Assembly (NCBI GenBank): GCA_040905865.1
Contig: JBBDQU010000070.1
Coordinates: forward strand, 1-64,000
DNA length: 64,000 nt
From: Alphaproteobacteria bacterium
Lineage (GTDB): Bacteria; Pseudomonadota; Alphaproteobacteria; UBA8366; GCA-2717185
Direction of reading: 5' to 3'
The position numbers and the translations under genes were made by a program. The notes under the pieces are model-generated. The model was not told the origin of the DNA. It did no database searches and was given only the letters and a program-made list of their open reading frames with translations. Positions 1 through 64,000 of the stretch are shown one piece after another (position 1 is the stretch's first letter; every line of letters starts with the position of its first letter).

Positions 1-147
1 CCGGCATTCCGCGCCGAAATCCTCGCACGTTAACGATTCATGATTGTACCCTGCCCCCACCGCCAGCACACAGAATGTCAGCGGTTTCAGCCACAACCGC
101 TCCCGCATCCGCATCAGCAAGAATCTGGCCAGACTATTCATGCAGCC

Positions 148-1116
148 TCACCCGTCCATATCCACACGCGCGATGGCGATACCGCCTTCGCCCGCCACGG
201 CGTAGAGCAGATAGACCACGTCATCTTCAATATACACCGCCGGATCCCGCAACTGATTGACTTGGCCGTAAGCCGTGCTGCGTATTGACGGTTCCAGCGG
301 CGCGTCGGCGCCTTCCCAGTCGAATTCCGGCCGCAGGATTTCCACCGGATCGCTCTCCTTCCAGCCCGTCCAGTCACCCGCGAGATCGATACTGCTGAGC
401 AGGATGGTCTCCGGCGCGTTACCGACCTCGGTCCAGAAGACCTGCAGCGCGCCGTCGCGGATGAACACGGCCGAATGGCGCATATGCGGATTGAACAGCA
501 CGGGCCCCGCCTCGAAACCGGACAGCCCGTCGCGCGACCGGTAAAGCTGTCCCGGCATCGCCAGCGCATAGGTGTAATCGCCATGCCGGAAAACGCGGAA
601 ATACGTGCGGCCGAGGATTTCCGGACGCGCCGAGAACGCGATTCCGTCGGCGGAAACCGCAACCCGCGTCGCCTGTTTCGCGTAGCTTTCCAGCCCGTGG
701 AAATACATCACGATGCGGCGGTTTTCATCGTCCACATGCACATCCGGCGAGGCGATATGCGGCGTGCTCGCCTCGGTATGATAGCTATGCGACCGGCGCT
801 CCGCCGGCAAACTGGCCGGTTCGTATTCACGTGGCGCGTCCGCCGGCGCTTCGGGCGGTTCGGTCGGAAACAGCGAGTCGCGCAGATGCAGGCTGCCGGG
901 TTCATGGATCCGCCACGGCCCGGTCAGGGCATCGGCATAGGCGAGCCGGATATAGCTGCCCTTGTGGTCGGCAAAATACAGGTAGTAACGGCCCAGCGGG
1001 TCCGCGACCCAGTCCGGCACGCGGATCAGGGACGGTCCCTGGATGTTCACCCCGATCGAGGGATGGCTGTCCGGCGTGATGATGGGACGGTCAAGCAGAC
1101 GGGTGGCGCGCGGCAT
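148..1116 (-). CDS. Five-bladed beta-propeller, glycoside-hydrolase-like protein
   Basis: A 322-residue protein with no signal peptide and no membrane segment. Short aromatic strands recur at regular spacing (GRYYLYFAD near residue 43, RRIVMYFHG near 133, a closing VVYLLYAV near 305), each preceded by an aspartate-containing turn. This is the pattern of the GH43/GH32/GH130-type five-bladed propeller. I infer cytoplasmic action on a sugar or glycoside, but no catalytic triad can be assigned with confidence and it may be a non-catalytic relative. The ATG at 1116 has AGGA about ten bases upstream. It lies 87 bases downstream of a solute-binding protein gene on the same strand, probably in one transcription unit with it and the GMC oxidoreductase. 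Confidence 0.75.
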   Translation of the reverse strand: MPRATRLLDRPIITPDSHPSIGVNIQGPSLIRVPDWVADPLGRYYLYFADHKGSYIRLAYADALTGPWRIHEPGSLHLRDSLFPTEPPEAPADAPREYEPASLPAERRSHSYHTEASTPHIASPDVHVDDENRRIVMYFHGLESYAKQATRVAVSADGIAFSARPEILGRTYFRVFRHGDYTYALAMPGQLYRSRDGLSGFEAGPVLFNPHMRHSAVFIRDGALQVFWTEVGNAPETILLSSIDLAGDWTGWKESDPVEILRPEFDWEGADAPLEPSIRSTAYGQVNQLRDPAVYIEDDVVYLLYAVAGEGGIAIARVDMDG

Positions 1117-1203
1117 GCAATATGGTCCTGTCGTTTGTAGTTCAGCGTCCCCGGATACGGGCCGGATAAGGGGCGGACCCGCAGGCCCGCCCCGGCTCCG
1201 CTT

Positions 1204-1932
1204 TCAGGCCGGCGGCGCGACGGACAGACGGCCGGTGACGCCGAATTTTTCGATCAGTTCGCCGATAAAGCCGGATCTTTTCAACTCCTCGATATACTCC
1301 GTCAGGAATTTGGCCGCCGCGTCATTGCCCTTGTTGCAGCCGACCGCCTGTTGCACGGCGCTGAACTGGCCGTCCAGAATGCGCGCGCCCGGCATTTTCT
1401 CGACATCTTCGACGAGTCGCGGACGCAACCCGGCCAGGACTTCGAGCTTCTGGTCGACGAACTGGTTGAAGGAGCCGTCCAGCCCTTCGGTCGGCATCAG
1501 GGTTGCGTGCTTGATGTTGTTTTCGAGCCACAGGCCATAGGCGCTGCGCCCGGAAACCGAGATGCGGTTACCCGGTTTGTCGACATCCGCGATGGTCTGG
1601 ATCGGCGAGCCCGGCGGCACCATGTAGGTCGACTGGATTTCGGCATAGGCGGCGGTGAAGTCCATCTTCATCGCCCGCTGCGGCTCGGCGCCGATATTGC
1701 CGATATCCCATTTGCCGGTGCCGGCGTCGTCGGAGATTTCACCCGGCGTCTTGTAGGGCAGCAGTTGCAGTTTTACGCCCAGCTTGTCGGCAATGGCCTT
1801 CGCCACCGAGGCAGATACGCCGACAGGCAGGCCATCGGGGGTCTTGCTTGTGACAAGCAGGAAATTGGACATGTTGATTGCGGCGCGCAATGTGCCGTTC
1901 GGAGCGAGTTGGGCAACGACGTCTGAATTCAT
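1204..1932 (-). CDS. Family 3 solute-binding-like protein without signal peptide
   Basis: 242 residues matching the amino-acid-type periplasmic binding protein fold (SBP_bac_3). It opens with GTLRAAINMSNFLLV, then PDGLPVGVSASVAKAIADKL, then the lobe-linking KWDIGNIGAEPQRAMKMDFT segment (residues about 75-95). Family members normally carry a 20-30-residue signal peptide. Here the protein begins about ten residues before the first beta strand, and no in-frame ATG upstream would add one. It could therefore be a cytoplasmic ligand sensor or enzyme-like protein, or be exported by another route. No ABC permease or ATPase lies nearby. It follows the GMC oxidoreductase by 51 bases on the same strand. 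Confidence 0.8.
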   Translation of the reverse strand: MNSDVVAQLAPNGTLRAAINMSNFLLVTSKTPDGLPVGVSASVAKAIADKLGVKLQLLPYKTPGEISDDAGTGKWDIGNIGAEPQRAMKMDFTAAYAEIQSTYMVPPGSPIQTIADVDKPGNRISVSGRSAYGLWLENNIKHATLMPTEGLDGSFNQFVDQKLEVLAGLRPRLVEDVEKMPGARILDGQFSAVQQAVGCNKGNDAAAKFLTEYIEELKRSGFIGELIEKFGVTGRLSVAPPA

Positions 1933-1983
1933 GAGTGGAAAGTCCCTGTATCTGTTGGAGTGCTTGTCAGTATGGAATGATAG

Positions 1984-3579
1984 CTACCGCATTGAAGCCT
2001 TGATCATATCAGCACCTTTTTCCGCGATCATCAAAGTCGCGGCATTGGTATTGGCGGATACCATGCGGGGCATGACCGAAGCATCGATAACACGGATGCC
2101 CTGCAGGCCATGCATGCGGAGTTGCGGATCGACAACCGCCATGGGATCGCTGCCCATCTTGCAGGTCCCGATCGGGTGATAGACGGTGGCGCCGCTGTTG
2201 CGAATATAGCCGAGGATCTCGTCGTCGCTGCGGATATCCGCGCCGGGGAAAACTTCGCTCTCCACATGCCGGGCAATGGCAGGTTGGCTGAAAATTCGCC
2301 GCACCATCCTGGCGGATGCCACCGCCGTGTCCCGGTCGATCTGTTCCCCCAGATAATTCGGCCGTATGCTCGGCTGGACCGACGGATCCTTCGAGACGCA
2401 ATGCAGCGAACCGGTGCTGGCCGGACGATGCTGCCAGAAACCGCAGGTCATGCCGGGGAAATCGTTCAGCACGCCGATCAGGCCGTCGACATAGCTGGCC
2501 GGGGCAAAGGTAAACTGCACGTCCGGATTGTCCACGCCGGGCATCACCCTGACCGAAGCGCTGACATTGCCGGGCGCCGCGGTCAGCATGCCTTTGCGGG
2601 TCAGCGCATATTTGAATACTTCGATGCCGAGGCGGATACCGCGCGATCTCTCGTTATAGGTGCCGGCGCCCTTGACCCTGAACGACATCCGGGCGAGATA
2701 ATGGTCCTGCAGGTTCTCGCCGACGCCGGGCAGATTGTGCACCACGTCGATACCCAGCGTCTTCAACCGTTCGCCATCGCCGATGCCGGAGAGTTCCAGC
2801 AATTGCGGCGAGCCGATGGATCCCGAAGACAACAATACCTCGCGCCCCGCCTTCGCGCGCTTCGTCTGGCCGTTCTGTTCATATTCGACACCGGTCACCC
2901 GGCCGCCTTCGACCACGATGCGGCGGGTCGGCGCTTCGGTTTCGATGCGCAGGTTGGGGCGGTTCCGCGCCAGTTTCAGATAGGTCTGCGCGGTGCTCTG
3001 TCGGCGACCATTCAGGATTGCATGCTGGAAATAACCGACGCCTTCCTGCGCGACGCCATTATAATCGCTGTTGCGCTTGATGCCGGATTCAACGCAGGCC
3101 TCGATAAAGCGTTCGGTCAGCGGATGCTTTTCGACCGGTTCGCGCACATTGATCGGTCCGCCCTTGCCGCGCACCGGCGGGTCGCCGACCTGAGAATTCT
3201 CGAATTTCCTGAAATAATCCGCGATATCGTCGAAGGCCCAGCCGCGCGCGCCCAGTTGCGCCCAGCCGTTATAGTCGTCGGGCTGTCCGCGCACGATCAG
3301 GTGACCGTTGATCGACGACGAGCCGCCCAGAACCTTGCCGCGCGGCCAGTGGATGGCGCGGTTACCCCAGGCTTCCTCCTTCTCGGTGCTGAAACACCAG
3401 TTGACCTTCCTGTCATACAGGGTCTTGAAGAAGCCGGCAGGAATATGGATGAACGGGTTGCTGTCTCTCGGTCCGGCTTCGAGCAGCAGCACCCGGATTT
3501 TCGGGTCCTCGGTCAGCCGGTTGGCGAGTACGCAACCCGCCGAACCCGCACCAACAATGATAAAATCGAACTCATCCAT
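1984..3579 (-). CDS. GMC family FAD-dependent oxidoreductase (choline dehydrogenase-like)
   Basis: 531 residues, the normal length for bacterial GMC enzymes that oxidise alcohols such as choline or polyols. The N-terminus holds the FAD-binding FIIVGAGSAGCVLANRL. GMC signature 1 appears as GKVLGGSSSINGHLIVRG and signature 2 as LLSSGSIGSPQLLELSGIG. The C-terminus has the catalytic-histidine region VYHPIGTCKMG and NTNAATLMIAEKGAD. I chose the ATG at 3579 (MDEFDF) because AGGA sits at good spacing and it begins right at the FAD fold; an ATG 81 bases upstream would add an unlikely leader. The substrate cannot be read. Gene order suggests co-expression with the downstream binding protein and propeller protein, so a sugar or polyol alcohol is one guess. 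Confidence 0.92.
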   Translation of the reverse strand: MDEFDFIIVGAGSAGCVLANRLTEDPKIRVLLLEAGPRDSNPFIHIPAGFFKTLYDRKVNWCFSTEKEEAWGNRAIHWPRGKVLGGSSSINGHLIVRGQPDDYNGWAQLGARGWAFDDIADYFRKFENSQVGDPPVRGKGGPINVREPVEKHPLTERFIEACVESGIKRNSDYNGVAQEGVGYFQHAILNGRRQSTAQTYLKLARNRPNLRIETEAPTRRIVVEGGRVTGVEYEQNGQTKRAKAGREVLLSSGSIGSPQLLELSGIGDGERLKTLGIDVVHNLPGVGENLQDHYLARMSFRVKGAGTYNERSRGIRLGIEVFKYALTRKGMLTAAPGNVSASVRVMPGVDNPDVQFTFAPASYVDGLIGVLNDFPGMTCGFWQHRPASTGSLHCVSKDPSVQPSIRPNYLGEQIDRDTAVASARMVRRIFSQPAIARHVESEVFPGADIRSDDEILGYIRNSGATVYHPIGTCKMGSDPMAVVDPQLRMHGLQGIRVIDASVMPRMVSANTNAATLMIAEKGADMIKASMR

Positions 3580-3631
3580 GTCCCGTTTTCCTGCTTCGGC
3601 AACCACACTGACGCCGTGTGCCGCCTTGACA

Positions 3632-3660
3632 AATGAACGCCACGGTCGCGGCGCTGTCAA
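3632..3660 (-). promoter_or_regulatory. Possible sigma-70 promoter for the GMC oxidoreductase gene
   Basis: Read on the minus strand there is a perfect TTGACA (3655-3660), a 17-base spacer and a weak TTCATT (3632-3637), about 50 bases before the GMC start. The -10 match is poor, so this is tentative. Confidence 0.3.
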
Positions 3661-3681
3661 TCCGGATGGCCCGGGCCCGGT

Positions 3682-4671
3682 TTAACCGGCGAAATATTCC
3701 GGCAGGGCGCGGCGCAGATTGTTCTCGATCCTGTCACGGACGGACACACCCGGTGGCGGCCGTTCAAACCGCAATCCGGTGACTTTTTCGTATAGTCGGA
3801 TATAACGGCCACTGAAATCCTGCAGGGTTTCAGCCGGTATTTCCGGTATCGGATCCTTGTAGGGGTCGCAACGGGCGTTGATCCACAGCCGCAGGAATTC
3901 CTTGTCCAGGCTGTCCGGTTCCCGGCCCGCGGCAAAGCGCTCGTCATAGCTGTCGGCAATCCAGTAGCGGCTGGAATCCGGCGTATGCACCTCATCCGCC
4001 AGGGTGATCGTGCCATTTTCATCGACGCCGAATTCATACTTGGTGTCGACCAGGATCAGCCCGTGGCGCGCGGCGATTTCCTGCCCCCGCGCGAAGATGG
4101 CGAAGCTGCGCGCGCACAGTTCCTCCCATTGCGCCGGCGTGACGATGCCGTCGGCAAGCAGACGGTCCGCCGTGGTCGCAACATCGTGCACATCGCCCAT
4201 GCCCTTCGTCGACGGGGTAATGATTGTCTGTTCCAGCGGCTGGTTCTTGACCATGCCCTCCGGCAGCGTGTGACCATAAACAGTGCGCTCACCGCGTTCA
4301 TACATCGGCCAGATGCTGGTGCTGGTGGAGCCGGTCAGATAGGCGCGGACCACCATTTCCACCCGCAGCATGGTCAGCCGCCGGCCGATGATCACATTGG
4401 GGTCGGGATATTCGAGCACGTGGTTGGGGCAGAGGTCCGCGGTCTGTTCGAACCAGAATTTCGCCGTCTCGTTCAGCACCTGCCCCTTATAGGGCACCGC
4501 CGCCAGCACGAGGTCGAAGGCCGATTGCCGGTCGGTCGCGATCATCACCCGCCGGCCATCCGGCAGGTCATAGGATTCGCGCACCTTGCCGCGCTCGAAA
4601 TTCGGCAGCTGCGGGAATTTCGCGTCGGTCAGCCGATTGGCGAGCGCGGCTTCGAAATCGGTATCGATCAC
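3682..4671 (-). CDS. purC: Phosphoribosylaminoimidazole-succinocarboxamide synthase
   Basis: 329 residues, the long form of SAICAR synthase. It ligates aspartate to CAIR with ATP in de novo purine synthesis, in the cytoplasm. Visible family blocks are the N-terminal FERGKVRESYDL, RRVMIATDRQSAFD, the SAICAR signature LVDTKYEFGVDENG (residues about 207-220) and LADEVHTPDSSRYW. The start is GTG at 4671, and the GTGA overlap with the stop of the upstream esterase indicates translational coupling. Pairing of purC with an esterase rather than other pur genes is odd, but isolated purC genes are common in alphaproteobacteria. Confidence 0.96.
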   Translation of the reverse strand: MIDTDFEAALANRLTDAKFPQLPNFERGKVRESYDLPDGRRVMIATDRQSAFDLVLAAVPYKGQVLNETAKFWFEQTADLCPNHVLEYPDPNVIIGRRLTMLRVEMVVRAYLTGSTSTSIWPMYERGERTVYGHTLPEGMVKNQPLEQTIITPSTKGMGDVHDVATTADRLLADGIVTPAQWEELCARSFAIFARGQEIAARHGLILVDTKYEFGVDENGTITLADEVHTPDSSRYWIADSYDERFAAGREPDSLDKEFLRLWINARCDPYKDPIPEIPAETLQDFSGRYIRLYEKVTGLRFERPPPGVSVRDRIENNLRRALPEYFAG

Positions 4672-5558
4672 GCGGGCACCTGCCCGCGGTAGAATTCGCC
4701 GATGCCGAGAATGGCCTCTCGCGCTTCCGGCAGGACATCGCCGAAGGCGTGCCAGCCATGAATCATGTCTTCCCAGGCCTCATAGGTGATATCCACGCCG
4801 GCCGCCCGGGCCCTTTCGGCAAACAGCCTGCTGTCGTCCAGCAGCGTTTCCGCCGTGCCCACATGCACCAGAATCGGCGGCAAACCGGTAAGGTCGCCAA
4901 ACAAGGGCGACGCCTGTGGCGTTTTCGGGTCGGCGCCGGCCAGATACAGCCCGGCCATGCGATCGAGATAGGGCTTGCTGATCGCCGGGTCCACATCGGC
5001 CCTGGTGACAAAAGTTTCGCCGCTCTGGGTCAGATCGGTCCAGGCGCTCATCGGAAATGCCGCCGCCGGCTGCGGCAGGCCGGTTTCCTTCAGCCGCAAC
5101 AGCAGCGCGAGCGTCAATCCGCCGCCGGCCGAAATTCCGCCGACCGCAATCTTGCCCGCGTCGATACCCTGATCCAGTAGCCAGCGATAGGCCGTCAGCG
5201 CATCGTCGACAGCCGCCGGAAACGCATGCTCCGGCGCCAGCCGGTAATCGATAGCGTAGACCCGGGCGCCACAGGCAGCCGAAATCCGCGCCGAGGTCGT
5301 TCGCGAGGACGCCGCCGAACCGCGGTAATATCCGCCGCCATGCAGGAAGAGAAAGACCCTGTCCTTCGCCGCGTTCGCCGCATCGACCCATTCACCCGGC
5401 ACGCCGTTGGCGCTGGCCGGTTGGTGCGTCGCGCCGTCGATCAGCGGCGCGCCGCCCCGGGCTTCGGTTTCGGCGCGCAGCTGTTCGATCGTCGAATCAG
5501 GGGTATAGGCATTGGCGCGCCTGGCGGCGATCACCTTCTGCAGTTCGGCACTGGCCAT
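4668..5558 (-). CDS. Alpha/beta hydrolase, hormone-sensitive lipase family esterase
   Basis: 296 residues, cytoplasmic carboxylic-ester hydrolase of the HSL/bacterial family IV type. The oxyanion-hole motif HGGGYYRGS lies near residue 75, the nucleophile elbow GGISAGGGL near 140, and the C-terminus gives the acid region GTAETLLDDSRLF and the catalytic histidine in MIHGWHAF. The ATG at 5558 is preceded by a strong GGGAGGA, favouring it over an ATG 36 bases upstream. Its last codon overlaps the GTG start of purC by four bases. The substrate is unknown; short acyl esters are typical of the family. Confidence 0.92.
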   Translation of the reverse strand: MASAELQKVIAARRANAYTPDSTIEQLRAETEARGGAPLIDGATHQPASANGVPGEWVDAANAAKDRVFLFLHGGGYYRGSAASSRTTSARISAACGARVYAIDYRLAPEHAFPAAVDDALTAYRWLLDQGIDAGKIAVGGISAGGGLTLALLLRLKETGLPQPAAAFPMSAWTDLTQSGETFVTRADVDPAISKPYLDRMAGLYLAGADPKTPQASPLFGDLTGLPPILVHVGTAETLLDDSRLFAERARAAGVDITYEAWEDMIHGWHAFGDVLPEAREAILGIGEFYRGQVPA

Positions 5559-5645
5559 GAAATTCCTCCCAATGAAAAATCGGCCCGCCCGCATGGAACG
5601 GTTCCCGTATCCTTAATCAGCCGGGACCGATACGGCAATAATGGA

Positions 5646-6152
5646 TCAACTGCCCGGAACGTGAATCACCCGGCCCAGCCCTTCCGGCCGTGGCAGTGCC
5701 GCATGGGCATCGCGGACCGCCTCGATCCGCGCCAGGATATCGGCCCCCATGGGCGCCACGCGGCGGGTTGCCATGTCCACGTGCAGGTCGAGGAATTCGG
5801 CCGTCGCCGACAGATAGCCTTCCGTCGCGTGGTACATTTCCACCCAGGAATGCACCCGCTTCGCATCGCAGGCGATGATCCGGCCGGTGAACCGCAGCGG
5901 GTCCCCTTCCCGTACCTCGCGCCGATAGGAGATATGGACATTCCCGACGAACGTCGCGCTGTTGGTCCGCTGCTTGTATTCGCGCGACAGCCCCACATAG
6001 GTTCCCAGCGCATCCGCGGCCGTATCGAAGGCGCGCAGATAGTTCGCCACGTTCATATGGCCGTTATGGTCGATCCATTCCGGGATGACGACGCTGCCGG
6101 GCAGTTCATAGGGTGTGGGAATATCGATCTGGTTTGGCACAGGAATACTCAC
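5646..6152 (-). CDS. Hotdog-fold acyl-CoA thioesterase
   Basis: 168 residues of 4-hydroxybenzoyl-CoA-thioesterase-type hotdog fold. The hallmark is EWIDHNGHMNVANYLRAFD near residues 25-43, where the aspartate and the HNGHMN loop start the central helix. Relatives hydrolyse acyl-CoA esters; some are linked to carnitine/betainyl-CoA metabolism, which would be compatible with the GMC (choline-dehydrogenase-like) gene nearby, although that link is only inference. It is cytoplasmic, has no signal peptide, and lies 87 bases upstream of the esterase gene in the same direction. Confidence 0.85.
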   Translation of the reverse strand: MSIPVPNQIDIPTPYELPGSVVIPEWIDHNGHMNVANYLRAFDTAADALGTYVGLSREYKQRTNSATFVGNVHISYRREVREGDPLRFTGRIIACDAKRVHSWVEMYHATEGYLSATAEFLDLHVDMATRRVAPMGADILARIEAVRDAHAALPRPEGLGRVIHVPGS

Positions 6153-6234
6153 GATTTCATGAAAAGAAGAATATGCCTGATTGCTTTAGAAACAGGCGTC
6201 TGAAATAGCAAGCGCCAGGACCGGCGCCGTATTC

Positions 6235-6975
6235 TCAGCGCGGGGCAAATGGCAACGATGCGGCCGTAAGAATGGGACCTGCATCCTGTTCCTGGACCAG
6301 AACAGCACAACCGCCATCGCCTTTCTTGCCGGCGAGGGAGACCGTCAGGTCCAGCGGCTTTCCCACCCAATTACCGATATGTTCGAACGTGCGCACGATG
6401 TTCCTGTTGATCAGGGTCATACCGCGATTTTCACCGCGCTGAATTTTCGTGACATGTTTCGCATCGTAAGTCACGAAGTAGACATCAAAGGTGTCGCCGC
6501 TGTCGATTGCGCCAATCTGGACCTGAATTTTATCCCCGTCGCGCGACAGGACAAGCGACGGCCCCGGCGACATCTGATCGCGAACCGACCTGATCGCGGC
6601 CTCAACCTGGCTGCGGTCCGAGCCGACCGCATGTGTCCGGCCGCCGATCACCATCTGCGGCGTGTAAACGTACCGTTCGCCAAGGTTGCCGCTGTAGTTG
6701 CGCTGCCGTTCCACAAAGGCATGGGCTGCGAATGGGTCCTTCCAGCCGATGTAATCCCAGTAATCGACATGCAGTTCCAGGGCGATGATATCCGGCCGGT
6801 CCGCGAGTTCCCGCAAATAGGCTTCCGCCGGCGGGCAGGAGGAACATCCCTGGCTGGTAAACAGTTCGACGACAACCGGCGATTTCGCTTCGCCGGCCGC
6901 CACGTCAGGCGCCATTCCGGCATGGGCAAGGAACAGCGCGGCCAGCGCGAACGCGTATCTCATCGGTATCTGCAT
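6235..6975 (-). CDS. DUF1223 family exported thioredoxin-like protein
   Basis: About 246 residues from the ATG at 6975; an ATG at 7005 would add ten residues. A signal peptide is evident (MRYAFALAALFLAHAG ending near PDVAAGEA), so it acts in the periplasm. The mature part opens with VVELFTSQGCSSCPPAE, whose CSSC is in the thioredoxin-like active-site position, followed by LHVDYWDYIGWKDPFA, both hallmarks of DUF1223. The molecular role of the family is not established; a redox function is inferred from the CXXC. It follows the aconitase gene on the same strand but is separated from it by a strong stem-loop. Confidence 0.88.
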   Translation of the reverse strand: MQIPMRYAFALAALFLAHAGMAPDVAAGEAKSPVVVELFTSQGCSSCPPAEAYLRELADRPDIIALELHVDYWDYIGWKDPFAAHAFVERQRNYSGNLGERYVYTPQMVIGGRTHAVGSDRSQVEAAIRSVRDQMSPGPSLVLSRDGDKIQVQIGAIDSGDTFDVYFVTYDAKHVTKIQRGENRGMTLINRNIVRTFEHIGNWVGKPLDLTVSLAGKKGDGGCAVLVQEQDAGPILTAASLPFAPR

Positions 6976-7035
6976 GGCGCGTAATATAACCGGTTGATAG
7001 CTCATACCGAATCAAATGTAGGTGAGCCTTTCGAG

Positions 7036-7076
7036 AACAGGCCGGAATCCCCGCCTCGCACGGATTCCGGCCTGTT
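7036..7076 (-). terminator. Strong stem-loop downstream of acnA
   Basis: Two perfectly complementary 15-base arms (7036-7050, starting AACAGGCC, and 7062-7076) enclose an 11-base loop, 22 bases past the acnA stop. There is no clear T-run after the stem on the minus strand, so it may act as a 3'-end stabiliser or a weak terminator rather than a classic intrinsic terminator. Confidence 0.65.
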
Positions 7077-7098
7077 TCGTTGTCCCCGCCGACTGTCG

Positions 7099-9777
7099 TT
7101 ACGCGGCGGCCTGCATCATGTTGCGCAACACGTATTGCAGAATTCCGCCATTGCGGAAGTACTCGACCTCATCCGCCGTATCGATACGACACAGCAGCGT
7201 GATCTTTTCGCTGCTGCCATCCTTGCGGGTGATCGTGCAGTCGATATCCATTCCCGGCTCGATCCCGTGCGCGAAACCGGTAATATCGAAGACTTCGGTA
7301 CCATCCAGCTTCAGGGATTTGCGGTTCTGACCGTCCTTGAACTGCAATGGCAGCACGCCCATGCCGACCAGGTTGGAACGATGAATCCGTTCGAAGCTTT
7401 CCACAATAACGGCCTTGATGCCGAGCAGCCGCGTCCCTTTCGCCGCCCAGTCGCGCGACGAACCGGTGCCGTATTCCTTGCCGCCGATGACGATCGTCGG
7501 CACCCCCTCGCTCTGGTAGCGCTGGGCCGCATCGAAGATCGGCATGACATCGCCGCTGGGCTGATGCGTCGTCACGCCGCCTTCGGTATTCGGCGCCGCC
7601 TCGTTGCGGATGCGGATATTGGCGAAGGTGCCGCGCATCATGACCTGATGATTGCCGCGCCGCGACCCGTAGGAATTGAATTCACCCGGGCGAACCTGAT
7701 GTTCGGTCAGATAGGTTCCGGCCGGGCCGCTCTGCTGGATCGATCCCGCCGGCGAGATATGGTCGGTCGTGATCGAATCGGCCAGCAGCGCAATCGACCG
7801 CGCCCCGCGGATATCGCTGAGCGGGTCCAGTTCCATCTTCATGCCTTCGAAGTATGGCGGATTCTGGACATAGGTCGAACCGGCGCTCCATTTATAGGTC
7901 AGGCTGCCCGATGCCGGGATTGCCTGCCACTGTTCGGGTCCCTGCGCCACGTTGTCGTAGCGGGCGCGGAACATTTCCGCCGTCAAAACCGACTGGATCA
8001 GGTCGTTGATTTCCTTGTTGGTCGGCCAGATGTCCTTCAGGTAGACGGGATTGCCGTCCTGGTCGTCACCCAGCGAATCCTTGACCAGATCGACGTTCAG
8101 CGACCCGACCAGCGAATACGCCACCACCAGCGGCGGCGAGGCGAGGTAGTTCAGCAGTGTCAGCGGGTGGACGCGGCCTTCGAAGTTGCGGTTCCCGGAA
8201 AGCACCGCGGCAACGGCAACATCGCCCTCGTTGATCGCTTCCTCGATGGCTTCGTCCAGCGGACCGGAGTTGCCGATACAGGTCGTGCAGCCATAGCCGA
8301 CGAGGCCAAAGCCCATCGCATCCATGTGCTCCTGCAGCCCGGCGGCAATCATATAGTCGGTCACGACCTGGCTGCCCGGCGCAAACGACGTTTTCACCCA
8401 GGGCTTGGGCGAAAGGCCCTTCGCACGGGCATTCCGCGCCACCAGACCGGCGGCCAGCAACACGGCCGGGTTCGAAGTATTGGTGCAGCTCGTGATCGCC
8501 GCGATCACGATATCGCCGGGATCGATGGAATAGTCCTTGCCGGCGACCGGGGTTGACTTGCCGCTGCCCATATCGGTCATGGCCGCTGCCGCCGACCTGG
8601 TCATATCGGACAACAACACGCGATCCTGGGGACGCTTCGGTCCGGCGAGACAGGGTTCCACCGTCGACAGGTCGAGTTCCAGCGTATCGGTGAAGATCGG
8701 TTCCGGCGTGCTGGAATCGCGCCACATACCCTGCGCCTTGGCGTAAGCTTCGACCAGTGCGATGCGGTCGGCATCGCGGCCCGTGAAGGTCAGGTAATTG
8801 ATGGTTTCGGAATCGATCGGGAAGATGCCGCAGGTCGCGCCATATTCCGGCGCCATATTGGCCATGGTCGCGGCATCGGCCAGCGACAGGTGATCGAGAC
8901 CCGGACCGAAGAATTCGACGAACTTGCCGACCACACCGCGCGCGCGCAGCATCTGCACCACGGTCAGGACAATGTCGGTCGCGGTCGTGCCTTCCTTCGG
9001 CACGCCGGTCATGCGGAAGCCGATGACTTCCGGCATGACCATGGAGACCGGCTGGCCCAGCATCACGGCTTCCGCCTCGATACCGCCGACGCCCCAGGCG
9101 AGAACGCCAAGCCCGTTGACCATCGTCGTGTGGCTGTCCGTGCCGACGACCGTATCCGGATAGGCCAGCGTATTGCCGCCGGCCTTGTTGTCGGTCCAGA
9201 CGACCTGGGACAGGTATTCGAGATTCACCTGATGGCAGATGCCCGTGCCCGGCGGTACGACCCGGAAATTGTCAAACGCGCCCTGGCCCCAGCGCAGGAA
9301 TTCATAGCGTTCGGTATTGCGTTCGAATTCCTTTTCCACATTCAGGCGGAAGGCATCGGCCGAACCGGAGTAATCGATCTGCACCGAATGGTCGATGACG
9401 AGATCGACCGGCGACAGCGGGTTGATCCGCTTGGCATCGCCGCCCAGCTTGATGAAGGCGTCGCGCATCGCCGCGAGATCGACAACAGCGGGAACACCGG
9501 TAAAATCCTGCAGCAGCACGCGCGTCGGCTGATAGGCAATTTCCCGCGTACTGGTACGCTCCGTCAGCCAGTCGCCGATTGCCTTGATATCGTCGACCTT
9601 GACGCTGCGGCCGTTTTCGAAGCGCAGCAGGTTTTCCAGCAGCACCTTCATCGAATAGGGCAGCCGGGTGAAATCGACGCCCAGCGCTTCGCCGGCGGCT
9701 TCAACGGAATAATAGTCGTAGGACTTGCCGTTCACATTCAGCGTACGGCGTGTCTTCAGGCTGTCTTGACCAGTCAC
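7099..9777 (-). CDS. acnA: Aconitate hydratase A
   Basis: 892 residues. It interconverts citrate and isocitrate in the TCA cycle using a [4Fe-4S] cluster. The cluster cysteines are visible in SCTNTSNP and GYGCTTCIGNSG. Substrate and fold motifs include GTDSHTTMVNGLGVLAWGVGG in the N-terminal part, and the swivelling domain 4 carries GTGSSRDWAAKGTRLLG. I placed the start at a GTG (9777) because the protein then begins VTGQDSLKTRRTL, as in alphaproteobacterial AcnA, with AGGAGG ten bases upstream. An ATG 81 bases further up would add a leader unlike the family. A palindrome lies about 80 bases upstream. Confidence 0.96.
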   Translation of the reverse strand: MTGQDSLKTRRTLNVNGKSYDYYSVEAAGEALGVDFTRLPYSMKVLLENLLRFENGRSVKVDDIKAIGDWLTERTSTREIAYQPTRVLLQDFTGVPAVVDLAAMRDAFIKLGGDAKRINPLSPVDLVIDHSVQIDYSGSADAFRLNVEKEFERNTERYEFLRWGQGAFDNFRVVPPGTGICHQVNLEYLSQVVWTDNKAGGNTLAYPDTVVGTDSHTTMVNGLGVLAWGVGGIEAEAVMLGQPVSMVMPEVIGFRMTGVPKEGTTATDIVLTVVQMLRARGVVGKFVEFFGPGLDHLSLADAATMANMAPEYGATCGIFPIDSETINYLTFTGRDADRIALVEAYAKAQGMWRDSSTPEPIFTDTLELDLSTVEPCLAGPKRPQDRVLLSDMTRSAAAAMTDMGSGKSTPVAGKDYSIDPGDIVIAAITSCTNTSNPAVLLAAGLVARNARAKGLSPKPWVKTSFAPGSQVVTDYMIAAGLQEHMDAMGFGLVGYGCTTCIGNSGPLDEAIEEAINEGDVAVAAVLSGNRNFEGRVHPLTLLNYLASPPLVVAYSLVGSLNVDLVKDSLGDDQDGNPVYLKDIWPTNKEINDLIQSVLTAEMFRARYDNVAQGPEQWQAIPASGSLTYKWSAGSTYVQNPPYFEGMKMELDPLSDIRGARSIALLADSITTDHISPAGSIQQSGPAGTYLTEHQVRPGEFNSYGSRRGNHQVMMRGTFANIRIRNEAAPNTEGGVTTHQPSGDVMPIFDAAQRYQSEGVPTIVIGGKEYGTGSSRDWAAKGTRLLGIKAVIVESFERIHRSNLVGMGVLPLQFKDGQNRKSLKLDGTEVFDITGFAHGIEPGMDIDCTITRKDGSSEKITLLCRIDTADEVEYFRNGGILQYVLRNMMQAAA

Positions 9778-10102
9778 GGGCGGATCCCCTCCTCTTTTTG
9801 AGCGCACACCAAACACCGCCATGGCGCCGGCCGCGAAATCATGCTGCAACGATATCACTGTGATTACACCTATTCATGCGCCATGAGAAGTGGCGAACGG
9901 CGATAGCATCAGGCAATATCGCGAATCGAATTAACAGGAATTACCGTTAACAAAGCGTAAGTTCGAGCGTCGGGTACCGCTGGATACATTAGCATATCAC
10001 TGCTGCATCCTTATACCGTCTCCTCAATTGACGGGTCTGCGGATGACCCGTAGCCTGACGATGTTTCAGGCGGGTGGCGCCCGCAAAACGGGGAGGCACA
10101 TC
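9778..10102. other. Intergenic region upstream of acnA
   Basis: About 325 bases with no convincing gene between the divergent acnA and the next plus-strand ORF. The part near 9900-9970 is visibly richer in A/T than its surroundings and probably holds the acnA promoter. The only discrete structure I see is the short palindrome at 9854-9864. Confidence 0.5.
9854..9864. promoter_or_regulatory. Palindrome ATCAC-T-GTGAT upstream of acnA
   Basis: A perfect 11-base inverted repeat (ATCACTGTGAT) about 80 bases before the chosen acnA start, in the presumed leader or promoter. It has the size and symmetry of an operator half-pair, but no regulator is identifiable. Confidence 0.25.
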
Positions 10103-10249
10103 ATGGTCGCCATGAAATCGCTTTCGGAACGTGCGGACGCGCTGGAGGGACAGCAAATCAGGGAGATGGGCGACCAGCCCCTGGGCCACGACAACACACC
10201 GTCATCGCATATCTGGCGGACGCTGCGACAGCCCTGTAACGCGCTGTGA
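10103..10249 (+). CDS. Possible 48-residue hypothetical protein
   Basis: A short frame (MVAMKSLSERADALEG...) starting with ATG six bases after a good Shine-Dalgarno (GGGGAGG, 10090-10096) and ending 30 bases before an MFS transporter gene. It is charged and has no membrane segment. I recognise no family. Chance ORFs of this length are common at this GC content, so the ribosome-binding site is the only real support. Confidence 0.25.
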   Translation: MVAMKSLSERADALEGQQIREMGDQPLGHDNTPSSHIWRTLRQPCNAL

Positions 10250-10279
10250 CCGCGTGACCGCCCTGGTTGCGACGACGCC

Positions 10280-11479
10280 ATGATCCGGCTGCCATTGCTG
10301 CGCGACGCGGATTTCCGCCGCCTGCTGGCCGGCGCGGCCTTCAACCAGCAGGGCATGACCGGCGAACATGTCATCATCGGACTGCTGGTACTGCGGATTA
10401 CGGATTCCACCGCATGGGTCGGAATCACGCTTGCGGTCTATTTCCTGCCGTTCTTCGTTTTCGGCATGCTGTCCGGCGTCGTGGCGGACTGGATCGACCG
10501 GCGCAAGCTGCTGCGCGGGATCGAAATCGCCCTGATCGTCAACCTGTTGCTGTTTGCGCTCTGCCTGGTGCTCGATTTTACCGCGCTGTGGCTGCTGATC
10601 AGCTTCACCCTGGTCAGCGGCAGCCTGCGCGCGATGCATCAACCCGTGCGCGCCAGCTATGCCTATGACATCACCGGCCCACAGCAGGTGACCGCCGCCA
10701 TCGGCTTCGTCAACCTGGGATCGCGCAGCGGGCAGCTTGTCGGTGCGCTTGCGGCGGGCGCGATCATGCATCGATATGGCGCGCCGACGGCGCTGCTGGC
10801 CGTCGCGGCGGGGCATGGTCTCGCGTTCCTGCTGTTTTCCGGCTTCCGGACCGCCGGCGCCGCGGCCGAAACCGTGCGAGCGCCAATCCGGCAGAACCTG
10901 CGCGAATACGCCGCCGAACTGGGCAGCAACCGGATCCTGGTGATGCTGCTCGCCGTGACCGCGTCCATCGAAATCTTCGGTTTTTCCTTCGCGACGACGC
11001 TGCCGGAACTTGCGGTAGTGCGTTCGACGCTCGGTGCGGATGGCCTGGGCCTGATGCACGCGGCGCGGGCCTCGGGTGGCATCGCGGCCGGACTGGCCTT
11101 TTCACTGGCCGGAGCGATACAACATCGCGGAATCATCTTTCTGTGCGTGATTGTCGGGTTCGGCGCCTGCCTGATGCTGCTGTCCGTCGACAGTCCGCTG
11201 CTGCTGACGCTGCTGGCGATCTTCATGGTCACCACCATGGCGACGTCTTCTGATATCCTGACCCAGAGCATGATGCAGCTCAGCGTCGCCAATCACCTGC
11301 GCGGGCGGGCCATGGGTGTCTGGGTGCTGGCCATCGGCGCGGCACCCCTGGGCCATCTGCAGATGGGCGCCTTCGCGGACTGGGCCGGTGTCGGCAATGC
11401 GCTGCTGGTCAACGGCGCGGCGCTGGTCGCGACAGGGCTTGTAACGGCGCTGGCGGTGCCGGCGCTGCGCCGGCTTTAA
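10280..11479 (+). CDS. MFS transporter (MFS_3, EntS-like)
   Basis: 399 residues with about 12 hydrophobic segments. The loop between TM2 and TM3 carries GVVADWIDRRKLLRG, the MFS signature form with an aspartate and a basic pair. The N-terminal FRRLLAGAAFNQQGMTGEHVII resembles the EntS/MFS_3 exporter subgroup. It is an inner-membrane proton-linked carrier; the substrate is not inferable. Its stop overlaps the stop of the convergent SDR gene by four bases. Confidence 0.88.
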   Translation: MIRLPLLRDADFRRLLAGAAFNQQGMTGEHVIIGLLVLRITDSTAWVGITLAVYFLPFFVFGMLSGVVADWIDRRKLLRGIEIALIVNLLLFALCLVLDFTALWLLISFTLVSGSLRAMHQPVRASYAYDITGPQQVTAAIGFVNLGSRSGQLVGALAAGAIMHRYGAPTALLAVAAGHGLAFLLFSGFRTAGAAAETVRAPIRQNLREYAAELGSNRILVMLLAVTASIEIFGFSFATTLPELAVVRSTLGADGLGLMHAARASGGIAAGLAFSLAGAIQHRGIIFLCVIVGFGACLMLLSVDSPLLLTLLAIFMVTTMATSSDILTQSMMQLSVANHLRGRAMGVWVLAIGAAPLGHLQMGAFADWAGVGNALLVNGAALVATGLVTALAVPALRRL

Positions 11480-12234
11480 AACGCATATCGGTGCATGCCG
11501 CCATCGACATGGATGATCTCGCCGGTGATGTAACGAGCCCGTGGCGAGGCCAGGAAAGCAATCAGGTACCCCATGTCCTCCGGTTCGCCGAAATAGCCGA
11601 CCGGGATATTCTCTTCGATGTAGCGTTCGCGGGCGACCGGGTCGGCATGCAGCCGGTCCATGATCTGCTCGCTCTTGATACGGCCGGGCGGCAGGCAGTT
11701 GAAGGTAATACCCGATTTAGCGTGAACCCGCGCCATGCCCTTCGACCAGGCATGGACCGCCGCCTTCGCCGCCAGCGCGACATTGACGCCGGCCGGCTCC
11801 ATGATCCCCGTCATGGTCATGACCCGACCGTAACCGTTTTCGACCATGGACGGAACAATGGCGTTCGTCAGACGGCGGACAGCATCGAAATTGAGCAGCA
11901 TGCCTTCATCCCAGACCGCGTCACTGGCATTCCAGGGGATCGAGCGCGACCCGCCCGCCGAATTGATCAGGATATCGCACCGCCCGAACACGCCCAGCAC
12001 CCTGTTTCGAATACGCATGCCGGCGTCGTTCGGCAGAACATCCTCGACGATGGTCAGCGGGCGCGGATGTCCGGCGGCCTCTATTTCATCGGCCACCCCA
12101 TCCAGCAGGTTTTCACGCCGCGCACAGATCGCCATACGGCAGCCTTCCGCCGCCAGGACCTTCGCCGCCCCCATACCGATGCCGCGGCTGGCGCCGGTCA
12201 CCAGCGCGACCTTGTCCGTCAATTGCAGATCCAT
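11476..12234 (-). CDS. SDR family oxidoreductase lacking the catalytic tyrosine
   Basis: 252 residues of the classical short-chain dehydrogenase fold. The cofactor motif VTGASRGIGMGAA is at residues 11-23, an INSAGG strand near 91 stands for the NAG motif, and the C-terminus ends in YITGEIIHVDGGMH. In the expected YxxxK site the sequence reads NVALAAKAAVHAW: the lysine is present but the tyrosine position is alanine, and the usual preceding serine is replaced within MTMTGIMEP. It may therefore be a non-canonical SDR or one using another acid. It converges with the MFS gene and lies downstream of cfa on the same strand (71-base gap). Confidence 0.85.
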   Translation of the reverse strand: MDLQLTDKVALVTGASRGIGMGAAKVLAAEGCRMAICARRENLLDGVADEIEAAGHPRPLTIVEDVLPNDAGMRIRNRVLGVFGRCDILINSAGGSRSIPWNASDAVWDEGMLLNFDAVRRLTNAIVPSMVENGYGRVMTMTGIMEPAGVNVALAAKAAVHAWSKGMARVHAKSGITFNCLPPGRIKSEQIMDRLHADPVARERYIEENIPVGYFGEPEDMGYLIAFLASPRARYITGEIIHVDGGMHRYAF

Positions 12235-12305
12235 CGATTTTGCTTTCCGTTTTGCCTGTTAGCGTGCGGAAACGGTAGAGGGGTGACGGCGCGAGGTCGA
12301 GCGCG

Positions 12306-13550
12306 TCACCCCGCCCGGGGACGCAGCCGCACCGGTTCCGCCTCGACGCCATGCGCGCGCTCCCAGTCCGTGACATAATCGCGTGTCAGCGGCACGGCGT
12401 CTCGCTGTCTGGCGATCTGCATCTGGAAGACGAAATGGTCCCCATAGCGGAACACCGCTTCGCTGATGGCCAGGTAGAACTCCCACATGCGGCAGAAGCG
12501 CTCGTCATACATCTCCGCCGCCCTGGCCCTGTTCTCCTCAAAACGGCGCTGCCAGGCAAGCAGGGTATCGGCATAATGCACCCGCAGGATTTCGATATCG
12601 GCCACCCAGAGCCCCGCTTTCTCCACCGCCGCCATCACTTCGGACAGGGCCGGGGAATAGCCGCCGGGGAAAATGTACTTGCGGACCCAGCCGGCCGTGG
12701 CTGCGGGACCCGACATCCGGCCGATCGAATGCAGCAGGCAGATCCCGTCCGCCGACAGCAATTCATTGATCTTGGCGAAAAAATCGCCGTAATGGCGTAC
12801 CCCGACATGCTCGAACATGCCGACCGACACGATGCGGTCATAGGCGCCGGTCTCTTCCCGGTAATCGCGCAGGTGGAAATCCACCCTGTCTCCCAGCCCT
12901 TCTTCCGCCGCAATTTGCCTCGCGACCTGCAACTGCTCGGTGGAAAGGGTCAGGCCCGATACCTTCACGTCGCTGGTACGGGCCAGATAGGTGGACAGGC
13001 CGCCCCATCCCGACCCTATATCCAGTACCTTCTGCCCCGGCTTCAATAACAGCTTGGCGGCGATATGCAGGCGCTTGTCGAGTTGCGCCTGTTCGAGGCT
13101 TTCATCCGGTGTGCGGAAATAGCCGCAGGAATACTGTCGGTCGCGGTCCAGAAACAGATCATAGAAATCCACCGCGAGATCATAGTGATGCGCCACGTTG
13201 GCTTTTGACCGCGAGACAGGATTGTACTGATGAATCCAGCGTGTCATTCGCGACAAGCTTGAGGAAAACGAATACATCGGGTCGTCACGTGCAAAGGCAT
13301 GATTGCTGATCACGACCTGAAGGAAATCCCGCAGGCTGCAATCTTCCATCGTCAGTGTACCGTCCATATAGGCTTCGCCCATATAAAGGTCCGGGTTGAT
13401 GAAAAGCTTATGATGCAAAGACTTGTCATGGAGCCTGACCGTCGCTTCGGGCCCCGGCGCACCGGCGAACTTGTGCCGATGCCCTTCCGCATCGACGATA
13501 CTCAGCGTGCCTACACGAATCATGCGATTCAGCAATTTCGACAATAGCAT
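12306..13550 (-). CDS. cfa: Cyclopropane-fatty-acyl-phospholipid synthase
   Basis: 414 residues. It transfers a methylene from SAM to unsaturated phospholipid acyl chains in the inner membrane leaflet. The SAM-binding LDIGSGWGGLSTYLA lies near residue 165, SVGMFEHVG carries the conserved glutamate-histidine, and FPGGYSPALSEV is another family block. The N-terminal 140 residues form the CFA-specific domain. The start at ATG 13550 gives family length. The 250-base gap to the divergent TIGR03084 gene is A/T-rich at 13650-13690 and presumably contains the promoters. Confidence 0.93.
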   Translation of the reverse strand: MLLSKLLNRMIRVGTLSIVDAEGHRHKFAGAPGPEATVRLHDKSLHHKLFINPDLYMGEAYMDGTLTMEDCSLRDFLQVVISNHAFARDDPMYSFSSSLSRMTRWIHQYNPVSRSKANVAHHYDLAVDFYDLFLDRDRQYSCGYFRTPDESLEQAQLDKRLHIAAKLLLKPGQKVLDIGSGWGGLSTYLARTSDVKVSGLTLSTEQLQVARQIAAEEGLGDRVDFHLRDYREETGAYDRIVSVGMFEHVGVRHYGDFFAKINELLSADGICLLHSIGRMSGPAATAGWVRKYIFPGGYSPALSEVMAAVEKAGLWVADIEILRVHYADTLLAWQRRFEENRARAAEMYDERFCRMWEFYLAISEAVFRYGDHFVFQMQIARQRDAVPLTRDYVTDWERAHGVEAEPVRLRPRAG

Positions 13551-13800
13551 TTCAATTGTCTCCCGAGCCTGCCTTCGATGTTCCCTGCCTGACTTCTCCT
13601 TGAATGAACGCCCGGGGAAATCTTTCTGTTCCGCGCGAGTACCCGGGCATTAATAAATGAAATCACATTTTGTTAACCTTGCGCAATGATCTATCGCAAT
13701 GTCCGGGCAGGTACCCGTCACCCGCCAGCGGCGATGACTGGACATCCGACCTGCTGCATGGTGTCATCCGCGGACAAGGCAACAAGCGGAAATAAAATAG

Positions 13801-14610
13801 ATGCAGCAACAGGCGGCCGATCTTCGCGAAGAAGGTGAAGAACTATTCGAACTCCTGTATTCCCTGGACGACAGCGACTGGAACCGCCCGACCCCCTTCA
13901 ACGGCTGGACAGTGAACGAGGTCATCGGCCATTTGCATGGCGGCGACTGGGCCGTCGTATTGACCATGACCGATCCCGTCGCCTATGCCATGTTCAAGCA
14001 GGCGCGGCAGGAAGCGCGGGATCGCGGCGACGAGGATGCCCGTAACCGGCTGGGTCCGGAACTGGCGACGGGCCGCAAGCTGATGGCACAGTGGTACGAG
14101 TATTTTCAGGAAATGTGCCGTCAGATTGCCGCCGCCGACCCCCGCTCGCGGGTTCAGTGGTCGGGCCCGGATATGAGCATCCGGTCGGCCGCGACCGCCC
14201 GCCAGATGGAGACCTGGGCGCATGGCCAGGATATCTACGATCTGCTGCGCCGCCACCGCACGCCGACCGACAGGTTGAAGAATATCGCCGTCCTGGGCGT
14301 AAAGACCTTCGGCTGGACGTTCCGGAATCGCGGCATGGAGCCGCCGGCGGAAACGCCGCATGTGGCACTCACGGCGCCGTCCGGCGCCATATGGGATTTC
14401 CCCGGATCGGAATCGACGGACAGCCGTGTGTCTGGCAGCGCCGCCGAATTCTGCCATGTCGTCACGCAGGGCCGGAATATCGCCGATACATCGCTGAGCG
14501 TTACAGGCGATGCTGCAACCCGATGGATGGAAATCGCGCAATGCTTTGCCGGGCCGCCGCGTAACCCGCCGGCGCCCGGAGAGCGGGCCTGGACGCAGGC
14601 GTCGGTCTGA
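13801..14610 (+). CDS. TIGR03084 family DinB/maleylpyruvate-isomerase-like metal-binding protein
   Basis: 269 residues. The N-terminal helical bundle has the metal-binding segment FNGWTVNEVIGHLHGGDW (residues about 35-55), as in mycothiol-dependent maleylpyruvate isomerase N-domains, and a second conserved histidine lies in METWAHGQDI near 145. This matches the TIGR03084 family, whose reaction is unknown. It is cytoplasmic. It begins a three-gene plus-strand unit with a FkbM methyltransferase two bases downstream and an M20 amidohydrolase. Confidence 0.85.
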   Translation: MQQQAADLREEGEELFELLYSLDDSDWNRPTPFNGWTVNEVIGHLHGGDWAVVLTMTDPVAYAMFKQARQEARDRGDEDARNRLGPELATGRKLMAQWYEYFQEMCRQIAAADPRSRVQWSGPDMSIRSAATARQMETWAHGQDIYDLLRRHRTPTDRLKNIAVLGVKTFGWTFRNRGMEPPAETPHVALTAPSGAIWDFPGSESTDSRVSGSAAEFCHVVTQGRNIADTSLSVTGDAATRWMEIAQCFAGPPRNPPAPGERAWTQASV

Positions 14611-14612
14611 CC

Positions 14613-15317
14613 ATGCGGATCCTGCCCTTTTCCCGGAAACGAACGGACAAGACAACCCCCGGCAAGATCGTCAGCATCCTGCAGGACAGGCAGGTCGATC
14701 TCGTGGTCGATGTCGGCGCAAATGTGGGCCAGACGGGCCAGACCCTCCGGCAGGCGGGGTATGACGGCCGTATCCTGTCGTTCGAACCGGTCCCGTCGGC
14801 GCATGCATCGCTGACGGCCGCGGCGGCGGCAGATGAAAAATGGACCGTTGCGGAACGGATGGCCATCGGCGACGCCGATGGCGATATCGAGATCAACGTT
14901 TCCGATTCCACCGATATGAGCAGCGCGCTGGATGCCAGCGACGACCTGCTGCGGACCCTGCCGAAAACGCACAGCACCGAACGCGTCACCGCGCCGCTAC
15001 GGCGGCTCGATACCGTGCTGCCGGAATGGATCGGCGACGCCACGAACGTTTTTCTGAAAATCGATACGCAGGGCTTCGAGCGCAACGTGCTGAACGGCGC
15101 AACCGAGACACTGCAACGGATTACGGGACTGCAGATGGAACTGTCGCTGTTCCCGCTTTACCAGGGCGAGGAAACCTACCTGTCCTTCCTCAACGACCTG
15201 CATACAATGGGCATGACGCCGCTGATGCTCGTGGAGACCAATTTTTCGCGGTCGCTGAAGCGGCAACTGCAGATCGATGTGGTGTTCGCATGGCCACGGC
15301 AGGGAGCACAGACATGA
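14613..15317 (+). CDS. FkbM family methyltransferase
   Basis: 234 residues of class I SAM-dependent O-methyltransferase. The SAM motif DLVVDVGANVGQTGQTL (residues about 30-46) is followed by RILSFEPVPSAHASL, both characteristic of FkbM. The core ends with KIDTQGFERNVLNGA. The acceptor is unknown; relatives methylate sugars or macrolides. It starts two bases after the TIGR03084 gene, and its TGA overlaps the ATG of the M20 gene (ATGA), so the three are probably translated together. Confidence 0.9.
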   Translation: MRILPFSRKRTDKTTPGKIVSILQDRQVDLVVDVGANVGQTGQTLRQAGYDGRILSFEPVPSAHASLTAAAAADEKWTVAERMAIGDADGDIEINVSDSTDMSSALDASDDLLRTLPKTHSTERVTAPLRRLDTVLPEWIGDATNVFLKIDTQGFERNVLNGATETLQRITGLQMELSLFPLYQGEETYLSFLNDLHTMGMTPLMLVETNFSRSLKRQLQIDVVFAWPRQGAQT

Positions 15318-16513
15318 CCGATACGGAATCCGACAGGCGCCGGGCGAAAATTGAATCCTATGAGGCCGAGCTGACCGCGATCCGCCGCGACATTCACAAA
15401 CATCCGGAAATGGCCTATGCGGAGAACCGGACGGCGGATATCGTCGCCAGGAACCTCGAATCCTGGGGGCTTGAGGTGAACCGCGGACTTGGTCGGACCG
15501 GCGTGGTCGGCACCTTGCGTCGCGGCGATTCGAACCGCGCCATCGGCATGCGCGCCGATATGGATGCTTTGTACATCCAGGAGAAAAACACCTTTGAGCA
15601 TCGCTCCGTGCATGACGGGCAGATGCATGCCTGCGGCCATGACGGCCATACGGCGATGCTGCTGGGCGCCGCGCGGTATCTGGCGGAATCGGATGAAATC
15701 AACGGCACGCTGCACTTCATCTTCCAGCCGGCGGAGGAAGGCCTCGCCGGGGCGAAGGCGATGATCGATGACGGGCTGTTCGAGAAATTTCCCTGCGATG
15801 CGGTCTACGGACTGCACAACATGCCCGGCATTGAGAAAGGCCATATCGGATTGCGGCACGGCCCGACCCTGGCCGCCAGCGACCGCTGGACCGCGACCTT
15901 CCGCGGCACGGGGGGCCATGGCTCGATGCCGCACAAGGGCACCGACCCGACCATGCCGGCAGCGCAGTTCACCATGGCGCTGCAGACCATCGTCAGCCGC
16001 AATGTCGATCCGCTGCTGACCGGCGTCATCAGCCTCGGCCATATCGCCGCCGGCGATATCGGCTCGCTCAACATCATCCCGTCGGAAGTCTTCATCGGCG
16101 GTACGGCGCGCAGCTTCGTGCCGCAGGTCCGCGAATTGCTGGAACGGCGACTGGCCGAAATGGCCGCCGGGATTGCGACGGCGCATGGCTGCACGGTGGA
16201 ATCGACCTATACCAGGGGCTACCCGGCGACGGTCAACTGGGACGAACAGACCGACATCGCCATCGCCGCCGCTCAGGAAGCCATCGGCGCGGCCAATGTG
16301 AACCCCAATCTGAACCCTTTGCCGGGCGGCGAGGATTTCGCCTTCATGCTGGAACAGGTGCCCGGCTGCTATGCCTTCATCGGCAACGGGATAACAGAAT
16401 CCGACGAATTCATCCATGCGCCGCGCTATGATTTCGACGACGACATCATCGCCAACGGCGTGTCCTACTGGGTGGCGCTGGCGCGCAGGGAACTGGCGAA
16501 ACGTGACGACTGA
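15314..16513 (+). CDS. M20 family amidohydrolase (hippurate/N-acyl-amino-acid hydrolase type)
   Basis: 399 residues, a dinuclear-metal amidohydrolase acting on N-acyl amino acids. Motifs in order: RDIHKHPEMAYAE, GMRADMDAL, MHACGHDGHTAMLLGAA (metal ligands, near residue 100), FQPAEEGLAGAKAM (catalytic glutamate), GLHNMPG, and the C-terminal PGGEDFAFMLEQVPG. The start at ATG 15314 overlaps the preceding FkbM stop. It is cytoplasmic. The substrate cannot be fixed; linkage to FkbM may be incidental. Confidence 0.93.
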   Translation: MTDTESDRRRAKIESYEAELTAIRRDIHKHPEMAYAENRTADIVARNLESWGLEVNRGLGRTGVVGTLRRGDSNRAIGMRADMDALYIQEKNTFEHRSVHDGQMHACGHDGHTAMLLGAARYLAESDEINGTLHFIFQPAEEGLAGAKAMIDDGLFEKFPCDAVYGLHNMPGIEKGHIGLRHGPTLAASDRWTATFRGTGGHGSMPHKGTDPTMPAAQFTMALQTIVSRNVDPLLTGVISLGHIAAGDIGSLNIIPSEVFIGGTARSFVPQVRELLERRLAEMAAGIATAHGCTVESTYTRGYPATVNWDEQTDIAIAAAQEAIGAANVNPNLNPLPGGEDFAFMLEQVPGCYAFIGNGITESDEFIHAPRYDFDDDIIANGVSYWVALARRELAKRDD

Positions 16514-16612
16514 CGCCGTCACCTATCTGCAAGCGGCGTAACAGGACCCGTTGGGCGGATTAACCGTCGCACGCGACCAGCGTCATACGCCAAAACAGGG
16601 GCCGGCTATCGG

Positions 16613-17788
16613 TCAGTCGCGTTCGATGCACATGGCAATGCCCATGCCGCCGCCGATGCAGAGCGTGGCGAGACCTTTCTTCGCGTCGCGGCGGGCCATT
16701 TCATACAGCAGCGTGCAAAGCACACGGGTGCCGCTGGCGCCGATCGGATGGCCGAGCGCGATGGCGCCGCCATTGACATTGACCTTCGATACATCCCAGC
16801 CAAGGTCGCGATTTACCGCGCAGGCCTGCGCGGCGAAGGCTTCGTTCGCTTCGATCAGGTCGAGATCGTCGACGCTCCAGCCGGCTTTCTCCAGCGCGCG
16901 TCGGCTTGCCGGGATCGGCCCGGTGCCCATGATCGTCGGATCGACGCCCGCCGTCGCCCAGGAAACGATCCGGCCGAGCGGCACAATTCCGCGTTTCGTC
17001 GCTTCTTCCGCCCGCATCAGGACAGTCGCGCCGGCGCCGTCATTGATGCCGGATGCGTTGCCGGCTGTCACCGTGCCGTCCTTTTCGAAGGCGGCGCGAA
17101 GCTTGCCGAGGGTTTCCACCGTCGTGCCGGCCTTCGGGTGCTCGTCCGTATCGACAACCGTATCGCCACGCCGCCCCTTGATCGTGACAGGGATGATTTC
17201 ATCGACAAACCGGCCCGCCTTCATCGCCGCTTCGGCTTTCTGCTGCGATGCGGCGGCAAAAGTGTCCTGTTCATCGCGGGTCAGCTGCCATTGCCGGGCG
17301 ACGTTTTCCGCCGTATTGCCCATGTGATAGCCGTTGAACGCGTCGAACAGGCCATCCTTCAGCATCGTGTCGATGAACGTCAGGTCGCCCATTTTCTGAC
17401 CGTTGCGAAGATGCGTGCAATGCGGCGCCTGGCTCATGCTTTCCTGGCCGCCGGCCACGACGATGTCGCAGTCGCCGGTGAGGATCGACTGATAGCCGAG
17501 CGCGACCGTCCGCAGCCCGGAGCCGCAAAGCTGATTGATCTGATAAGCGGTTTTTTCGACCGGAATGCCGGCCTCCATGGCGGCCTGACGGGCGGCGTTC
17601 TGCCCGGTACCCGCCGTCAGGATCTGCCCCATGATGACTTCATCGACCTCACCCGGATCTACCTTTGCCCGCTTCATCGCCTCGGCGATGGCGACCGATC
17701 CCAGATACGAAGCGGGAACCGAACTCAAGCCGCCATTGAACGCACCCACCGGGGTTCGCGCGGCACCTGCGATAACAACATCCGACAT
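16613..17788 (-). CDS. phaA: Acetyl-CoA C-acetyltransferase (beta-ketothiolase)
   Basis: 391 residues, a biosynthetic-type thiolase condensing two acetyl-CoA to acetoacetyl-CoA, the first step of polyhydroxybutyrate synthesis. The nucleophilic cysteine is in [14 protein letters not shown] near residue 88, [11 protein letters not shown] follows, and the C-terminal [17 protein letters not shown] and [13 protein letters not shown] supply the catalytic histidine and cysteine. The ATG at 17788 has AGGAG upstream, better than an ATG 42 bases further up. It is divergent from phaR, supporting a PHB role; no phaB or phaC lies in the window. atoB is an alternative name. Confidence 0.92.
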
Positions 17789-17984
17789 GATATAACTCCT
17801 GCTGGTGATAATTCGCCCATCCCGCCGCAAGCAGCTGGCGGCGTATCATTTTGCGACGCAGCATATCGTGACAAGCCGGGGCAAACAAGGAGCGGCGCGC
17901 ATAACGCTCGATTCTCGTCGATGCCGTGTTGTTTTGAAATTCGACGCCCGCATGCGTTGCGGTGCAGCAATCCTTTGATCGCGG

Positions 17985-18004
17985 ACGCATAGGATGTTAT
18001 GCGT
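17985..18004. promoter_or_regulatory. Inverted repeat in the thiolase-phaR divergent region
   Basis: ACGCATA and TATGCGT form perfect 7-base arms around a six-base spacer, 40 bases before the phaR start. A third ATGCGT copy lies at 17952-17957. Position between a divergent metabolic gene and its likely regulator suggests an operator, possibly for PhaR autoregulation. This is inference. Confidence 0.4.
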
Positions 18005-18043
18005 TAATGCTGAAACATTCTGGCACCAACCTTGCGAGGATAC

Positions 18044-18646
18044 ATGGCGGATACAGACGGCAAGACCGGAGCGCCGGTCACGATCAAGAAATACGCCAAT
18101 CGGCGGCTCTACAATACGGCCACGAGCAGCTATGTAACGCTGGAATATCTGTGCCAGATGGTCAAGGACAACGTCGATTTCGTCGTCTACGACGCCAAGA
18201 GCGGCGAGGACATTACCCGGTCGGTCCTGACCCAGATTATCGTCGAAGAGGAAGCGAAGGGGCAGAACCTGCTACCGATTGACTTCCTGCGGCAAGTCAT
18301 CGGTTGTTACGGCGACGCGATGCAACAGACGCTGCTGCCGCGTTTTCTGGAGCATTCGATGTCGACCTTCATGAACAATCAGACAAAGATGCAGGAAACG
18401 CTCCGCGAATCCTTCGGCAATGTCTTCCCTATCGGATCGCTGGACGACCTTGGTCGCCAGAACATGAACATGTTCGAAAAGGCGATGGAACTGTTCAAGC
18501 CGTTCGGCGGCAACACGGGTGAAAAAGCCGATGCATCGGCACAGGCAAAGCCTGCCGCAGCGGACGATGACAAGATCGACGCGCTGACGCAGAAACTGGA
18601 TGCGCTGCAGATGCAGATCGACGCGCTGTCAAAAAAAGAGAGTTGA
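18044..18646 (+). CDS. phaR: Polyhydroxyalkanoate synthesis repressor PhaR
   Basis: 200 residues. The N-terminal DNA-binding domain reads VTIKKYANRRLYNTATSSYVT (quoted as starting VTIKKYANRRLY), typical of PHB_acc_N, followed by the PHB accumulation regulatory domain with the VYDAKSGEDITRSVLTQII and LLPIDFLRQVI segments. The last about 60 residues are low-complexity, then a heptad-like DALTQKLDALQMQIDALSK coiled coil. The protein binds PHB and represses phasin and PHB genes in relatives. ATG 18044 is preceded by GAGGA, favouring it over an ATG 12 bases upstream. Confidence 0.95.
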   Translation: MADTDGKTGAPVTIKKYANRRLYNTATSSYVTLEYLCQMVKDNVDFVVYDAKSGEDITRSVLTQIIVEEEAKGQNLLPIDFLRQVIGCYGDAMQQTLLPRFLEHSMSTFMNNQTKMQETLRESFGNVFPIGSLDDLGRQNMNMFEKAMELFKPFGGNTGEKADASAQAKPAAADDDKIDALTQKLDALQMQIDALSKKES

Positions 18647-18657
18647 GCCGTCGCCGC

Positions 18658-20319
18658 CTAACCGGCGTCCGCGAAATCGCGATGAGTCAGGGCTGGACGG
18701 CCCAGTTCCCAGCCCTGCAGATAGGTAACACCCCGCCCCAGCAGAAAGTCGAGGTCGGCCCGGGATTCGACGCATTCGGCAACGGTTTCGATCCCGTATG
18801 ACGTTGTCATTCCAAGCAGGGTATCGATGAATTCCTGGTTTTCGGCATTGTCCGCCACGCCGCGGACATAGGCGCCGTCAATTTTCACCGTATCGACCGG
18901 AAATGTCTGCAAATGGCGGAAATTCGTGTAGCCGACGCCAAAATCGTCCAGCGATACGCGGCAGCCAAGCGCGCGCACGGACGAGACGAAACGCAGCGAA
19001 TCCTCGAAATCATACAGTTCCGCAGTTTCAGTTATTTCCACAATCAGGCGCCGCGCGATATCGGGGCGTTCGCCAACCGCGCCGTTCAGACGTCGCAGCC
19101 ATGCGCGGTCGGTCACCGTCAGTCCGGAAATATTCATCGCCAGATGCAGTTCCGGATACTGTTCCAGTTCCGCGATGGCGAGGTCCAGGACATAACGGTC
19201 AACGCGCTGTGAATAGCCCAGCTTTTCGGCGACCGGGACGAAAACAGAAGCCGGAATCGGCGCATTGTCCCCATCCAGTATCCGCAACAGGGTTTCGTAA
19301 TAGGCTATTTCACGGTCGGCAGAGCGGATAACCGGCTGAAAGGCGAAGGCGACGTGACCGTCGCGCAACGCCTGCATCAGCGACGCGCCGATATCCTCCT
19401 GATCGTGGCCCTGTCCGAACGGCGCAGAGGCCTTGCGGTAGGACGCGAACCTCCCTGCCCCGCGCCGCATCGCATCGTCAAGCGCCCGGATCCCGCAATG
19501 CATGGCCGCGTTCGTTGTCCTGACGACCGAAGGGAAAAGCACGCCGCCGACCGAAACGGTGACCGACAGGGGGCCGGCGGGGGTCAGGACGGGACTGGCG
19601 GCAACCTTTGCCATGATCTTGTCCGCGACCGCGGCAAGACCGGGTTCCGTGCAATGGCTCAGCACAACGCCGAAACGAAAGGCGTCCAGCCGGCCGATCA
19701 CATCCGCCGTGCGGACACATTCCTCAATCTTCTGGCCGACCGAAACGAAAATCCTGTCCCGTACCGTTTCGTCATATGCGGCAGTCAGGCTGGCCATCCC
19801 GTCGATTCCGACAACCAGATACCCCCCTTCCGACACATATCGTTGTGTATGGGACAGCGCGTGCTCAAGCGATTCCCGTAACCGGGACTGGTTGTAATGA
19901 CCGGTCAGCGCGTCGTAGACGGCCGCGTCGCGCTGGACTTCCTCCGCCGACTTGCGATCGGTGATAATCCGCAGCGTTCCCGTCATACGGTGCGCGCCGC
20001 CGTCGGGCCCGGTTTCGATTCTGCCGCGGTCATGCACCCAGCAGATGGAACCATCCGGCCGCCGCAGGCGGTATTCGCAATCAAAACGCCCCCCCGCAGA
20101 CACATGATGCGCCAGAGCCTCCAGGCGCCGCGACTGGTCCTCGGCATTGACATGCGACTGGTATGTCGCGCCGTCGGTCATGTGATCGGCGCCGATCAGG
20201 GCATCGACATCGCCAAAAAAAATCATCCGGTCACTGGCGATATCCCATTCATAGGAGATATCGCCAGCGGCCATCAACGCATCGAGGAGTACCCCCGACT
20301 TTGCGGTAGAGTCGGTCAT
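18658..20319 (-). CDS. PAS-GGDEF-EAL protein, probable c-di-GMP phosphodiesterase
   Basis: 553 residues, no membrane segment. A PAS domain (about 15-130, with YEWDIASDRMIFFGDVDALIG) precedes a GGDEF-fold domain (about 135-295) and an EAL domain (about 310-550). The cyclase motif is degenerate: after GRL the expected GGDEF reads DAFRF, so synthesis is unlikely. The EAL domain retains the glutamate in YYETLLRIL, NIS, EITE, DDFGVGYTNF and VKIDGAYVRG, but has AECVE for AEGVE. I infer a cytoplasmic c-di-GMP hydrolase whose GGDEF may sense GTP. It converges with phaR 11 bases away. Confidence 0.92.
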   Translation of the reverse strand: MTDSTAKSGVLLDALMAAGDISYEWDIASDRMIFFGDVDALIGADHMTDGATYQSHVNAEDQSRRLEALAHHVSAGGRFDCEYRLRRPDGSICWVHDRGRIETGPDGGAHRMTGTLRIITDRKSAEEVQRDAAVYDALTGHYNQSRLRESLEHALSHTQRYVSEGGYLVVGIDGMASLTAAYDETVRDRIFVSVGQKIEECVRTADVIGRLDAFRFGVVLSHCTEPGLAAVADKIMAKVAASPVLTPAGPLSVTVSVGGVLFPSVVRTTNAAMHCGIRALDDAMRRGAGRFASYRKASAPFGQGHDQEDIGASLMQALRDGHVAFAFQPVIRSADREIAYYETLLRILDGDNAPIPASVFVPVAEKLGYSQRVDRYVLDLAIAELEQYPELHLAMNISGLTVTDRAWLRRLNGAVGERPDIARRLIVEITETAELYDFEDSLRFVSSVRALGCRVSLDDFGVGYTNFRHLQTFPVDTVKIDGAYVRGVADNAENQEFIDTLLGMTTSYGIETVAECVESRADLDFLLGRGVTYLQGWELGRPALTHRDFADAG

Positions 20320-20386
20320 AAGCGATTTAGTACCAGCATTTCCGGCATTCGTCTAAAATTTTATCTAATTAACAGGTAAAATAAAG

Positions 20387-21187
20387 CTAACTGCGAAGCC
20401 ATCGGTTTTTTTGATAATCAACCGTTAAGGATTCCTGACCCGGCATGCGATAGGATCGTTTGAGGGAGATAACAATCAGCATCCGGAACGCCATCGACCG
20501 GCCCAGAACCGGCGCCAGAATATTTTCCAGCGCAGTCAACGGCCCGGCCAGCCATGCGGGCAGCAGGCTCCAGGACTGGAAACCGCCCGTCAGCGGATAG
20601 GCGAACAACGCCAGATATTCCGCCATGTCGACGGAAAGTCCGGGAAAAGCCTTTTCGAAAGCCGCCTGCCGCGCCATTCCGCCAAACAGCAGAGTCGGGA
20701 TTGCCTGATTGGAATCGAACGGGTCGCGACCGGTATCCAGCGGCCCGTCTGCGAAGGGATCCTCGGTCATATTCACCGGTTCGGCATGGAACCTGTCATA
20801 GAAAACGTGGCTGACCGGCGTAATGGCCGGTTCCAGCATGACGATCCGCCCGTCGGCGCGAAGAACGCGCATGGCCTCCCTGAAGAAAAGGGCCGGGCGC
20901 TGCAAGTGATGCAGGACGTCGAACATGACGATATTGTCGAAGCTCGCTTCGTCAAAAGGCAGCCGGTGCGCATCGCACACCGCATCCAGCCACGCGGCGG
21001 TCATGATATCCGTTGAAATGACATCCGGCGCGAACGATTTGAAATTTCCCGACCCGCCGCCGATTTCCAGTGTCCTGCCCGCCCGGCAGGCCTTCGCCAT
21101 ACGCCGGTACCAGCCCTGGTAGACGTTGCGCAGGACCGGTTTCGCCATCCAGATGGCGCGATAATCCGCCGGGCGGGCGGGCGCCAT
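20387..21187 (-). CDS. Class I SAM-dependent methyltransferase (Methyltransf_11)
   Basis: 266 residues. Motif I is GRTLEIGGGSGNFKSFAPD, followed by the acidic STDIMTAAWLD and the post-I motif NIVMFDVLHHLQRPALFFREAM. A C-terminal hydrophobic stretch (LLPAWLAGPLTALENILAPVLGRS) may touch the membrane. It starts two bases past the stop of the methyltransferase-GT2 fusion gene, so both are likely co-expressed. The substrate is probably a glycan or lipid intermediate, inferred from context only. Confidence 0.88.
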   Translation of the reverse strand: MAPARPADYRAIWMAKPVLRNVYQGWYRRMAKACRAGRTLEIGGGSGNFKSFAPDVISTDIMTAAWLDAVCDAHRLPFDEASFDNIVMFDVLHHLQRPALFFREAMRVLRADGRIVMLEPAITPVSHVFYDRFHAEPVNMTEDPFADGPLDTGRDPFDSNQAIPTLLFGGMARQAAFEKAFPGLSVDMAEYLALFAYPLTGGFQSWSLLPAWLAGPLTALENILAPVLGRSMAFRMLIVISLKRSYRMPGQESLTVDYQKNRWLRS

Positions 21188-21189
21188 CG

Positions 21190-22656
21190 TCAGAACGCCT
21201 TCAACCGGAAAAAGGCAAACACCACCATCCGCACCAGCAACCAGCCATGCGAAAACCGGGAAATCTGCGTTTCGCCGTAGCGTCGGCTGGCGTAGCGGAT
21301 CGGTATCTCGGCCACTTTCAGGTTCAGCTTGGTGGCGCCGAAAATAAGGTCGAAATCGCCGAATGGATCAAAATCGCCAAAATAGTCACGGTTGGCGGCA
21401 ATGGCGTCGTAATGCCGCCGGCGCAAAACCTTGGTGCCGCACAACGTATCCGTAAAGCGCTGGTTCAACAGCCAGCTGAACAGCAGTGAGAAAATCTGAT
21501 TGGCGACCCAGTTGAGGAATCGCATCGCTTCACTTTCCATGGGATACACGAGCCGGGAACCGTTGATGAATTCACCCTTGCCCGATACCAGCGCGTGGTA
21601 GAATTTCGGCAGGTCCTCCGGCGGCATGGTCAGGTCTGAGTCCAGGATCATCAGGACATCGCCCCGCGCGAGATCGTACCCCTTGCGCATTGCATCGCCC
21701 TTGCCCTTGCCTTCCTGCCGAACCGCCTTGATATCCCATTCCCCGGCATAGGCGTCACGGACCCTTTCGCATTCCGCGAAGGTTCCGTCGCTGGAATGCC
21801 CCTCGACGAAGAGTATTTCCATGTCTTCGGCAAATCGGGGCATCCGCCGGATCGCCGGCTCGATATTGCCGCGCTCGTTACGGCAGGGAATGATAACCGT
21901 CACGGAAAGCGGGCCGAGCGACTGCGTCGGCATCGGCCGGGCCACCATGTAGTTGCGCAGCGAAAACCGGCGGATCAGCGGCAGGGTGCCGATGAACCGG
22001 TTTATGACCGGTCCGATTCCGAACAGCCGCCGCGGGACAAGCTGCCGCCAGTCCCGCTTGATAATATCGAAATCGGCCAGCGACAGCAGGTTGCCTATAT
22101 CGCTCGTCGACAGCCAGTTGAGCGGCGGCTGACGCATCTTCAGCCCGAACAGTTCCGCGACAGAGAGTATCGGTTCCCAGTATTTCGAATAATAGGCGAT
22201 GACGATCCGCGTATCCGGCGTACACAGGGAATGCAGGTTTCGCAGGGCGGTTTCGCAATCGTCAAAGTAGCCGATCGTATCGGAAACGACGATCACGTCG
22301 AACGGCCCGCCGAGCCGCGCCGCAAGCTCCGGGTCTTCCGCATCGCCCTGGATGAATTCCAGGTCCGGGTAATTTTCCCGGGCGATTTCGACCATACGGG
22401 AACTGAAATCGACGCCGACGCCGCGGCCGGGTTTCAGCCCGGCAAGCAGATGCCCGGTGCCGCAACCGATATCGAGCACGCGCAATCCGCTGGGGATCAG
22501 GAATTGCAGGTAACGCTCATGTTCGGCGTTGAAGTAATGGTTCTTCTGCCGCCAGGCATCGCGACTATCGGCAATGCGATCTATCCACGCGATCATCGCT
22601 TCCTTGCGTGGCGAACCTGGCCTCCGGGCATCGATCATGGCTACGTGTTTCTCCAT
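21190..22656 (-). CDS. Bifunctional methyltransferase-GT2 glycosyltransferase fusion
   Basis: 488 residues from the ATG at 22656. An alternative ATG at 22638 lies two bases after the upstream stop; neither has a strong ribosome-binding site. The N-terminal half is a class I methyltransferase (RVLDIGCGTGHLLAGL near residue 60, then GVGVDFSSRMVEIAREN and VIVVSDTIGYFDD). The C-terminal half is a GT2 domain of the polyprenyl-phosphate mannose/glucose synthase type: VTVIIPCRNERGNIEPAI, DVLMILDSDLTMPPEDLP with its DxD metal site, FTDTLCGTKVLRRRHYDAI, and a basic amphipathic tail. Fusion of these two domains is uncommon. The flanking UPF0104 and methyltransferase genes suggest envelope glycan or glycolipid assembly. 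Confidence 0.88.
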   Translation of the reverse strand: MEKHVAMIDARRPGSPRKEAMIAWIDRIADSRDAWRQKNHYFNAEHERYLQFLIPSGLRVLDIGCGTGHLLAGLKPGRGVGVDFSSRMVEIARENYPDLEFIQGDAEDPELAARLGGPFDVIVVSDTIGYFDDCETALRNLHSLCTPDTRIVIAYYSKYWEPILSVAELFGLKMRQPPLNWLSTSDIGNLLSLADFDIIKRDWRQLVPRRLFGIGPVINRFIGTLPLIRRFSLRNYMVARPMPTQSLGPLSVTVIIPCRNERGNIEPAIRRMPRFAEDMEILFVEGHSSDGTFAECERVRDAYAGEWDIKAVRQEGKGKGDAMRKGYDLARGDVLMILDSDLTMPPEDLPKFYHALVSGKGEFINGSRLVYPMESEAMRFLNWVANQIFSLLFSWLLNQRFTDTLCGTKVLRRRHYDAIAANRDYFGDFDPFGDFDLIFGATKLNLKVAEIPIRYASRRYGETQISRFSHGWLLVRMVVFAFFRLKAF

Positions 22657-23768
22657 CGGCCTGTTATTCCGTTTCCAGTTCTGAGTTGCCGGCCCGACAG
22701 CAACCACAGGACCCCGCCGGGCAAACCGGTGGCGACGAGCAGGGCGCCGAACGTCAGCGATACGACCAGCGCGTCCGCCGCAGGAATACCGACGAACCCG
22801 AACGCCACGACCATCGCCCCTTCGCGTACGCCCCATCCCGCGATGGATACCGGAATCATGGATACCAGAATTACCGGCGGCACGAGAACCAGGCAATGAA
22901 TCAACGGAAGTTCAGCCGATATGGACAGGCCGATCAACCAGACTGTAAGCATTGTAAAGGCGATGATGACAGCCGCGAGGCCAAGCGCCGCACCGACCGG
23001 AACAGTCTGTACCGAAAAACGGCGCGCCGCCATTCCGAACGCCACGAGCGGCCGTAATGCCCGCCATCGCCCCGCGAATTGACCCGCGCGCCCACCCAAC
23101 GCGATCAGGAAGGCAATCCCCGCCGATCCCGCGACGATCAGAAGTAGTATGCTCCAGCGGGCGGCTGAGTCCCCGGTCAGCGTAAACAGGATCGGCAGCG
23201 TCAGGGTCACGACAATCAGCGAGGCCGCGAGAGCGCAGAACCGGTCGAGAATGACAGAAATCGCCGCCTGCTCCATCGAAACCCGATCGCTGCGAAAGAA
23301 CCAGATTCGCACGACGTCGCCGCCGATCGTCGATGGCAGTGTCTGATTGAAAAACTGGCCGACAAATGTCAGCCACAACGCCCGTCCAACCGCAAGGGGA
23401 ATGTCAAGTGTCCGGCAGACGACAACCCAGCGCAGGGAAAGAACTGCCGATGCCGCTACCGTCAGGCCAAATGCCACGACGATGGGGCCCGACGACATCC
23501 GGCCTGCCGCTTCAGCGACCGGCGTGAGATCGATACGGCTGAAAAGCCACCAGAGCAACAGGACCGAGACAGCCGACTTGACTACGAAAATGAGCCATTT
23601 TTTCACTATGAAGCGCGCCGATTTTGCCGGTTCCGGGAAATCCGGCACCGTGCCGGAACGTGGCGCGGTGTTTAGCAGTTTCGTCGCGCCATGGGCAAGG
23701 CTGGCGGGAGCTGATGCCTGAATCAGATCACGGTTTGCCGGAAACGCCTCTGGCGATCCAGCAGCCAT
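22641..23768 (-). CDS. UPF0104/LPG-synthase-TM family membrane protein
   Basis: Up to 375 residues with about eight membrane segments. The body matches the lysylphosphatidylglycerol synthase TM domain/UPF0104 family: VSVLLLWWLFSRIDL (TM1), VGQFFNQTLPSTIGGDVVRIW, then MIPVSIAGWGVREGAMVVAFG. Relatives flip or stabilise lipid-linked substrates. The start is uncertain: ATG 23768 gives a 54-residue N-terminal extension, whereas GTG 23606 (VKKWLIF) fits the family better, but neither has a clear ribosome-binding site. It overlaps the fusion gene downstream by 16 bases if that starts at 22656. A paralogue lies at 36105-37031. Confidence 0.85.
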   Translation of the reverse strand: MAAGSPEAFPANRDLIQASAPASLAHGATKLLNTAPRSGTVPDFPEPAKSARFIVKKWLIFVVKSAVSVLLLWWLFSRIDLTPVAEAAGRMSSGPIVVAFGLTVAASAVLSLRWVVVCRTLDIPLAVGRALWLTFVGQFFNQTLPSTIGGDVVRIWFFRSDRVSMEQAAISVILDRFCALAASLIVVTLTLPILFTLTGDSAARWSILLLIVAGSAGIAFLIALGGRAGQFAGRWRALRPLVAFGMAARRFSVQTVPVGAALGLAAVIIAFTMLTVWLIGLSISAELPLIHCLVLVPPVILVSMIPVSIAGWGVREGAMVVAFGFVGIPAADALVVSLTFGALLVATGLPGGVLWLLSGRQLRTGNGITGRWRNT

Positions 23769-24094
23769 GTGAATCTGATCAGGATGAATGACATCATGGC
23801 GGAAGTTATGCCATTGTGACGTGCAAATGGTACCGAAGCGTGCCGTCGGGTGGTTATATGCTGTGTGAAACGGAACGAACCAATGGCTGATATCCCAAAG
23901 GCACTGGTACAATTCCGGACACGCCTCCAGTAACGAGACGGGTGGCAAGTTGAGTATCCAGAAGTATATCCGGCGGGATCGCGGCGGCGGTGGAACCTGC
24001 CGGCTACTTACCCGAAATCCGCCATCCCCCAGTCCTTTACCCGGCGCGGCGCATGGCGCTGTATACGGTAATCGGCAAGCACCCCGTGAGAACC
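23769..24094. other. Intergenic region between divergent units
   Basis: About 325 bases between the minus-strand UPF0104 module and the plus-strand TRAP permease genes. It presumably carries both promoters. I find no gene, tRNA or convincing hairpin. Part of it may be coding if either neighbour starts further upstream than chosen. Confidence 0.45.
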
Positions 24095-24730
24095 ATGCTT
24101 GACAGACTTCTCGTAGGCGCGGAGAAAGTGTCGCGGATTGCCGTCTGGATCGGCGGCGCGCTGCTGATTTTCGCTGCCGTCATGACAACGATCGACGTCA
24201 TCGTCCGGAAGATCTTCAACTGGTCGTTCGGTGGCGCGGATGAAATTGCGGGCTATATATTCGCCATTTCCACAGCGCTGGCATTCGCATTCGCGACATT
24301 GCAGCGAACCCATGTACGGATCGACGCGCTGTACCTGCAATTGCCGAAAGTCGTCCGGCCGTTTCTCGACATTCTGGGGTTCCTGCTCCTGGGCGGATTT
24401 CTGACGATCGTCACCGAACGCGCCTTTGCCGTCTGGCTGAACAGCTACGAAAGCGATTCGGTATCGATTACGCCGCTGGTGACGCCGCTGGCCATACCGC
24501 AAGGCTTCTGGCTGGTCGGTCTGGGCTTTTTCATGGTTGTTTTCGCCCTGATGCTGATTCGGCTGATCGTCGCGCTGTTTCAGCGGGACTGGCTGCGCAT
24601 TGCGCAGTTGGTCGGTCCGCGCGGGATCGAGGAAGAAGTCGCCGAGGAACGCGCCCATGCGCGCGCCGAAATAGAACGCGAACACGCACTCAACGAACGG
24701 GCCCGCCTGAAACGCGGCGAAGACGACTGA
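24095..24730 (+). CDS. dctQ: TRAP transporter small permease (DctQ-like)
   Basis: 211 residues with four membrane segments, the small integral subunit of a tripartite ATP-independent periplasmic transporter. TM1 is IAVWIGGALLIFAAVMTTIDVIV, then SFGGADEIAGYIFAISTALAFAFATLQRTHVRID, the DctQ core. ATG 24095 places the first membrane segment about 15 residues in, as usual; an ATG at 24053 is possible. The last about 45 residues are a charged helix (EEEVAEERAHARAEIERE) longer than typical. It is followed after one base by the large permease. No DctP binding protein is nearby. Confidence 0.88.
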   Translation: MLDRLLVGAEKVSRIAVWIGGALLIFAAVMTTIDVIVRKIFNWSFGGADEIAGYIFAISTALAFAFATLQRTHVRIDALYLQLPKVVRPFLDILGFLLLGGFLTIVTERAFAVWLNSYESDSVSITPLVTPLAIPQGFWLVGLGFFMVVFALMLIRLIVALFQRDWLRIAQLVGPRGIEEEVAEERAHARAEIEREHALNERARLKRGEDD

Positions 24731-24731
24731 C

Positions 24732-26015
24732 ATGCTGGCGTGGACCGGAGTAATACTTCTGTCGTTGCTGGCGCTGAGTGTGCCGGTCGCCGGCGCACTC
24801 GGCTGGCTGGGGCTCATCCTCGACAATTTCTATTCGCTGATGCCGCTTCACCTCGCGCTTGGCGAAGTCGTCTGGCAGAACGCCATCGAATACGTGCTGG
24901 TCGCCATCCCGCTATTCATCCTGCTGGGCGAAATCCTGCTGCGCGCGGGCATCGCCGAACGCATGTACGGCGCGATGGTGCAGTGGTTGTCGTGGCTGCC
25001 CGGCGGCACGATGCATTCGAATATCGGCTCCTGCGCCATCTTTGCGGCATCGTCCGGATCCAGCGTCGCCACGGCCGCCACGGTCGGCACCGTCGCCTAT
25101 CCGGAAATTGCCCGGCGCGGCTATAACGAACCGTTGTTCCTGGGCACGCTCGCCGCCGGCGGCACGCTTGGCATCCTGATTCCGCCATCGATAAACCTGA
25201 TCATATACGGGTTACTGACCGATACGTCCGTGCCGCAGCTCTATCTCGCCGGGTTTATTCCCGGCGTACTGCTTGCCAGCCTGTTCATGCTGACCATCCT
25301 GATCGCTGTCCTGATCAAGCCGAAATGGGGCGGCAGCCCGGTTGAAACGACTTGGGACATGCGCTGGGAATCGCTGCCGCACCTTCTGCCGCCGCTGGGC
25401 ATCTTCGTCGTCGTCGTCGGCTCGATCTATGCCGGCGTCGCGACCCCGACCGAAGCGGCGTCCGTCGGGGTGGTCGCCTCGATTATCCTCGCCGCCTGTT
25501 TCGGCGCACTGAACATAACCATGCTGCGCGAGGCTGTCGAAGGAACGTTGCGAACCACCGCAATGGTGATGCTGATTATCTTTGCGGCCCTGTTCCTCAA
25601 CTTTGTGCTGGCCGCCGTCGGCATGACCGGCAGGCTGATCGACCTGATCGACAACCTGGGCGTGACGCCGATGCAGACGCTTTGGGTCATCATCGCATTC
25701 TATATCGTTCTCGGCTGCTTCATGGAAACGCTGTCGATGCTGATCACGACAACCCCCCTGATTGCCCCGATCCTGATCGGGCTGGGCTTCGATCCGGTCT
25801 GGCTCGGCATCCTGGTGACTATCCTGCTGGAAACCGCGCTGATTACGCCGCCCGTCGGCGTCAATCTGTATATCGTGCATGGTGTCCGCGATGGGGGGGC
25901 AATGAACGATGTGATTGTCGGTACCCTGCCCTTTGTACTGACCATGTTCGTCATGATCGGCCTGCTCGTCCTGTTCCCTCAGGTTGCGCTTTTCCTGCCC
26001 CAGATGTTCTATTGA
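24732..26015 (+). CDS. dctM: TRAP transporter large permease (DctM-like)
   Basis: 427 residues, about 12 membrane segments, the sodium-driven transport subunit of TRAP systems. Family blocks include VAIPLFILLGEILLRAGIAERM, the repeat-entry NIGSCAIFAASSGSSVATAATVGTVAYPE region (begins NIGSCAIFAASSG) and GTLGILIPPSINLIIYG, matched in the second half by TPLIAPILIGLGFDP and ETALITPPVGVNLY. It pairs with the small permease one base upstream. The substrate should be a carboxylate by family habit; the CoA genes downstream agree. Confidence 0.93.
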   Translation: MLAWTGVILLSLLALSVPVAGALGWLGLILDNFYSLMPLHLALGEVVWQNAIEYVLVAIPLFILLGEILLRAGIAERMYGAMVQWLSWLPGGTMHSNIGSCAIFAASSGSSVATAATVGTVAYPEIARRGYNEPLFLGTLAAGGTLGILIPPSINLIIYGLLTDTSVPQLYLAGFIPGVLLASLFMLTILIAVLIKPKWGGSPVETTWDMRWESLPHLLPPLGIFVVVVGSIYAGVATPTEAASVGVVASIILAACFGALNITMLREAVEGTLRTTAMVMLIIFAALFLNFVLAAVGMTGRLIDLIDNLGVTPMQTLWVIIAFYIVLGCFMETLSMLITTTPLIAPILIGLGFDPVWLGILVTILLETALITPPVGVNLYIVHGVRDGGAMNDVIVGTLPFVLTMFVMIGLLVLFPQVALFLPQMFY

Positions 26016-26140
26016 CGGAATTGTTGCAGGGACATCCGATCAGAGTAAAGCCGTAAACCGGATTTTCAGATGACGCTGGCCCGCAACGTTCCAAAACCGC
26101 AGTGTTTTCAGTGCAGACAAAGGGAAGTACGCTTTTGACC

Positions 26141-26923
26141 ATGGATAAGATGCTCGCTGAAAAGGATGGCCCGGTCGGGCGCATGATTTTCAACAACCCC
26201 GCGCGCCACAACGCCGTTTCGGGCGACATGTGGGAAGCGGCGGCGGATATCCTGGAGGATTTCCAGAATGACAGCGCCATCCGCGTTGTCGTTGTCACCG
26301 GGGCCGGCGGCAAGGCCTTCATGTCCGGCGCCGATATTTCGAAATTCGAAGACGAACGCGCCAATGCCGAAGCGGAGGAAAAATACCACGCCAGGAACGA
26401 ACGGGCGCAGAAGCTGCTGCTGAACATGCCGAAGCCGACAATCGCCATGATTCGGGGTTACTGTATTGGCGGCGGGGTTGGCGCGGCCCTGAAATGCGAT
26501 ACGCGGATCAGTTCCGACAAATCCAGCTTCGCCATACCGGCAGGCCGGCTGGGCATCGGTTATGATTACGATGGCATTTCGCGACTGGTCGCGCATGTAG
26601 GGCCGTCCTTCGCCAAGGAGATATTCTTCACGGCACGCCAGTTCAACGCCCAGGAAGCCCTGGACATGAAGCTTATCGACCGGCTGGTGCCGGACAATAT
26701 CCTGGAAGATTACGTACGCGACTACGCGAAGACCATCGCCGCCAATGCGCCCATGACAATGCATGCCGTAAAACGAGCCGTCCTGGAGAATGCCAAGGAC
26801 CCGGATGACCGCAACATCCAACTCTGCGACAGCATGGTCGACATCTGCAACGCGAGCGAGGATTATGCGGAAGGACGACGCGCCTTCATGGAGAAGCGCA
26901 AACCCGTGTTTGTCGGGCGCTGA
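26141..26923 (+). CDS. Crotonase-fold (enoyl-CoA hydratase/isomerase family) protein lacking both catalytic glutamates
   Basis: 260 residues of the crotonase superfamily. The oxyanion-hole strands are AFMSGADISKFE and GYCIGGGVGAALKCDT. At the two positions where hydratases carry glutamate (GGGCE-like and PE-like), this protein has glycine in GGGVGAAL and alanine in FAIPAGRLGIG. It is thus unlikely to be a simple hydratase; an isomerase, decarboxylase, hydrolase or lyase role is more plausible. ATG 26141 is used, but a TTG at 26135 sits at better distance from AGGGAAG (26121). Co-directional with TRAP permeases upstream and a carboxyltransferase downstream. Confidence 0.88.
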   Translation: MDKMLAEKDGPVGRMIFNNPARHNAVSGDMWEAAADILEDFQNDSAIRVVVVTGAGGKAFMSGADISKFEDERANAEAEEKYHARNERAQKLLLNMPKPTIAMIRGYCIGGGVGAALKCDTRISSDKSSFAIPAGRLGIGYDYDGISRLVAHVGPSFAKEIFFTARQFNAQEALDMKLIDRLVPDNILEDYVRDYAKTIAANAPMTMHAVKRAVLENAKDPDDRNIQLCDSMVDICNASEDYAEGRRAFMEKRKPVFVGR

Positions 26924-26960
26924 ACATATATACCCTTTCAAGAACACGAAAAGCCGCGAC

Positions 26961-28511
26961 ATGGTAAACGAAGAATCCGGTATCGAAACCGGCATAGCCG
27001 AACTGGAAGAGCGCCGCCGCAAGGCTCTGGCGATGGGCGGCGGGAAGAAGCTGGAACGCCGCCGCAATGCGGGCGTTCTGAACGCACGGGAACGGGTCGC
27101 CTATATCGCCGATACGGACAGCTTCCTGGAAACCGGGCTGCTGGGCACGTCCGGCGTTTATCCCGAACAGCATGACGAAACCCCGACCGACGGCAAGATC
27201 ACCGGTTACGCCAAAATCGATGGCCGGGATGTCGCGCTGGTCGTGAACGACTTCACGGTCAAGGGCTCCTCGACCAGCGCCACCAACAGCAAGAAGGTCG
27301 GACAGGTCAAACGAATCGCGACCGAGCGCGGCATGCCCGCCGTCTTTATTGGCGAATCCACCGGCGCGCGCCTGCCGGACGCGATGGGATCGCGCGGCAT
27401 GGGCGCGCTGCTGGGCAACGACATCACCCAGTTCCAGCGCATGCGGGATACGCCCTGGGCGGCCGCGGCGCTGGGCTTTTCCTTCGGATCCTCCGCCTGG
27501 CTGGCCTGCTGTTCGGATTTCGCGGTCATGCGCAAGGGATCGACCATGTCGGTGTCCAGCCCGCGCCTCGTCAGCCGCGCCATCGGCGAGGAGGTCGACC
27601 TGGAGGAACTCGGCGGCTGGAAGCTGCATGCGGAGACCACCGGCCAGATCGACATGGTGGTCGATACCGACGAGGAGGCGCTGGACGCAATCCGCACGTT
27701 CCTCAGCTACCTGCCCAGCCACAACATGGAAGCGCCGCCGGTGCGCGACGTCACGCCGGGATCCGGCGAGGACATGGCCGACATCCATAAGGTCCTGCCG
27801 GCGAAGCGCACCCAGGTTTACAACATGCGCAAGATCCTCGACGCCGTATTCGACAAGGGAAGCCTGTTCGAAATGAAGCCGCGCTTCGGCCGCCCGGCGA
27901 TCACCGCGCTGGCCCGGCTGGACGGCAAGAGCGTGGGCGTCATTGCCAATAACCCGCAGCATCGCGGCGGCGCGCTGGATACCCAGTGCTGCGAGAAGAT
28001 CGTCGATTTCCTGGTGCTGTGCGATTCCTTCAACATCCCCATCGTGCAGCTTGTCGATACGCCGGGCTTTGCCATAGGCACCGAGGCGGAGCGCAGCCGC
28101 GCACCGGGCCGGATCATGAATTTCATGAACGCGATGACTCTGGTCACCGTACCGCGCATCGCCGTCATCCTGCGCAAGAGCTATGGCCGCGCCTATGTCT
28201 GCATGGGCGGCGGGCGGCATTCGGACACGCTGGCCGCCTGGCCCACCGGCGAGGTCAGCTTCATGGACCCGCGCTTCGCGACCATGATCGTGCACGGGCT
28301 GGAGGAAGGCATGGAAGGCTTCGAGGAAGCGTTCGCCCGGATCCAGAAAGATACGGAGATCTGGGACATGGCCGCAACCTACGCCGTCCACGATGTAATC
28401 AAGCCGTCTGAAACGCGCGAATTCCTGATCCGCATGCTCGATATCCACCGCCTGCGCATGACCAGCGGCGTCGGCAGGCACCTGATGCGCACCTGGCCGA
28501 CCAGCTACTAG
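26961..28511 (+). CDS. Acyl-CoA carboxylase carboxyltransferase subunit
   Basis: 516 residues of the biotin-dependent carboxyltransferase fold (AccD/PccB/MccB/MMDA type), with two crotonase-like halves. The first half has KVGQVKRIATERGMPAVFI and ESTGARLPDAMGSRGMG; the second has VGVIANNPQHRGGALDTQ, QLVDTPGFAIGTEAERSRAPG and CMGGGRHSD. The enzyme moves CO2 between biotin and an acyl-CoA in cytoplasmic or membrane complexes. No biotin carboxylase, biotin carrier or decarboxylase subunit lies in the window, so it may use partners elsewhere or serve as a CoA-ester decarboxylase component. ATG 26961 is 37 bases after the crotonase gene. Confidence 0.9.
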   Translation: MVNEESGIETGIAELEERRRKALAMGGGKKLERRRNAGVLNARERVAYIADTDSFLETGLLGTSGVYPEQHDETPTDGKITGYAKIDGRDVALVVNDFTVKGSSTSATNSKKVGQVKRIATERGMPAVFIGESTGARLPDAMGSRGMGALLGNDITQFQRMRDTPWAAAALGFSFGSSAWLACCSDFAVMRKGSTMSVSSPRLVSRAIGEEVDLEELGGWKLHAETTGQIDMVVDTDEEALDAIRTFLSYLPSHNMEAPPVRDVTPGSGEDMADIHKVLPAKRTQVYNMRKILDAVFDKGSLFEMKPRFGRPAITALARLDGKSVGVIANNPQHRGGALDTQCCEKIVDFLVLCDSFNIPIVQLVDTPGFAIGTEAERSRAPGRIMNFMNAMTLVTVPRIAVILRKSYGRAYVCMGGGRHSDTLAAWPTGEVSFMDPRFATMIVHGLEEGMEGFEEAFARIQKDTEIWDMAATYAVHDVIKPSETREFLIRMLDIHRLRMTSGVGRHLMRTWPTSY

Positions 28512-28520
28512 AACGGAACC

Positions 28521-30680
28521 ATGAACACCAAAGCACTATTTGCCGAAGCCCGCACCGCGGGGCGTGAGGCGCTTGACGAAGCCGCCGGGAAAACCCTTCT
28601 GGCGCAATACGGTATCGCCACGCCGAAATCCGTTATCGTGACAGGTCCGGAGGATGCTGCGACAGCCTTTACCGGATTGACCGCGCCTGTCGTCGTCAAG
28701 GTCATGTCGCCGGACCTGCTGCACAAGAGCGATGCCGGCGGCGTCGCCATCGGCTTGGACAACGCCGAGGCCGTTGCCGAAGCAATCATGACCATGCGGA
28801 AATCCCCCGCGATTTCCGGGTGCCAGATCGACGGATTCCTGATGGAGGAAATGGCTCCCGATGGCCAGGAAGTGGTGATCGGCGGCGTCTACGCCCCGCA
28901 ATTCGGACCGATGATCATGGTCGGCCTGGGCGGTATCTTCGTCGAGGTCATGGGCGATGTCGCCTTTCGCCTGTGCCCGATATCCGAATCCGATGCCTGG
29001 GCCATGTTGCGCGAATTAAAGGGCGCGCCGCTGCTGGTTGGCGCGCGTGGCCGTAAACCGGTTTCCGAACAGGCCATTATCGACGCACTGATGCAAATCG
29101 GCGGACCAGGCGGTCTGTTGCTCGACAACGCGGACGAAATTGACGAACTGGATATCAACCCGATCATCGTTTCGCCGAAAGGCGCTGTCGCCGTGGACGC
29201 CCGCGTCATTCTGGCGCCGAAGGAATCGCGGCCGGAACATCCCGAACCTGTCCCGGCCGATTTCGGCCCGCTTTTCGAACCGAAAGCCGTTGCCGTGCTG
29301 GGGGCGTCCGCCGAACGCTTCGCGGTCGGCAATAACTGCATCGCCCGGTTGCGCGAAAGCGGCTTCGAAGGCGACATTTACCCGATCCATCCAACCGCGG
29401 ATGAAATTGACGGGTTGCCGGTCTATCGTTCGCTCGGTGAGACGCCCAACCCCATAGATTATGCCTTCATCGCGGTCGGCGCCGCCCGAGTCCCCGATAT
29501 GCTGCGCGCCGCAAAAGGCCGGCTGAAATTCGCGCAGGTCATTTCGGCGGGCTTCGGCGAGGTCAGTGACGGTATCGACCTGCAGCGCGACCTCGTCGCC
29601 GCCGCCCGCGAAGGCGGCTGCCGGGTTATCGGACCGAACTGTCTGGGTCTCTATTCTCCGCGCGGCCGCGTTACCTTCGCCAAGGGTTCTTCGATGGAGC
29701 CGGGCAGCGTCGGCGTCATCTCGCAGAGCGGCGGTCTTGGTACCGACATCGTCCGGCGCGGGTTGCTGCGCGGAGTCAGGTTCAGTGGCCTTGTCACCGT
29801 CGGCAACAGCGCCGATCTCGGCCCGAACGACCTGCTGGAATTCTACCTGTCCGATCCGAACACCAAAGTGCTCGGCTTGTACCTGGAGGACGCCAAGGAC
29901 GGCGGCCGCTTCGCAAATATCCTTCGAGCCGCGAAAGCCGTGAAACCGGTCGTGATCCTGAAAGGGGGACGAACCCGCGCCGGGCAGGCCGCTGCCGCAT
30001 CGCACACAGGATCCCTGGCCGGCGACGACCGGGTCTGGACGGCCCTGGAGAAGCAGACGGGATGCGTGCTGGTCGATAACCTGGACGATTTCGTCGAAGC
30101 CCTGCTGGCCTTCCAGATGCTGACCCCGAATCCGGGCCGGCCGACAAAACGGATTGTCATGTTCGGCAATGGCGGCGGCACCAGCGTGCTGGCGACCGAC
30201 TATTTTACACGACTGGGTCTGGACATTGATCCGCTCAGCGTCAGGGCGCAGGATGCGCTGAATGCGCTGGGCCTGCCGCCAGGAACCAGTGTCGTTAACC
30301 CGATCGATACGCCGGTCGGAACCCTGCAGACCGAGCAAGGAAAGATCGCTGAAAAAATACTCGACGCGGTTTATGCGACCGACGAGGCCGATGCGGTGGT
30401 TATGCATCTGAACCTGGCTGCATTTATCGGCCGTAGCACGGTCGATCCCTTGGAGAACCTGATGCAGGCGGCGCTGCGGGTTCAGGCGCAGTATCCCGGC
30501 CAGTCACATTTCATCCTGGTGCTGCGTTCGGACGGCGGTGAAGACATCGATAATGCCAAGCGCGGTTACCGCGCGCGGGCGCTGGAAGTCGGAATACCGG
30601 TCTATGATGAACTCGCCAACGCGGCCCGGGTATTGACCGCCTTGCGGAAATTCGAGCGCTTCCGGCATGACCTCGAATAA
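28521..30680 (+). CDS. NDP-forming acyl-CoA synthetase, beta-alpha fused
   Basis: 719 residues. The N-terminal 225 form an ATP-grasp domain (beta-like: KTLLAQYGIATPKS, PVVVKVMSPDLLHKSDAGGVA). After a linker come a CoA-binding domain (FEPKAVAVLGASAERFAVGNN, from about residue 250) and the succinyl-CoA-ligase-like domains, with the phospho-acceptor histidine expected in AASHTGSLAGDD. This is the acetyl/acyl-CoA synthetase (ADP-forming) superfamily in the order beta-alpha, the reverse of the more familiar alpha-beta fusions. It activates a carboxylic acid, or makes ATP from an acyl-CoA, reversibly. Nine bases after the carboxyltransferase gene, so co-translated. Confidence 0.92.
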   Translation: MNTKALFAEARTAGREALDEAAGKTLLAQYGIATPKSVIVTGPEDAATAFTGLTAPVVVKVMSPDLLHKSDAGGVAIGLDNAEAVAEAIMTMRKSPAISGCQIDGFLMEEMAPDGQEVVIGGVYAPQFGPMIMVGLGGIFVEVMGDVAFRLCPISESDAWAMLRELKGAPLLVGARGRKPVSEQAIIDALMQIGGPGGLLLDNADEIDELDINPIIVSPKGAVAVDARVILAPKESRPEHPEPVPADFGPLFEPKAVAVLGASAERFAVGNNCIARLRESGFEGDIYPIHPTADEIDGLPVYRSLGETPNPIDYAFIAVGAARVPDMLRAAKGRLKFAQVISAGFGEVSDGIDLQRDLVAAAREGGCRVIGPNCLGLYSPRGRVTFAKGSSMEPGSVGVISQSGGLGTDIVRRGLLRGVRFSGLVTVGNSADLGPNDLLEFYLSDPNTKVLGLYLEDAKDGGRFANILRAAKAVKPVVILKGGRTRAGQAAAASHTGSLAGDDRVWTALEKQTGCVLVDNLDDFVEALLAFQMLTPNPGRPTKRIVMFGNGGGTSVLATDYFTRLGLDIDPLSVRAQDALNALGLPPGTSVVNPIDTPVGTLQTEQGKIAEKILDAVYATDEADAVVMHLNLAAFIGRSTVDPLENLMQAALRVQAQYPGQSHFILVLRSDGGEDIDNAKRGYRARALEVGIPVYDELANAARVLTALRKFERFRHDLE

Positions 30681-30763
30681 CAGGCACAATGGCGCCGCGT
30701 CGAACAGGGGGGACGAAAGACAGGAGCCTGCACGTATTCCGTTTCAAATTGACTGTCCTTTCA

Positions 30764-30792
30764 TTCCCAAAGTAGAAGAAATCCAGTATACT
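30764..30792 (+). promoter_or_regulatory. Possible sigma-70 promoter of the CinA-like gene
   Basis: TTCCCA (30764-30769) and TATACT (30787-30792) are 17 bases apart in an A/T-rich 156-base gap, giving a transcript start about 40 bases before the CinA-like ATG. The -35 match is partial. Confidence 0.4.
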
Positions 30793-30836
30793 GAAATCTT
30801 TCTTATTTTCACTATCGCACCATTGGAAGAACAATC

Positions 30837-31322
30837 ATGTCGGAATTGAGCGAATTGGCGAACCGGGTCGGAGCCGGGTTGAAGCAGCGTAACGAAACGG
30901 TGGCAATCGCGGAATCATCGTCCGGCGGTCTTGTCGCGGCAGCGCTTCTGGCCGTTCCGGGCGCTTCGGTCTATTTCATGGGCGGCGTCGTTGTCTACAC
31001 GCGCGATGCCAAGATCAGACTTCTGGGTGTTCCGGAAAAGACCCTCGATGAAATCCGGTCCGCTTCGGAACCGCATGCCATGATGCTGGCGCGAACGGTC
31101 CGTGAAAAGATGGGCACGACCTGGGGTATCGCGGAAACCGGCGCCGCCGGGCCGACCGGAAATCGTTACGGCGACGATGCCGGACATGTCTGCGTCGCTG
31201 TTTCAGGCCCGGTCGATATTGTTACGACCATTGAAACGGGAAAATCGGACCGCGAACCGAATATGCACGCCTTTGCCGCCGCAGCCTTAACCCTTGCTGA
31301 TACGACGATGAACAGGGCATGA
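30837..31322 (+). CDS. CinA C-terminal domain (PncC-like) protein
   Basis: 161 residues, the stand-alone nicotinamide-nucleotide amidase fold that deamidates NMN during pyridine-nucleotide salvage. The nucleophile region is AIAESSSGGLVAAALL, where the family usually reads ESCTGGL; the serine is kept but cysteine and threonine are both serine. VVVYTRDAKIRLLGV supplies the conserved tyrosine and lysine, and GIAETGAAGPTGN the C-terminal loop. The variation may mean altered specificity. The ATG has GGAAG seven bases upstream. It seems to have its own promoter and is followed by a terminator. Confidence 0.82.
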   Translation: MSELSELANRVGAGLKQRNETVAIAESSSGGLVAAALLAVPGASVYFMGGVVVYTRDAKIRLLGVPEKTLDEIRSASEPHAMMLARTVREKMGTTWGIAETGAAGPTGNRYGDDAGHVCVAVSGPVDIVTTIETGKSDREPNMHAFAAAALTLADTTMNRA

Positions 31323-31354
31323 AGGCCGCATTGCTATCGAAAGCAGTCTTTGTC

Positions 31355-31379
31355 TTTAAGCCCGCTTGACGGGCTTAAA
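31355..31379 (+). terminator. Bidirectional intrinsic terminator
   Basis: A perfect 10-base stem (TTTAAGCCCG / CGGGCTTAAA) with a five-base loop, flanked by A and T at the base so that it could work in either direction. It lies 32 bases after the CinA-like stop and closes the TRAP/CoA region. Confidence 0.8.
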
Positions 31380-31450
31380 TCCATTCGTTCCTGTCAAATA
31401 AAGCGTCCGTCTATTTTTCCTTAATCGACCAATGATATGTCCCAGATAAT

Positions 31451-32263
31451 ATGAGTAGAAAATTCTGTCACGGGCTGGTCTGGCTTACCGTCGCGTATTC
31501 AGTGTCAGGGCAGGAAATTGAAAATCTGACGTTTTTTCCGATGGCGCATGCGACATTGATGATCGTTTCGGGCAGCGCCCTGGAGGGACAGGTCCGCTTT
31601 CCTGCCGTCCCGATTCTAGAACGCTATACATTCAGACCACAGGAAAATCCCGATACCCTTGGCCGCTTTGACTTCAGCGACAGCCGGCCCGGAACAGCAT
31701 TCGTTTCGGACAATCCCCGAATCGGAGTCGGCGACATGGTGCTTGGCGGACCGGACCTGATTGAACTGGTCGCAGGTAGCAATGCAAACGGAATTGCGAA
31801 CGTGGATTCCGATTTCAATATCGATCCCGTAACATTAACCGACAGGCAAAATCTCTGGTCGGACATTGCCTTTACACTGGAAATCGACGAACTGCTTGAT
31901 TTTTCCGCCACGGCCGTTGCCGGCTTTATTCCGGAAATCCGCTTCTGGCTGGAAGGCAATCGATGGGGCAATTTCGGTTCATCACTGAATGAATTTCAAG
32001 TCGTCGGCGGCTTTAAATATGGCAGTGTAATAAATAACGGCACCCTTCCGGACCAGGTATTGCTGCATTCCAACCTGTCGGGTAATTCGACAGAAAGGGG
32101 CGCGTCCGGCACCAGCGCCCAAACTGAAGCGCGAAGCCGGTCCCTGTCAGAATTTGCTTCAGACATTTTTTTCAAATTGATTCGGCTTCCGATCACTTAT
32201 GTAATTCTGTTTACCGGCCTCACGATCCTGGCGATCAATTTGAACCGGCAGCCGCGAACCTGA
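31451..32263 (+). CDS. Hypothetical protein with C-terminal membrane anchor
   Basis: 270 residues; I recognise no family. A short hydrophobic start (GLVWLTVAYSVSG) could be a signal sequence. The middle is acidic and aspartate/asparagine-rich with alternating hydrophobic strands (FDFSDSRPGTAFVSDN, NIDPVTLTDRQNLW, EIRFWLEGNRWGNFG), suggesting a beta-rich extracytoplasmic domain. A membrane segment (ITYVILFTGLTILAINL) closes the protein, followed by a basic tail. The DNA is clearly richer in A/T than the neighbours. No good ribosome-binding site precedes the ATG, and internal ATGs at 31541 and 31559 are alternatives. A GT4 glycosyltransferase gene begins 17 bases later, hinting at a surface-glycan role. 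Confidence 0.6.
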   Translation: MSRKFCHGLVWLTVAYSVSGQEIENLTFFPMAHATLMIVSGSALEGQVRFPAVPILERYTFRPQENPDTLGRFDFSDSRPGTAFVSDNPRIGVGDMVLGGPDLIELVAGSNANGIANVDSDFNIDPVTLTDRQNLWSDIAFTLEIDELLDFSATAVAGFIPEIRFWLEGNRWGNFGSSLNEFQVVGGFKYGSVINNGTLPDQVLLHSNLSGNSTERGASGTSAQTEARSRSLSEFASDIFFKLIRLPITYVILFTGLTILAINLNRQPRT

Positions 32264-32280
32264 CGAAAAATGGCGAGTAT

Positions 32281-33456
32281 ATGATCAGGATTCTGACGTT
32301 CACGTCGCTATTTCCCAATGCGATACAACCGGTCCACGGAATATTCGTCGAAAACAGGCTACGGCACCTGATCGAAAGCGGTAATGTGACAGCGACCGTT
32401 GTCGCGCCTGTTCCCTGGTTTCCATCGCGCCATGAACGATTCAGACCCTATAGCGACTTTGCCCGTATTCCGGAGATCGAGGAGCGGCACGGCCTGACCA
32501 TTCACCATCCGCGATATCCGGTCATACCGAAAATCGGCACCAACATTGCACCCCTGCTGATGTATTTGTTCGTGAAGCCGTTTATTGCGAAATTGATCCG
32601 GCAGGGCGCAGAAGTCGATCTGATCGACGCGCATTATTTCTATCCGGACGGCATCACGGCAGCGCTGCTGGGCCGTCGATTCGGCAAACCGGTGACCGTG
32701 ACCGCCCGTGGCACGGACATCAACCTGCTGCCGCAATACGCGATACCCCGCGCACAAATCAAATGGGCTGCGGGCAGCGTGCAGGGGATAATTACGGTTT
32801 GCCAGGCCCTCAAGGACGAACTCACCGCACTGGATGTGGATCCGGACAAAGTCCGCGTGTTGCGCAATGGCGTGGATCTGGAAATGTTCCGGCCAGGCAA
32901 CCGGCCGACGATACGCAAGAAGCTCAATCTGACAGGCCCGACATTGCTATCGGTCGGCCACCTGATTGAACGCAAGGGGCATGACCTCGTTATCGGCGCC
33001 TTGCCGAAACTGGCAAACACCACCCTGATGATCGCCGGCGCCGGACCGGAGCGCGAGGCGCTGGAACAGCAGGCCAGCAGGCTTGGCGTGCATGACAGGG
33101 TCCGGTTTCTGGGGCAGATCGGTCATGACACATTGCGGGACGTATACGGCGCAGCGGACGCGCTGGTTCTGGCGTCAAGCCGCGAGGGATGGGCCAATGT
33201 GTTATTGGAAGCGATGGCATGCGGCACCCCCGTCGTTGCCACGAATGTTTGGGGGACGCCGGAAATCGTCGCCGAACACGCCGCAGGGGTACTTATGGCA
33301 TCCCGCGACTCCGCAGCGCTGGCCGATGCGGTGAACATGTTGTTCGGCAACCTCCCGGATCGCGGGGCGACGCGCCGTTACGCCGAAAGATTCAGTTGGA
33401 ATTCGACGACTGAGGGCCAGCAGGCGCTTTTTGAAAGCATTTTGCGACGCAGGTGA
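32281..33456 (+). CDS. Family 4 glycosyltransferase
   Basis: 391 residues of GT-B fold. The N-terminal half opens with SLFPNAIQPVHGIFVENR and contains DAHYFYPDGITAALLGRRFGKP and VTARGTDINLL. The C-terminal half holds LLSVGHLIERKGHDLVI and the EX7E motif REGWANVLLEAMACGTPVV. It is a retaining NDP-sugar transferase acting on the cytoplasmic face of the membrane; donor and acceptor are unknown. It lies 17 bases after the orphan membrane-anchored gene and overlaps or abuts the MFS gene that follows. Confidence 0.92.
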   Translation: MIRILTFTSLFPNAIQPVHGIFVENRLRHLIESGNVTATVVAPVPWFPSRHERFRPYSDFARIPEIEERHGLTIHHPRYPVIPKIGTNIAPLLMYLFVKPFIAKLIRQGAEVDLIDAHYFYPDGITAALLGRRFGKPVTVTARGTDINLLPQYAIPRAQIKWAAGSVQGIITVCQALKDELTALDVDPDKVRVLRNGVDLEMFRPGNRPTIRKKLNLTGPTLLSVGHLIERKGHDLVIGALPKLANTTLMIAGAGPEREALEQQASRLGVHDRVRFLGQIGHDTLRDVYGAADALVLASSREGWANVLLEAMACGTPVVATNVWGTPEIVAEHAAGVLMASRDSAALADAVNMLFGNLPDRGATRRYAERFSWNSTTEGQQALFESILRRR

Positions 33457-33520
33457 CAGCGCGGTCACTGCCTGCGAACATACTGCGCAACGATATGCGT
33501 ACGCCGAAAGTGGCATTTTC

Positions 33521-34714
33521 TTGAATGATTTACTGCAAAGAAGGGTATTGACGCCACTGGTAATGATCCTGGTTATCCAGTCGATCATAACCATGGCCGC
33601 TTATGGTATCCCCGTCGTGACGGCCGTCATCGCCGCGGACCTGAATATCGCGCCGGCGTTGATCGGCGGTCTGGTTTCGGTGATCTATTTCGTTGCGATG
33701 CTGACCGGCCTGTTATCCGGCACCCTGATTTCCCGGTTCGGCGCTCGCGCCTCGTTTCAACTCATGCTGGGTTTTACCGGGCTCGGTATGATGCTGATCG
33801 GAATCGGCAACCCCGCCGGCATGCTGCTCGGCGCCGCCATGATCGGCGTCGGAACGGGACCGATGAACCCGGTCGGCAGCCATGTCCTGGCGCGGGTTTC
33901 GCCCGTTGACTGGCGACCGTTGATTTTCTCTCTCAAACAATGCGGCACGCCGATGGGCGGTGCGCTGGCCGGGGCGATCCTGCCGCCGCTTCTGCTCGCC
34001 TATGGCTGGAACGCAGCGGTTCAGGTCATTCCGTTGGCCGCACTGGCGGCGATTGCCCTCGCCGCAATAGCGGGAGTCGGGCCAAAGGAGCAACGCCGGG
34101 AAAATACCGGCTTTGCATTCGGCGATGCCCTGGTCACTCTGAAACTTGTTGCCACAACCGTCATATTGCGACGTTACGCATTGGCCGGGCTGGGCTTCGC
34201 AGGATGCCAGCTCGCCATGTCAACCTATCTTGTTGTCTACCTCTGGACGGAAATAAAACTGGCCCCGGAACTGGCGGGGCTGACCTTTTCGATTGTCCAT
34301 ATTGCCGGCATTTCCGCCCGCGTTGCGCTGGGCGCCATCGCTGACCGCTGGATTGCGACACCTGTCCTGCTGGGTCTGCTCGGCCTGGTCATGACAATCG
34401 GCCTGGCGGGACTTGCATTCTCGACACCAGCGTGGCCGCCGGTCGCCTTCATGATACTCGCCGCAGTATTCGGTATCGGCGGCAATGGCTGGGTCGGACT
34501 TTTCTTTTCCGAAATGGCTCGCCGCGCACCGCAGGGCCGCACGGCGGACGCTGCCGGCGGGTCGCAGTTCTTCATGTATATCGGCATCACGACAGGCCCG
34601 ATTGTGGCCGGCGCGCTGATCACCCTGGCGGGTTATGCAATGACCTTCGGCATATTTGCGGTCATCGCATTGCTGTGCGGCATCATTCTGTACCGGGTCG
34701 CTGCAATGGACTGA
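33521..34714 (+). CDS. MFS transporter
   Basis: About 397 residues with 12 predicted membrane segments. The reading frame is open from 33431, inside the end of the glycosyltransferase gene, but there is no ATG before the first membrane segment. A TTG at 33521 (LNDLLQRR) is the choice made here; TTG at 33548 with an AAGAAGGG just before it, or ATG 33563, are alternatives. TM1 is LVMILVIQSIITMAAYGIP. The TM2-TM3 loop reads GTLISRFGARASFQ, an MFS_1 form (CynX/NimT-like). The substrate is unknown. Confidence 0.8.
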   Translation: MNDLLQRRVLTPLVMILVIQSIITMAAYGIPVVTAVIAADLNIAPALIGGLVSVIYFVAMLTGLLSGTLISRFGARASFQLMLGFTGLGMMLIGIGNPAGMLLGAAMIGVGTGPMNPVGSHVLARVSPVDWRPLIFSLKQCGTPMGGALAGAILPPLLLAYGWNAAVQVIPLAALAAIALAAIAGVGPKEQRRENTGFAFGDALVTLKLVATTVILRRYALAGLGFAGCQLAMSTYLVVYLWTEIKLAPELAGLTFSIVHIAGISARVALGAIADRWIATPVLLGLLGLVMTIGLAGLAFSTPAWPPVAFMILAAVFGIGGNGWVGLFFSEMARRAPQGRTADAAGGSQFFMYIGITTGPIVAGALITLAGYAMTFGIFAVIALLCGIILYRVAAMD

Positions 34715-34852
34715 ACCGGTCGGCGCAACAGCCGTATTGCCCCGGCGTCGCCTCCAAATCCGGAGCGGCAGGCGATAACAGGGTAACGCTGAGGCCGGGT
34801 AATCGGTATACTCATTCCCAAGGGCATGACGGCGGTCAACCGGAGGAACGCA

Positions 34853-36097
34853 ATGGAACATTCGGGAAATAACCTGCGGATCGACGGCGCGCGGCTGTGG
34901 GACAGCCTGATGGAAATGGCCAAAATCGGCGCGACCGAAAAGGGCGGCGTCCGGCGGCTGGCGCTCACGGATCTAGACCGGCAGTCGCGTGACCTGTTCC
35001 GGCGCTGGTGTGAGGACGCGGGCTGCACCGTCACCCATGACGCCATGGGCAACATGTTCGCCAGGCGACCGGGACGCGATGAGTCACGGCCGCCCATTGT
35101 CACCGGCAGCCATCTGGACAGCCAGCCGACCGGCGGAAAATTCGATGGCGCCTATGGTGTTCTTGCGGGGCTGGAAGTCGTGCGGGCACTGAACGACGCC
35201 GGTTTGGAAACCGAGGCACCCATCGAGGTCGCCGTCTGGACCAATGAGGAAGGCAGCCGCTTTGCACCCGCCATGGTGGGATCGGGCGTCCATGCCGGGA
35301 TATTCACACTGGATCAGGCCCATGCCATCGCCGATATGGACGGCAAGACCATGGGCGAGGAACTGGAGCGCATCGGCTACAGGGGTGAAGGCTGCGGCGG
35401 GCGGGAATTCGGCGCCTATTTCGAGGCCCATATCGAGCAGGGCCCCATTCTGGAAGCCGCAAAATTGCCCATCGGCATCGTGACCGGCGCGCAGGCGCAG
35501 CGCTGGTATGAAATCGACGTAACGGGACAGGAAAGTCATGCGGGTCCCACACCGATGGCGGTGCGCAAGGATGCGCTGGTCGGCGCTTCGGCATTGGTCC
35601 TGGCGGTTAACAGAATCGGCCATGACTTCCAGCCCGGCGCCTGCGCGACGGTGGGCATGATCCAGTCCAGCCCGAACAGCCGCAATGTCATCCCCGGCAA
35701 GGTATTTCTGACCGTGGATTTCCGCCATCCCGATGACGGCCGGCTTGCCGAAATGGACAAGGCCTTGCGGCAGTCCGCCGCTGAACTGGCGACAATCCAT
35801 AAAGTGGAAATCGAGGTGACCGAAATATGGTCCTTCGCCGCGACGCATTTCGACCCCAAATGCGTCGCCGCCGTGCGCGCCGGGGCGGAAGCAGCCGGAT
35901 TGGCGTATATGGACATCGTCAGCGGCGCGGGACATGACGCGGTTTACATGGCGCAGGTCGCCCCCGCCGCCATGATCTTCGTCCCCTGTGAGGACGGCAT
36001 CAGCCACAACGAGATCGAAAACGCCACACCGGACGACATCGCCGCCGGCTGCCAGGTCCTGCTGCATGCGATGCTGGAACGCGCCGGCGGACATTGA
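34853..36097 (+). CDS. Zn-dependent amidase/hydantoinase-type M20 hydrolase (N-carbamoyl-L-amino-acid hydrolase/allantoate amidohydrolase)
   Basis: 414 residues. Metal-binding and active-site blocks in order: VTGSHLDSQPTGGKFDGAYG, VWTNEEGSRFAPAMVGSG, FEAHIEQGPILEAA, TGQESHAGPTPMAVRKDAL and the C-terminal GAGHDAVYMAQVAP. This set defines the carbamoylase/ureidoglycolate/allantoate amidohydrolase branch of M20, which releases ammonia and CO2 from N-carbamoyl or ureido groups. ATG 34853 is preceded by a strong GGAGGA, favouring it over an ATG 27 bases upstream. It is cytoplasmic. The substrate is not fixed by context. Confidence 0.93.
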   Translation: MEHSGNNLRIDGARLWDSLMEMAKIGATEKGGVRRLALTDLDRQSRDLFRRWCEDAGCTVTHDAMGNMFARRPGRDESRPPIVTGSHLDSQPTGGKFDGAYGVLAGLEVVRALNDAGLETEAPIEVAVWTNEEGSRFAPAMVGSGVHAGIFTLDQAHAIADMDGKTMGEELERIGYRGEGCGGREFGAYFEAHIEQGPILEAAKLPIGIVTGAQAQRWYEIDVTGQESHAGPTPMAVRKDALVGASALVLAVNRIGHDFQPGACATVGMIQSSPNSRNVIPGKVFLTVDFRHPDDGRLAEMDKALRQSAAELATIHKVEIEVTEIWSFAATHFDPKCVAAVRAGAEAAGLAYMDIVSGAGHDAVYMAQVAPAAMIFVPCEDGISHNEIENATPDDIAAGCQVLLHAMLERAGGH

Positions 36098-36104
36098 CGC
36101 CCCT

Positions 36105-37031
36105 ATGACGCGCCGACGGCTGTTTCTTGGGCTCAAACTTGGCATATCCGCCGTGCTGCTCGGCTGGCTGCTGGTCCGGTTCGACTTCACGCCGGTGCTT
36201 GTCCAATTGCAGGCCATGAAGCCGGTTTGGCTCGCCGCCGCCTTCCTGATGCTGATGCTGCATGGATTTACCAGCGCCTGGCGCTGGTGGGCGATCATGC
36301 GGCGGCAGGGCGACGCACCGGGATACGGACCGACACTGCAATTGTTCTTCATCGGCATGTTCTTCAACCAGACCCTGTCGACGACACTGGGCGGGGATGC
36401 CGCACGGGTCTGGCTGCTGCGCGCGACCGGCGTCTCCACCGGACGTGCGGCGACCGGCGTGGTGCTTGAACGCGCCGCGGGCATGCTGTCGATGATGGCG
36501 CTGATCCCCGCCGCCATCCTCGCCGCGCCGCTGACCGGACAAAAAACCTGGTGGCTGCTGACGGGGGCCGGGGTGGCGCTGGCTGCGATCATCGGGTTCG
36601 GCCCGGCATTGCGCAGCGCCGGGTGGCGATGGCTGCAGGGGCTGGGCTCGTTTCTATACGACGCGCGGCGGGTCCTGCTGTCCCGCGCCGGGATCCCGAT
36701 CCTGCTGTTGTCGCTCGGCATTCATCTGGGCGGCGGACTGACCGTCTGGCTGGTCGCGATGGCGGCGAACGCATCGCCGGGACTGCTGGTCTGCCTGACC
36801 CTTTCGCCGCTGGCGCTGTTGCTGGCAACGCTGCCGATTTCCTTCGGCGGCTGGGGTGTGCGGGAAGCCGTCCTGGTCGGGCTGTTTGTCCCATACGGAA
36901 TCGCCACCGAACAGGCGCTCGGCGTTTCGATCACTCTGGGGCTGCTGGTCATGCTGGCAGGGCTGCCCGGCGGCGCGTTATGGCTTATCCGCGGCCGGAC
37001 GCCGCGTGCAGCGCCCATACCGCCAGGCTGA
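36105..37031 (+). CDS. UPF0104/LPG-synthase-TM family membrane protein (paralogue)
   Basis: 308 residues with about eight membrane segments. It shares with the protein at 22641-23768 the signature FFNQTLSTTLGGDAARVWLLR (shown through GGDAARVW) and the C-terminal PISFGGWGVREAVLVGLF. It starts with a short basic N-terminus (MTRRRLFLGLKLGISAVLL), the normal start for this family. It begins seven bases after the M20 hydrolase and overlaps the convergent ctaA gene by 47 bases. A lipid or polyprenyl-linked substrate flippase role is inferred from the family. Confidence 0.88.
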   Translation: MTRRRLFLGLKLGISAVLLGWLLVRFDFTPVLVQLQAMKPVWLAAAFLMLMLHGFTSAWRWWAIMRRQGDAPGYGPTLQLFFIGMFFNQTLSTTLGGDAARVWLLRATGVSTGRAATGVVLERAAGMLSMMALIPAAILAAPLTGQKTWWLLTGAGVALAAIIGFGPALRSAGWRWLQGLGSFLYDARRVLLSRAGIPILLLSLGIHLGGGLTVWLVAMAANASPGLLVCLTLSPLALLLATLPISFGGWGVREAVLVGLFVPYGIATEQALGVSITLGLLVMLAGLPGGALWLIRGRTPRAAPIPPG

Positions 37032-38016
37032 AGGTCACCGCCGCGCCGGCCTGGTGCAACACCGCCAACGGCAACGGCACCACCAGCAGCAGCGTCGCAA
37101 TGCCAAGGCCGATCTGCAATACCGTCATATGGGCCAGCGCGGTAACCGCGCTGCGAAAAAGCGGATCCGCATTGCGACCGCGCCACCACAGCGATGCAAC
37201 CAGAACCGCGCTGAGATAGGCCAGCATACGGTGATCGAACTGAACTGTCGCAATATTTTCGAATACATTCAGCCAAACCGGCGACATCGACAGCAGACCG
37301 TCCGGCACGAACGAATCGCCCATCAGCGGCCAGGTGTTGTAATCCAGCCCGGCCCGCAACCCCGCCACAAGCCCGCCCGCGAAGGCGGTGACGAAGATCA
37401 CGGCGAGCACCGCCATCGCATGCCCCCGCAAAGGAGAAGGTTCCCGGTTTCGCGGCGCGACAATGTCGAGCGCGACCCAGAGCAGATAGCCCAGGATGAT
37501 GAATGCCAATGCCAGGTGAACTGCCAGTCGGTACTGGCTGACATCGGTGCGGTCGACAAAGCCGCTTTTCACCATCCACCATCCGATCACGCCCTGCAAC
37601 CCGCCCAGAACGAACAGCGCCACCAGATGCGGGATCAGCCCGCGCGGAATCATGCCCCGGATCAGGAACACCACGAACGGCACGGCAAATACCAGTCCGA
37701 TCGACCGTCCCCACAGGCGATGAATGAACTCCCACCAGAAAATCGTCTGGAATTCGGCCAGGGTCATCCCGGCATTGGCGATCCGGTATTCCGGCGTTTC
37801 CCGGTACAGCGCGAAGACCCTGTCCCATTCGGCGTCATTCATCGGCGGCAGGACCCCGATCAGCGGCCGCCATTCCACCATCGACAGGCCGGATTCCGTC
37901 AGCCTTGTTATCGCGCCGATGATCATCATCGCCAGTACCATGGCGGCGCACAGGAACAGCCAGTGCGCAACCGAATGCGGCACGGTTCTTTCGGACCGGA
38001 TTGTGTCTGATCTCAT
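36985..38016 (-). CDS. ctaA: Haem A synthase
   Basis: 343 residues with eight membrane segments. It oxidises the C8 methyl of haem O to give haem A for cytochrome aa3 oxidase, in the inner membrane. Haem-ligand histidines are visible in WWEFIHRLWGRSIG, AVHLALAFIILGYLLW, FDHRMLAYLSAV and LHQAGAAVTFSLAV. No cysteine pair occurs in the first external loop, the mark of the alphaproteobacterial/mitochondrial COX15 type. ATG 38016 is used because the upstream 30 codons give an unlikely leader. The other cox genes are not in the window. The 3' end overlaps the convergent UPF0104 gene. Confidence 0.95.
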   Translation of the reverse strand: MRSDTIRSERTVPHSVAHWLFLCAAMVLAMMIIGAITRLTESGLSMVEWRPLIGVLPPMNDAEWDRVFALYRETPEYRIANAGMTLAEFQTIFWWEFIHRLWGRSIGLVFAVPFVVFLIRGMIPRGLIPHLVALFVLGGLQGVIGWWMVKSGFVDRTDVSQYRLAVHLALAFIILGYLLWVALDIVAPRNREPSPLRGHAMAVLAVIFVTAFAGGLVAGLRAGLDYNTWPLMGDSFVPDGLLSMSPVWLNVFENIATVQFDHRMLAYLSAVLVASLWWRGRNADPLFRSAVTALAHMTVLQIGLGIATLLLVVPLPLAVLHQAGAAVTFSLAVWALHAASGRG

Positions 38017-38119
38017 CTGTCGGTTTCTTCGCGCTGACAATATTTGCAAGATATCAAGATATACGGAATCGCCCGGATCAACCCACGCCGCAAAGCGTCG
38101 CAGCACCCGAAAATATTTT

Positions 38120-38200
38120 CCACTTTTTTGTGTTGTTTTATTTTATAATAACACTAATATGATGTTTAATTAGAAATAACACTGTTTGTTTTGTGTTAAA
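38120..38200 (+). promoter_or_regulatory. Promoter and half-site cluster of the sulfite reductase operon
   Basis: An A/T-rich stretch with a consensus -10 TATAAT at 38144-38149 and no good -35. Four copies of the pentamer GTGTT/AACAC occur at 38130 (forward), 38150 (inverted), 38178 (inverted) and 38193 (forward), two of them inside the direct octamer ATAACACT (38148-38155 and 38176-38183). The weak -35 and repeats suggest activator-dependent control, for example by a LysR-type CysB-like regulator; this is inference. Confidence 0.45.
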
Positions 38201-38274
38201 TAAGCCGCAAAACAGCAAGAACACGAACCCTGGCGCGGATTGGCGCCGCACCAGGCACACAGCGGAGAGAAATT

Positions 38275-38580
38275 ATGACACAGCAGGTCGTAACGGCCAG
38301 CCGCCTTCGGGACGGACGCGCGGTCTACCTGACAGCAGGCGGCACATGGTCGGAAAAAATCGCGGGAAGCCTCGTTTCCACGAGCGAAGACGATAACGCC
38401 GCCATGCTGGCGACGGCGCAGGACGCCGCCGACACGCAGTATATCATCGATCCATACCTCGTTGAGGTCACACTTGATGATGCGTTGCCGCGTCCGGTGA
38501 CGATCCGCGAGCAGATCCGGGCGAATGGTCCGACCGTCGCATACGGTGCAAACTCCAGCGAAATTCGTCGGGTCGCCTGA
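38275..38580 (+). CDS. DUF2849 domain-containing protein
   Basis: 101 residues matching DUF2849, a small alphaproteobacterial protein nearly always found just before cysI. Recognisable parts are the start VVTASRLRDGRAVYLT and the segment IDPYLVEVTLDD near residue 58. No catalytic motif is apparent, and its role (perhaps assembly or electron supply for sulfite reductase) is unknown. It starts an operon with cysI (two-base gap) and DUF934. Confidence 0.92.
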   Translation: MTQQVVTASRLRDGRAVYLTAGGTWSEKIAGSLVSTSEDDNAAMLATAQDAADTQYIIDPYLVEVTLDDALPRPVTIREQIRANGPTVAYGANSSEIRRVA

Positions 38581-38582
38581 AT

Positions 38583-40238
38583 ATGTACAGTTACGACCAG
38601 TACGACACCCGGCTCGTCAACGAGCGGGTTGCCCAGTTTCGCAATCAGGTTACCCGCCGTCTGGACGGCCGGCTGAGCGAAGAGGAATTCCGGCCCTTGC
38701 GGTTGCTGAATGGTCTTTACCTGCAATTGCACGCCTATATGCTTCGGGTCGCCATTCCCTACGGCACGCTCTCCGCGACGCAGATGCGCATGCTGGCCCA
38801 GATCGCCCGGCGCTATGACCGCGGCTACGGCCATTTCACGACCCGCCAGAACATCCAGTATAACTGGCCGAAGCTGGAAGACGCGCCGGATATCCTCGCC
38901 GATCTGGCAAGCGTCGAAATGCACGCCATCCAGACCAGCGGCAACACGATCCGCAATACGACATCGGATCCCTATGCCGGCGTCGCCGCGGAGGAAATCG
39001 AGGACCCCCGGATTTACTGCGAAATCATCCGCCAGTGGTCGACGTTGCACCCGGAATTCACCTTCCTGCCGCGCAAGTTCAAGATCGCCGTCACCGCCTG
39101 CGACAATGACCGCGCCGCGGTAAAGGTCCACGACATCGGAATCGCCATCCGCAGGAACGCCGCCGGCGAGACGGGATTCGAAATCATGGTCGGCGGCGGC
39201 CTTGGCCGCACGCCGATGATTGCCAAGACAATCCGGGAATTCCTGCCAAAGGAACAGCTCCTGTCCTATCTGGAAGCGATCCTGCGGGTCTACAATCTGA
39301 ACGGTCGCCGCGACAACAAGTACAAGGCGCGGATCAAGATCCTGGTGCACGACCTGGGCGCCGACGAATTCCGCCGTCAGGTCGAAGCGGAATGGGAAAA
39401 CCTCCGGGACAAGGGCCCGGATCTTTCCCCGGCGGAAGTGTCGCGCATCGAGGCGTTTTTCGCACTGCCGGACTACGACCCGCCGGGCGACAACCAGCAG
39501 GACTATATCGAACAGCTTCGCGAAAACGCTGCCTTTGCCGAATGGGTGCGTGCCAGCGTCGTCGAACACAAGCAAAACGGCTATGCGATCGTTAACATTT
39601 CGCTGAAGCCGGAAGGCGGTGTTCCGGGCGACGTGACGGCCATCCAGATGGATGCCGTCGCTGCCATGGCAGACGAGTTCAGCCTGTCTGAAATTCGCGT
39701 CACGCATCAGCAGAACCTGGTGCTGCCGCATGTCCGGCAGGGCGACCTGTATGCGTTGTGGGAACAGTTGAAGGCGCAGGGGCTGGCCACCGCGAATATA
39801 GGGCTGATCAGCGATATCATCGCCTGTCCCGGGCTGGATTATTGCAGCCTCGCCACCGCGCGGTCGATCCCGGTGGCGCAACGCATCGCCACGCGGTTCA
39901 GCGACCTGAAGCGCCAGCACGATCTCGGCGAATTGCAGCTCAAGATTTCAGGCTGCATCAATGCCTGCGGCCATCACCATGTCGGCCATATCGGCATTCT
40001 GGGCGTCGACCGGAAAGGCGAGGAGTTTTACCAGATCACCTTGGGCGGTCGGGCCGACGAGAATGCGGCCATCGGCAAGATTATCGGCCGCGCCTTTTCC
40101 ACGGATGAAGTCGTGGACGCCGTGGAAACCATCGTCGACGTTTATGTCGCGCAGCGGCAGGGCAAGGAGCGGTTTATCGACACTTATGAACGGGTCGGAC
40201 AGGCCCCCTTCAAGGAGGCGCTCTATGGCACTGCTTAA
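38583..40238 (+). CDS. cysI: Assimilatory sulfite/nitrite reductase, sirohaem-[4Fe-4S] subunit
   Basis: 551 residues with two nitrite/sulfite reductase ferredoxin-like half-domains and two sirohaem-binding domains. Cluster and sirohaem cysteines lie in CPGLDYCSLATARS and CINACGHHHVGHIGILG (near residues 418 and 460), and the first half has RRYDRGYGHFTTRQNIQ. It reduces sulfite to sulfide in the cytoplasm; the DUF2849/DUF934 context favours sulfite over nitrite. Its stop lies 14 bases inside the following DUF934 gene. Confidence 0.93.
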   Translation: MYSYDQYDTRLVNERVAQFRNQVTRRLDGRLSEEEFRPLRLLNGLYLQLHAYMLRVAIPYGTLSATQMRMLAQIARRYDRGYGHFTTRQNIQYNWPKLEDAPDILADLASVEMHAIQTSGNTIRNTTSDPYAGVAAEEIEDPRIYCEIIRQWSTLHPEFTFLPRKFKIAVTACDNDRAAVKVHDIGIAIRRNAAGETGFEIMVGGGLGRTPMIAKTIREFLPKEQLLSYLEAILRVYNLNGRRDNKYKARIKILVHDLGADEFRRQVEAEWENLRDKGPDLSPAEVSRIEAFFALPDYDPPGDNQQDYIEQLRENAAFAEWVRASVVEHKQNGYAIVNISLKPEGGVPGDVTAIQMDAVAAMADEFSLSEIRVTHQQNLVLPHVRQGDLYALWEQLKAQGLATANIGLISDIIACPGLDYCSLATARSIPVAQRIATRFSDLKRQHDLGELQLKISGCINACGHHHVGHIGILGVDRKGEEFYQITLGGRADENAAIGKIIGRAFSTDEVVDAVETIVDVYVAQRQGKERFIDTYERVGQAPFKEALYGTA

Positions 40239-40725
40239 GGACGGCAAGATTATCGAGGACCGCTGGACGCATCTGGACGACGATTCCGCAGCGCCGGAAG
40301 GCAAACCCGTTACGGTTTCGCTCGCCCGGTGGCGGAATGACAGTGAAAATCTGAAAGCCTCGGGCGCCCCGCTCGGCATTCGCCTGACAGGCGCCGACGA
40401 TGTGGAGGACATCGCCGATGCGCTGGAAAACCTGCAGCTTGTCGCCATCGCGTTTCCGGCCTTTACCGACGGGCGCGGCTATTCCATGGCGCGCATCCTG
40501 CGGGAACGCTACGGGTATGCGGGTGAGATCCGCGCAACGGGCAATGTGCTGTGCGATCAGGCCAGCCTGATGACGCGATGCGGGTTCGACGCCTTCGATC
40601 TGGCGCCGCATGTCTCGGTCGATGACTGGTTCGAGGTATTGTCCCTCGTGGATGTGCAGTATCAGCCGGCGGCGGACCGGCGGCCAACCGCGGCGCAATT
40701 GCGGCACGCGTCCTGTCTTCAATAA
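40225..40725 (+). CDS. DUF934 domain-containing protein
   Basis: 166 residues of DUF934, the regular partner of cysI in alpha- and betaproteobacteria and sometimes called an oxidoreductase probably involved in sulfite reduction. The conserved core is PAFTDGRGYSMARILRERYGY followed by GEIRATGNVLCDQ. No cofactor motif is visible. ATG 40225 has an excellent AAGGAGG six bases upstream, placed inside the end of cysI, so translation is coupled. Confidence 0.93.
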   Translation: MALLKDGKIIEDRWTHLDDDSAAPEGKPVTVSLARWRNDSENLKASGAPLGIRLTGADDVEDIADALENLQLVAIAFPAFTDGRGYSMARILRERYGYAGEIRATGNVLCDQASLMTRCGFDAFDLAPHVSVDDWFEVLSLVDVQYQPAADRRPTAAQLRHASCLQ

Positions 40726-40740
40726 GGTCGATCAGATTCA

Positions 40741-40780
40741 CGTGACTGTCGGATCGCCAGAGGCGATTCCAGCAGTCACG
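40741..40780 (+). terminator. Bidirectional stem-loop between convergent genes
   Basis: CGTGACTG pairs with CAGTCACG at the outer ends, and an inner ATCGCC/GGCGAT stem with one bulge continues the hairpin, spanning exactly 40 bases in the 62-base gap between the DUF934 and J-domain genes. There is no strong T-run. The site is well placed to end both transcripts. Confidence 0.6.
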
Positions 40781-40787
40781 ATCAAAT

Positions 40788-41435
40788 CTAGAATCCAAGC
40801 GTGCGCAGCGTCGCCATGGCCTCGTTGAGCTGGCTCATGCGGCGCGTATCGCCAAAGGCGCTGTCAGGGTGATGGATTGCCGCCAGGGCGCGGAATCGCG
40901 TCTTGATGGCTTCTGGAGACAGTTTGGCATTTGGCGGAAACCCCAGCACGTAAAGCGCGTCCGAACGGGTCTTCACACTGTTGCGCAGCGGGCTGAAGGA
41001 CAGTGACCGGATGATCCCGCGCATGCGGTCCAGTTCCCGCTGCGCTTCCTGAAGCTTCTTTTCCGCCGCCGGGACCGCCGCATTTTCGACCCGAATTGTC
41101 TGTTGCCCCGCGGACATTGCCAGCGCCAGGTTCAGCGCCCGGCGCAGTTCGGGAATCGTATGGCCGGCCGGCAAGCGGACCTGGATGCGTGGTTTGCGCC
41201 GCCATGGCTTGCCCGCGCCGGGACCGGATTTGAGCGTTATCGTCTCGCGATCGTGTTCCGCCGGCTCGCCGGGATCGGCCATGGCCGCAATGGCCTCCGG
41301 CGGTACGACCAGCATGACCGACCGGACCAGGTCGCCGGCGTTGACGCCCCGCCGGGCGGCAAGCGCCTGTACCCGGTCTCGGAACGCGCTGCTGCAGGGA
41401 ATTGCGTAGGATTTCTTCGTGGCCGCCATGGGCAT
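40788..41435 (-). CDS. J-domain-containing protein
   Basis: 215 residues. The J domain is at the extreme C-terminus: ALYVLGFPPNAKLSPEAIKTRF, then FRALAAIHHPDSAFG with the HPD tripeptide that stimulates DnaK ATPase. The N-terminal part begins KKSYAIPCSSAFRDRVQALA and is followed by a basic RKPRIQVRLPAGHTIPELR segment and a coiled-coil-like EKKLQEAQRELDRMRG. I recognise no N-terminal family. It is cytoplasmic and lies 48 bases after pheT on the same strand. The start could be ATG 41435 or 41429. Confidence 0.82.
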   Translation of the reverse strand: MPMAATKKSYAIPCSSAFRDRVQALAARRGVNAGDLVRSVMLVVPPEAIAAMADPGEPAEHDRETITLKSGPGAGKPWRRKPRIQVRLPAGHTIPELRRALNLALAMSAGQQTIRVENAAVPAAEKKLQEAQRELDRMRGIIRSLSFSPLRNSVKTRSDALYVLGFPPNAKLSPEAIKTRFRALAAIHHPDSAFGDTRRMSQLNEAMATLRTLGF

Positions 41436-41460
41436 GTTATTCGACGAGTCGCCATGCCCC

Positions 41461-41482
41461 GTCAACTGCGATTGCAGTTGGC
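41461..41482 (-). terminator. Stem-loop after pheT
   Basis: CAACTGC and GCAGTTG form a perfect 7-base stem with a four-base loop, extended to nine pairs by a G-T and a G-C pair, directly after the pheT stop. No T-run follows, so it may only attenuate transcription into the J-domain gene. Confidence 0.45.
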
Positions 41483-41483
41483 G

Positions 41484-43895
41484 TCAGCTGCGCAGGACGC
41501 CGCCGGTCTGTTTTTCGACGCTCGCCACGATACGGCCGGCCACCGCATCGATTTCCGCCTCGGTCATGGTCGCCTCGGTCGGCTGCAGCGTGACCGAAAC
41601 GGCAATCGACTTGCGACCCGCACCGATCGACGGACCGGTAAAAACGTCAAAAACGCCGACTTCGGTGATCAGCTTGCGTTCCGCTGTACGGATCGCCGTC
41701 AGCAGCTTCGCCGCCGGCATATCATCCGCGACGACGAACGCGAAGTCGCGATTGACCGGCTGGTAGGGCGACGATTGCAGAAGCGGCCTAGCCTTGCCGG
41801 CCTTTGACTTGGGCTGCGGCACCGCATCAAGGAACACCTCGAACGCCGCCACGGGGCCGCGCACACCCATTTCGCGCAGCACGGACGGATGAACCTCGCC
41901 AAACCAGGCAAGCACATTCGGCCCCAGCCGCAGCGCACCTGACCGTCCCGGATGATACCACGCCGGCGCGTCGGGGGTCGCCTGCAGCTTGTCCACCGGC
42001 GCGTTGCACGCGGCCAGCACAGCCAGCGCATCCGCTTTCGCATCGAACGCATCCACGGCCCGCTGCGGTCCGGCCCAGTGGCGCGGGCCCGTCATGCCCG
42101 TGCGAACACCGCCGGCAACCAGACGCTGCCCTTTCGGCTGATCGCTTTCCCAGGCCGCGCCGGTTTCGAACAAAGCCGGATCCGCGATGCCGCGATCCAT
42201 GTTTCGGCCCGCCGCCGCAATCAGATTTGGCAGGATCGAAGGCCGCATGACATCCAGATCGGCGCTGATCGGATTTGCGAGGCGCAGCGAATCCGTCACG
42301 CCGCCGAAATGCCGCGCATCGGCATCGCGCATGAACGACCAGGTTACGGCTTCATGCATGCCCCGACCCGCCAGCACCCGGCGCGCGAAGGATACCTGGC
42401 GCTGCACCGGGGTGATCGCCGGCTGCGACAGCGGCGTATCCGCGCGCAACGGGACCGCCGGTATGCCGTCGAAGCCGCGGACCCGCAGGACTTCCTCGAC
42501 AAGACAGGCCTCGCCTTCCACGTCGAAACGCCAGCTTGGCGGGGCCGCCTCAATCCGGTTTCCGACGATACCGGTTTCAAACCCTAGATCGTCCAGAATT
42601 TTCCGGGCCGCATCCATTTCGACCTCGACGCCGCCCAGCGATGCGATCCGGGCCGGATCGAGCATGATTACCGGCGCCGGCGCCGGTAATTCGCCCGCTA
42701 TTGTCGGGGCGCTGGCCTCACCGCCGCAGATATCCAGAATCATCCGGGCGGCGACTTCCGCGCCCCACAGCGCCGATTCGGGATCGACGCCGCGTTCGAA
42801 CCGGTAGCGCGCATCGGATTCGATGCCGAGCCTGCGCCCGGTCGCCGCCGTGCGGATCGGGTCGAAAAGCGCGACTTCCACGAAGACATCCGTGGTCGCC
42901 TCGGTACAGCCGGAATATTCCCCACCCATGACGCCGCCGATCGCCAGCACGCGGGCGGAATCGGCGATGACCGTCATCGCGCTGTCCAGCGTGTAGTCCC
43001 GCCCGTCCAGCGCCGCGATTTCCTCACCATCCCGCGCGAAGCGCATCGTCAGCGTATCGCCGGTGACCCTGCCGATATCGAAGACATGCAGCGGCCGGCC
43101 CAGATCGAAGGTCACGTAATTCGTGATATCCACGAGCGCCGAAATCGGCCGCAGCCCGATAGCGCGCAGCCGATCCTGCAGCCAGTCCGGGCTGGGTCCG
43201 TTCTTCACCCCGCGAAACGCGCGGCCGACCACCATCGGACAGGCATTGCCGTCTGCGCCAAGGTCGCGAACCCACTGGACGGGGCTGTCGAATGTAACGG
43301 GAACCGAATCGTTCTCATACGGCCAGGGCTTCAGCGTACCGATGCCGCCCGCCGCAAGGTCGCGGGCAATGCCCCGCACGCTGGCGCAATCGGCGCGGTC
43401 CGGGGTCAGGCCGATTTCGATAACCGGATCGTCCATCCCCATATATTCAGCATAGGAGGCGCCGACCGGTGCATCTTCGGGAAGGTCGATGATGCCGTCA
43501 TGGTCGTCGGACAGGCCGAGTTCCCGTTCCGAACACAGCATGCCGGCGGATTCGACGCCGCGCACCTTGGCGACCTTCAGGTCAACCCCGGTGCCGGGGA
43601 TACGGGTCCCCGCCGGGGCAAAGACGCCCTTCATGCCCATCCGCGCATTCGGGGCGCCGCAGACCACCTGCGTGGTTTCGGCGCCGCCCGTATCGACAAC
43701 ACAGACGCGCAGCCGGTCGGCATCCGGGTGCCGATCGCAGGCGATAACATGGCCGATCACGAAGTTTTCGAATCCGGCGGCGCGGTCATGCAGCGACTCA
43801 AGCTCAAGGCCAAGCGATGTCAGCTTGTCCGTGATCTCGTTCAGGGGCGCATCGGTGTCGAGATGATCCTTCAGCCAGGACAGCGTGAACTTCAT
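41484..43895 (-). CDS. pheT: Phenylalanine-tRNA ligase beta subunit
   Basis: 803 residues, the standard length. An N-terminal tRNA-binding (EMAP-like) domain carries [20 protein letters not shown] (residues about 42-61), the B3/B4 editing and B5 domains follow, and the C-terminus is the ferredoxin-like anticodon-binding domain with [18 protein letters not shown]. With PheS it forms the alpha2beta2 enzyme charging tRNA-Phe in the cytoplasm. Its ATG overlaps the pheS stop by four bases. Confidence 0.97.
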
Positions 43896-44968
43896 GGCGT
43901 CAACCCGCGCAACAGGGTCGGCACTTCCAGCGGCACGAAACCGTAATGCCGCAGCCAGCGCAGGTCCGCGTCAAAAAACGTCCGCAGATCGGGAATGCCG
44001 TATTTCAGCATCGCAATCCGTTCGATTCCCATGCCGAAGGCGAAACCCTGATATTCGTTCGGGTCGATGCCGCAGGCGGCCAGTACTTTCGGGTGCACCA
44101 TGCCGCAACCGAGAATTTCCAGCCAGTCGTCGCCGGCGCCGATTTTCAGCTCACCGCCGGACCGGCTGCAGCCGATATCCATTTCAGCCGACGGTTCGGT
44201 GAACGGGAAATAGCTGGGCCGAAAGCGGGCCGGCACATCGGGTACCTCGAAATAGGCGCGGCAGAATTCGATCAGGCAGCCCTTGAGATGCCCCATATGG
44301 CTGGTCTTGTCGATGACCAGCCCCTCGACCTGATGGAACATCGGCGTGTGGGTCATGTCGGAATCGCACCGGTAGGTCCGGCCCGGCGCGATGATCCGCA
44401 GCGGCGGCGTGGTCGATTGCATGGTGCGGACCTGCACCGGCGAGGTATGGGTCCGCAATACCGGGCGTTCGCCATCGGCGCGTTCCGCCAGGTAGAAGGT
44501 ATCGTGCATCTGCCGGGCGGGATGTTCCGGCGGAATATTCAGCGCCGTGAAATTGTGGAAATCGTCTTCGATATCCGGACCCTCGGCGACGCTGAAGCCC
44601 ATTTCGCCGAAGATGGCGATAATCTCATCGAAGGTCTGGCTGATCGGGTGAATCCGCCCTTCGCTTTCCGGGCGCACCGGCAGGCTGATATCGATCCGTT
44701 CCGCGGCCAGTTCCGCTTCCAGCGCGGCGGCGGCCAGCCCGCCCTGCCGCGCATCGATTGCCGCTGATACGGCGGTCTTGACCGCGTTCAGCGACTGGCC
44801 CGCCGTCTTGCGCTGTTCGGGGTCCAGCTTGCCCAGACCCTTCATCAGTTCCGTAACCTGGCCCTTGCGGCCAAGCGCGGCGATCCGGATTTCCTCCAAC
44901 GCGTCCAGGCTATCCGCCGATGCAACGGCGGATAGCAGCTGTTCGCGCAACTCGTCGAGATTTTCCAT
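43892..44968 (-). CDS. pheS: Phenylalanine-tRNA ligase alpha subunit
   Basis: 358 residues, the catalytic subunit of PheRS. An N-terminal coiled coil (residues 1-90) precedes the class II core: [34 protein letters not shown] (motif 2 region) and [20 protein letters not shown] (motif 3). It is the third gene of rpmI-rplT-pheS-pheT, 29 bases after rplT. Confidence 0.97.
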
Positions 44969-44997
44969 CGCCGGGGCCTGGCCGCAGGGTAAAGGCG

Positions 44998-45357
44998 TTA
45001 TTCGGCGAGCGCGGCCTGCGCCTGCACGACAAGGGCCTGGAACGCATCGGGTTCGTGGACCGCTAGGTCGGACAGGACCTTGCGGTCGAGATCGATTCCC
45101 GCCAGTTTCAAACCGTTGATGAACACGGAATAGGTCAGCCCGTGCTGCCGGACGCCCGCGTTGATGCGCTGGATCCAGAGACGGCGAAAATCGCGCTTCT
45201 TAGTGCGGCGGTCGCGATAGGCGTATTGCAGGTCCTTGTGGACCCGCTGTATGGCGGCCCGGAAGGTATTCTTGGAACGACCCCGTGCGCCCTTGGCGGC
45301 CTTGATGACCTTGCGGTGACGGGCGTGCGTTGTCACGCCCCGTTTTACTCGAGACAT
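44998..45357 (-). CDS. rplT: 50S ribosomal protein L20
   Basis: 119 residues, very basic. The N-terminal [21 protein letters not shown] and [20 protein letters not shown] are diagnostic of bL20, an early 50S assembly protein that in many bacteria represses its own operon by binding the leader RNA. It lies 19 bases after rpmI and ahead of pheS. Confidence 0.98.
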
Positions 45358-45376
45358 AGTATCGGACTCCTATCGG

Positions 45377-45577
45377 CTACAGGTAAGGCAGGAAATGTCG
45401 CTTGACCACCCGGGCATCCGAGTCGGCCATGATCTGTGTACCGCGGTTGGTACGCTTCATCTTTTGCGACCGGCGGCGCAGCATGTGCGACAGGCACGCA
45501 CTGTTGAACCGGATCTTGCCCTTGGCCGTAACGCGGAATCGCTTCTTGGCGCTGGACTTGCTCTTCAATTTGGGCAT
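45377..45577 (-). CDS. rpmI: 50S ribosomal protein L35
   Basis: 66 residues. MPKLKSKSSAKKRFRVTAKG and LSHMLRRRSQKMKR are the usual bL35 motifs. First gene of rpmI-rplT-pheS-pheT. A leader of about 95 bases separates it from a probable promoter; such leaders hold L20 autoregulatory structures in other bacteria, but I cannot fold one with confidence here. Unlike the usual arrangement, infC is not directly upstream. Confidence 0.97.
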   Translation of the reverse strand: MPKLKSKSSAKKRFRVTAKGKIRFNSACLSHMLRRRSQKMKRTNRGTQIMADSDARVVKRHFLPYL

Positions 45578-45678
45578 TTCGGTTTCCTCTGATCGAATGT
45601 GTTAATACGTTTTCGGTTTTGACCGTTATTTGACGCACAGGGCATACCCAGGGCCACAGCCGCCTTATTGAGGCGCGC

Positions 45679-45707
45679 CTTATACCCCCCAAAGGCCGGC
45701 GGCGCAA
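45679..45707 (-). promoter_or_regulatory. Likely promoter of rpmI-rplT-pheST
   Basis: On the minus strand, TTGCGC (45702-45707) and TATAAG (45679-45684) are separated by exactly 17 bases, giving a transcript start near 45672 and a leader of about 95 bases to rpmI. A separate promoter is needed because infC is cut off from rpmI by two plus-strand genes. Confidence 0.45.
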
Positions 45708-45779
45708 GGCCGGGCGCGGCTTGACCTGCGGCCCATCGCCGCGCCACATTGCGGCCCGACACAATTCAGGCAGGGGGGC

Positions 45780-46562
45780 ATGATGGATTTGAATCTGGCG
45801 GGAAAAACCGCGCTGGTCACAGGCGGATCCAAGGGGATCGGCCTGGCCGTCGCAAGGCAACTCGCCGAGGAAGGCTGCAGCCTGCATCTGGCGTCCCGCA
45901 CCCAGGCGGACCTGGAAGCCGCCCGCGATGCAATTAACCGCGATTTCGGCGCGCAGGTCACGATCCATGCCGGCAATCTGGCGGATGGCGACCGGATGCG
46001 GCAGCTGGCGCGCGATACGGCGGGAATCGACATTCTGGTGAACAATGCGGGCGCCATCCCCTTCGGCAGCGTCGACATGGTCGACGAGGCGACCTGGCGC
46101 ACCGCCTGGGACCTGAAGGTCCTGGGCTATGTCAACCTGATCCGGGAGGTCTATCCCGCCATGATCGCGCGGGGCAGCGGCGTGATCGTCAATGTCCTGG
46201 GCACCGCCGGCGAACGGCCGACGCCAAGCTATATCGCCGGCTCCATGGGCAATGCCAGCCTCATGGCGCTGTGCGTCGCGCTGGGCGGCGAATCCGTGGA
46301 CAAGGGCGTGCGGGTCGTCGGCGTCAATCCCGGCCTGATCGAAACCGAGCGCATGGTTACCCTCAGCGAAGCCCGCGCCGAACAGAAATTCGGCGACAGG
46401 ACCCGCTGGCGCGAATTCCTGGAAAACATGCCGCAGGGCCGCGCCGGAAAACCGGAAGAAGTGGCGGACCTCGTCACCTATCTCGCCAGCCCGAGGGCAT
46501 CCTGGGTCAGTGGCACGATCGTCACCATCGACGGCGGCGTCACCAAGCGCGCGACACTTTAG
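45780..46562 (+). CDS. SDR family protein with altered active site
   Basis: 260 residues of classical SDR fold. The cofactor motif is VTGGSKGIGLAVA, the structural motif ILVNNAGAIPFGSVD, and the C-terminus SGTIVTIDGGVTKRATL. In the active site the tyrosine is present (PSYIAGSMGNASL) but the lysine four residues later is serine, and serine is not clear at the usual upstream position (NVLGTAGERP). This subgroup form suggests non-standard chemistry. Two adjacent ATG codons follow AGGGGGGC. It is divergent from rpmI and is followed after 14 bases by a crotonase gene. Confidence 0.88.
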   Translation: MMDLNLAGKTALVTGGSKGIGLAVARQLAEEGCSLHLASRTQADLEAARDAINRDFGAQVTIHAGNLADGDRMRQLARDTAGIDILVNNAGAIPFGSVDMVDEATWRTAWDLKVLGYVNLIREVYPAMIARGSGVIVNVLGTAGERPTPSYIAGSMGNASLMALCVALGGESVDKGVRVVGVNPGLIETERMVTLSEARAEQKFGDRTRWREFLENMPQGRAGKPEEVADLVTYLASPRASWVSGTIVTIDGGVTKRATL

Positions 46563-46576
46563 GAGCAGTAACCGGC

Positions 46577-47338
46577 ATGGCACGGATATCCGTCAACATC
46601 GAGACCCGGCCGGCAGGCCGCATCGCCCGGGTAACGCTGGAAAATGCCGCCAAGGCGAACTGCCTGACCAGCGCGCTGGTCGGCGAGATGGAGACGGTCT
46701 TCCGCGACCTCGCCGACGATAAGGACCTGCGCCTTGCCGTGCTGACCGGCGCGGGAGAACGGTCCTTCATTGCGGGGGCTAATCTGCAGGAATTGCGGCA
46801 TTTCGACGAATCGGCCGCCCGGACCTACATCACCAGCCTGACCCGGGCGAACAAGGCAATCCGGGACCTTCCCGTCCCCGTCATTGCGCGGATCAACGGC
46901 GCTTGCATGGGGGCCGGACTGGAGGTCGCCGTCAGTTGCGATATCCGGATCGCCGCCGACAATGCGCGTTTCGCCATGCCGGAAGTCCTGTTCGATCTGC
47001 CATCGGTTGTCGAAGCCGCCCTGCTGCCGCGCCTGATCGGCTGGGGCCGGACGTCCTGGTTTCTGTATCGCGGCGACGCCATCGACGCGGCGACCGCACG
47101 GGACTGGGGGCTGGTCGAACACTGCGTTCCCGCCGCCGGACTGGACGATGCTGTCGCCGAAACGGTGGACCGCATGATGGCAAACGGTCCCGTCGGTATG
47201 CGGCAGCAGAAAAAGCTCATGCGCGACTGGGAGCGCATGTCCATCGACGACGGCATTCACGCAGGTATCGATTCACTCGCCAAGGCCTTCCTGCACGGAA
47301 ACCCTGGCCAGCGAATAACAGACTTCCTGGATCGCTGA
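46577..47338 (+). CDS. Enoyl-CoA hydratase/isomerase family protein
   Basis: 253 residues of crotonase fold. Oxyanion hole: SFIAGANLQELRHF and NGACMGAGLEVAVSCDI. Both hydratase glutamates are present, in GAGLEVAV and FAMPEVLFDLPS, unlike the crotonase at 26141. It probably hydrates or isomerises an enoyl-CoA in the cytoplasm. AGGAG lies 11 bases before the ATG. With the SDR it forms a two-gene plus-strand unit sitting inside the otherwise minus-strand translation block; the pairing would suit a fatty- or hydroxy-acyl-CoA pathway. Confidence 0.9.
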   Translation: MARISVNIETRPAGRIARVTLENAAKANCLTSALVGEMETVFRDLADDKDLRLAVLTGAGERSFIAGANLQELRHFDESAARTYITSLTRANKAIRDLPVPVIARINGACMGAGLEVAVSCDIRIAADNARFAMPEVLFDLPSVVEAALLPRLIGWGRTSWFLYRGDAIDAATARDWGLVEHCVPAAGLDDAVAETVDRMMANGPVGMRQQKKLMRDWERMSIDDGIHAGIDSLAKAFLHGNPGQRITDFLDR

Positions 47339-47365
47339 CCGCAAATCCCGCCACGGCCCCGCGCC

Positions 47366-47902
47366 TTACTTTGGCACGAGGACCATGATCATCTGACGGC
47401 CTTCCATCTGCGGGAACTGCTCGACCTTGGCGGTTTCATCGAAATCCTTGCGCACCCGGTCCAGCACCTGACGTCCCAGTTCCTGATGCGCCATTTCACG
47501 GCCGCGGAAGCGCAGGGTCACCTTGACCTTGTCGCCCTCGCCCAGAAACTTGCCCATCGACCGCATCTTCACATCGTAGTCATGCTTGTCGATGTTCGGA
47601 CGCATCTTGATCTCCTTGACCTCGATGGTCTTCTGTTTCTTGCGGGTTTCGTTGGCCTTCTTCTGGGCAATGTATTTGAACTTGCCGTAGTCGAGGATCT
47701 TGCAAACCGGCGGATCGGCATTCGGTGAAATTTCCACCAGGTCCAGGCCGGCCGCATCGGCTCTGTTGAGCCCTTCGATCAAAGGAACGACGCCAATCAT
47801 CTCTCCATCCTGGTCGACCAGGCGGATATTGGCGGATTCAATCTCTCGGTTGACGCGCGGACCCTTCTTCGTCGGCGCGGCATTAAATGGTGGACGGGCT
47901 AT
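47366..47902 (-). CDS. infC: Translation initiation factor IF-3, ATA start
   Basis: 178 residues if begun at the ATA at 47900-47902. That start lies five bases after a perfect AGGAGG and gives the family N-terminus (initiator, then [20 protein letters not shown]). The first in-frame ATG, at 47800, would delete the conserved NREI...RLVDQDGE segment and is rejected. The N-domain continues to [25 protein letters not shown] (ending in that block), and the C-domain has [18 protein letters not shown]-3 binds the 30S subunit and rejects non-AUG starts; rare start codons in infC underlie autoregulation in other bacteria. It follows thrS by 82 bases. Confidence 0.95.
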
Positions 47903-47984
47903 AGATTCCTCCTGTTTTTTGCCAATAATTACCGGTTTACCGGTCGCGAATACAGCAACGGCGCCGCATCCGGCAGCGCTCCGC

Positions 47985-49898
47985 CTATACAGGCATCGCC
48001 GCTTCTGCCTTTAGTGTATTGAGCGCGGCGTCAAGTGCAAGAATTTCTTGCGTTTTGCCACCCAATCTGCGGATCGCGACTGTCCTTGCCTCGGCCTCGC
48101 GCTGACCGACAACCAGCATCACCGGCACTTTGGCGAGCGAATGTTCGCGAACCTTGTAATTGATCTTCTCGTTCCGCAGGTCCGATTCAACCCGCAAACC
48201 GGCGGCCGTGCAGGCTGCCGCGACTTCCTGCGCGTATTCATCGCCATCGGAGGTGATGGTCGCCACGACGATCTGGACCGGCGACAGCCACAGCGGCATG
48301 CGGCCCGCGTAATGTTCGATCAGTACGCCAATGAACCGCTCGAATGAACCCAGGATCGCCCGATGCAGCATGACCGGACGGTGCCGCGCGCTGTCCTCGC
48401 CGATATAGGAGGCATCCAGTCGCTCCGGCAGGACGAAATCGACCTGCAGCGTGCCGCATTGCCATTCGCGGCCGATCGTGTCGCGCAGCACGAATTCCAG
48501 CTTCGGCCCGTAAAACGCGCCTTCGCCGGGGTTCAGCGTGTATTTCAGCCCTGCTGCTTCGGTGGCTTCGGTCAGCGCCTTTTCGGCCCGGTCCCAGGTG
48601 GCGTCGTCGCCAGCGCGGACCTCAGGCCGGTCCGAAAACTTGACCGCGACATCGTCAAAGCCGAAATCGCGATAGACCGACAGCAGTAAGTCGCAGAAAC
48701 GCTCCGTTTCAGAGACGATCTGGTCTTCGGTGCAGAAGATATGCGCATCGTCCTGCGTGAAGGCCCGGACGCGCATGATGCCGTGCAGCGCGCCCGAGGG
48801 TTCGTTGCGGTGACAGGACCCGAATTCAGCCATTCGGATCGGCAAATCACGGTAGCTCTTCAGCCCCTGGCGGAAAATCTGCACATGGCACGGACAGTTC
48901 ATCGGCTTCAGCGCCAGCACTTTTTCATGCTCATCTTCAACGGTGAACATATGCTCCCGGAATTTCTCCCAGTGCCCCGACCGCTCCCACAGGGTTCGGT
49001 CGACGAGCTGCGGCGTTTTCACTTCGCCGTAGCCGCCCTTTTCCAGCCGGCGGCGCATGTATTCCTCGCAGGTCCGGTACAGCGCCCAGCCTTTCGGATG
49101 CCAGAACACGCTGCCGACGGCTTCTTCCTGGATATGGAACAGATCCATTTCGCGGCCCAGCCGGCGATGATCGCGCTTTTCCGCCTCCTCCAGACGATGC
49201 AGATAGGCGTTGAGTTCCTTTTCCGTGCGCCAGCAGGTGCCGTAGATACGCTGCAATTGCGGGTTTTTCGGATCGCCGCGCCAATAGGCGCCCGCCAGCT
49301 TCATCAGCTTGAACGCCTTGCCCAGCCGGCCCGTGGACGGCAGGTGCGGCCCGGTGCAGAGATCGACCCAGTCGCCCTGGCGATACAGGGAAATTTCCGC
49401 GTCTTCGGGCAGGCTGCCGACATGCTCCGCCTTGAAGGTTTCGCCGATGCTTTCGAAAAACTTCGTTGCTTCCTCGCGCGACCAGACCTCGCGCGAAATC
49501 GCCTCGTCGCGCTCCACGATTTCCGCCATCCGTTTTTCGATGGCCTCGAAATCGTCCGTCGAGAACGGCTCCGCGCGATGGAAATCGTAATAGAATCCGT
49601 CTTCGATCGACGGACCGAAGGTGATCTGCGTGCCGGGAAACAACTCCTGGACCGCTTCGGCCAGAACATGGGCGCAGTCATGGCGCAGCAGTTCCAGCGC
49701 CGCGTCGCTGTCGCGGGTCACGATTTCCACCCGTGCATCCTGATCGATCACATGGGTCAGGTCCCGTTCGGTCCCGTCCACGCGGACCATGACCGCCGCC
49801 TTGGCGAGGCCCGGTCCGATGGAGGCCGCCAGTTCGGCGCCGGTAATCGCGCCGTCGAACTGGCGGACGCTCTCATCGGGAAGTGTAATCGCTACCAT
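47985..49898 (-). CDS. thrS: Threonine-tRNA ligase
   Basis: 637 residues with all four parts: TGS domain (residues 1-62), editing domain with [11 protein letters not shown] near residue 73, class II catalytic core ([29 protein letters not shown] for zinc binding) and C-terminal anticodon-binding domain. It charges tRNA-Thr and hydrolyses mischarged Ser-tRNA-Thr. It lies 45 bases downstream of a glycosyltransferase gene on the same strand and upstream of infC. Confidence 0.97.
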
Positions 49899-49943
49899 GG
49901 TTCTATCCGTTTCCAGTCTCTGCCGCCGCGCGGCGCACTTCTA

Positions 49944-50873
49944 CTAACGCAAGCGTATTGCGGCTTCAACCTCCGCGATTTCAAGCTCGGCCAGATTATC
50001 CCGCCGCAGGATCGCGACCGACGCGCCGCGCGGCGCACATAATTCAGGGTCGGATGCCGCGGAAAACAGCACCAGCGCGGGGCAATCCGCCGCCGCGACA
50101 AGATGCATCGGCCCGTTATCGTTGCCAACCGCGCCCGCCGCGTCGCGGGCGAGACAGGCGAGGTCGAGCAGCGAGGTGCGACCGGTCAGATTCACGGCCG
50201 CCGCGCTAGCCGTCGCAATTGCCGCATTCCGCTGTGCTTCTTCACCGGTACCAACCAGTACCGGCTGATACCCCCGGCCTGCCAGACTGTTCGCCAATGC
50301 GGCATATCCCGCGACCGGCCAGCGCTTGGCCGGCCGATGCGCCGATCCCCCCGGCGCCAGAAGCACGAACGGCCTGTCCAGGCCGAATGGCGCGATGTCG
50401 CCGACCGCCCAGCCCAGATCGGGCAGCGCGACATCGCGGATACCCGCTGCCGCCAGTTGTTCGCGCTGGCGTTCAATGGTGTGCATGTGGTCGCGCCCCG
50501 GGTTCAGATGCGGGTGCGAGCAGCCCGGGGCAATACCGCTCCATTCCGGTTTCGCGCGGCTGAACAGGCGGAAGTAGAAACCGGTTCGGTCCGACGTCTG
50601 CAGGTCGTAAACACGACCAAATCCGCCCTCGGCGAACCGGCGTTTCAGGTTCAACCACCGATGGACCTGCCAAAAACCTGGCCGCTCATCGATCCAGATA
50701 TCGTCGAAATACCCGCTGGCTTCGGCCAGGGCCTGGTAGGGCGACGTGGTCAGCAGGATGATGCGGGCATCGGGATGATGCCGCCGGATAGCGGCGAAGG
50801 GACCGAGCGCCTGCACGAAATCGCCCAGCGCGCCAAGCTTGATCACAAGAATATTCGTCGCGGCGGGGCTCAC
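49944..50873 (-). CDS. Family 9 glycosyltransferase (heptosyltransferase-like)
   Basis: 309 residues of GT-B fold. ILVIKLGALGDFVQALGPF at the N-terminus, LLAPGGSAHRPAKRWPV in the donor domain and NDNGPMHLVAAADCPALVLF are the GT9 blocks. Relatives add heptose to the LPS inner core at the cytoplasmic membrane face. Its ATG overlaps the stop of the GT4 gene upstream by four bases, so the pair probably works in one core-oligosaccharide pathway. Confidence 0.92.
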   Translation of the reverse strand: MSPAATNILVIKLGALGDFVQALGPFAAIRRHHPDARIILLTTSPYQALAEASGYFDDIWIDERPGFWQVHRWLNLKRRFAEGGFGRVYDLQTSDRTGFYFRLFSRAKPEWSGIAPGCSHPHLNPGRDHMHTIERQREQLAAAGIRDVALPDLGWAVGDIAPFGLDRPFVLLAPGGSAHRPAKRWPVAGYAALANSLAGRGYQPVLVGTGEEAQRNAAIATASAAAVNLTGRTSLLDLACLARDAAGAVGNDNGPMHLVAAADCPALVLFSAASDPELCAPRGASVAILRRDNLAELEIAEVEAAIRLR

Positions 50874-52075
50874 GCGGCAGCTTCGCCTTCGTGACGCGCA
50901 TCCTCGAGAAGTTCGCGATAGACGTCGAGGGTCGCCGCCGCCATGGCCTGCTTGCTGAAACGCTCCCGGACCCGGCGAATGGCGCGTACCGCGATATCCA
51001 CCCGCTGGTTCGGATCGAGCGCCAGCGCTTCCGACAGCGCGCCCGCCAGTGCATCGGGATTGCCCGGTTCAGTAAGCCATCCGCCCTGACCGGTATCCAC
51101 AAGTTCGGCGCTGGCGCCGTGATCGGTGGCAATCACCGGGCGGCCCATCGCCTGGGCCTCCGCGATGACGCGCCCGAATCCTTCCGGGTCCGTCGAGGCG
51201 TGAACGACGACATCCGCCAGCATCAGCGCGGCGGGCATGTCGTTGCAACTGCCCACCAGGTGGACGATCCCGTTGAGCCGATGCTTCTCGATCAGGGCTT
51301 CAAGGTCGCGCCGGTAACTGCCGCGCCCTTTTTCCGCCCCGACGATCAGGCAGCGGACGTCGTCCCGGCCAAGCCGGGCAATCGCTTCGATCAGGACACT
51401 CTGCCCCTTCCAGCGGGTCAGGCGGCCGGGCATCATGATAACCGGCACCCCGTCGGGCAACCGCCAGTCCGTGGACAGCCGGATCAACCGCTCGGCGCTG
51501 ACCCGCGCCGGATCGAAAAGGTCGATGTCGACTCCACGGTGGATGACCCTGATCTTGTCCGGGTCGACACGGTAGGTCTGTATGGCGTGGCGGGCGATAT
51601 AGTCGCTGATCGCAATCATCCGGTCGCCATCCGCCATGACGGAATTATACAGGCGCTTGAGCGGCAGGCCCAGATTGTAGGTCGCATGGAAGGTCGTCAG
51701 AAACCGCCGGCCTGCCTGCCGGGCCGCGCGGCGCGCGCTCCAGGCCGGGGCGCGGCTGCGCGCGTGCACGATGTCGATGTCATGCTGCCGGATCAGTTCG
51801 GCAAGCCTTCGCGTATTGCGGCGCATGACAAACGGGTTCTTCGAATGGACCGGCAGTTCGATATGCTCGGCCCCGGCGCGCAGGACTTCGCGCACCATCG
51901 GCCCGCCCGAGGACACGATAATCGACCGCCAGCCTTCCTTCACCAGCGCCGCCGCGATATCGACCGCGCCGCGTTCGACACCGCCGGTCACCAGGGCCGG
52001 CAGCACCTGCATCACGGTGGGGGGGCGACCGGCAATATTGTGTTCCACCGTGACAATTTCTGCAGGTTCGTTCAT
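50870..52075 (-). CDS. Family 4 glycosyltransferase
   Basis: 401 residues from ATG 52075; an ATG 51 bases upstream would add a poor leader. The N-terminal half has VMQVLPALVTGGVERGAVDIA, the standard GT4 opening, and DIVHARSRAPAWSARRAA. The C-terminal half has VIMMPGRLTRWKGQSVLIEAI and the EX7E motif in PEGFGRVIAEAQAMGRPVI. It acts on LPS or another cell-surface glycan, given its overlap with the heptosyltransferase-like gene. Confidence 0.93.
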   Translation of the reverse strand: MNEPAEIVTVEHNIAGRPPTVMQVLPALVTGGVERGAVDIAAALVKEGWRSIIVSSGGPMVREVLRAGAEHIELPVHSKNPFVMRRNTRRLAELIRQHDIDIVHARSRAPAWSARRAARQAGRRFLTTFHATYNLGLPLKRLYNSVMADGDRMIAISDYIARHAIQTYRVDPDKIRVIHRGVDIDLFDPARVSAERLIRLSTDWRLPDGVPVIMMPGRLTRWKGQSVLIEAIARLGRDDVRCLIVGAEKGRGSYRRDLEALIEKHRLNGIVHLVGSCNDMPAALMLADVVVHASTDPEGFGRVIAEAQAMGRPVIATDHGASAELVDTGQGGWLTEPGNPDALAGALSEALALDPNQRVDIAVRAIRRVRERFSKQAMAAATLDVYRELLEDARHEGEAAA

Positions 52076-52114
52076 ATTCGCTTCGATTCTCCGGTCTGGA
52101 TCAGGTGCAACACC

Positions 52115-52918
52115 TTGACGCCACACTCAATATTAACACGCGCGGACGGCGCGACAATCGCCTATCACCACCGACCCGGGCGGGTGGACGGCCGCGCATT
52201 GCCGGGCGTGCTGTTCTGCGGCGGCTTCCATTCCAGCATGACGGGGACCAAGGCAACGATGCTGGATAGCTTCTGTGCATCGCGCGGGCAACAGTTTACG
52301 CGCTTCGACTACCAGGGCCATGGCGCTTCCTCGGGCACGTTTGCCGAGGGCACGATCGGCGCCTGGTTCGACGACCTGCTCGCCGTGTTCGAGGATATCA
52401 CCGAAGGTCCGCAGGTTGTGGTCGGCTCCTCCATGGGCGGCTGGATGGCCCTGCTGCTGACCCTGTTGCGACGGGAACGCATCGCCGGGCTGGTGCTGCT
52501 GGCTCCGGCCGCCGACTTCACGACCGAACTGATGTGGAAGACCATTCCGCCCGAGGCCCGACAGCAGATTCAGGACAAGGGAATCTGGATGCGTCCGTCG
52601 GTCTACGATGACGGCCCCTATCCGATCACCCGCCAGTTGATCGAGGAATCGCGCGACCACCTGATTCTCGATCGGCCCATCCCCTTCGACGGACCGGTCC
52701 GCATCCTGCTGGGCCAGCAGGACCACGTTATTCCGGTGGAACATGTCCTGCGCACCGCGGAAGCCATTACTTCGGACGATGTGGAAGTCACGCTGATCAA
52801 GCGCGGCGACCATCGCCTGTCCGAACCGGCGGACCTGGCAAAGCTTCGCGCCGCGGTGGCCGAACTCAGCAATCGGCCAGCAACGCCTGCAGCCCTTCCC
52901 GATAGCTTGGCCATTTGA
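52115..52918 (+). CDS. Alpha/beta hydrolase (ABHD10/YqiA-like), TTG start
   Basis: 267 residues. The nucleophile elbow is VVGSSMGGWMALL, the acid is in LLGQQDHVIPVEH and the histidine in IKRGDHRLSEPAD; VLFCGGFHSSMTGTKA forms the oxyanion loop. The frame has no suitable ATG: the start is taken as TTG 52115, with AGGTG seven bases upstream, giving a family-like N-terminus. Substrate unknown, with thioesters or esters plausible. It is divergent from the GT4 gene by 39 bases and overlaps the convergent epimerase gene by 53 bases at the 3' end. Confidence 0.88.
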   Translation: MTPHSILTRADGATIAYHHRPGRVDGRALPGVLFCGGFHSSMTGTKATMLDSFCASRGQQFTRFDYQGHGASSGTFAEGTIGAWFDDLLAVFEDITEGPQVVVGSSMGGWMALLLTLLRRERIAGLVLLAPAADFTTELMWKTIPPEARQQIQDKGIWMRPSVYDDGPYPITRQLIEESRDHLILDRPIPFDGPVRILLGQQDHVIPVEHVLRTAEAITSDDVEVTLIKRGDHRLSEPADLAKLRAAVAELSNRPATPAALPDSLAI

Positions 52919-53738
52919 GCGTCACGCCCAGTTCTTCCCTGATGCGCCGGTTCGACACCCGCTTGTTGTCGCGATAGAAGCTGCGTCCCATCGGCGACAG
53001 TTCCGCGTCCTCGAACGCCACGGGCGGCGGCGGTTCGACCCCCAGCAGTTCGCAGGCGTATTCGATCACCGTTTCCGGCGGCGCCGCCTCGTTGTCGCAG
53101 ACGTTATAGGCCGCTCCCGCATTGGGCCGTTCGATGGACGCCCGCAGCACGGCGACGATGTCGTCGACATGGATACGGCTGAAGACCTGCCCCGGCTTGA
53201 CGACCCGTCGCGCGTTGCCGCCCCGGACGGTTTCCAGTGCATTGCGGCCCGGGCCGTATATCCCCGCGAGACGGAAGCTCTGCACCGGCACGCCGCAACG
53301 CGCCCCCAGTGCAAACCAGCCGTCTTCCGCCGCGACGCGACGCGCCCCCCGGGACCCGGTCGGCTCCCGGGGTGAATCCTCATCGACCCAGCCGCCCTGC
53401 CGGTCGCCATACACGCCCGTCGTCGACAGGTAACCGATCCAGCGCAGGCCGGAAATCGCCGCGATATCGTCCGCGTGCCAGGCCAGCACCGGGTCGCCAT
53501 CCGCGCCCGGCGGCACCGAAGACAGCAGATGCGTCGTGCCCGCCAGCGCCGCAGCCGCGTCCGGCATCGCCGAAGCGCCGTCGAAGGCGAATATCGCGCG
53601 GTCATCCGCCCCTGCCGCGGCAGTTTCGCGGTTGGTGCCCGCGATCCGCCATCCTTCGCCCTGCAGCGCATCGGCCAGCGCCCGGGCCGAATAGCCAAGC
53701 CCGAAACAGAACAGGCGCGGCGGATTTTCATGCGGCAT
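52866..53738 (-). CDS. NAD(P)-dependent epimerase-like protein (YeeZ family)
   Basis: 290 residues of extended-SDR fold. The cofactor motif is FCFGLGYSARALADAL near the N-terminus, with YLSTTGVYGDRQGGWVDE holding the YG active-site region and AYNVCDNEAAPPETVIEYA in the C-terminal domain. This matches YeeZ-type proteins whose substrate is not established. Its last 53 bases overlap the end of the alpha/beta hydrolase gene, and its start faces the TPR gene 48 bases away. Confidence 0.88.
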   Translation of the reverse strand: MPHENPPRLFCFGLGYSARALADALQGEGWRIAGTNRETAAAGADDRAIFAFDGASAMPDAAAALAGTTHLLSSVPPGADGDPVLAWHADDIAAISGLRWIGYLSTTGVYGDRQGGWVDEDSPREPTGSRGARRVAAEDGWFALGARCGVPVQSFRLAGIYGPGRNALETVRGGNARRVVKPGQVFSRIHVDDIVAVLRASIERPNAGAAYNVCDNEAAPPETVIEYACELLGVEPPPPVAFEDAELSPMGRSFYRDNKRVSNRRIREELGVTLKWPSYREGLQALLADC

Positions 53739-53786
53739 GGCGGTATCCGGTCTTGCAAAGAAGGAGCGGCATAATGACTTTAGGCC

Positions 53787-54569
53787 ATGGCCTGCTCAAG
53801 ACATAACCGCGCGAAATCCCTGATCCGGCAATGGCACGCCATGCTTCTCCTCGTCGCCCTGTTGCCGGTGCCCGCCTTCGGCGCCGAAGCGGAAAACCGG
53901 GAATACGAAAACTGCATGCGACTTGCCCGAACCGACCCTGGCCAGGGTTTCGAGGTGGCGCTCGCCTGGCAGGACCTGGGCGGCGGTCATGCGGCGCAGC
54001 ATTGTGTCGCGGTTGCGCTGATTGGCCTGAACCAGTTCGTCCAGGCGGCGGAACGGCTCGAAGCCCTCGCCGCCGCCATACTCCCCGCGAGCGATGCGCA
54101 CCGCGCCGCCATCCTGGGGCAGGCCGGGACCGCCTGGTTCCGCGCCGAACATTACGACCGAGCCTTCGCCGCGCAGAGCGCCGCGCTGAAACTGACGCCC
54201 GACGATCCGGAACTGCTGGTCGACCGGGCCATGACCCTGGCCGGCGCCAAAAACTACTGGGAGGCCATCGACGACCTGAACCGGGTGATCGAAGACAATC
54301 CCAACCGCTATGATGCGCTGATCCTGCGGGCCAGCGCCTACCGCTTCGTCGATGCCCTTCCGCTAGCCCGCGAGGATGCCGAGGCCGCCTACCGTCTTGC
54401 GCCCGACCGGCCCGACGTGCTGCTGGAATACGGCATCCAGTTGCGTCTCGGGGGCGATCCCGACGGCGCGCGGCAGGCGTGGCTGCGCCTGATCCATTTG
54501 CACGAAGGCACGCCGGCCTCCGACTCGGCGCGGCGCAACCTCGAACTGCTGGATGTGAAGGCGGATTAG
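53787..54569 (+). CDS. Exported TPR-repeat protein
   Basis: 260 residues. A signal peptide is evident (basic MACSRHNRAKSLIRQWHA, hydrophobic LLLVALLPVPAFGA, cleavage near AFGA/EAE). The mature part is all helical with about four TPR-like repeats: GTAWFRAEHYDRAFAAQSAAL, DDPELLVDRAMTLAGAKNYW and DALILRASAYRFVDALPLAR are recognisable units. It should act as a periplasmic scaffold; no catalytic motif. ATG 53787 gives a sensible n-region, and ATG 53841 is an alternative. Confidence 0.88.
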   Translation: MACSRHNRAKSLIRQWHAMLLLVALLPVPAFGAEAENREYENCMRLARTDPGQGFEVALAWQDLGGGHAAQHCVAVALIGLNQFVQAAERLEALAAAILPASDAHRAAILGQAGTAWFRAEHYDRAFAAQSAALKLTPDDPELLVDRAMTLAGAKNYWEAIDDLNRVIEDNPNRYDALILRASAYRFVDALPLAREDAEAAYRLAPDRPDVLLEYGIQLRLGGDPDGARQAWLRLIHLHEGTPASDSARRNLELLDVKAD

Positions 54570-54658
54570 CCGCCCCCGCGACCTGCCTGCTGCTTGGCCC
54601 TGCCGGTCTCCTCTGGCAGGATGGCCATCGCGCAAACGATTTCGGGAGCAGGACTGTC

Positions 54659-55054
54659 ATGGACTTTTTTCAACCGGAGAACTGGCCGCGGGCGCCGGGG
54701 TTTTCATGGGCCGTCGCCGCCACGGGGCGTCAGGTCTTCGTTGCGGGACAGATCGGCCGCGACCATGCAACCGGCGTGCTGGCGGCGGGCGGCTTCGGCG
54801 CGCAGGCCAGCCAGGCGCTCGCCAATATTGCGACGGTGCTGGAAGCGGCGGGCGCGGGCCCGGAGCATATCGCCCATATGAACTGGTATGTCACCGATAT
54901 CGCCGCCTACAAGGCCGCCGGCCGGGAGATCGGGGCAGGCTACAAGGCGCATATCGGCCGCCATTTCCCCTCGATGACCATGCTGCAGGTCGGCGCCCTG
55001 CTCGACCCGGATGCGATGGTCGAGATCGATTGCATCGCGGTGGCGCCCGAATGA
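54659..55054 (+). CDS. RidA family protein
   Basis: 131 residues of the YjgF/YER057c/UK114 (RidA) fold. Family features are the start WAVAATGRQVFVAGQIGRD, the QASQALANIATVLEAAGAG helix and the C-terminal SMTMLQVGALLDPDAMVEID strand pair. RidA deaminates reactive imine/enamine intermediates; this subgroup lacks the canonical arginine-containing RxxVxVxxLP loop and may differ in substrate. ATGA overlap with the enolase-superfamily gene indicates coupled translation. Confidence 0.9.
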   Translation: MDFFQPENWPRAPGFSWAVAATGRQVFVAGQIGRDHATGVLAAGGFGAQASQALANIATVLEAAGAGPEHIAHMNWYVTDIAAYKAAGREIGAGYKAHIGRHFPSMTMLQVGALLDPDAMVEIDCIAVAPE

Positions 55055-56079
55055 CCGCAAAAATCAGCAAGGTTGAGGTCTTCGGTATCGGCATGCCGCT
55101 GGTCGGCACGTTCACCAGCGGCGGAAAGTCGAACAGCGTAACCCATTGCGTCGTGGTGCGGATTACGGCGACGGACGGTGCGGTGGGCATCAGCAGCATC
55201 GATCCGTCCAGCAAGGCCAAGTCCCCGCACACAGCGCCGGAACTGGCCAATGCCATTCGCGACCGGCTGGGCCCGGCGCTGATCGGGGAGGATCCGGGCA
55301 ACGTCAACCGGATCGTGGAAATTGCCACCGGACTAACGCCAGCGCAGCCAGGCGCGGTCGCCGGCGTGGAACTCGCCTGCATCGAACTGACCTGCCGCCA
55401 GCGGGATATGGCGCTGTATGATTATGTCGGCGGCGCCGTTCTGGACCGGGTGCAGTTCAACGGATGGGTCGGCGAGTTGCCGGCCGGCGAAGCCGCGACC
55501 GAAGCGAAACGCTGGCAGGATGCGGGATTCAGATCGCTGAAAATCAAGGTCGGCTCCGGCGTCGCCGACGATGCCGACCGGGTGGCGGCGGTGCGCGACG
55601 CGGTCGGCGGCGGTATGCAATTGCGCATGGACGCCAACATGCAATACGACGTGGCGGGGGCGCTGGAACTCTGCCGCGCCGTGAAATCCTGCGACATGCA
55701 GCTGTTCGAACAACCCACACCGCAGGACGACCTCGACGGCCTCGCGACGATCCGGCGGCAGGGGGGCATCCCGATCATGGCCGATGAATCCATAAGCGAC
55801 CATGCCAGCCTTGTCCGGGTCATCAAGGCGGACTGCGCCGACTTTGTGAAATTCGGCATCAAGCAGGCCGGCGGGCTGCTGCCGGCCGCGCGCATGCTGG
55901 CCACCGCGGAAGCCGCCGGCCTGCCGGTCGTGCTGGGGCACGGGTTCGGGCTCGATCTCAGCACGATGGCGGAAATCATGCTGGGCGCCACCTCGCGCAA
56001 TATCCTGCCGGGGCTCGAATGCGTGGGCCCGCTGAAGGTGATCGACACGGTCGCCACAACGCGGGCTCGACATCAGTAG
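55051..56079 (+). CDS. Mandelate racemase/muconate-lactonizing family protein, frameshifted at 3' end
   Basis: 342 residues as read. Enolase-superfamily features: an N-terminal capping domain (VEVFGIGMPLVGTFTSGG), the barrel lysines in SLKIKVGSG, metal ligands in LRMDANMQYD, LFEQPTPQDD and IMADESISD, and GHGFGLDLSTMAEIMLG. The catalysed reaction is not predictable. The frame breaks at a GGG run (56063-56065): skipping one G continues as RLDISSGSIPLPSGPGLGID and on to a TAA at 56197, restoring a normal-length protein of about 381 residues. This could be a real +1 mutation or a sequencing/assembly error. Start by ATGA overlap with RidA. Confidence 0.9.
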   Translation: MTAKISKVEVFGIGMPLVGTFTSGGKSNSVTHCVVVRITATDGAVGISSIDPSSKAKSPHTAPELANAIRDRLGPALIGEDPGNVNRIVEIATGLTPAQPGAVAGVELACIELTCRQRDMALYDYVGGAVLDRVQFNGWVGELPAGEAATEAKRWQDAGFRSLKIKVGSGVADDADRVAAVRDAVGGGMQLRMDANMQYDVAGALELCRAVKSCDMQLFEQPTPQDDLDGLATIRRQGGIPIMADESISDHASLVRVIKADCADFVKFGIKQAGGLLPAARMLATAEAAGLPVVLGHGFGLDLSTMAEIMLGATSRNILPGLECVGPLKVIDTVATTRARHQ

Positions 56080-56197
56080 CGGCAGCATCCCCCTGCCGTC
56101 CGGGCCGGGCCTCGGCATCGATCTGGACGATGGGAAGCTGACGCGATATAGCGAAGTGGCGGCGGCGCAGGTCGAGAGCGTCGTGTCCCAGCCTTAA
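56066..56197 (+). other. Out-of-frame 3' tail of the racemase gene
   Basis: About 43 codons in the +1 frame encode the expected C-terminal strand of the enolase-superfamily protein (GSIPLPSGPGLGIDLDDG, then KLTRYSE). The TAA (56195-56197) overlaps the stop codon of the convergent glutathione S-transferase gene. No start codon or ribosome-binding site is present, so it is not a separate gene. Confidence 0.8.
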
Positions 56198-56862
56198 AAA
56201 TCCAGATCCGCGTAATGCCGGGGCGGGGGCGCGCCTGGGATGTGGTCGCCGAGCAGGGAGCGGAAGCTGGGGCGCGATTTGATACGGGCGTACCAGTCCT
56301 TCGCCGCCTGGTGATCTTCCCAGGGCACATCGCCCAGGTAATCGACGCAGGACAGATGCGATGCCGCCGCGATATCCGCGAGCGTTAACTCGTCACCCGC
56401 GATCCAGCGCCGCCGCTCCGTCAGATAGCCGATATAATCCAGATGGTAGTGAATATTGTGGTTGCCGGCGCGGATGGCGGCCGAATTGGGTTCGCCCAGC
56501 CCGAGAAACCGCTTCATGATCTTTTCATCGACCAGATTGACGGTCACTTCCTCGTAAAACTTGTTATCGAACCAGGCGACAAGGCGGCGGGTTTCCGCGC
56601 GCATCGCCGGCGTCCGGCCGAGCAGCGGCGGTTCGGGATGGGTTTCATCCAGATATTCCGAAATGGCCCATGAATCAGCCAGCACCATGCCGTCCGGATC
56701 CAGCAGCACCGGCACCTCGCCAGTCGGATTCAGGGCCAGAAACTCGTCGCGCCTTTCCCAGACTTTCTCGACCTTCAGGGTCACATCCAGCCCCTTCTCG
56801 CCAAGCACGAGACGGACCTTGCGACTGAAAGGGGACAGCCAGAGGTGATAAAGCAGATGCAT
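56194..56862 (-). CDS. Glutathione S-transferase family protein
   Basis: 222 residues. The N-terminal thioredoxin-like domain begins LYHLWLSPFSRKVRLVLGEKG, with the serine in SPFS as the expected catalytic residue, and NPTGEVPVLLDPDG holds the cis-proline. LADSWAISEYLDETHP completes the GSH site. The C-terminal helical domain has LTLADIAAASHLSCVDYLGD. Likely cytoplasmic glutathione conjugation or dehalogenation; substrate unknown. The upstream 40 codons to the next ATG are an unlikely leader. Confidence 0.93.
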   Translation of the reverse strand: MHLLYHLWLSPFSRKVRLVLGEKGLDVTLKVEKVWERRDEFLALNPTGEVPVLLDPDGMVLADSWAISEYLDETHPEPPLLGRTPAMRAETRRLVAWFDNKFYEEVTVNLVDEKIMKRFLGLGEPNSAAIRAGNHNIHYHLDYIGYLTERRRWIAGDELTLADIAAASHLSCVDYLGDVPWEDHQAAKDWYARIKSRPSFRSLLGDHIPGAPPPRHYADLDF

Positions 56863-57008
56863 GGCGGCTATATTAGGGCCTCGGCCCGAAATAGGAAGAG
56901 AATGCGGCAAGTCGCGGGTTGCGGGTAAAATCGTCGCAGCCTGAAAATACTTATACGCGATTCCATCGGAATATGCGTATAACATGACCCGTATCTGGGG
57001 AGACTCGG

Positions 57009-57806
57009 GTGATACTCTACCATATTTTGGTTCTGGCGCTGGTGCAGGGCGTCACCGAATTCCTGCCGATCAGCTCGTCGGGCCATCTGATCCTGACCTC
57101 GCAGGTGCTCGGCTGGCCGGATCAGGGCCTCGTCATCGATGTCGCGGTCCATGTCGGCACCCTGTTGGCGGTGATGCTGTATTTCTGGCGCGACATCTGG
57201 GAAATGACCGCCGGACTGCTGGGCATGATGCGCGGTCGCAGCAACCGGGGCGGAAAACTGGCACTGCTGGTCATCCTGGCGACAATTCCGGTCATCATCG
57301 CCGGATATTTCGGCAAGCCGTTCATCGAATCGTATATGCGTAGCGTGGAAATCATCGCATGGGCGACGCTGGGTTTCGGTATACTGCTCTGGATTGCCGA
57401 CAAGACCGGCATGACCGTGCACCGGATAGAACACCTGCGCTGGCGCGGCGCGCTGTTCATCGGGCTGATGCAGGTCCTGGCGCTGATCCCCGGCACCAGC
57501 CGGTCCGGCATCACCATGACGGCAGCGAGGTTCCTGGGCATGGAACGGGCCGATGCGGCGCGGTTTTCCTTGCTGCTGTCGATCCCGACGATCATCGGCG
57601 CCGGCGTGTTGAGCGGATATGACCTCTACCAATCCGGCGACCTGGCGCTGGGCTGGGATGCGGCCGTCGCGGCCGTACTGGCTTTCGTCACAGCCATCGT
57701 CGCGATCTGGGCGCTGATGCAGTGGCTGCGCCATGCCGGGTTCGGTCCCTTCGTGCTGTACCGGATCCTGTTGGCCGGCGGGCTGCTCTACTGGGTCTAT
57801 GCCTGA
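57009..57806 (+). CDS. uppP: Undecaprenyl-diphosphatase
   Basis: 265 residues with eight membrane segments. It recycles undecaprenyl diphosphate released by peptidoglycan and LPS synthesis, in the inner membrane. Catalytic region 1 is TEFLPISSSGHLIL with the conserved glutamate and serines, region 2 is LIPGTSRSGITMTAARFLG. GTG 57009 is used, with GGGGAGA upstream. It is divergent from the GST gene. Confidence 0.95.
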   Translation: MILYHILVLALVQGVTEFLPISSSGHLILTSQVLGWPDQGLVIDVAVHVGTLLAVMLYFWRDIWEMTAGLLGMMRGRSNRGGKLALLVILATIPVIIAGYFGKPFIESYMRSVEIIAWATLGFGILLWIADKTGMTVHRIEHLRWRGALFIGLMQVLALIPGTSRSGITMTAARFLGMERADAARFSLLLSIPTIIGAGVLSGYDLYQSGDLALGWDAAVAAVLAFVTAIVAIWALMQWLRHAGFGPFVLYRILLAGGLLYWVYA

Positions 57807-57821
57807 TCGCCAGGATACCGG

Positions 57822-58808
57822 TTACGCCCGCACCGCCGCATGGAACCGTCCGCCCCGGCGGAACCGGTCCAGATAGGTCGGCAGGATGACTTCCGCCGCG
57901 GTCGGCGCGATGTCCAGGGCATCCAGGCCCGGCAATTCGCCGGTCACGACATTGTCCGTCCGCAACAGCGTCACCTGGTCCGGGGTCAGCGGCGGTTTCG
58001 GCAGGTACTGCAGGAACGCCGCCATCAGGCCGGCGAACCAGAAGGGCACCGGCAGCAGCAGGCAGCGTCGGTCGGTCTGGCGCAGGACCAGTTCCATCAG
58101 CGCGCGGAAGCTGTATACCGTCGGCCCGCCCAGTTCGTAGATTTTGCCCGCAGTATCGTCGCGGGTCAGGCCGGCCATGATCGCATCCGCCACATTGCCG
58201 ACGTAGACCGGCTGGAACCGGTTGCCGTCGTCGTCCGGACCGGCATTGGCCCGGCCGTATATCGGGCAGGCGCCGCCGAATACCGGCAGCACCGGCAGCA
58301 TGCGGGCCATCGCCGCGAACCGGTTGAAGAATTCGTCCTGCGGACCGAACACGACGCTGGGCCGCAGGATCGTCGCGCCCGGGAATTCCGCCAGAACCGC
58401 TTCCTCGCCGGCCGCCTTCGACCAGGCATAGCGCGACGGTGACCGGGTGGATGCCCCGAGCGCCGATATCTGCACCAGGCGGTCGACGCCGGCGGCTTTC
58501 GCATGACGCGCGATGCGGGCGGCGGCGTCCCGGTGCACTGCCTCGAAGGTCTGCCGGCCGCTTTCGAACAGAATACCGACCAGATTGACGACCGCATCGG
58601 CGTCCCGCACCGCGGCAGCGACGGCCGCATCGTCGCGGATATTGGTCATCACCGGCGTCACCTGCCCGACATCGCCCATCGGCCGCAGGAAATTCGCGCC
58701 GGCCGCATCGCGCACCGCGACGCGCACGATACAGCCCTGTTCCGCAAGCCGCCTGACCAGATGCCGGCCGATAAAGCCCGAACCGCCAAATACCGTGACC
58801 TGTTTCAT
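57822..58808 (-). CDS. NDUFA9-like NAD(P)-binding epimerase
   Basis: 328 residues from ATG 58808. Rossmann motif VTVFGGSGFIGRHLVRRLAEQG at the N-terminus (starts VTVFGGSGFIG), VVNLVGILFESGRQTFEAVH, the QISALGAST block and FNRFAAMARMLPVLPVFGG. These match the alphaproteobacterial relatives of mitochondrial complex I subunit NDUFA9, an extended SDR that binds NADPH and may be structural or stress-related. It has no membrane segment. The tRNA-Leu gene lies 191 bases upstream in the opposite direction. Confidence 0.9.
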   Translation of the reverse strand: MKQVTVFGGSGFIGRHLVRRLAEQGCIVRVAVRDAAGANFLRPMGDVGQVTPVMTNIRDDAAVAAAVRDADAVVNLVGILFESGRQTFEAVHRDAAARIARHAKAAGVDRLVQISALGASTRSPSRYAWSKAAGEEAVLAEFPGATILRPSVVFGPQDEFFNRFAAMARMLPVLPVFGGACPIYGRANAGPDDDGNRFQPVYVGNVADAIMAGLTRDDTAGKIYELGGPTVYSFRALMELVLRQTDRRCLLLPVPFWFAGLMAAFLQYLPKPPLTPDQVTLLRTDNVVTGELPGLDALDIAPTAAEVILPTYLDRFRRGGRFHAAVRA

Positions 58809-58962
58809 CGTATCCCATCCCCTTGCACCAGACCGGCCGGACACCAGGGCGCCGCGCCGTGGCCGGCATATTATCGCCGGTCGACCAGAACGCCAGCGGA
58901 AAAGCTGCCGCGGCCGGAAGCTGGCATTTCCAAAAAGTAATACCAAACATGTTGCGAATATA

Positions 58963-58991
58963 TTGACATGCCCCGCGCGCCAGCCTATCAC
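58963..58991 (+). promoter_or_regulatory. Sigma-70 promoter of tRNA-Leu
   Basis: Perfect TTGACA (58963-58968), a 17-base spacer and TATCAC (58986-58991), ending nine bases before the mature tRNA 5' end. Spacing and position are as expected for a strong stable-RNA promoter. Confidence 0.8.
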
Positions 58992-58999
58992 GCCGCTGG

Positions 59000-59086
59000 G
59001 CCCAGGTGGCGGAATTGGTAGACGCGCAGGTTTCAGGTACCTGTGGGGGCAACCTCGTGGAAGTTCGAGTCTTCTCCTGGGCACCA
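59000..59086 (+). tRNA. tRNA-Leu (CAG)
   Basis: 87 bases including an encoded CCA. The acceptor arms GCCCAGG and CCTGGGC pair perfectly with discriminator A. The D-arm reads GGCGGAATTGGTAGAC-like, the anticodon stem CAGGT/ACCTG encloses loop TTCAGGT, so the anticodon is CAG (59034-59036), reading CUG. A long class II variable arm (TGGGGGCAACCTCG region) and the T-loop TTCGAGT confirm leucine. Confidence 0.97.
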
Positions 59087-59151
59087 TCTTCAGACGGCAG
59101 CGCTGCGGCAGCGTCGGGCGACGGCGCCGCAACGCAAGGGAAATTCGGTTC

Positions 59152-59766
59152 GTGACGATAGTACTGCATCAGGGCGACCTGCCCGGCGATGTCGATTTCG
59201 GCGACAGCGTCGCTATCGATACGGAAACCATGGGCCTGGATCCGCACCGCGACCGGCTATGTCTGGTCCAGCTTTCCGCCGGCGACGGCACCTGCCACCT
59301 CGTCAAGATGCCGACCAGCGGCTGCGATGCGCCGAACCTGGCACGGCTGCTGACCGACAGGAAGGTCCTGAAACTGTTCCATTTCGCGCGTTTCGACATT
59401 GCTGCGCTGCGTAAGGGGCTGGGCGCCGAAACCGGGCCCGTATACTGCACGAAGATCGCCTCGAAGCTGGTCCGCACCTATACGGACCGGCACGGTTTGA
59501 AAGATCTGTGCCGGGAACTGCTGGGGATCGACCTGTCGAAACAGCAGCAGTCCTCCGACTGGGGCGCGGCGACCCTGACCGACGCGCAGATGGCCTATGC
59601 GGCCAGCGACGTGCTGTATCTGCATGAACTGCGCGCCAGGCTGGACGAAATGCTGGCGCGCGAAGGCCGCATGCATCTGGCGCAGGCGGCCTTCGAATTC
59701 CTGCCGGTCCGGGCTGAACTCGACCTTGCCGGCTGGGACGAACAGGATATATTCGCCCATAGCTGA
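59152..59766 (+). CDS. rnd: Short ribonuclease D (3'-5' exonuclease domain only)
   Basis: 204 residues, just over half the length of Escherichia coli RNase D, with no HRDC domains. The DEDDy catalytic set is seen: SVAIDTETMGL (D and E), FHFARFDIAAL (D) and YAASDVLYLHELRARL (Y and D). It trims RNA 3' ends, including tRNA. The start is GTG 59152, with AAGGG upstream. It lies 65 bases after the tRNA-Leu gene in the same direction and may share its transcript. Alternatively it could act on DNA; the family is not settled. Confidence 0.92.
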   Translation: MTIVLHQGDLPGDVDFGDSVAIDTETMGLDPHRDRLCLVQLSAGDGTCHLVKMPTSGCDAPNLARLLTDRKVLKLFHFARFDIAALRKGLGAETGPVYCTKIASKLVRTYTDRHGLKDLCRELLGIDLSKQQQSSDWGAATLTDAQMAYAASDVLYLHELRARLDEMLAREGRMHLAQAAFEFLPVRAELDLAGWDEQDIFAHS

Positions 59767-59916
59767 CCGTACCGAACCGCTGGATTGCCGTGTTTCCTTT
59801 TTTGGCGAATCCCGGCATACTCCTGTTGAGCGATTCGGCAGGAAACCCGCCCCAAACCGTAGATACGGCAACCGAATCGCCCCACGGGCGACACGCCCAC
59901 CAAAAGGACCGATACC

Positions 59917-60906
59917 CTGAGTTCATCGAACGCCAATACGCGAAAATCCGCAGCGGCAACCGACCTTGTTTCAGCAGCCCGTGTCCTCAAGCTGGAGGCA
60001 GACGGCATCAACGCGCTTTCCGCCTCGCTGGACGGCCGCTTCACCGCGGCGCTGGACGTCCTGTCGGCAGTAACCGGACGGGTGATTGTGACCGGCATGG
60101 GCAAGAGCGGCCATGTCGCCCGCAAGATCGCCGCGACCCTGGCATCGACAGGGACGCCCGCCTATTTCGTGCATCCGGCCGAAGCCAGCCATGGCGACCT
60201 TGGCATGATCGCGCGCGACGACGCGATTATCGCCCTGTCGAATTCCGGCAACACCCGGGAACTCTATGACCTGTTCGAATACGCCAAGCGGTTTTCCATC
60301 CCGCTGATCGCTATCACGTCCGGCGCCGACAGCACCATGTCGGATGTAGCCGATATCGCGTTTATCCTGCCGCCGATTCCCGAAGGCTGCCCGATGGGCC
60401 TGGCGCCGACGACATCGACAACCATGGCGCTTGCGCTGGGCGACGCCATTGCGGTCGCCCTGCTGGAGCGCCGGGGCTTCTCCACCACCGATTTCCGGGT
60501 GCTGCATCCCGGCGGCCAGATCGGGTCCAGCCTGCAACGGGTTTCCGACCTGATGCATACCGGCGACGAACTGCCGCTCGCGCCGGAAGATGCCGGCATG
60601 AGCGACGCCGTACTGGCCATGACAGCAAAGCACTTCGGCTGTGTCGGAATCATCGGGCGTGACGGGTTGCTGAAGGGCGTCGTCACCGATGGCGACCTGC
60701 GGCGGCACATGTCCGCTTCGCTGCTGAGCCGGACCGCCGCGGAAATCATGACTGTCAACCCGGCGACAATCCGGGCCCAGGCGCTGGGCGCCGAGGCGTT
60801 GTCGCTGATGAACGAACGCGCGATCACGAGCCTGTTTGTCACCGATGACGGGCACCCGGTCGGTATTCTGCATATCCATGACTGTCTCCGAGCCGGGATC
60901 AGATAA
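59917..60906 (+). CDS. kdsD: Arabinose-5-phosphate isomerase, probable CTG start
   Basis: 329 residues from the CTG at 59917, close to the 328 of Escherichia coli KdsD. It converts ribulose-5-phosphate to arabinose-5-phosphate, precursor of the LPS sugar Kdo. A SIS domain (VIVTGMGKSGHVARKIAATL, ALSNSGNTREL) is followed by two CBS domains (RVSDLMHTGDELPL, AAEIMTVNPATI). The family helix LVSAARVLKLEADGINALS lies upstream of the first ordinary start (GTG 60082), and no ATG, GTG or TTG occurs between it and the stop at 59860. The CTG has AAGGA at eight-base spacing. It overlaps lptC by 29 bases. Confidence 0.93.
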   Translation: MSSSNANTRKSAAATDLVSAARVLKLEADGINALSASLDGRFTAALDVLSAVTGRVIVTGMGKSGHVARKIAATLASTGTPAYFVHPAEASHGDLGMIARDDAIIALSNSGNTRELYDLFEYAKRFSIPLIAITSGADSTMSDVADIAFILPPIPEGCPMGLAPTTSTTMALALGDAIAVALLERRGFSTTDFRVLHPGGQIGSSLQRVSDLMHTGDELPLAPEDAGMSDAVLAMTAKHFGCVGIIGRDGLLKGVVTDGDLRRHMSASLLSRTAAEIMTVNPATIRAQALGAEALSLMNERAITSLFVTDDGHPVGILHIHDCLRAGIR

Positions 60907-61582
60907 CGCGGCGCCCCCCGGGGCGGCGGACAACAATGGGCGGAGCTTCGCCCAGTTGTCGTTCCGGCGCCAACGGCCCGCCTATAACCCGCTCTATGGC
61001 CGGTTCGTGGGCATCACCAAGGTGCTGCTGCCGACGATCGCCACGGCGATCATCGCGCTGGTCGTGATCTGGCCCGAACTGAACGAACAGGAGAACCGGT
61101 TCCGGCTGGGCCCCGCGCATATCGACCGGTCCGACGCGGAAAACCTGCGCATGGTGAATGCCCGCTTCACCGGCGCCGATGCCAGCAAACGGTACTATAC
61201 GATCACGGCGGACTCGGCCGACCAGGCGAATGCGGATTCCGTGGTCATTGCGCTGGACGCGCCGAAGGCCGACATCGAACTGAGCAACGGCGCATGGGTC
61301 GCGCTGACTGCGGTGGCGGGCAGCTTCAACCGCGACCGGCAAATTCTGGAACTCTCGGGCGGGGTCAACCTGTTTCATGACAGCGGATATGAATTCAGGA
61401 CGGAAAGCGCTTTCATCGATCTTGCCGCGGGCGATGCGACAGGCGTCGAACCCATCGCGGGCCAGGGTCCGTTCGGACAATTGCAGGCCGAAGGATTCCA
61501 TATCTACAACCGCGGCGAACGTGTCGTGTTTACGGGGAAATCACGCTTGACCCTGATACCGAAATCTACGGACGGATCATGA
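60878..61582 (+). CDS. lptC: LPS export system protein LptC
   Basis: 234 residues. An N-terminal segment with one membrane anchor (VLLPTIATAIIALVVIW, near residue 48) is followed by an LptC/YrbK beta-jellyroll: FTGADASKRYYTITADSA and GGVNLFHDSGYEFRTESAFI. It links the LptB2FG ABC transporter to LptA in the periplasm. It starts within the end of kdsD, and its TGA overlaps the ATG of lptA. Confidence 0.92.
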   Translation: MTVSEPGSDNAAPPGAADNNGRSFAQLSFRRQRPAYNPLYGRFVGITKVLLPTIATAIIALVVIWPELNEQENRFRLGPAHIDRSDAENLRMVNARFTGADASKRYYTITADSADQANADSVVIALDAPKADIELSNGAWVALTAVAGSFNRDRQILELSGGVNLFHDSGYEFRTESAFIDLAAGDATGVEPIAGQGPFGQLQAEGFHIYNRGERVVFTGKSRLTLIPKSTDGS

Positions 61583-62364
61583 ATTTGCACAGCGCGGGTA
61601 TTGTTCTGGGGCTTCTGATCGCCATCAGCGGCCTTTCCGGGGCAGGCGCGCAAAGCGTGACGGGTCAGGGCGGCAGGAGCCCGGTCAATATCGAGGCGAA
61701 TGACGGCATCGAGTGGCAGCGCGACACCAAGGCCTATATCGCGCGCGGCGACGCAAGGGCCAGCCGGGACGGCGTCGAAATCCGGGCGGATACCCTGACC
61801 GCGTTCTACCGGGACGGCAAGGACGGCGAAGGACAGGATATCTACCGCATCGACGCCGATGGCAAGGTCATAATCACGGCCGAAAGCGGTAAGGCCTTCG
61901 GCGACAAGGGCGTCTATCATGTCAACGAATCGGTGCTCGTGCTCGTCGGCAGCAACCTGAAGCTCGAAACGGCCACCGCCGTGATCACGGCGCGCGACGC
62001 GCTGGAATACTGGGACACCAGACAACTGGCGGTCGCCAGGGGGGAGGCGATCGTGGTGAGCGAAAAGGGCCGGCTTCGCGCCGATATCCTGACCGCGCAC
62101 ATCACCCAGGACGACAAGCGCGAGATCCGCCAGATCGATGCGTTTGGTAACGTTTTGATAACCACTGGCACGGAAATTGCTCAGGGCGAAGAAGGTGTGT
62201 ATAATCCGCGCACTGGGCTGGCGACCCTGTGCGGGAACGTCCGGATCACGCGGGGAAAGAACCAGCTCAACGGCAATTGTGCCGAAGTCAATCTGGTGAC
62301 GGGCATCAGCCGTCTGGTGGGCGACGGCCGCCGTGTCAGGGGATTGTTCACACCGGAAAAGTAA
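61579..62364 (+). CDS. lptA: LPS transport periplasmic protein LptA
   Basis: 261 residues. The signal peptide MNLHSAGIVLGLLIAISGLSG ends near AQS. The mature OstA-like domain has repeated strands: VNIEANDGIEWQRDTKAYIARG, ASRDGVEIRADTLTAFYR and GRLRADILTAHITQDDKREI parts are visible. It is longer than the Escherichia coli protein (185 residues), as in other alphaproteobacteria. It bridges the periplasm for LPS export. It is 12 bases upstream of lptB. Confidence 0.93.
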   Translation: MNLHSAGIVLGLLIAISGLSGAGAQSVTGQGGRSPVNIEANDGIEWQRDTKAYIARGDARASRDGVEIRADTLTAFYRDGKDGEGQDIYRIDADGKVIITAESGKAFGDKGVYHVNESVLVLVGSNLKLETATAVITARDALEYWDTRQLAVARGEAIVVSEKGRLRADILTAHITQDDKREIRQIDAFGNVLITTGTEIAQGEEGVYNPRTGLATLCGNVRITRGKNQLNGNCAEVNLVTGISRLVGDGRRVRGLFTPEK

Positions 62365-62376
62365 TGCGCAGAAAGC

Positions 62377-63237
62377 ATGGGGACAGTGGAAGACGACAGC
62401 ACCGAGACACCGCCGGAACGCGGCGCGATAAAATGGCCGGGCAATAGCCTGGTGCAGCACGGACTCGCCGGCGACGCCGAAAGCGATGGCGCCAGCCCTC
62501 AGCTCGTCACGAATAACGAAGGGCTCGTCGTTCGCAATATCGGCAAGAGCTTCAAGAAGCGGCCGGTCCTGCGCGATGTGAGCCTCAAGGTCCAGCGCGG
62601 CGAAGTCGTCGGCCTGCTGGGCCCGAACGGCGCCGGCAAGACCACCTGTTTCTATATCGTGACCGGCCTGATCGCGCCGGATTACGGCACCATATCGCTG
62701 GACGGCGCCGACGTCACAGCGCTGCCCATGTATCGCCGGGCCCGCATGGGCGTCGGCTACCTGCCGCAGGAAGCGTCCATTTTCAGGGGCCTGACGGTGG
62801 AAAACAATATCCGCGCGGTCCTGGAGGTCGTGGAATCGGATCGCGACCAGCGCGAGGTGATGCTGGATGCGCTTCTGGCGGAATTCTCGATATCCCATCT
62901 GCGCCGTACGCCCGCCCTGGCGCTGTCCGGTGGCGAACGCCGCCGCGTCGAGATCGCTCGTGCGCTGGCGTCGCAGCCTGCCTTCATGCTGCTTGACGAA
63001 CCGCTGGCCGGCATCGATCCGATCGCCGTGCATGATATTCGCGAACTGGTCTTCCATCTCAAGGACCGGGGTATCGGGGTCCTGATAACCGATCACAACG
63101 TCCGTGAGACGCTGGACCTCGTTGAGCGCGCCTATATCCTGCATGACGGCATGGTCCTGATGCAGGGCTCCCCGGACGAGATCGTGGGCCACGCCGAAGT
63201 CAGGCGGGTCTATCTCGGTGAACGGTTCAGTCTTTAG
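62377..63237 (+). CDS. lptB: LPS export ABC transporter ATP-binding protein
   Basis: 286 residues, with an about 45-residue N-terminal extension beyond the usual 241. The ATPase core begins LVVRNIGKSFKKRPVL. Walker A is GLLGPNGAGKTT, the signature is ALSGGERRRVEIARAL, Walker B is FMLLDEPLAGID and the switch histidine is in TDHNVRETL. It powers LPS extraction with LptF/LptG, which are not here. An internal start is not obvious. rpoN follows 30 bases later. Confidence 0.96.
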   Translation: MGTVEDDSTETPPERGAIKWPGNSLVQHGLAGDAESDGASPQLVTNNEGLVVRNIGKSFKKRPVLRDVSLKVQRGEVVGLLGPNGAGKTTCFYIVTGLIAPDYGTISLDGADVTALPMYRRARMGVGYLPQEASIFRGLTVENNIRAVLEVVESDRDQREVMLDALLAEFSISHLRRTPALALSGGERRRVEIARALASQPAFMLLDEPLAGIDPIAVHDIRELVFHLKDRGIGVLITDHNVRETLDLVERAYILHDGMVLMQGSPDEIVGHAEVRRVYLGERFSL

Positions 63238-63267
63238 GCATCGAACAGACCAGCGGCTCGTTAACTG

Positions 63268-64000
63268 ATGGCACTATCCCCTCGACTGGAACTGCGGCTC
63301 GGCCAGACACTGGTCATGACACCGCAACTGCAGCAGGCGATCAAGCTGCTGCAACTGTCGAGCCTGGAGCTGTCGGCCTTTGTCGAGACGGAGCTGGAAC
63401 AGAACCCGCTGCTTGAACGCGATACCAGGGAAACGGACAGTCAACGCGAGGACAACCGCGACGGCTCCTCGGAAAGCACCGGCGAGGCGCCCGAACCAGA
63501 CAGCTTCACGGATGGTGCGGATACCCCGGATACGGTCGAACTGACGGATGCCGAGCATATGCCGTCCGACAGCGATTCGCCGCTGGATGCGGACTATGGC
63601 AACGAATACGAACCTGACGGCGTCGTCGATGTATCCGGCGATGGCCCGGCGGCCTTCGCCGATATCGGCGGGAACCGCGGCCGGGGCAACGTACCCGATG
63701 ATGAAAACGGTTTCGAATCGTCGATCGCCACCGAACAGTCGCTGCGGGAATACCTGACCGAACAGTTAAACGTCGATATCGACGATCCTGTGGAACGGAT
63801 TATCGGCGTGCACCTGATCGACTCGCTCGACGAATCCGGCTGGATTGCCGGCGATCTCGAGACGATTGCCGAAACCCTGAACTGCGAGCTTTCCCGGATC
63901 GAATCTGTTCTGGCCACGCTGCAGAAATTCGATCCGCCGGGCATTTTCGCCCGGAACCTGCGCGAATGCCTCGCCCTGCAACTGCGGGAGAAAGACCGGC
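63268..64000 (+). CDS. rpoN: RNA polymerase sigma-54 factor (partial)
   Basis: The first 244 codons, cut by the window end. Region I is LGQTLVMTPQLQQAIKLLQL, the glutamine-rich activator-response domain. A long acidic region II (about residues 50-150, rich in D, E and S) follows, then the core-binding domain begins with SLREYLTEQLN and LIDSLDESGWIAGDL. It directs enhancer-dependent transcription, often of nitrogen genes. Adjacent lptB is the usual neighbour. Confidence 0.97.
   Translation, partial: MALSPRLELRLGQTLVMTPQLQQAIKLLQLSSLELSAFVETELEQNPLLERDTRETDSQREDNRDGSSESTGEAPEPDSFTDGADTPDTVELTDAEHMPSDSDSPLDADYGNEYEPDGVVDVSGDGPAAFADIGGNRGRGNVPDDENGFESSIATEQSLREYLTEQLNVDIDDPVERIIGVHLIDSLDESGWIAGDLETIAETLNCELSRIESVLATLQKFDPPGIFARNLRECLALQLREKDR

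Follow-up and report, generated by a model that had tools for sequence, protein, structure and literature searches.

A family-conserved TRAP transporter and acyl-CoA operon of an alphaproteobacterium: possibly a worn, scattered variant of the multi-subunit acyl-CoA carboxylase pathway

Introduction

In the genome assembly GCA_040905865.1 of an Alphaproteobacteria bacterium, a TRAP permease pair is followed by genes for a crotonase-fold protein, an acyl-CoA carboxyltransferase (CT), an acyl-CoA ligase and a CinA-like protein. The locus raises the question of what a CT may do in an operon that encodes neither a biotin carboxylase (BC) nor a biotin carrier (BCCP). Uptake of a carboxylate followed by CoA activation by the ligase, as the original prediction proposed, remains the simplest reading of the set; paper searches on combinations of these families returned nothing on this set. 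Here, the window, i.e. the whole stretch of 64,000 nucleotides from contig JBBDQU010000070.1, is compared with related loci. The best explanation is an ancestral alphaproteobacterial operon comprising DctP-Q-M, the CoA-transferase CaiB, crotonase, CT and ligase, of which the window would carry a worn, scattered member.

Gene content and conservation of the locus

Six co-directional genes occupy positions 24095-31322 and were assigned by Pfam (Table 1). The spacing is tight between DctQ and DctM (1 bp), crotonase and CT (31 bp) and CT and ligase (9 bp), and loose between DctM and crotonase (125 bp) and ligase and CinA (156 bp). No DctP, BC or BCCP gene was found within this interval, and the TRAP Q and M subunits are thus present at the locus without a P protein, as had been noted. 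The domain order of the ligase (ATP-grasp_5, CoA_binding_2, Succ_CoA_lig) bears out its assignment as an NDP-forming enzyme of beta-alpha order; the catalytic-type histidine of the SHTG phospho-His motif is present. The start of the crotonase, initially placed at GTG 26102, was corrected to an ATG.

Table 1. Features of the operon and its borders in window coordinates
Feature	Position	Strand	Basis
TRAP small permease subunit (DctQ)	24095..24730	+	PF04290 E=1.7e-19
TRAP large permease subunit (DctM)	24732..26015	+	PF06808 E=1.8e-81; TIGR00786 above cut-off
CaiB deletion scar: leader and start codon ATG 26070, then relic of 3' end	26056..26140	+	DNA alignment with L031
Crotonase-fold protein, NCBIfam subfamily PRK06127 (start ATG 26141)	26141..26923	+	PF00378; NF004781 359.8 bits, cut-off 291
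Acyl-CoA carboxyltransferase, "type A", RKSYGRAY motif	26955..28511	+	PF01039; family alignment; tree
NDP-forming acyl-CoA ligase, beta-alpha order	28521..30680	+	PF13549+PF13380+PF13607
CinA C-terminal-like protein (PncC family), loosely linked	30837..31322	+	PF02464
Hairpin without T tract	31355..31379	.	sequence

The downstream border is less sharp than proposed. The CinA-like gene exists but is weakly linked: apart from its distance to the ligase, it occurs in only some relatives (L031, L034 and L035) and is absent in L032, L033 and L036. The hairpin, which had been taken for a terminator bounding the set, has a 10-bp stem (TTTAAGCCCG-CTTGA-CGGGCTTAAA) but no T tract and is not listed by the terminator scan. 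Beyond it, at 31451-32263, a 270-aa protein is predicted, without a match in Pfam or NCBIfam; a protein 36% identical to it is encoded at the same place in L031.

Relatives of the CT were collected from a scan of genome contigs (80 loci), and more were added by whole-genome searches. In the window's own family (f1), the gene order is (DctP)-Q-M-CaiB-(crotonase)-CT-ligase-(CinA), brackets marking variable genes, and the linkage is retained at L031-L036 and L135. Retention of the neighbourhood within one bacterial family passes the refutation test of the original prediction and shows that the genes are no chance cluster. The genes compared with L031 have dN/dS values of 0.05-0.16; DctQ is 87-89% and DctM 93% identical to its counterpart there, the latter at a dN/dS of 0.06. 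In Alphaproteobacteria outside the family, CT and ligase stay together and TRAP genes are absent. Further genes seen in the family are absent at the window locus: HyuA (in L031 also HyuB), which in L031, L032 and L033 is encoded ahead of the TRAP genes in the opposite direction, and an MlrC-family gene downstream in L033. The operon is real and family-conserved, and it is predicted to take up and CoA-activate a small acid.

Genes missing from the operon

Comparison with relatives uncovers two genes that the original gene set had overlooked, namely the DctP of relatives and a deleted CoA-transferase. DctP genes precede Q in L032, L033 and L035, and DctP is missing from the operon in both the window and L031. 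The search for a DctP partner succeeded in the operons of relatives, whereas in the window's genome the closest candidate is found alone on another contig, C35. This copy is 58% identical to the L032 DctP, and the others of the 12 DctP genes in the genome reach at most 31%. It has no Q or M directly adjacent, the nearest DctM being ~8 kb off and having its own DctP. The C35 protein is, by inference, the best candidate for the missing TRAP partner.

The second gene is that of a class III CoA-transferase, CaiB. L031, the CT of which is 95% identical to that of the window, has an intact 397-aa CaiB gene (PF02515 match) at the position of the gap before the crotonase. In the DNA alignment with L031, the leader and the start codon of CaiB are still present in the window at about 26056-26072; sequence like the end of CaiB comes next, and then the crotonase. 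Judged from this alignment, the 125-bp gap is the scar of an internal CaiB deletion of about 1.2 kb. CaiB lies between TRAP-M and crotonase in relatives, the window being the exception without CaiB in its family. Since most loci with at least 46% identity have CaiB immediately before the crotonase, the two form a conserved pair, which is broken in the window. The window genome (G000) shows a large expansion of both families, with 40 class III CoA-transferase and 37 crotonase matches, and two further CaiB-crotonase pairs reside on C51 and C36. The genome's own CaiB copies were rejected as the displaced operon gene: the best is 69% identical, versus 88-95% for the neighbouring genes.

The crotonase

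The label "enoyl-CoA hydratase" of PRK06127 is a name only. As originally noted, both hydratase glutamates are missing: the segments GGG-V-G and P-A align with the E144 and E164 positions and carry Gly and Ala there, so that the catalytic Glu pair of enoyl-CoA hydratases is lacking and a hydratase function is unlikely. In an alignment with E. coli methylmalonyl-CoA decarboxylase (MMCD, ScpB) and 14 relatives, residue 141 of the crotonase, a conserved Tyr, falls on Tyr140 of ScpB; this Tyr and the Ala at the E164 position are invariant among 15 aligned family members. The oxyanion glycines and a C-terminal EKRKPxFVG motif are also common to both proteins. MMCD is, by overall sequence or fold, neither the nearest relative nor the nearest solved relative of the crotonase. 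AlphaFold and Foldseek recover the general fold only, with 4olq and 4k2n, both uncharacterised, as best matches and low confidence in the active-site loop.

The crotonase may be an MMCD-like enzyme, with CaiB as its usual partner. In E. coli, the Sbm operon (ScpB and the CoA transferase ScpC) likewise pairs a crotonase lacking the glutamates with a CoA transferase, and by this analogy a decarboxylation coupled to CoA transfer is plausible. The operons differ in that the transferase is class III here, not class I, that no mutase is encoded, and that the crotonase scores 155.8 bits against the MMCD equivalog NF008506, below its cut-off of 257. A swap of the window crotonase from a paralogue was rejected on the basis of its identities to L034 (73%) and L031 (74%); as L031 and L034 are only 60% identical to each other, the L031 crotonase is the fast-evolving one.

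The carboxyltransferase family and its biotin carrier

The CT domain spans the full length of the protein, which matches PF01039 and PccB-type structures; as in the propionyl-CoA carboxylase beta subunit and its relatives, the CT fold aligns over the full length to PccB and related CTs. Its relatives at 49-100% identity are referred to here as type A; a second CT, type B, is ~33% identical to type A. A count over 104 type-A CT loci, with some duplicates and truncated contigs among them, gives within 4.5 kb of the CT a ligase in 63, BC in 57, a stand-alone 73-residue carrier or mini-BCCP in 44, a second CT in 37 and CaiB in 26. In Betaproteobacteria, type-A CT sits with BC, the 73-residue carrier, a ligase and often type-B CT, and its clade also adjoins BC and this carrier in an Acetobacteraceae MAG and on a Sulfitobacter plasmid. 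The latter encodes a CT-ligase pair with BCCP, BC and BioY ~4 kb away, and its CT shares the RKxYGRAY motif; on C. necator pBB2, the order is CaiB-BCCP-CT-B-MaoC-Bug-CT-A-BC. What looks like a fusion of the CT and BC genes in L098 was put down to a run of N and dismissed.

In the tree, the window CT belongs to a ligase-linked clade (49 rows, SH-aLRT 100) with two halves: most loci of the alpha half have the CT-ligase pair by itself, and most of the beta half have BC as well. Among the alpha loci, CT, ligase, BCCP and BC follow one another in L092, and in L141 and L142 the CT-ligase pair is adjoined by BCCP, crotonase and CaiB. The claim that the CT has no carrier holds locally but fails genome-wide, because a 73-residue mini-BCCP with an ESMKM biotin motif, 50-58% identical to CT-linked carriers, is encoded on contig C58. 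Across 59 genomes, type-A CT and mini-BCCP are both present in 22, CT only in 3, the carrier only in 5 and neither in 29 (Fisher 2e-8, from counts that are not phylogenetically independent); the direction is the same within f3 and f4 alone. Together, the C58 gene and this co-occurrence indicate that a carrier is available in the window genome. Next to the C58 gene are a different ligase and beta-oxidation genes, for which reason it may serve another CT; service to the window CT would have to be in trans. No dedicated BC was found in the window genome, which has three generic BCs, 45-47% identical to the CT-linked BC.

Proposed pathway and alternatives

The missing binding protein and biotin carrier are mostly parts that lie elsewhere or were deleted, which points to a worn variant of the known carboxylase kind. 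We lean towards a multi-subunit acyl-CoA carboxylase pathway in a variant that is scattered over the genome and partly decayed, with the TRAP transporter and the CoA ligase feeding it, as the somewhat more probable reading of these sequences. It could operate in the following manner: A small carboxylate would enter via the TRAP permease, helped by a binding protein from another locus, and be turned into its CoA thioester by the ADP-forming ligase (in relatives by CaiB as well). The type-A CT may serve as beta subunit in a biotin-dependent acyl-CoA carboxylase of several subunits, with the 73-residue carrier supplied by another locus and BC activity by a general enzyme; it would then carboxylate the acyl-CoA or catalyse the reverse reaction. 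The crotonase, which is probably not a hydratase any more and is normally paired with CaiB, may carry out an enolate-type reaction, of which decarboxylation of a malonyl-CoA-type ester is the most likely.

Close to the original idea is a biotin-free decarboxylation, in which the ligase or CaiB activates a dicarboxylate and crotonase and CT decarboxylate it in the manner of MMCD and malonate decarboxylase MdcD-MdcE, respectively. CT-type folds can decarboxylate without biotin, as MdcD-MdcE does (PMC5534430), and the window CT, having such a fold, might do likewise; the crotonase without both glutamates retains the MMCD tyrosine, the operon has no BC or carrier, and in G005, a genome 92% complete, the CT operon is kept and no mini-BCCP was found. 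In the biotin-side loop of the CT, "YG" is followed by Arg instead of Gly, which would favour this reading, but this Arg was rejected as proof of biotin independence because homologues adjoining BC and BCCP have the same motif; other types have Gln or Met there. The window CT also scores 35 bits against malonate-decarboxylase cut-offs of 228-278, and no MdcA/MdcC set is present at the locus. With its clade linked to BC and mini-BCCP and that mini-BCCP present in the genome, a CT working without biotin parts has lost ground, and we consider it rather unlikely.

Less credible is a transcarboxylase, in which type-A CT, a type-B CT and the mini-BCCP transfer the carboxyl group of one CoA ester to another with no need for BC. 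Type-A CT, carrier and type-B CT adjoin, several times without BC nearby (L101, L103, L087, L094, L151), with the two CTs flanking the carrier in related genomes, and the window genome has both CT types (type B on C11 and C60) and the carrier, although on separate contigs. Many relatives, however, have BC in the same cluster, and near the alphaproteobacterial members of the window's CT clade a type-B CT is usually missing. Equally improbable, a decaying remnant that is no longer a working pathway after the loss of CaiB and DctP would fit these losses, that of DctP also seen in L031, as well as the L031 ligase (L031:9400-11724), which is split over two frames at ~residue 177, and the L031 crotonase, which diverges fastest, but Q, M, CT and crotonase have intact frames and low dN/dS, the paralogues on C51 and C36 could substitute for CaiB and crotonase, and the split ligase may reflect an assembly error as well as decay.

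Side-by-side type-A CT, 73-residue carrier and type-B CT occur at L101, L103, L087, L094, L150, L151 and L182, several of them without BC nearby, and might constitute an unnamed hetero-carboxyltransferase. On C11 of the window genome, HyuA, HyuB and a crotonase gene follow one another next to a divergent type-B CT gene (L174:4502-10698). It is a long shot that type-A and type-B CTs, the stand-alone carrier and the class III CoA-transferase belong together in an unnamed but widespread system that transcarboxylates or decarboxylates without BC, with a scattered version in the window genome.

Relation to known systems and significance

The preferred carboxylase reading likens the window CT to multi-subunit biotin-dependent acyl-CoA carboxylases, as its homologues cluster with BC and BCCP genes. 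Differences from these enzymes are (i) the stand-alone 73-aa carrier and frequent second CT type of the type-A family, (ii) the non-Gly residue in its YG-x-A loop and (iii) the location of the window carrier on another contig together with the missing dedicated BC. The nearest solved relative of the ligase is the ADP-forming 3-hydroxypropionate-CoA ligase (PDB 9y43), which shares the beta-alpha order; the window ligase reaches 409 bits where the family cut-off is 1300, and the substrate is not implied by this kinship.

When the carrier sits elsewhere, an operon considered in isolation can give the impression of a biotin-free enzyme. The comparison joins a common, uncharacterised set, i.e. ligase, CaiB, glutamate-less crotonase, type-A and type-B CT and the 73-residue carrier, as one testable enzyme system. 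Identifying its substrate would give function to many genes so far annotated only as "carboxyl transferase domain protein" or "acetate-CoA ligase family protein".
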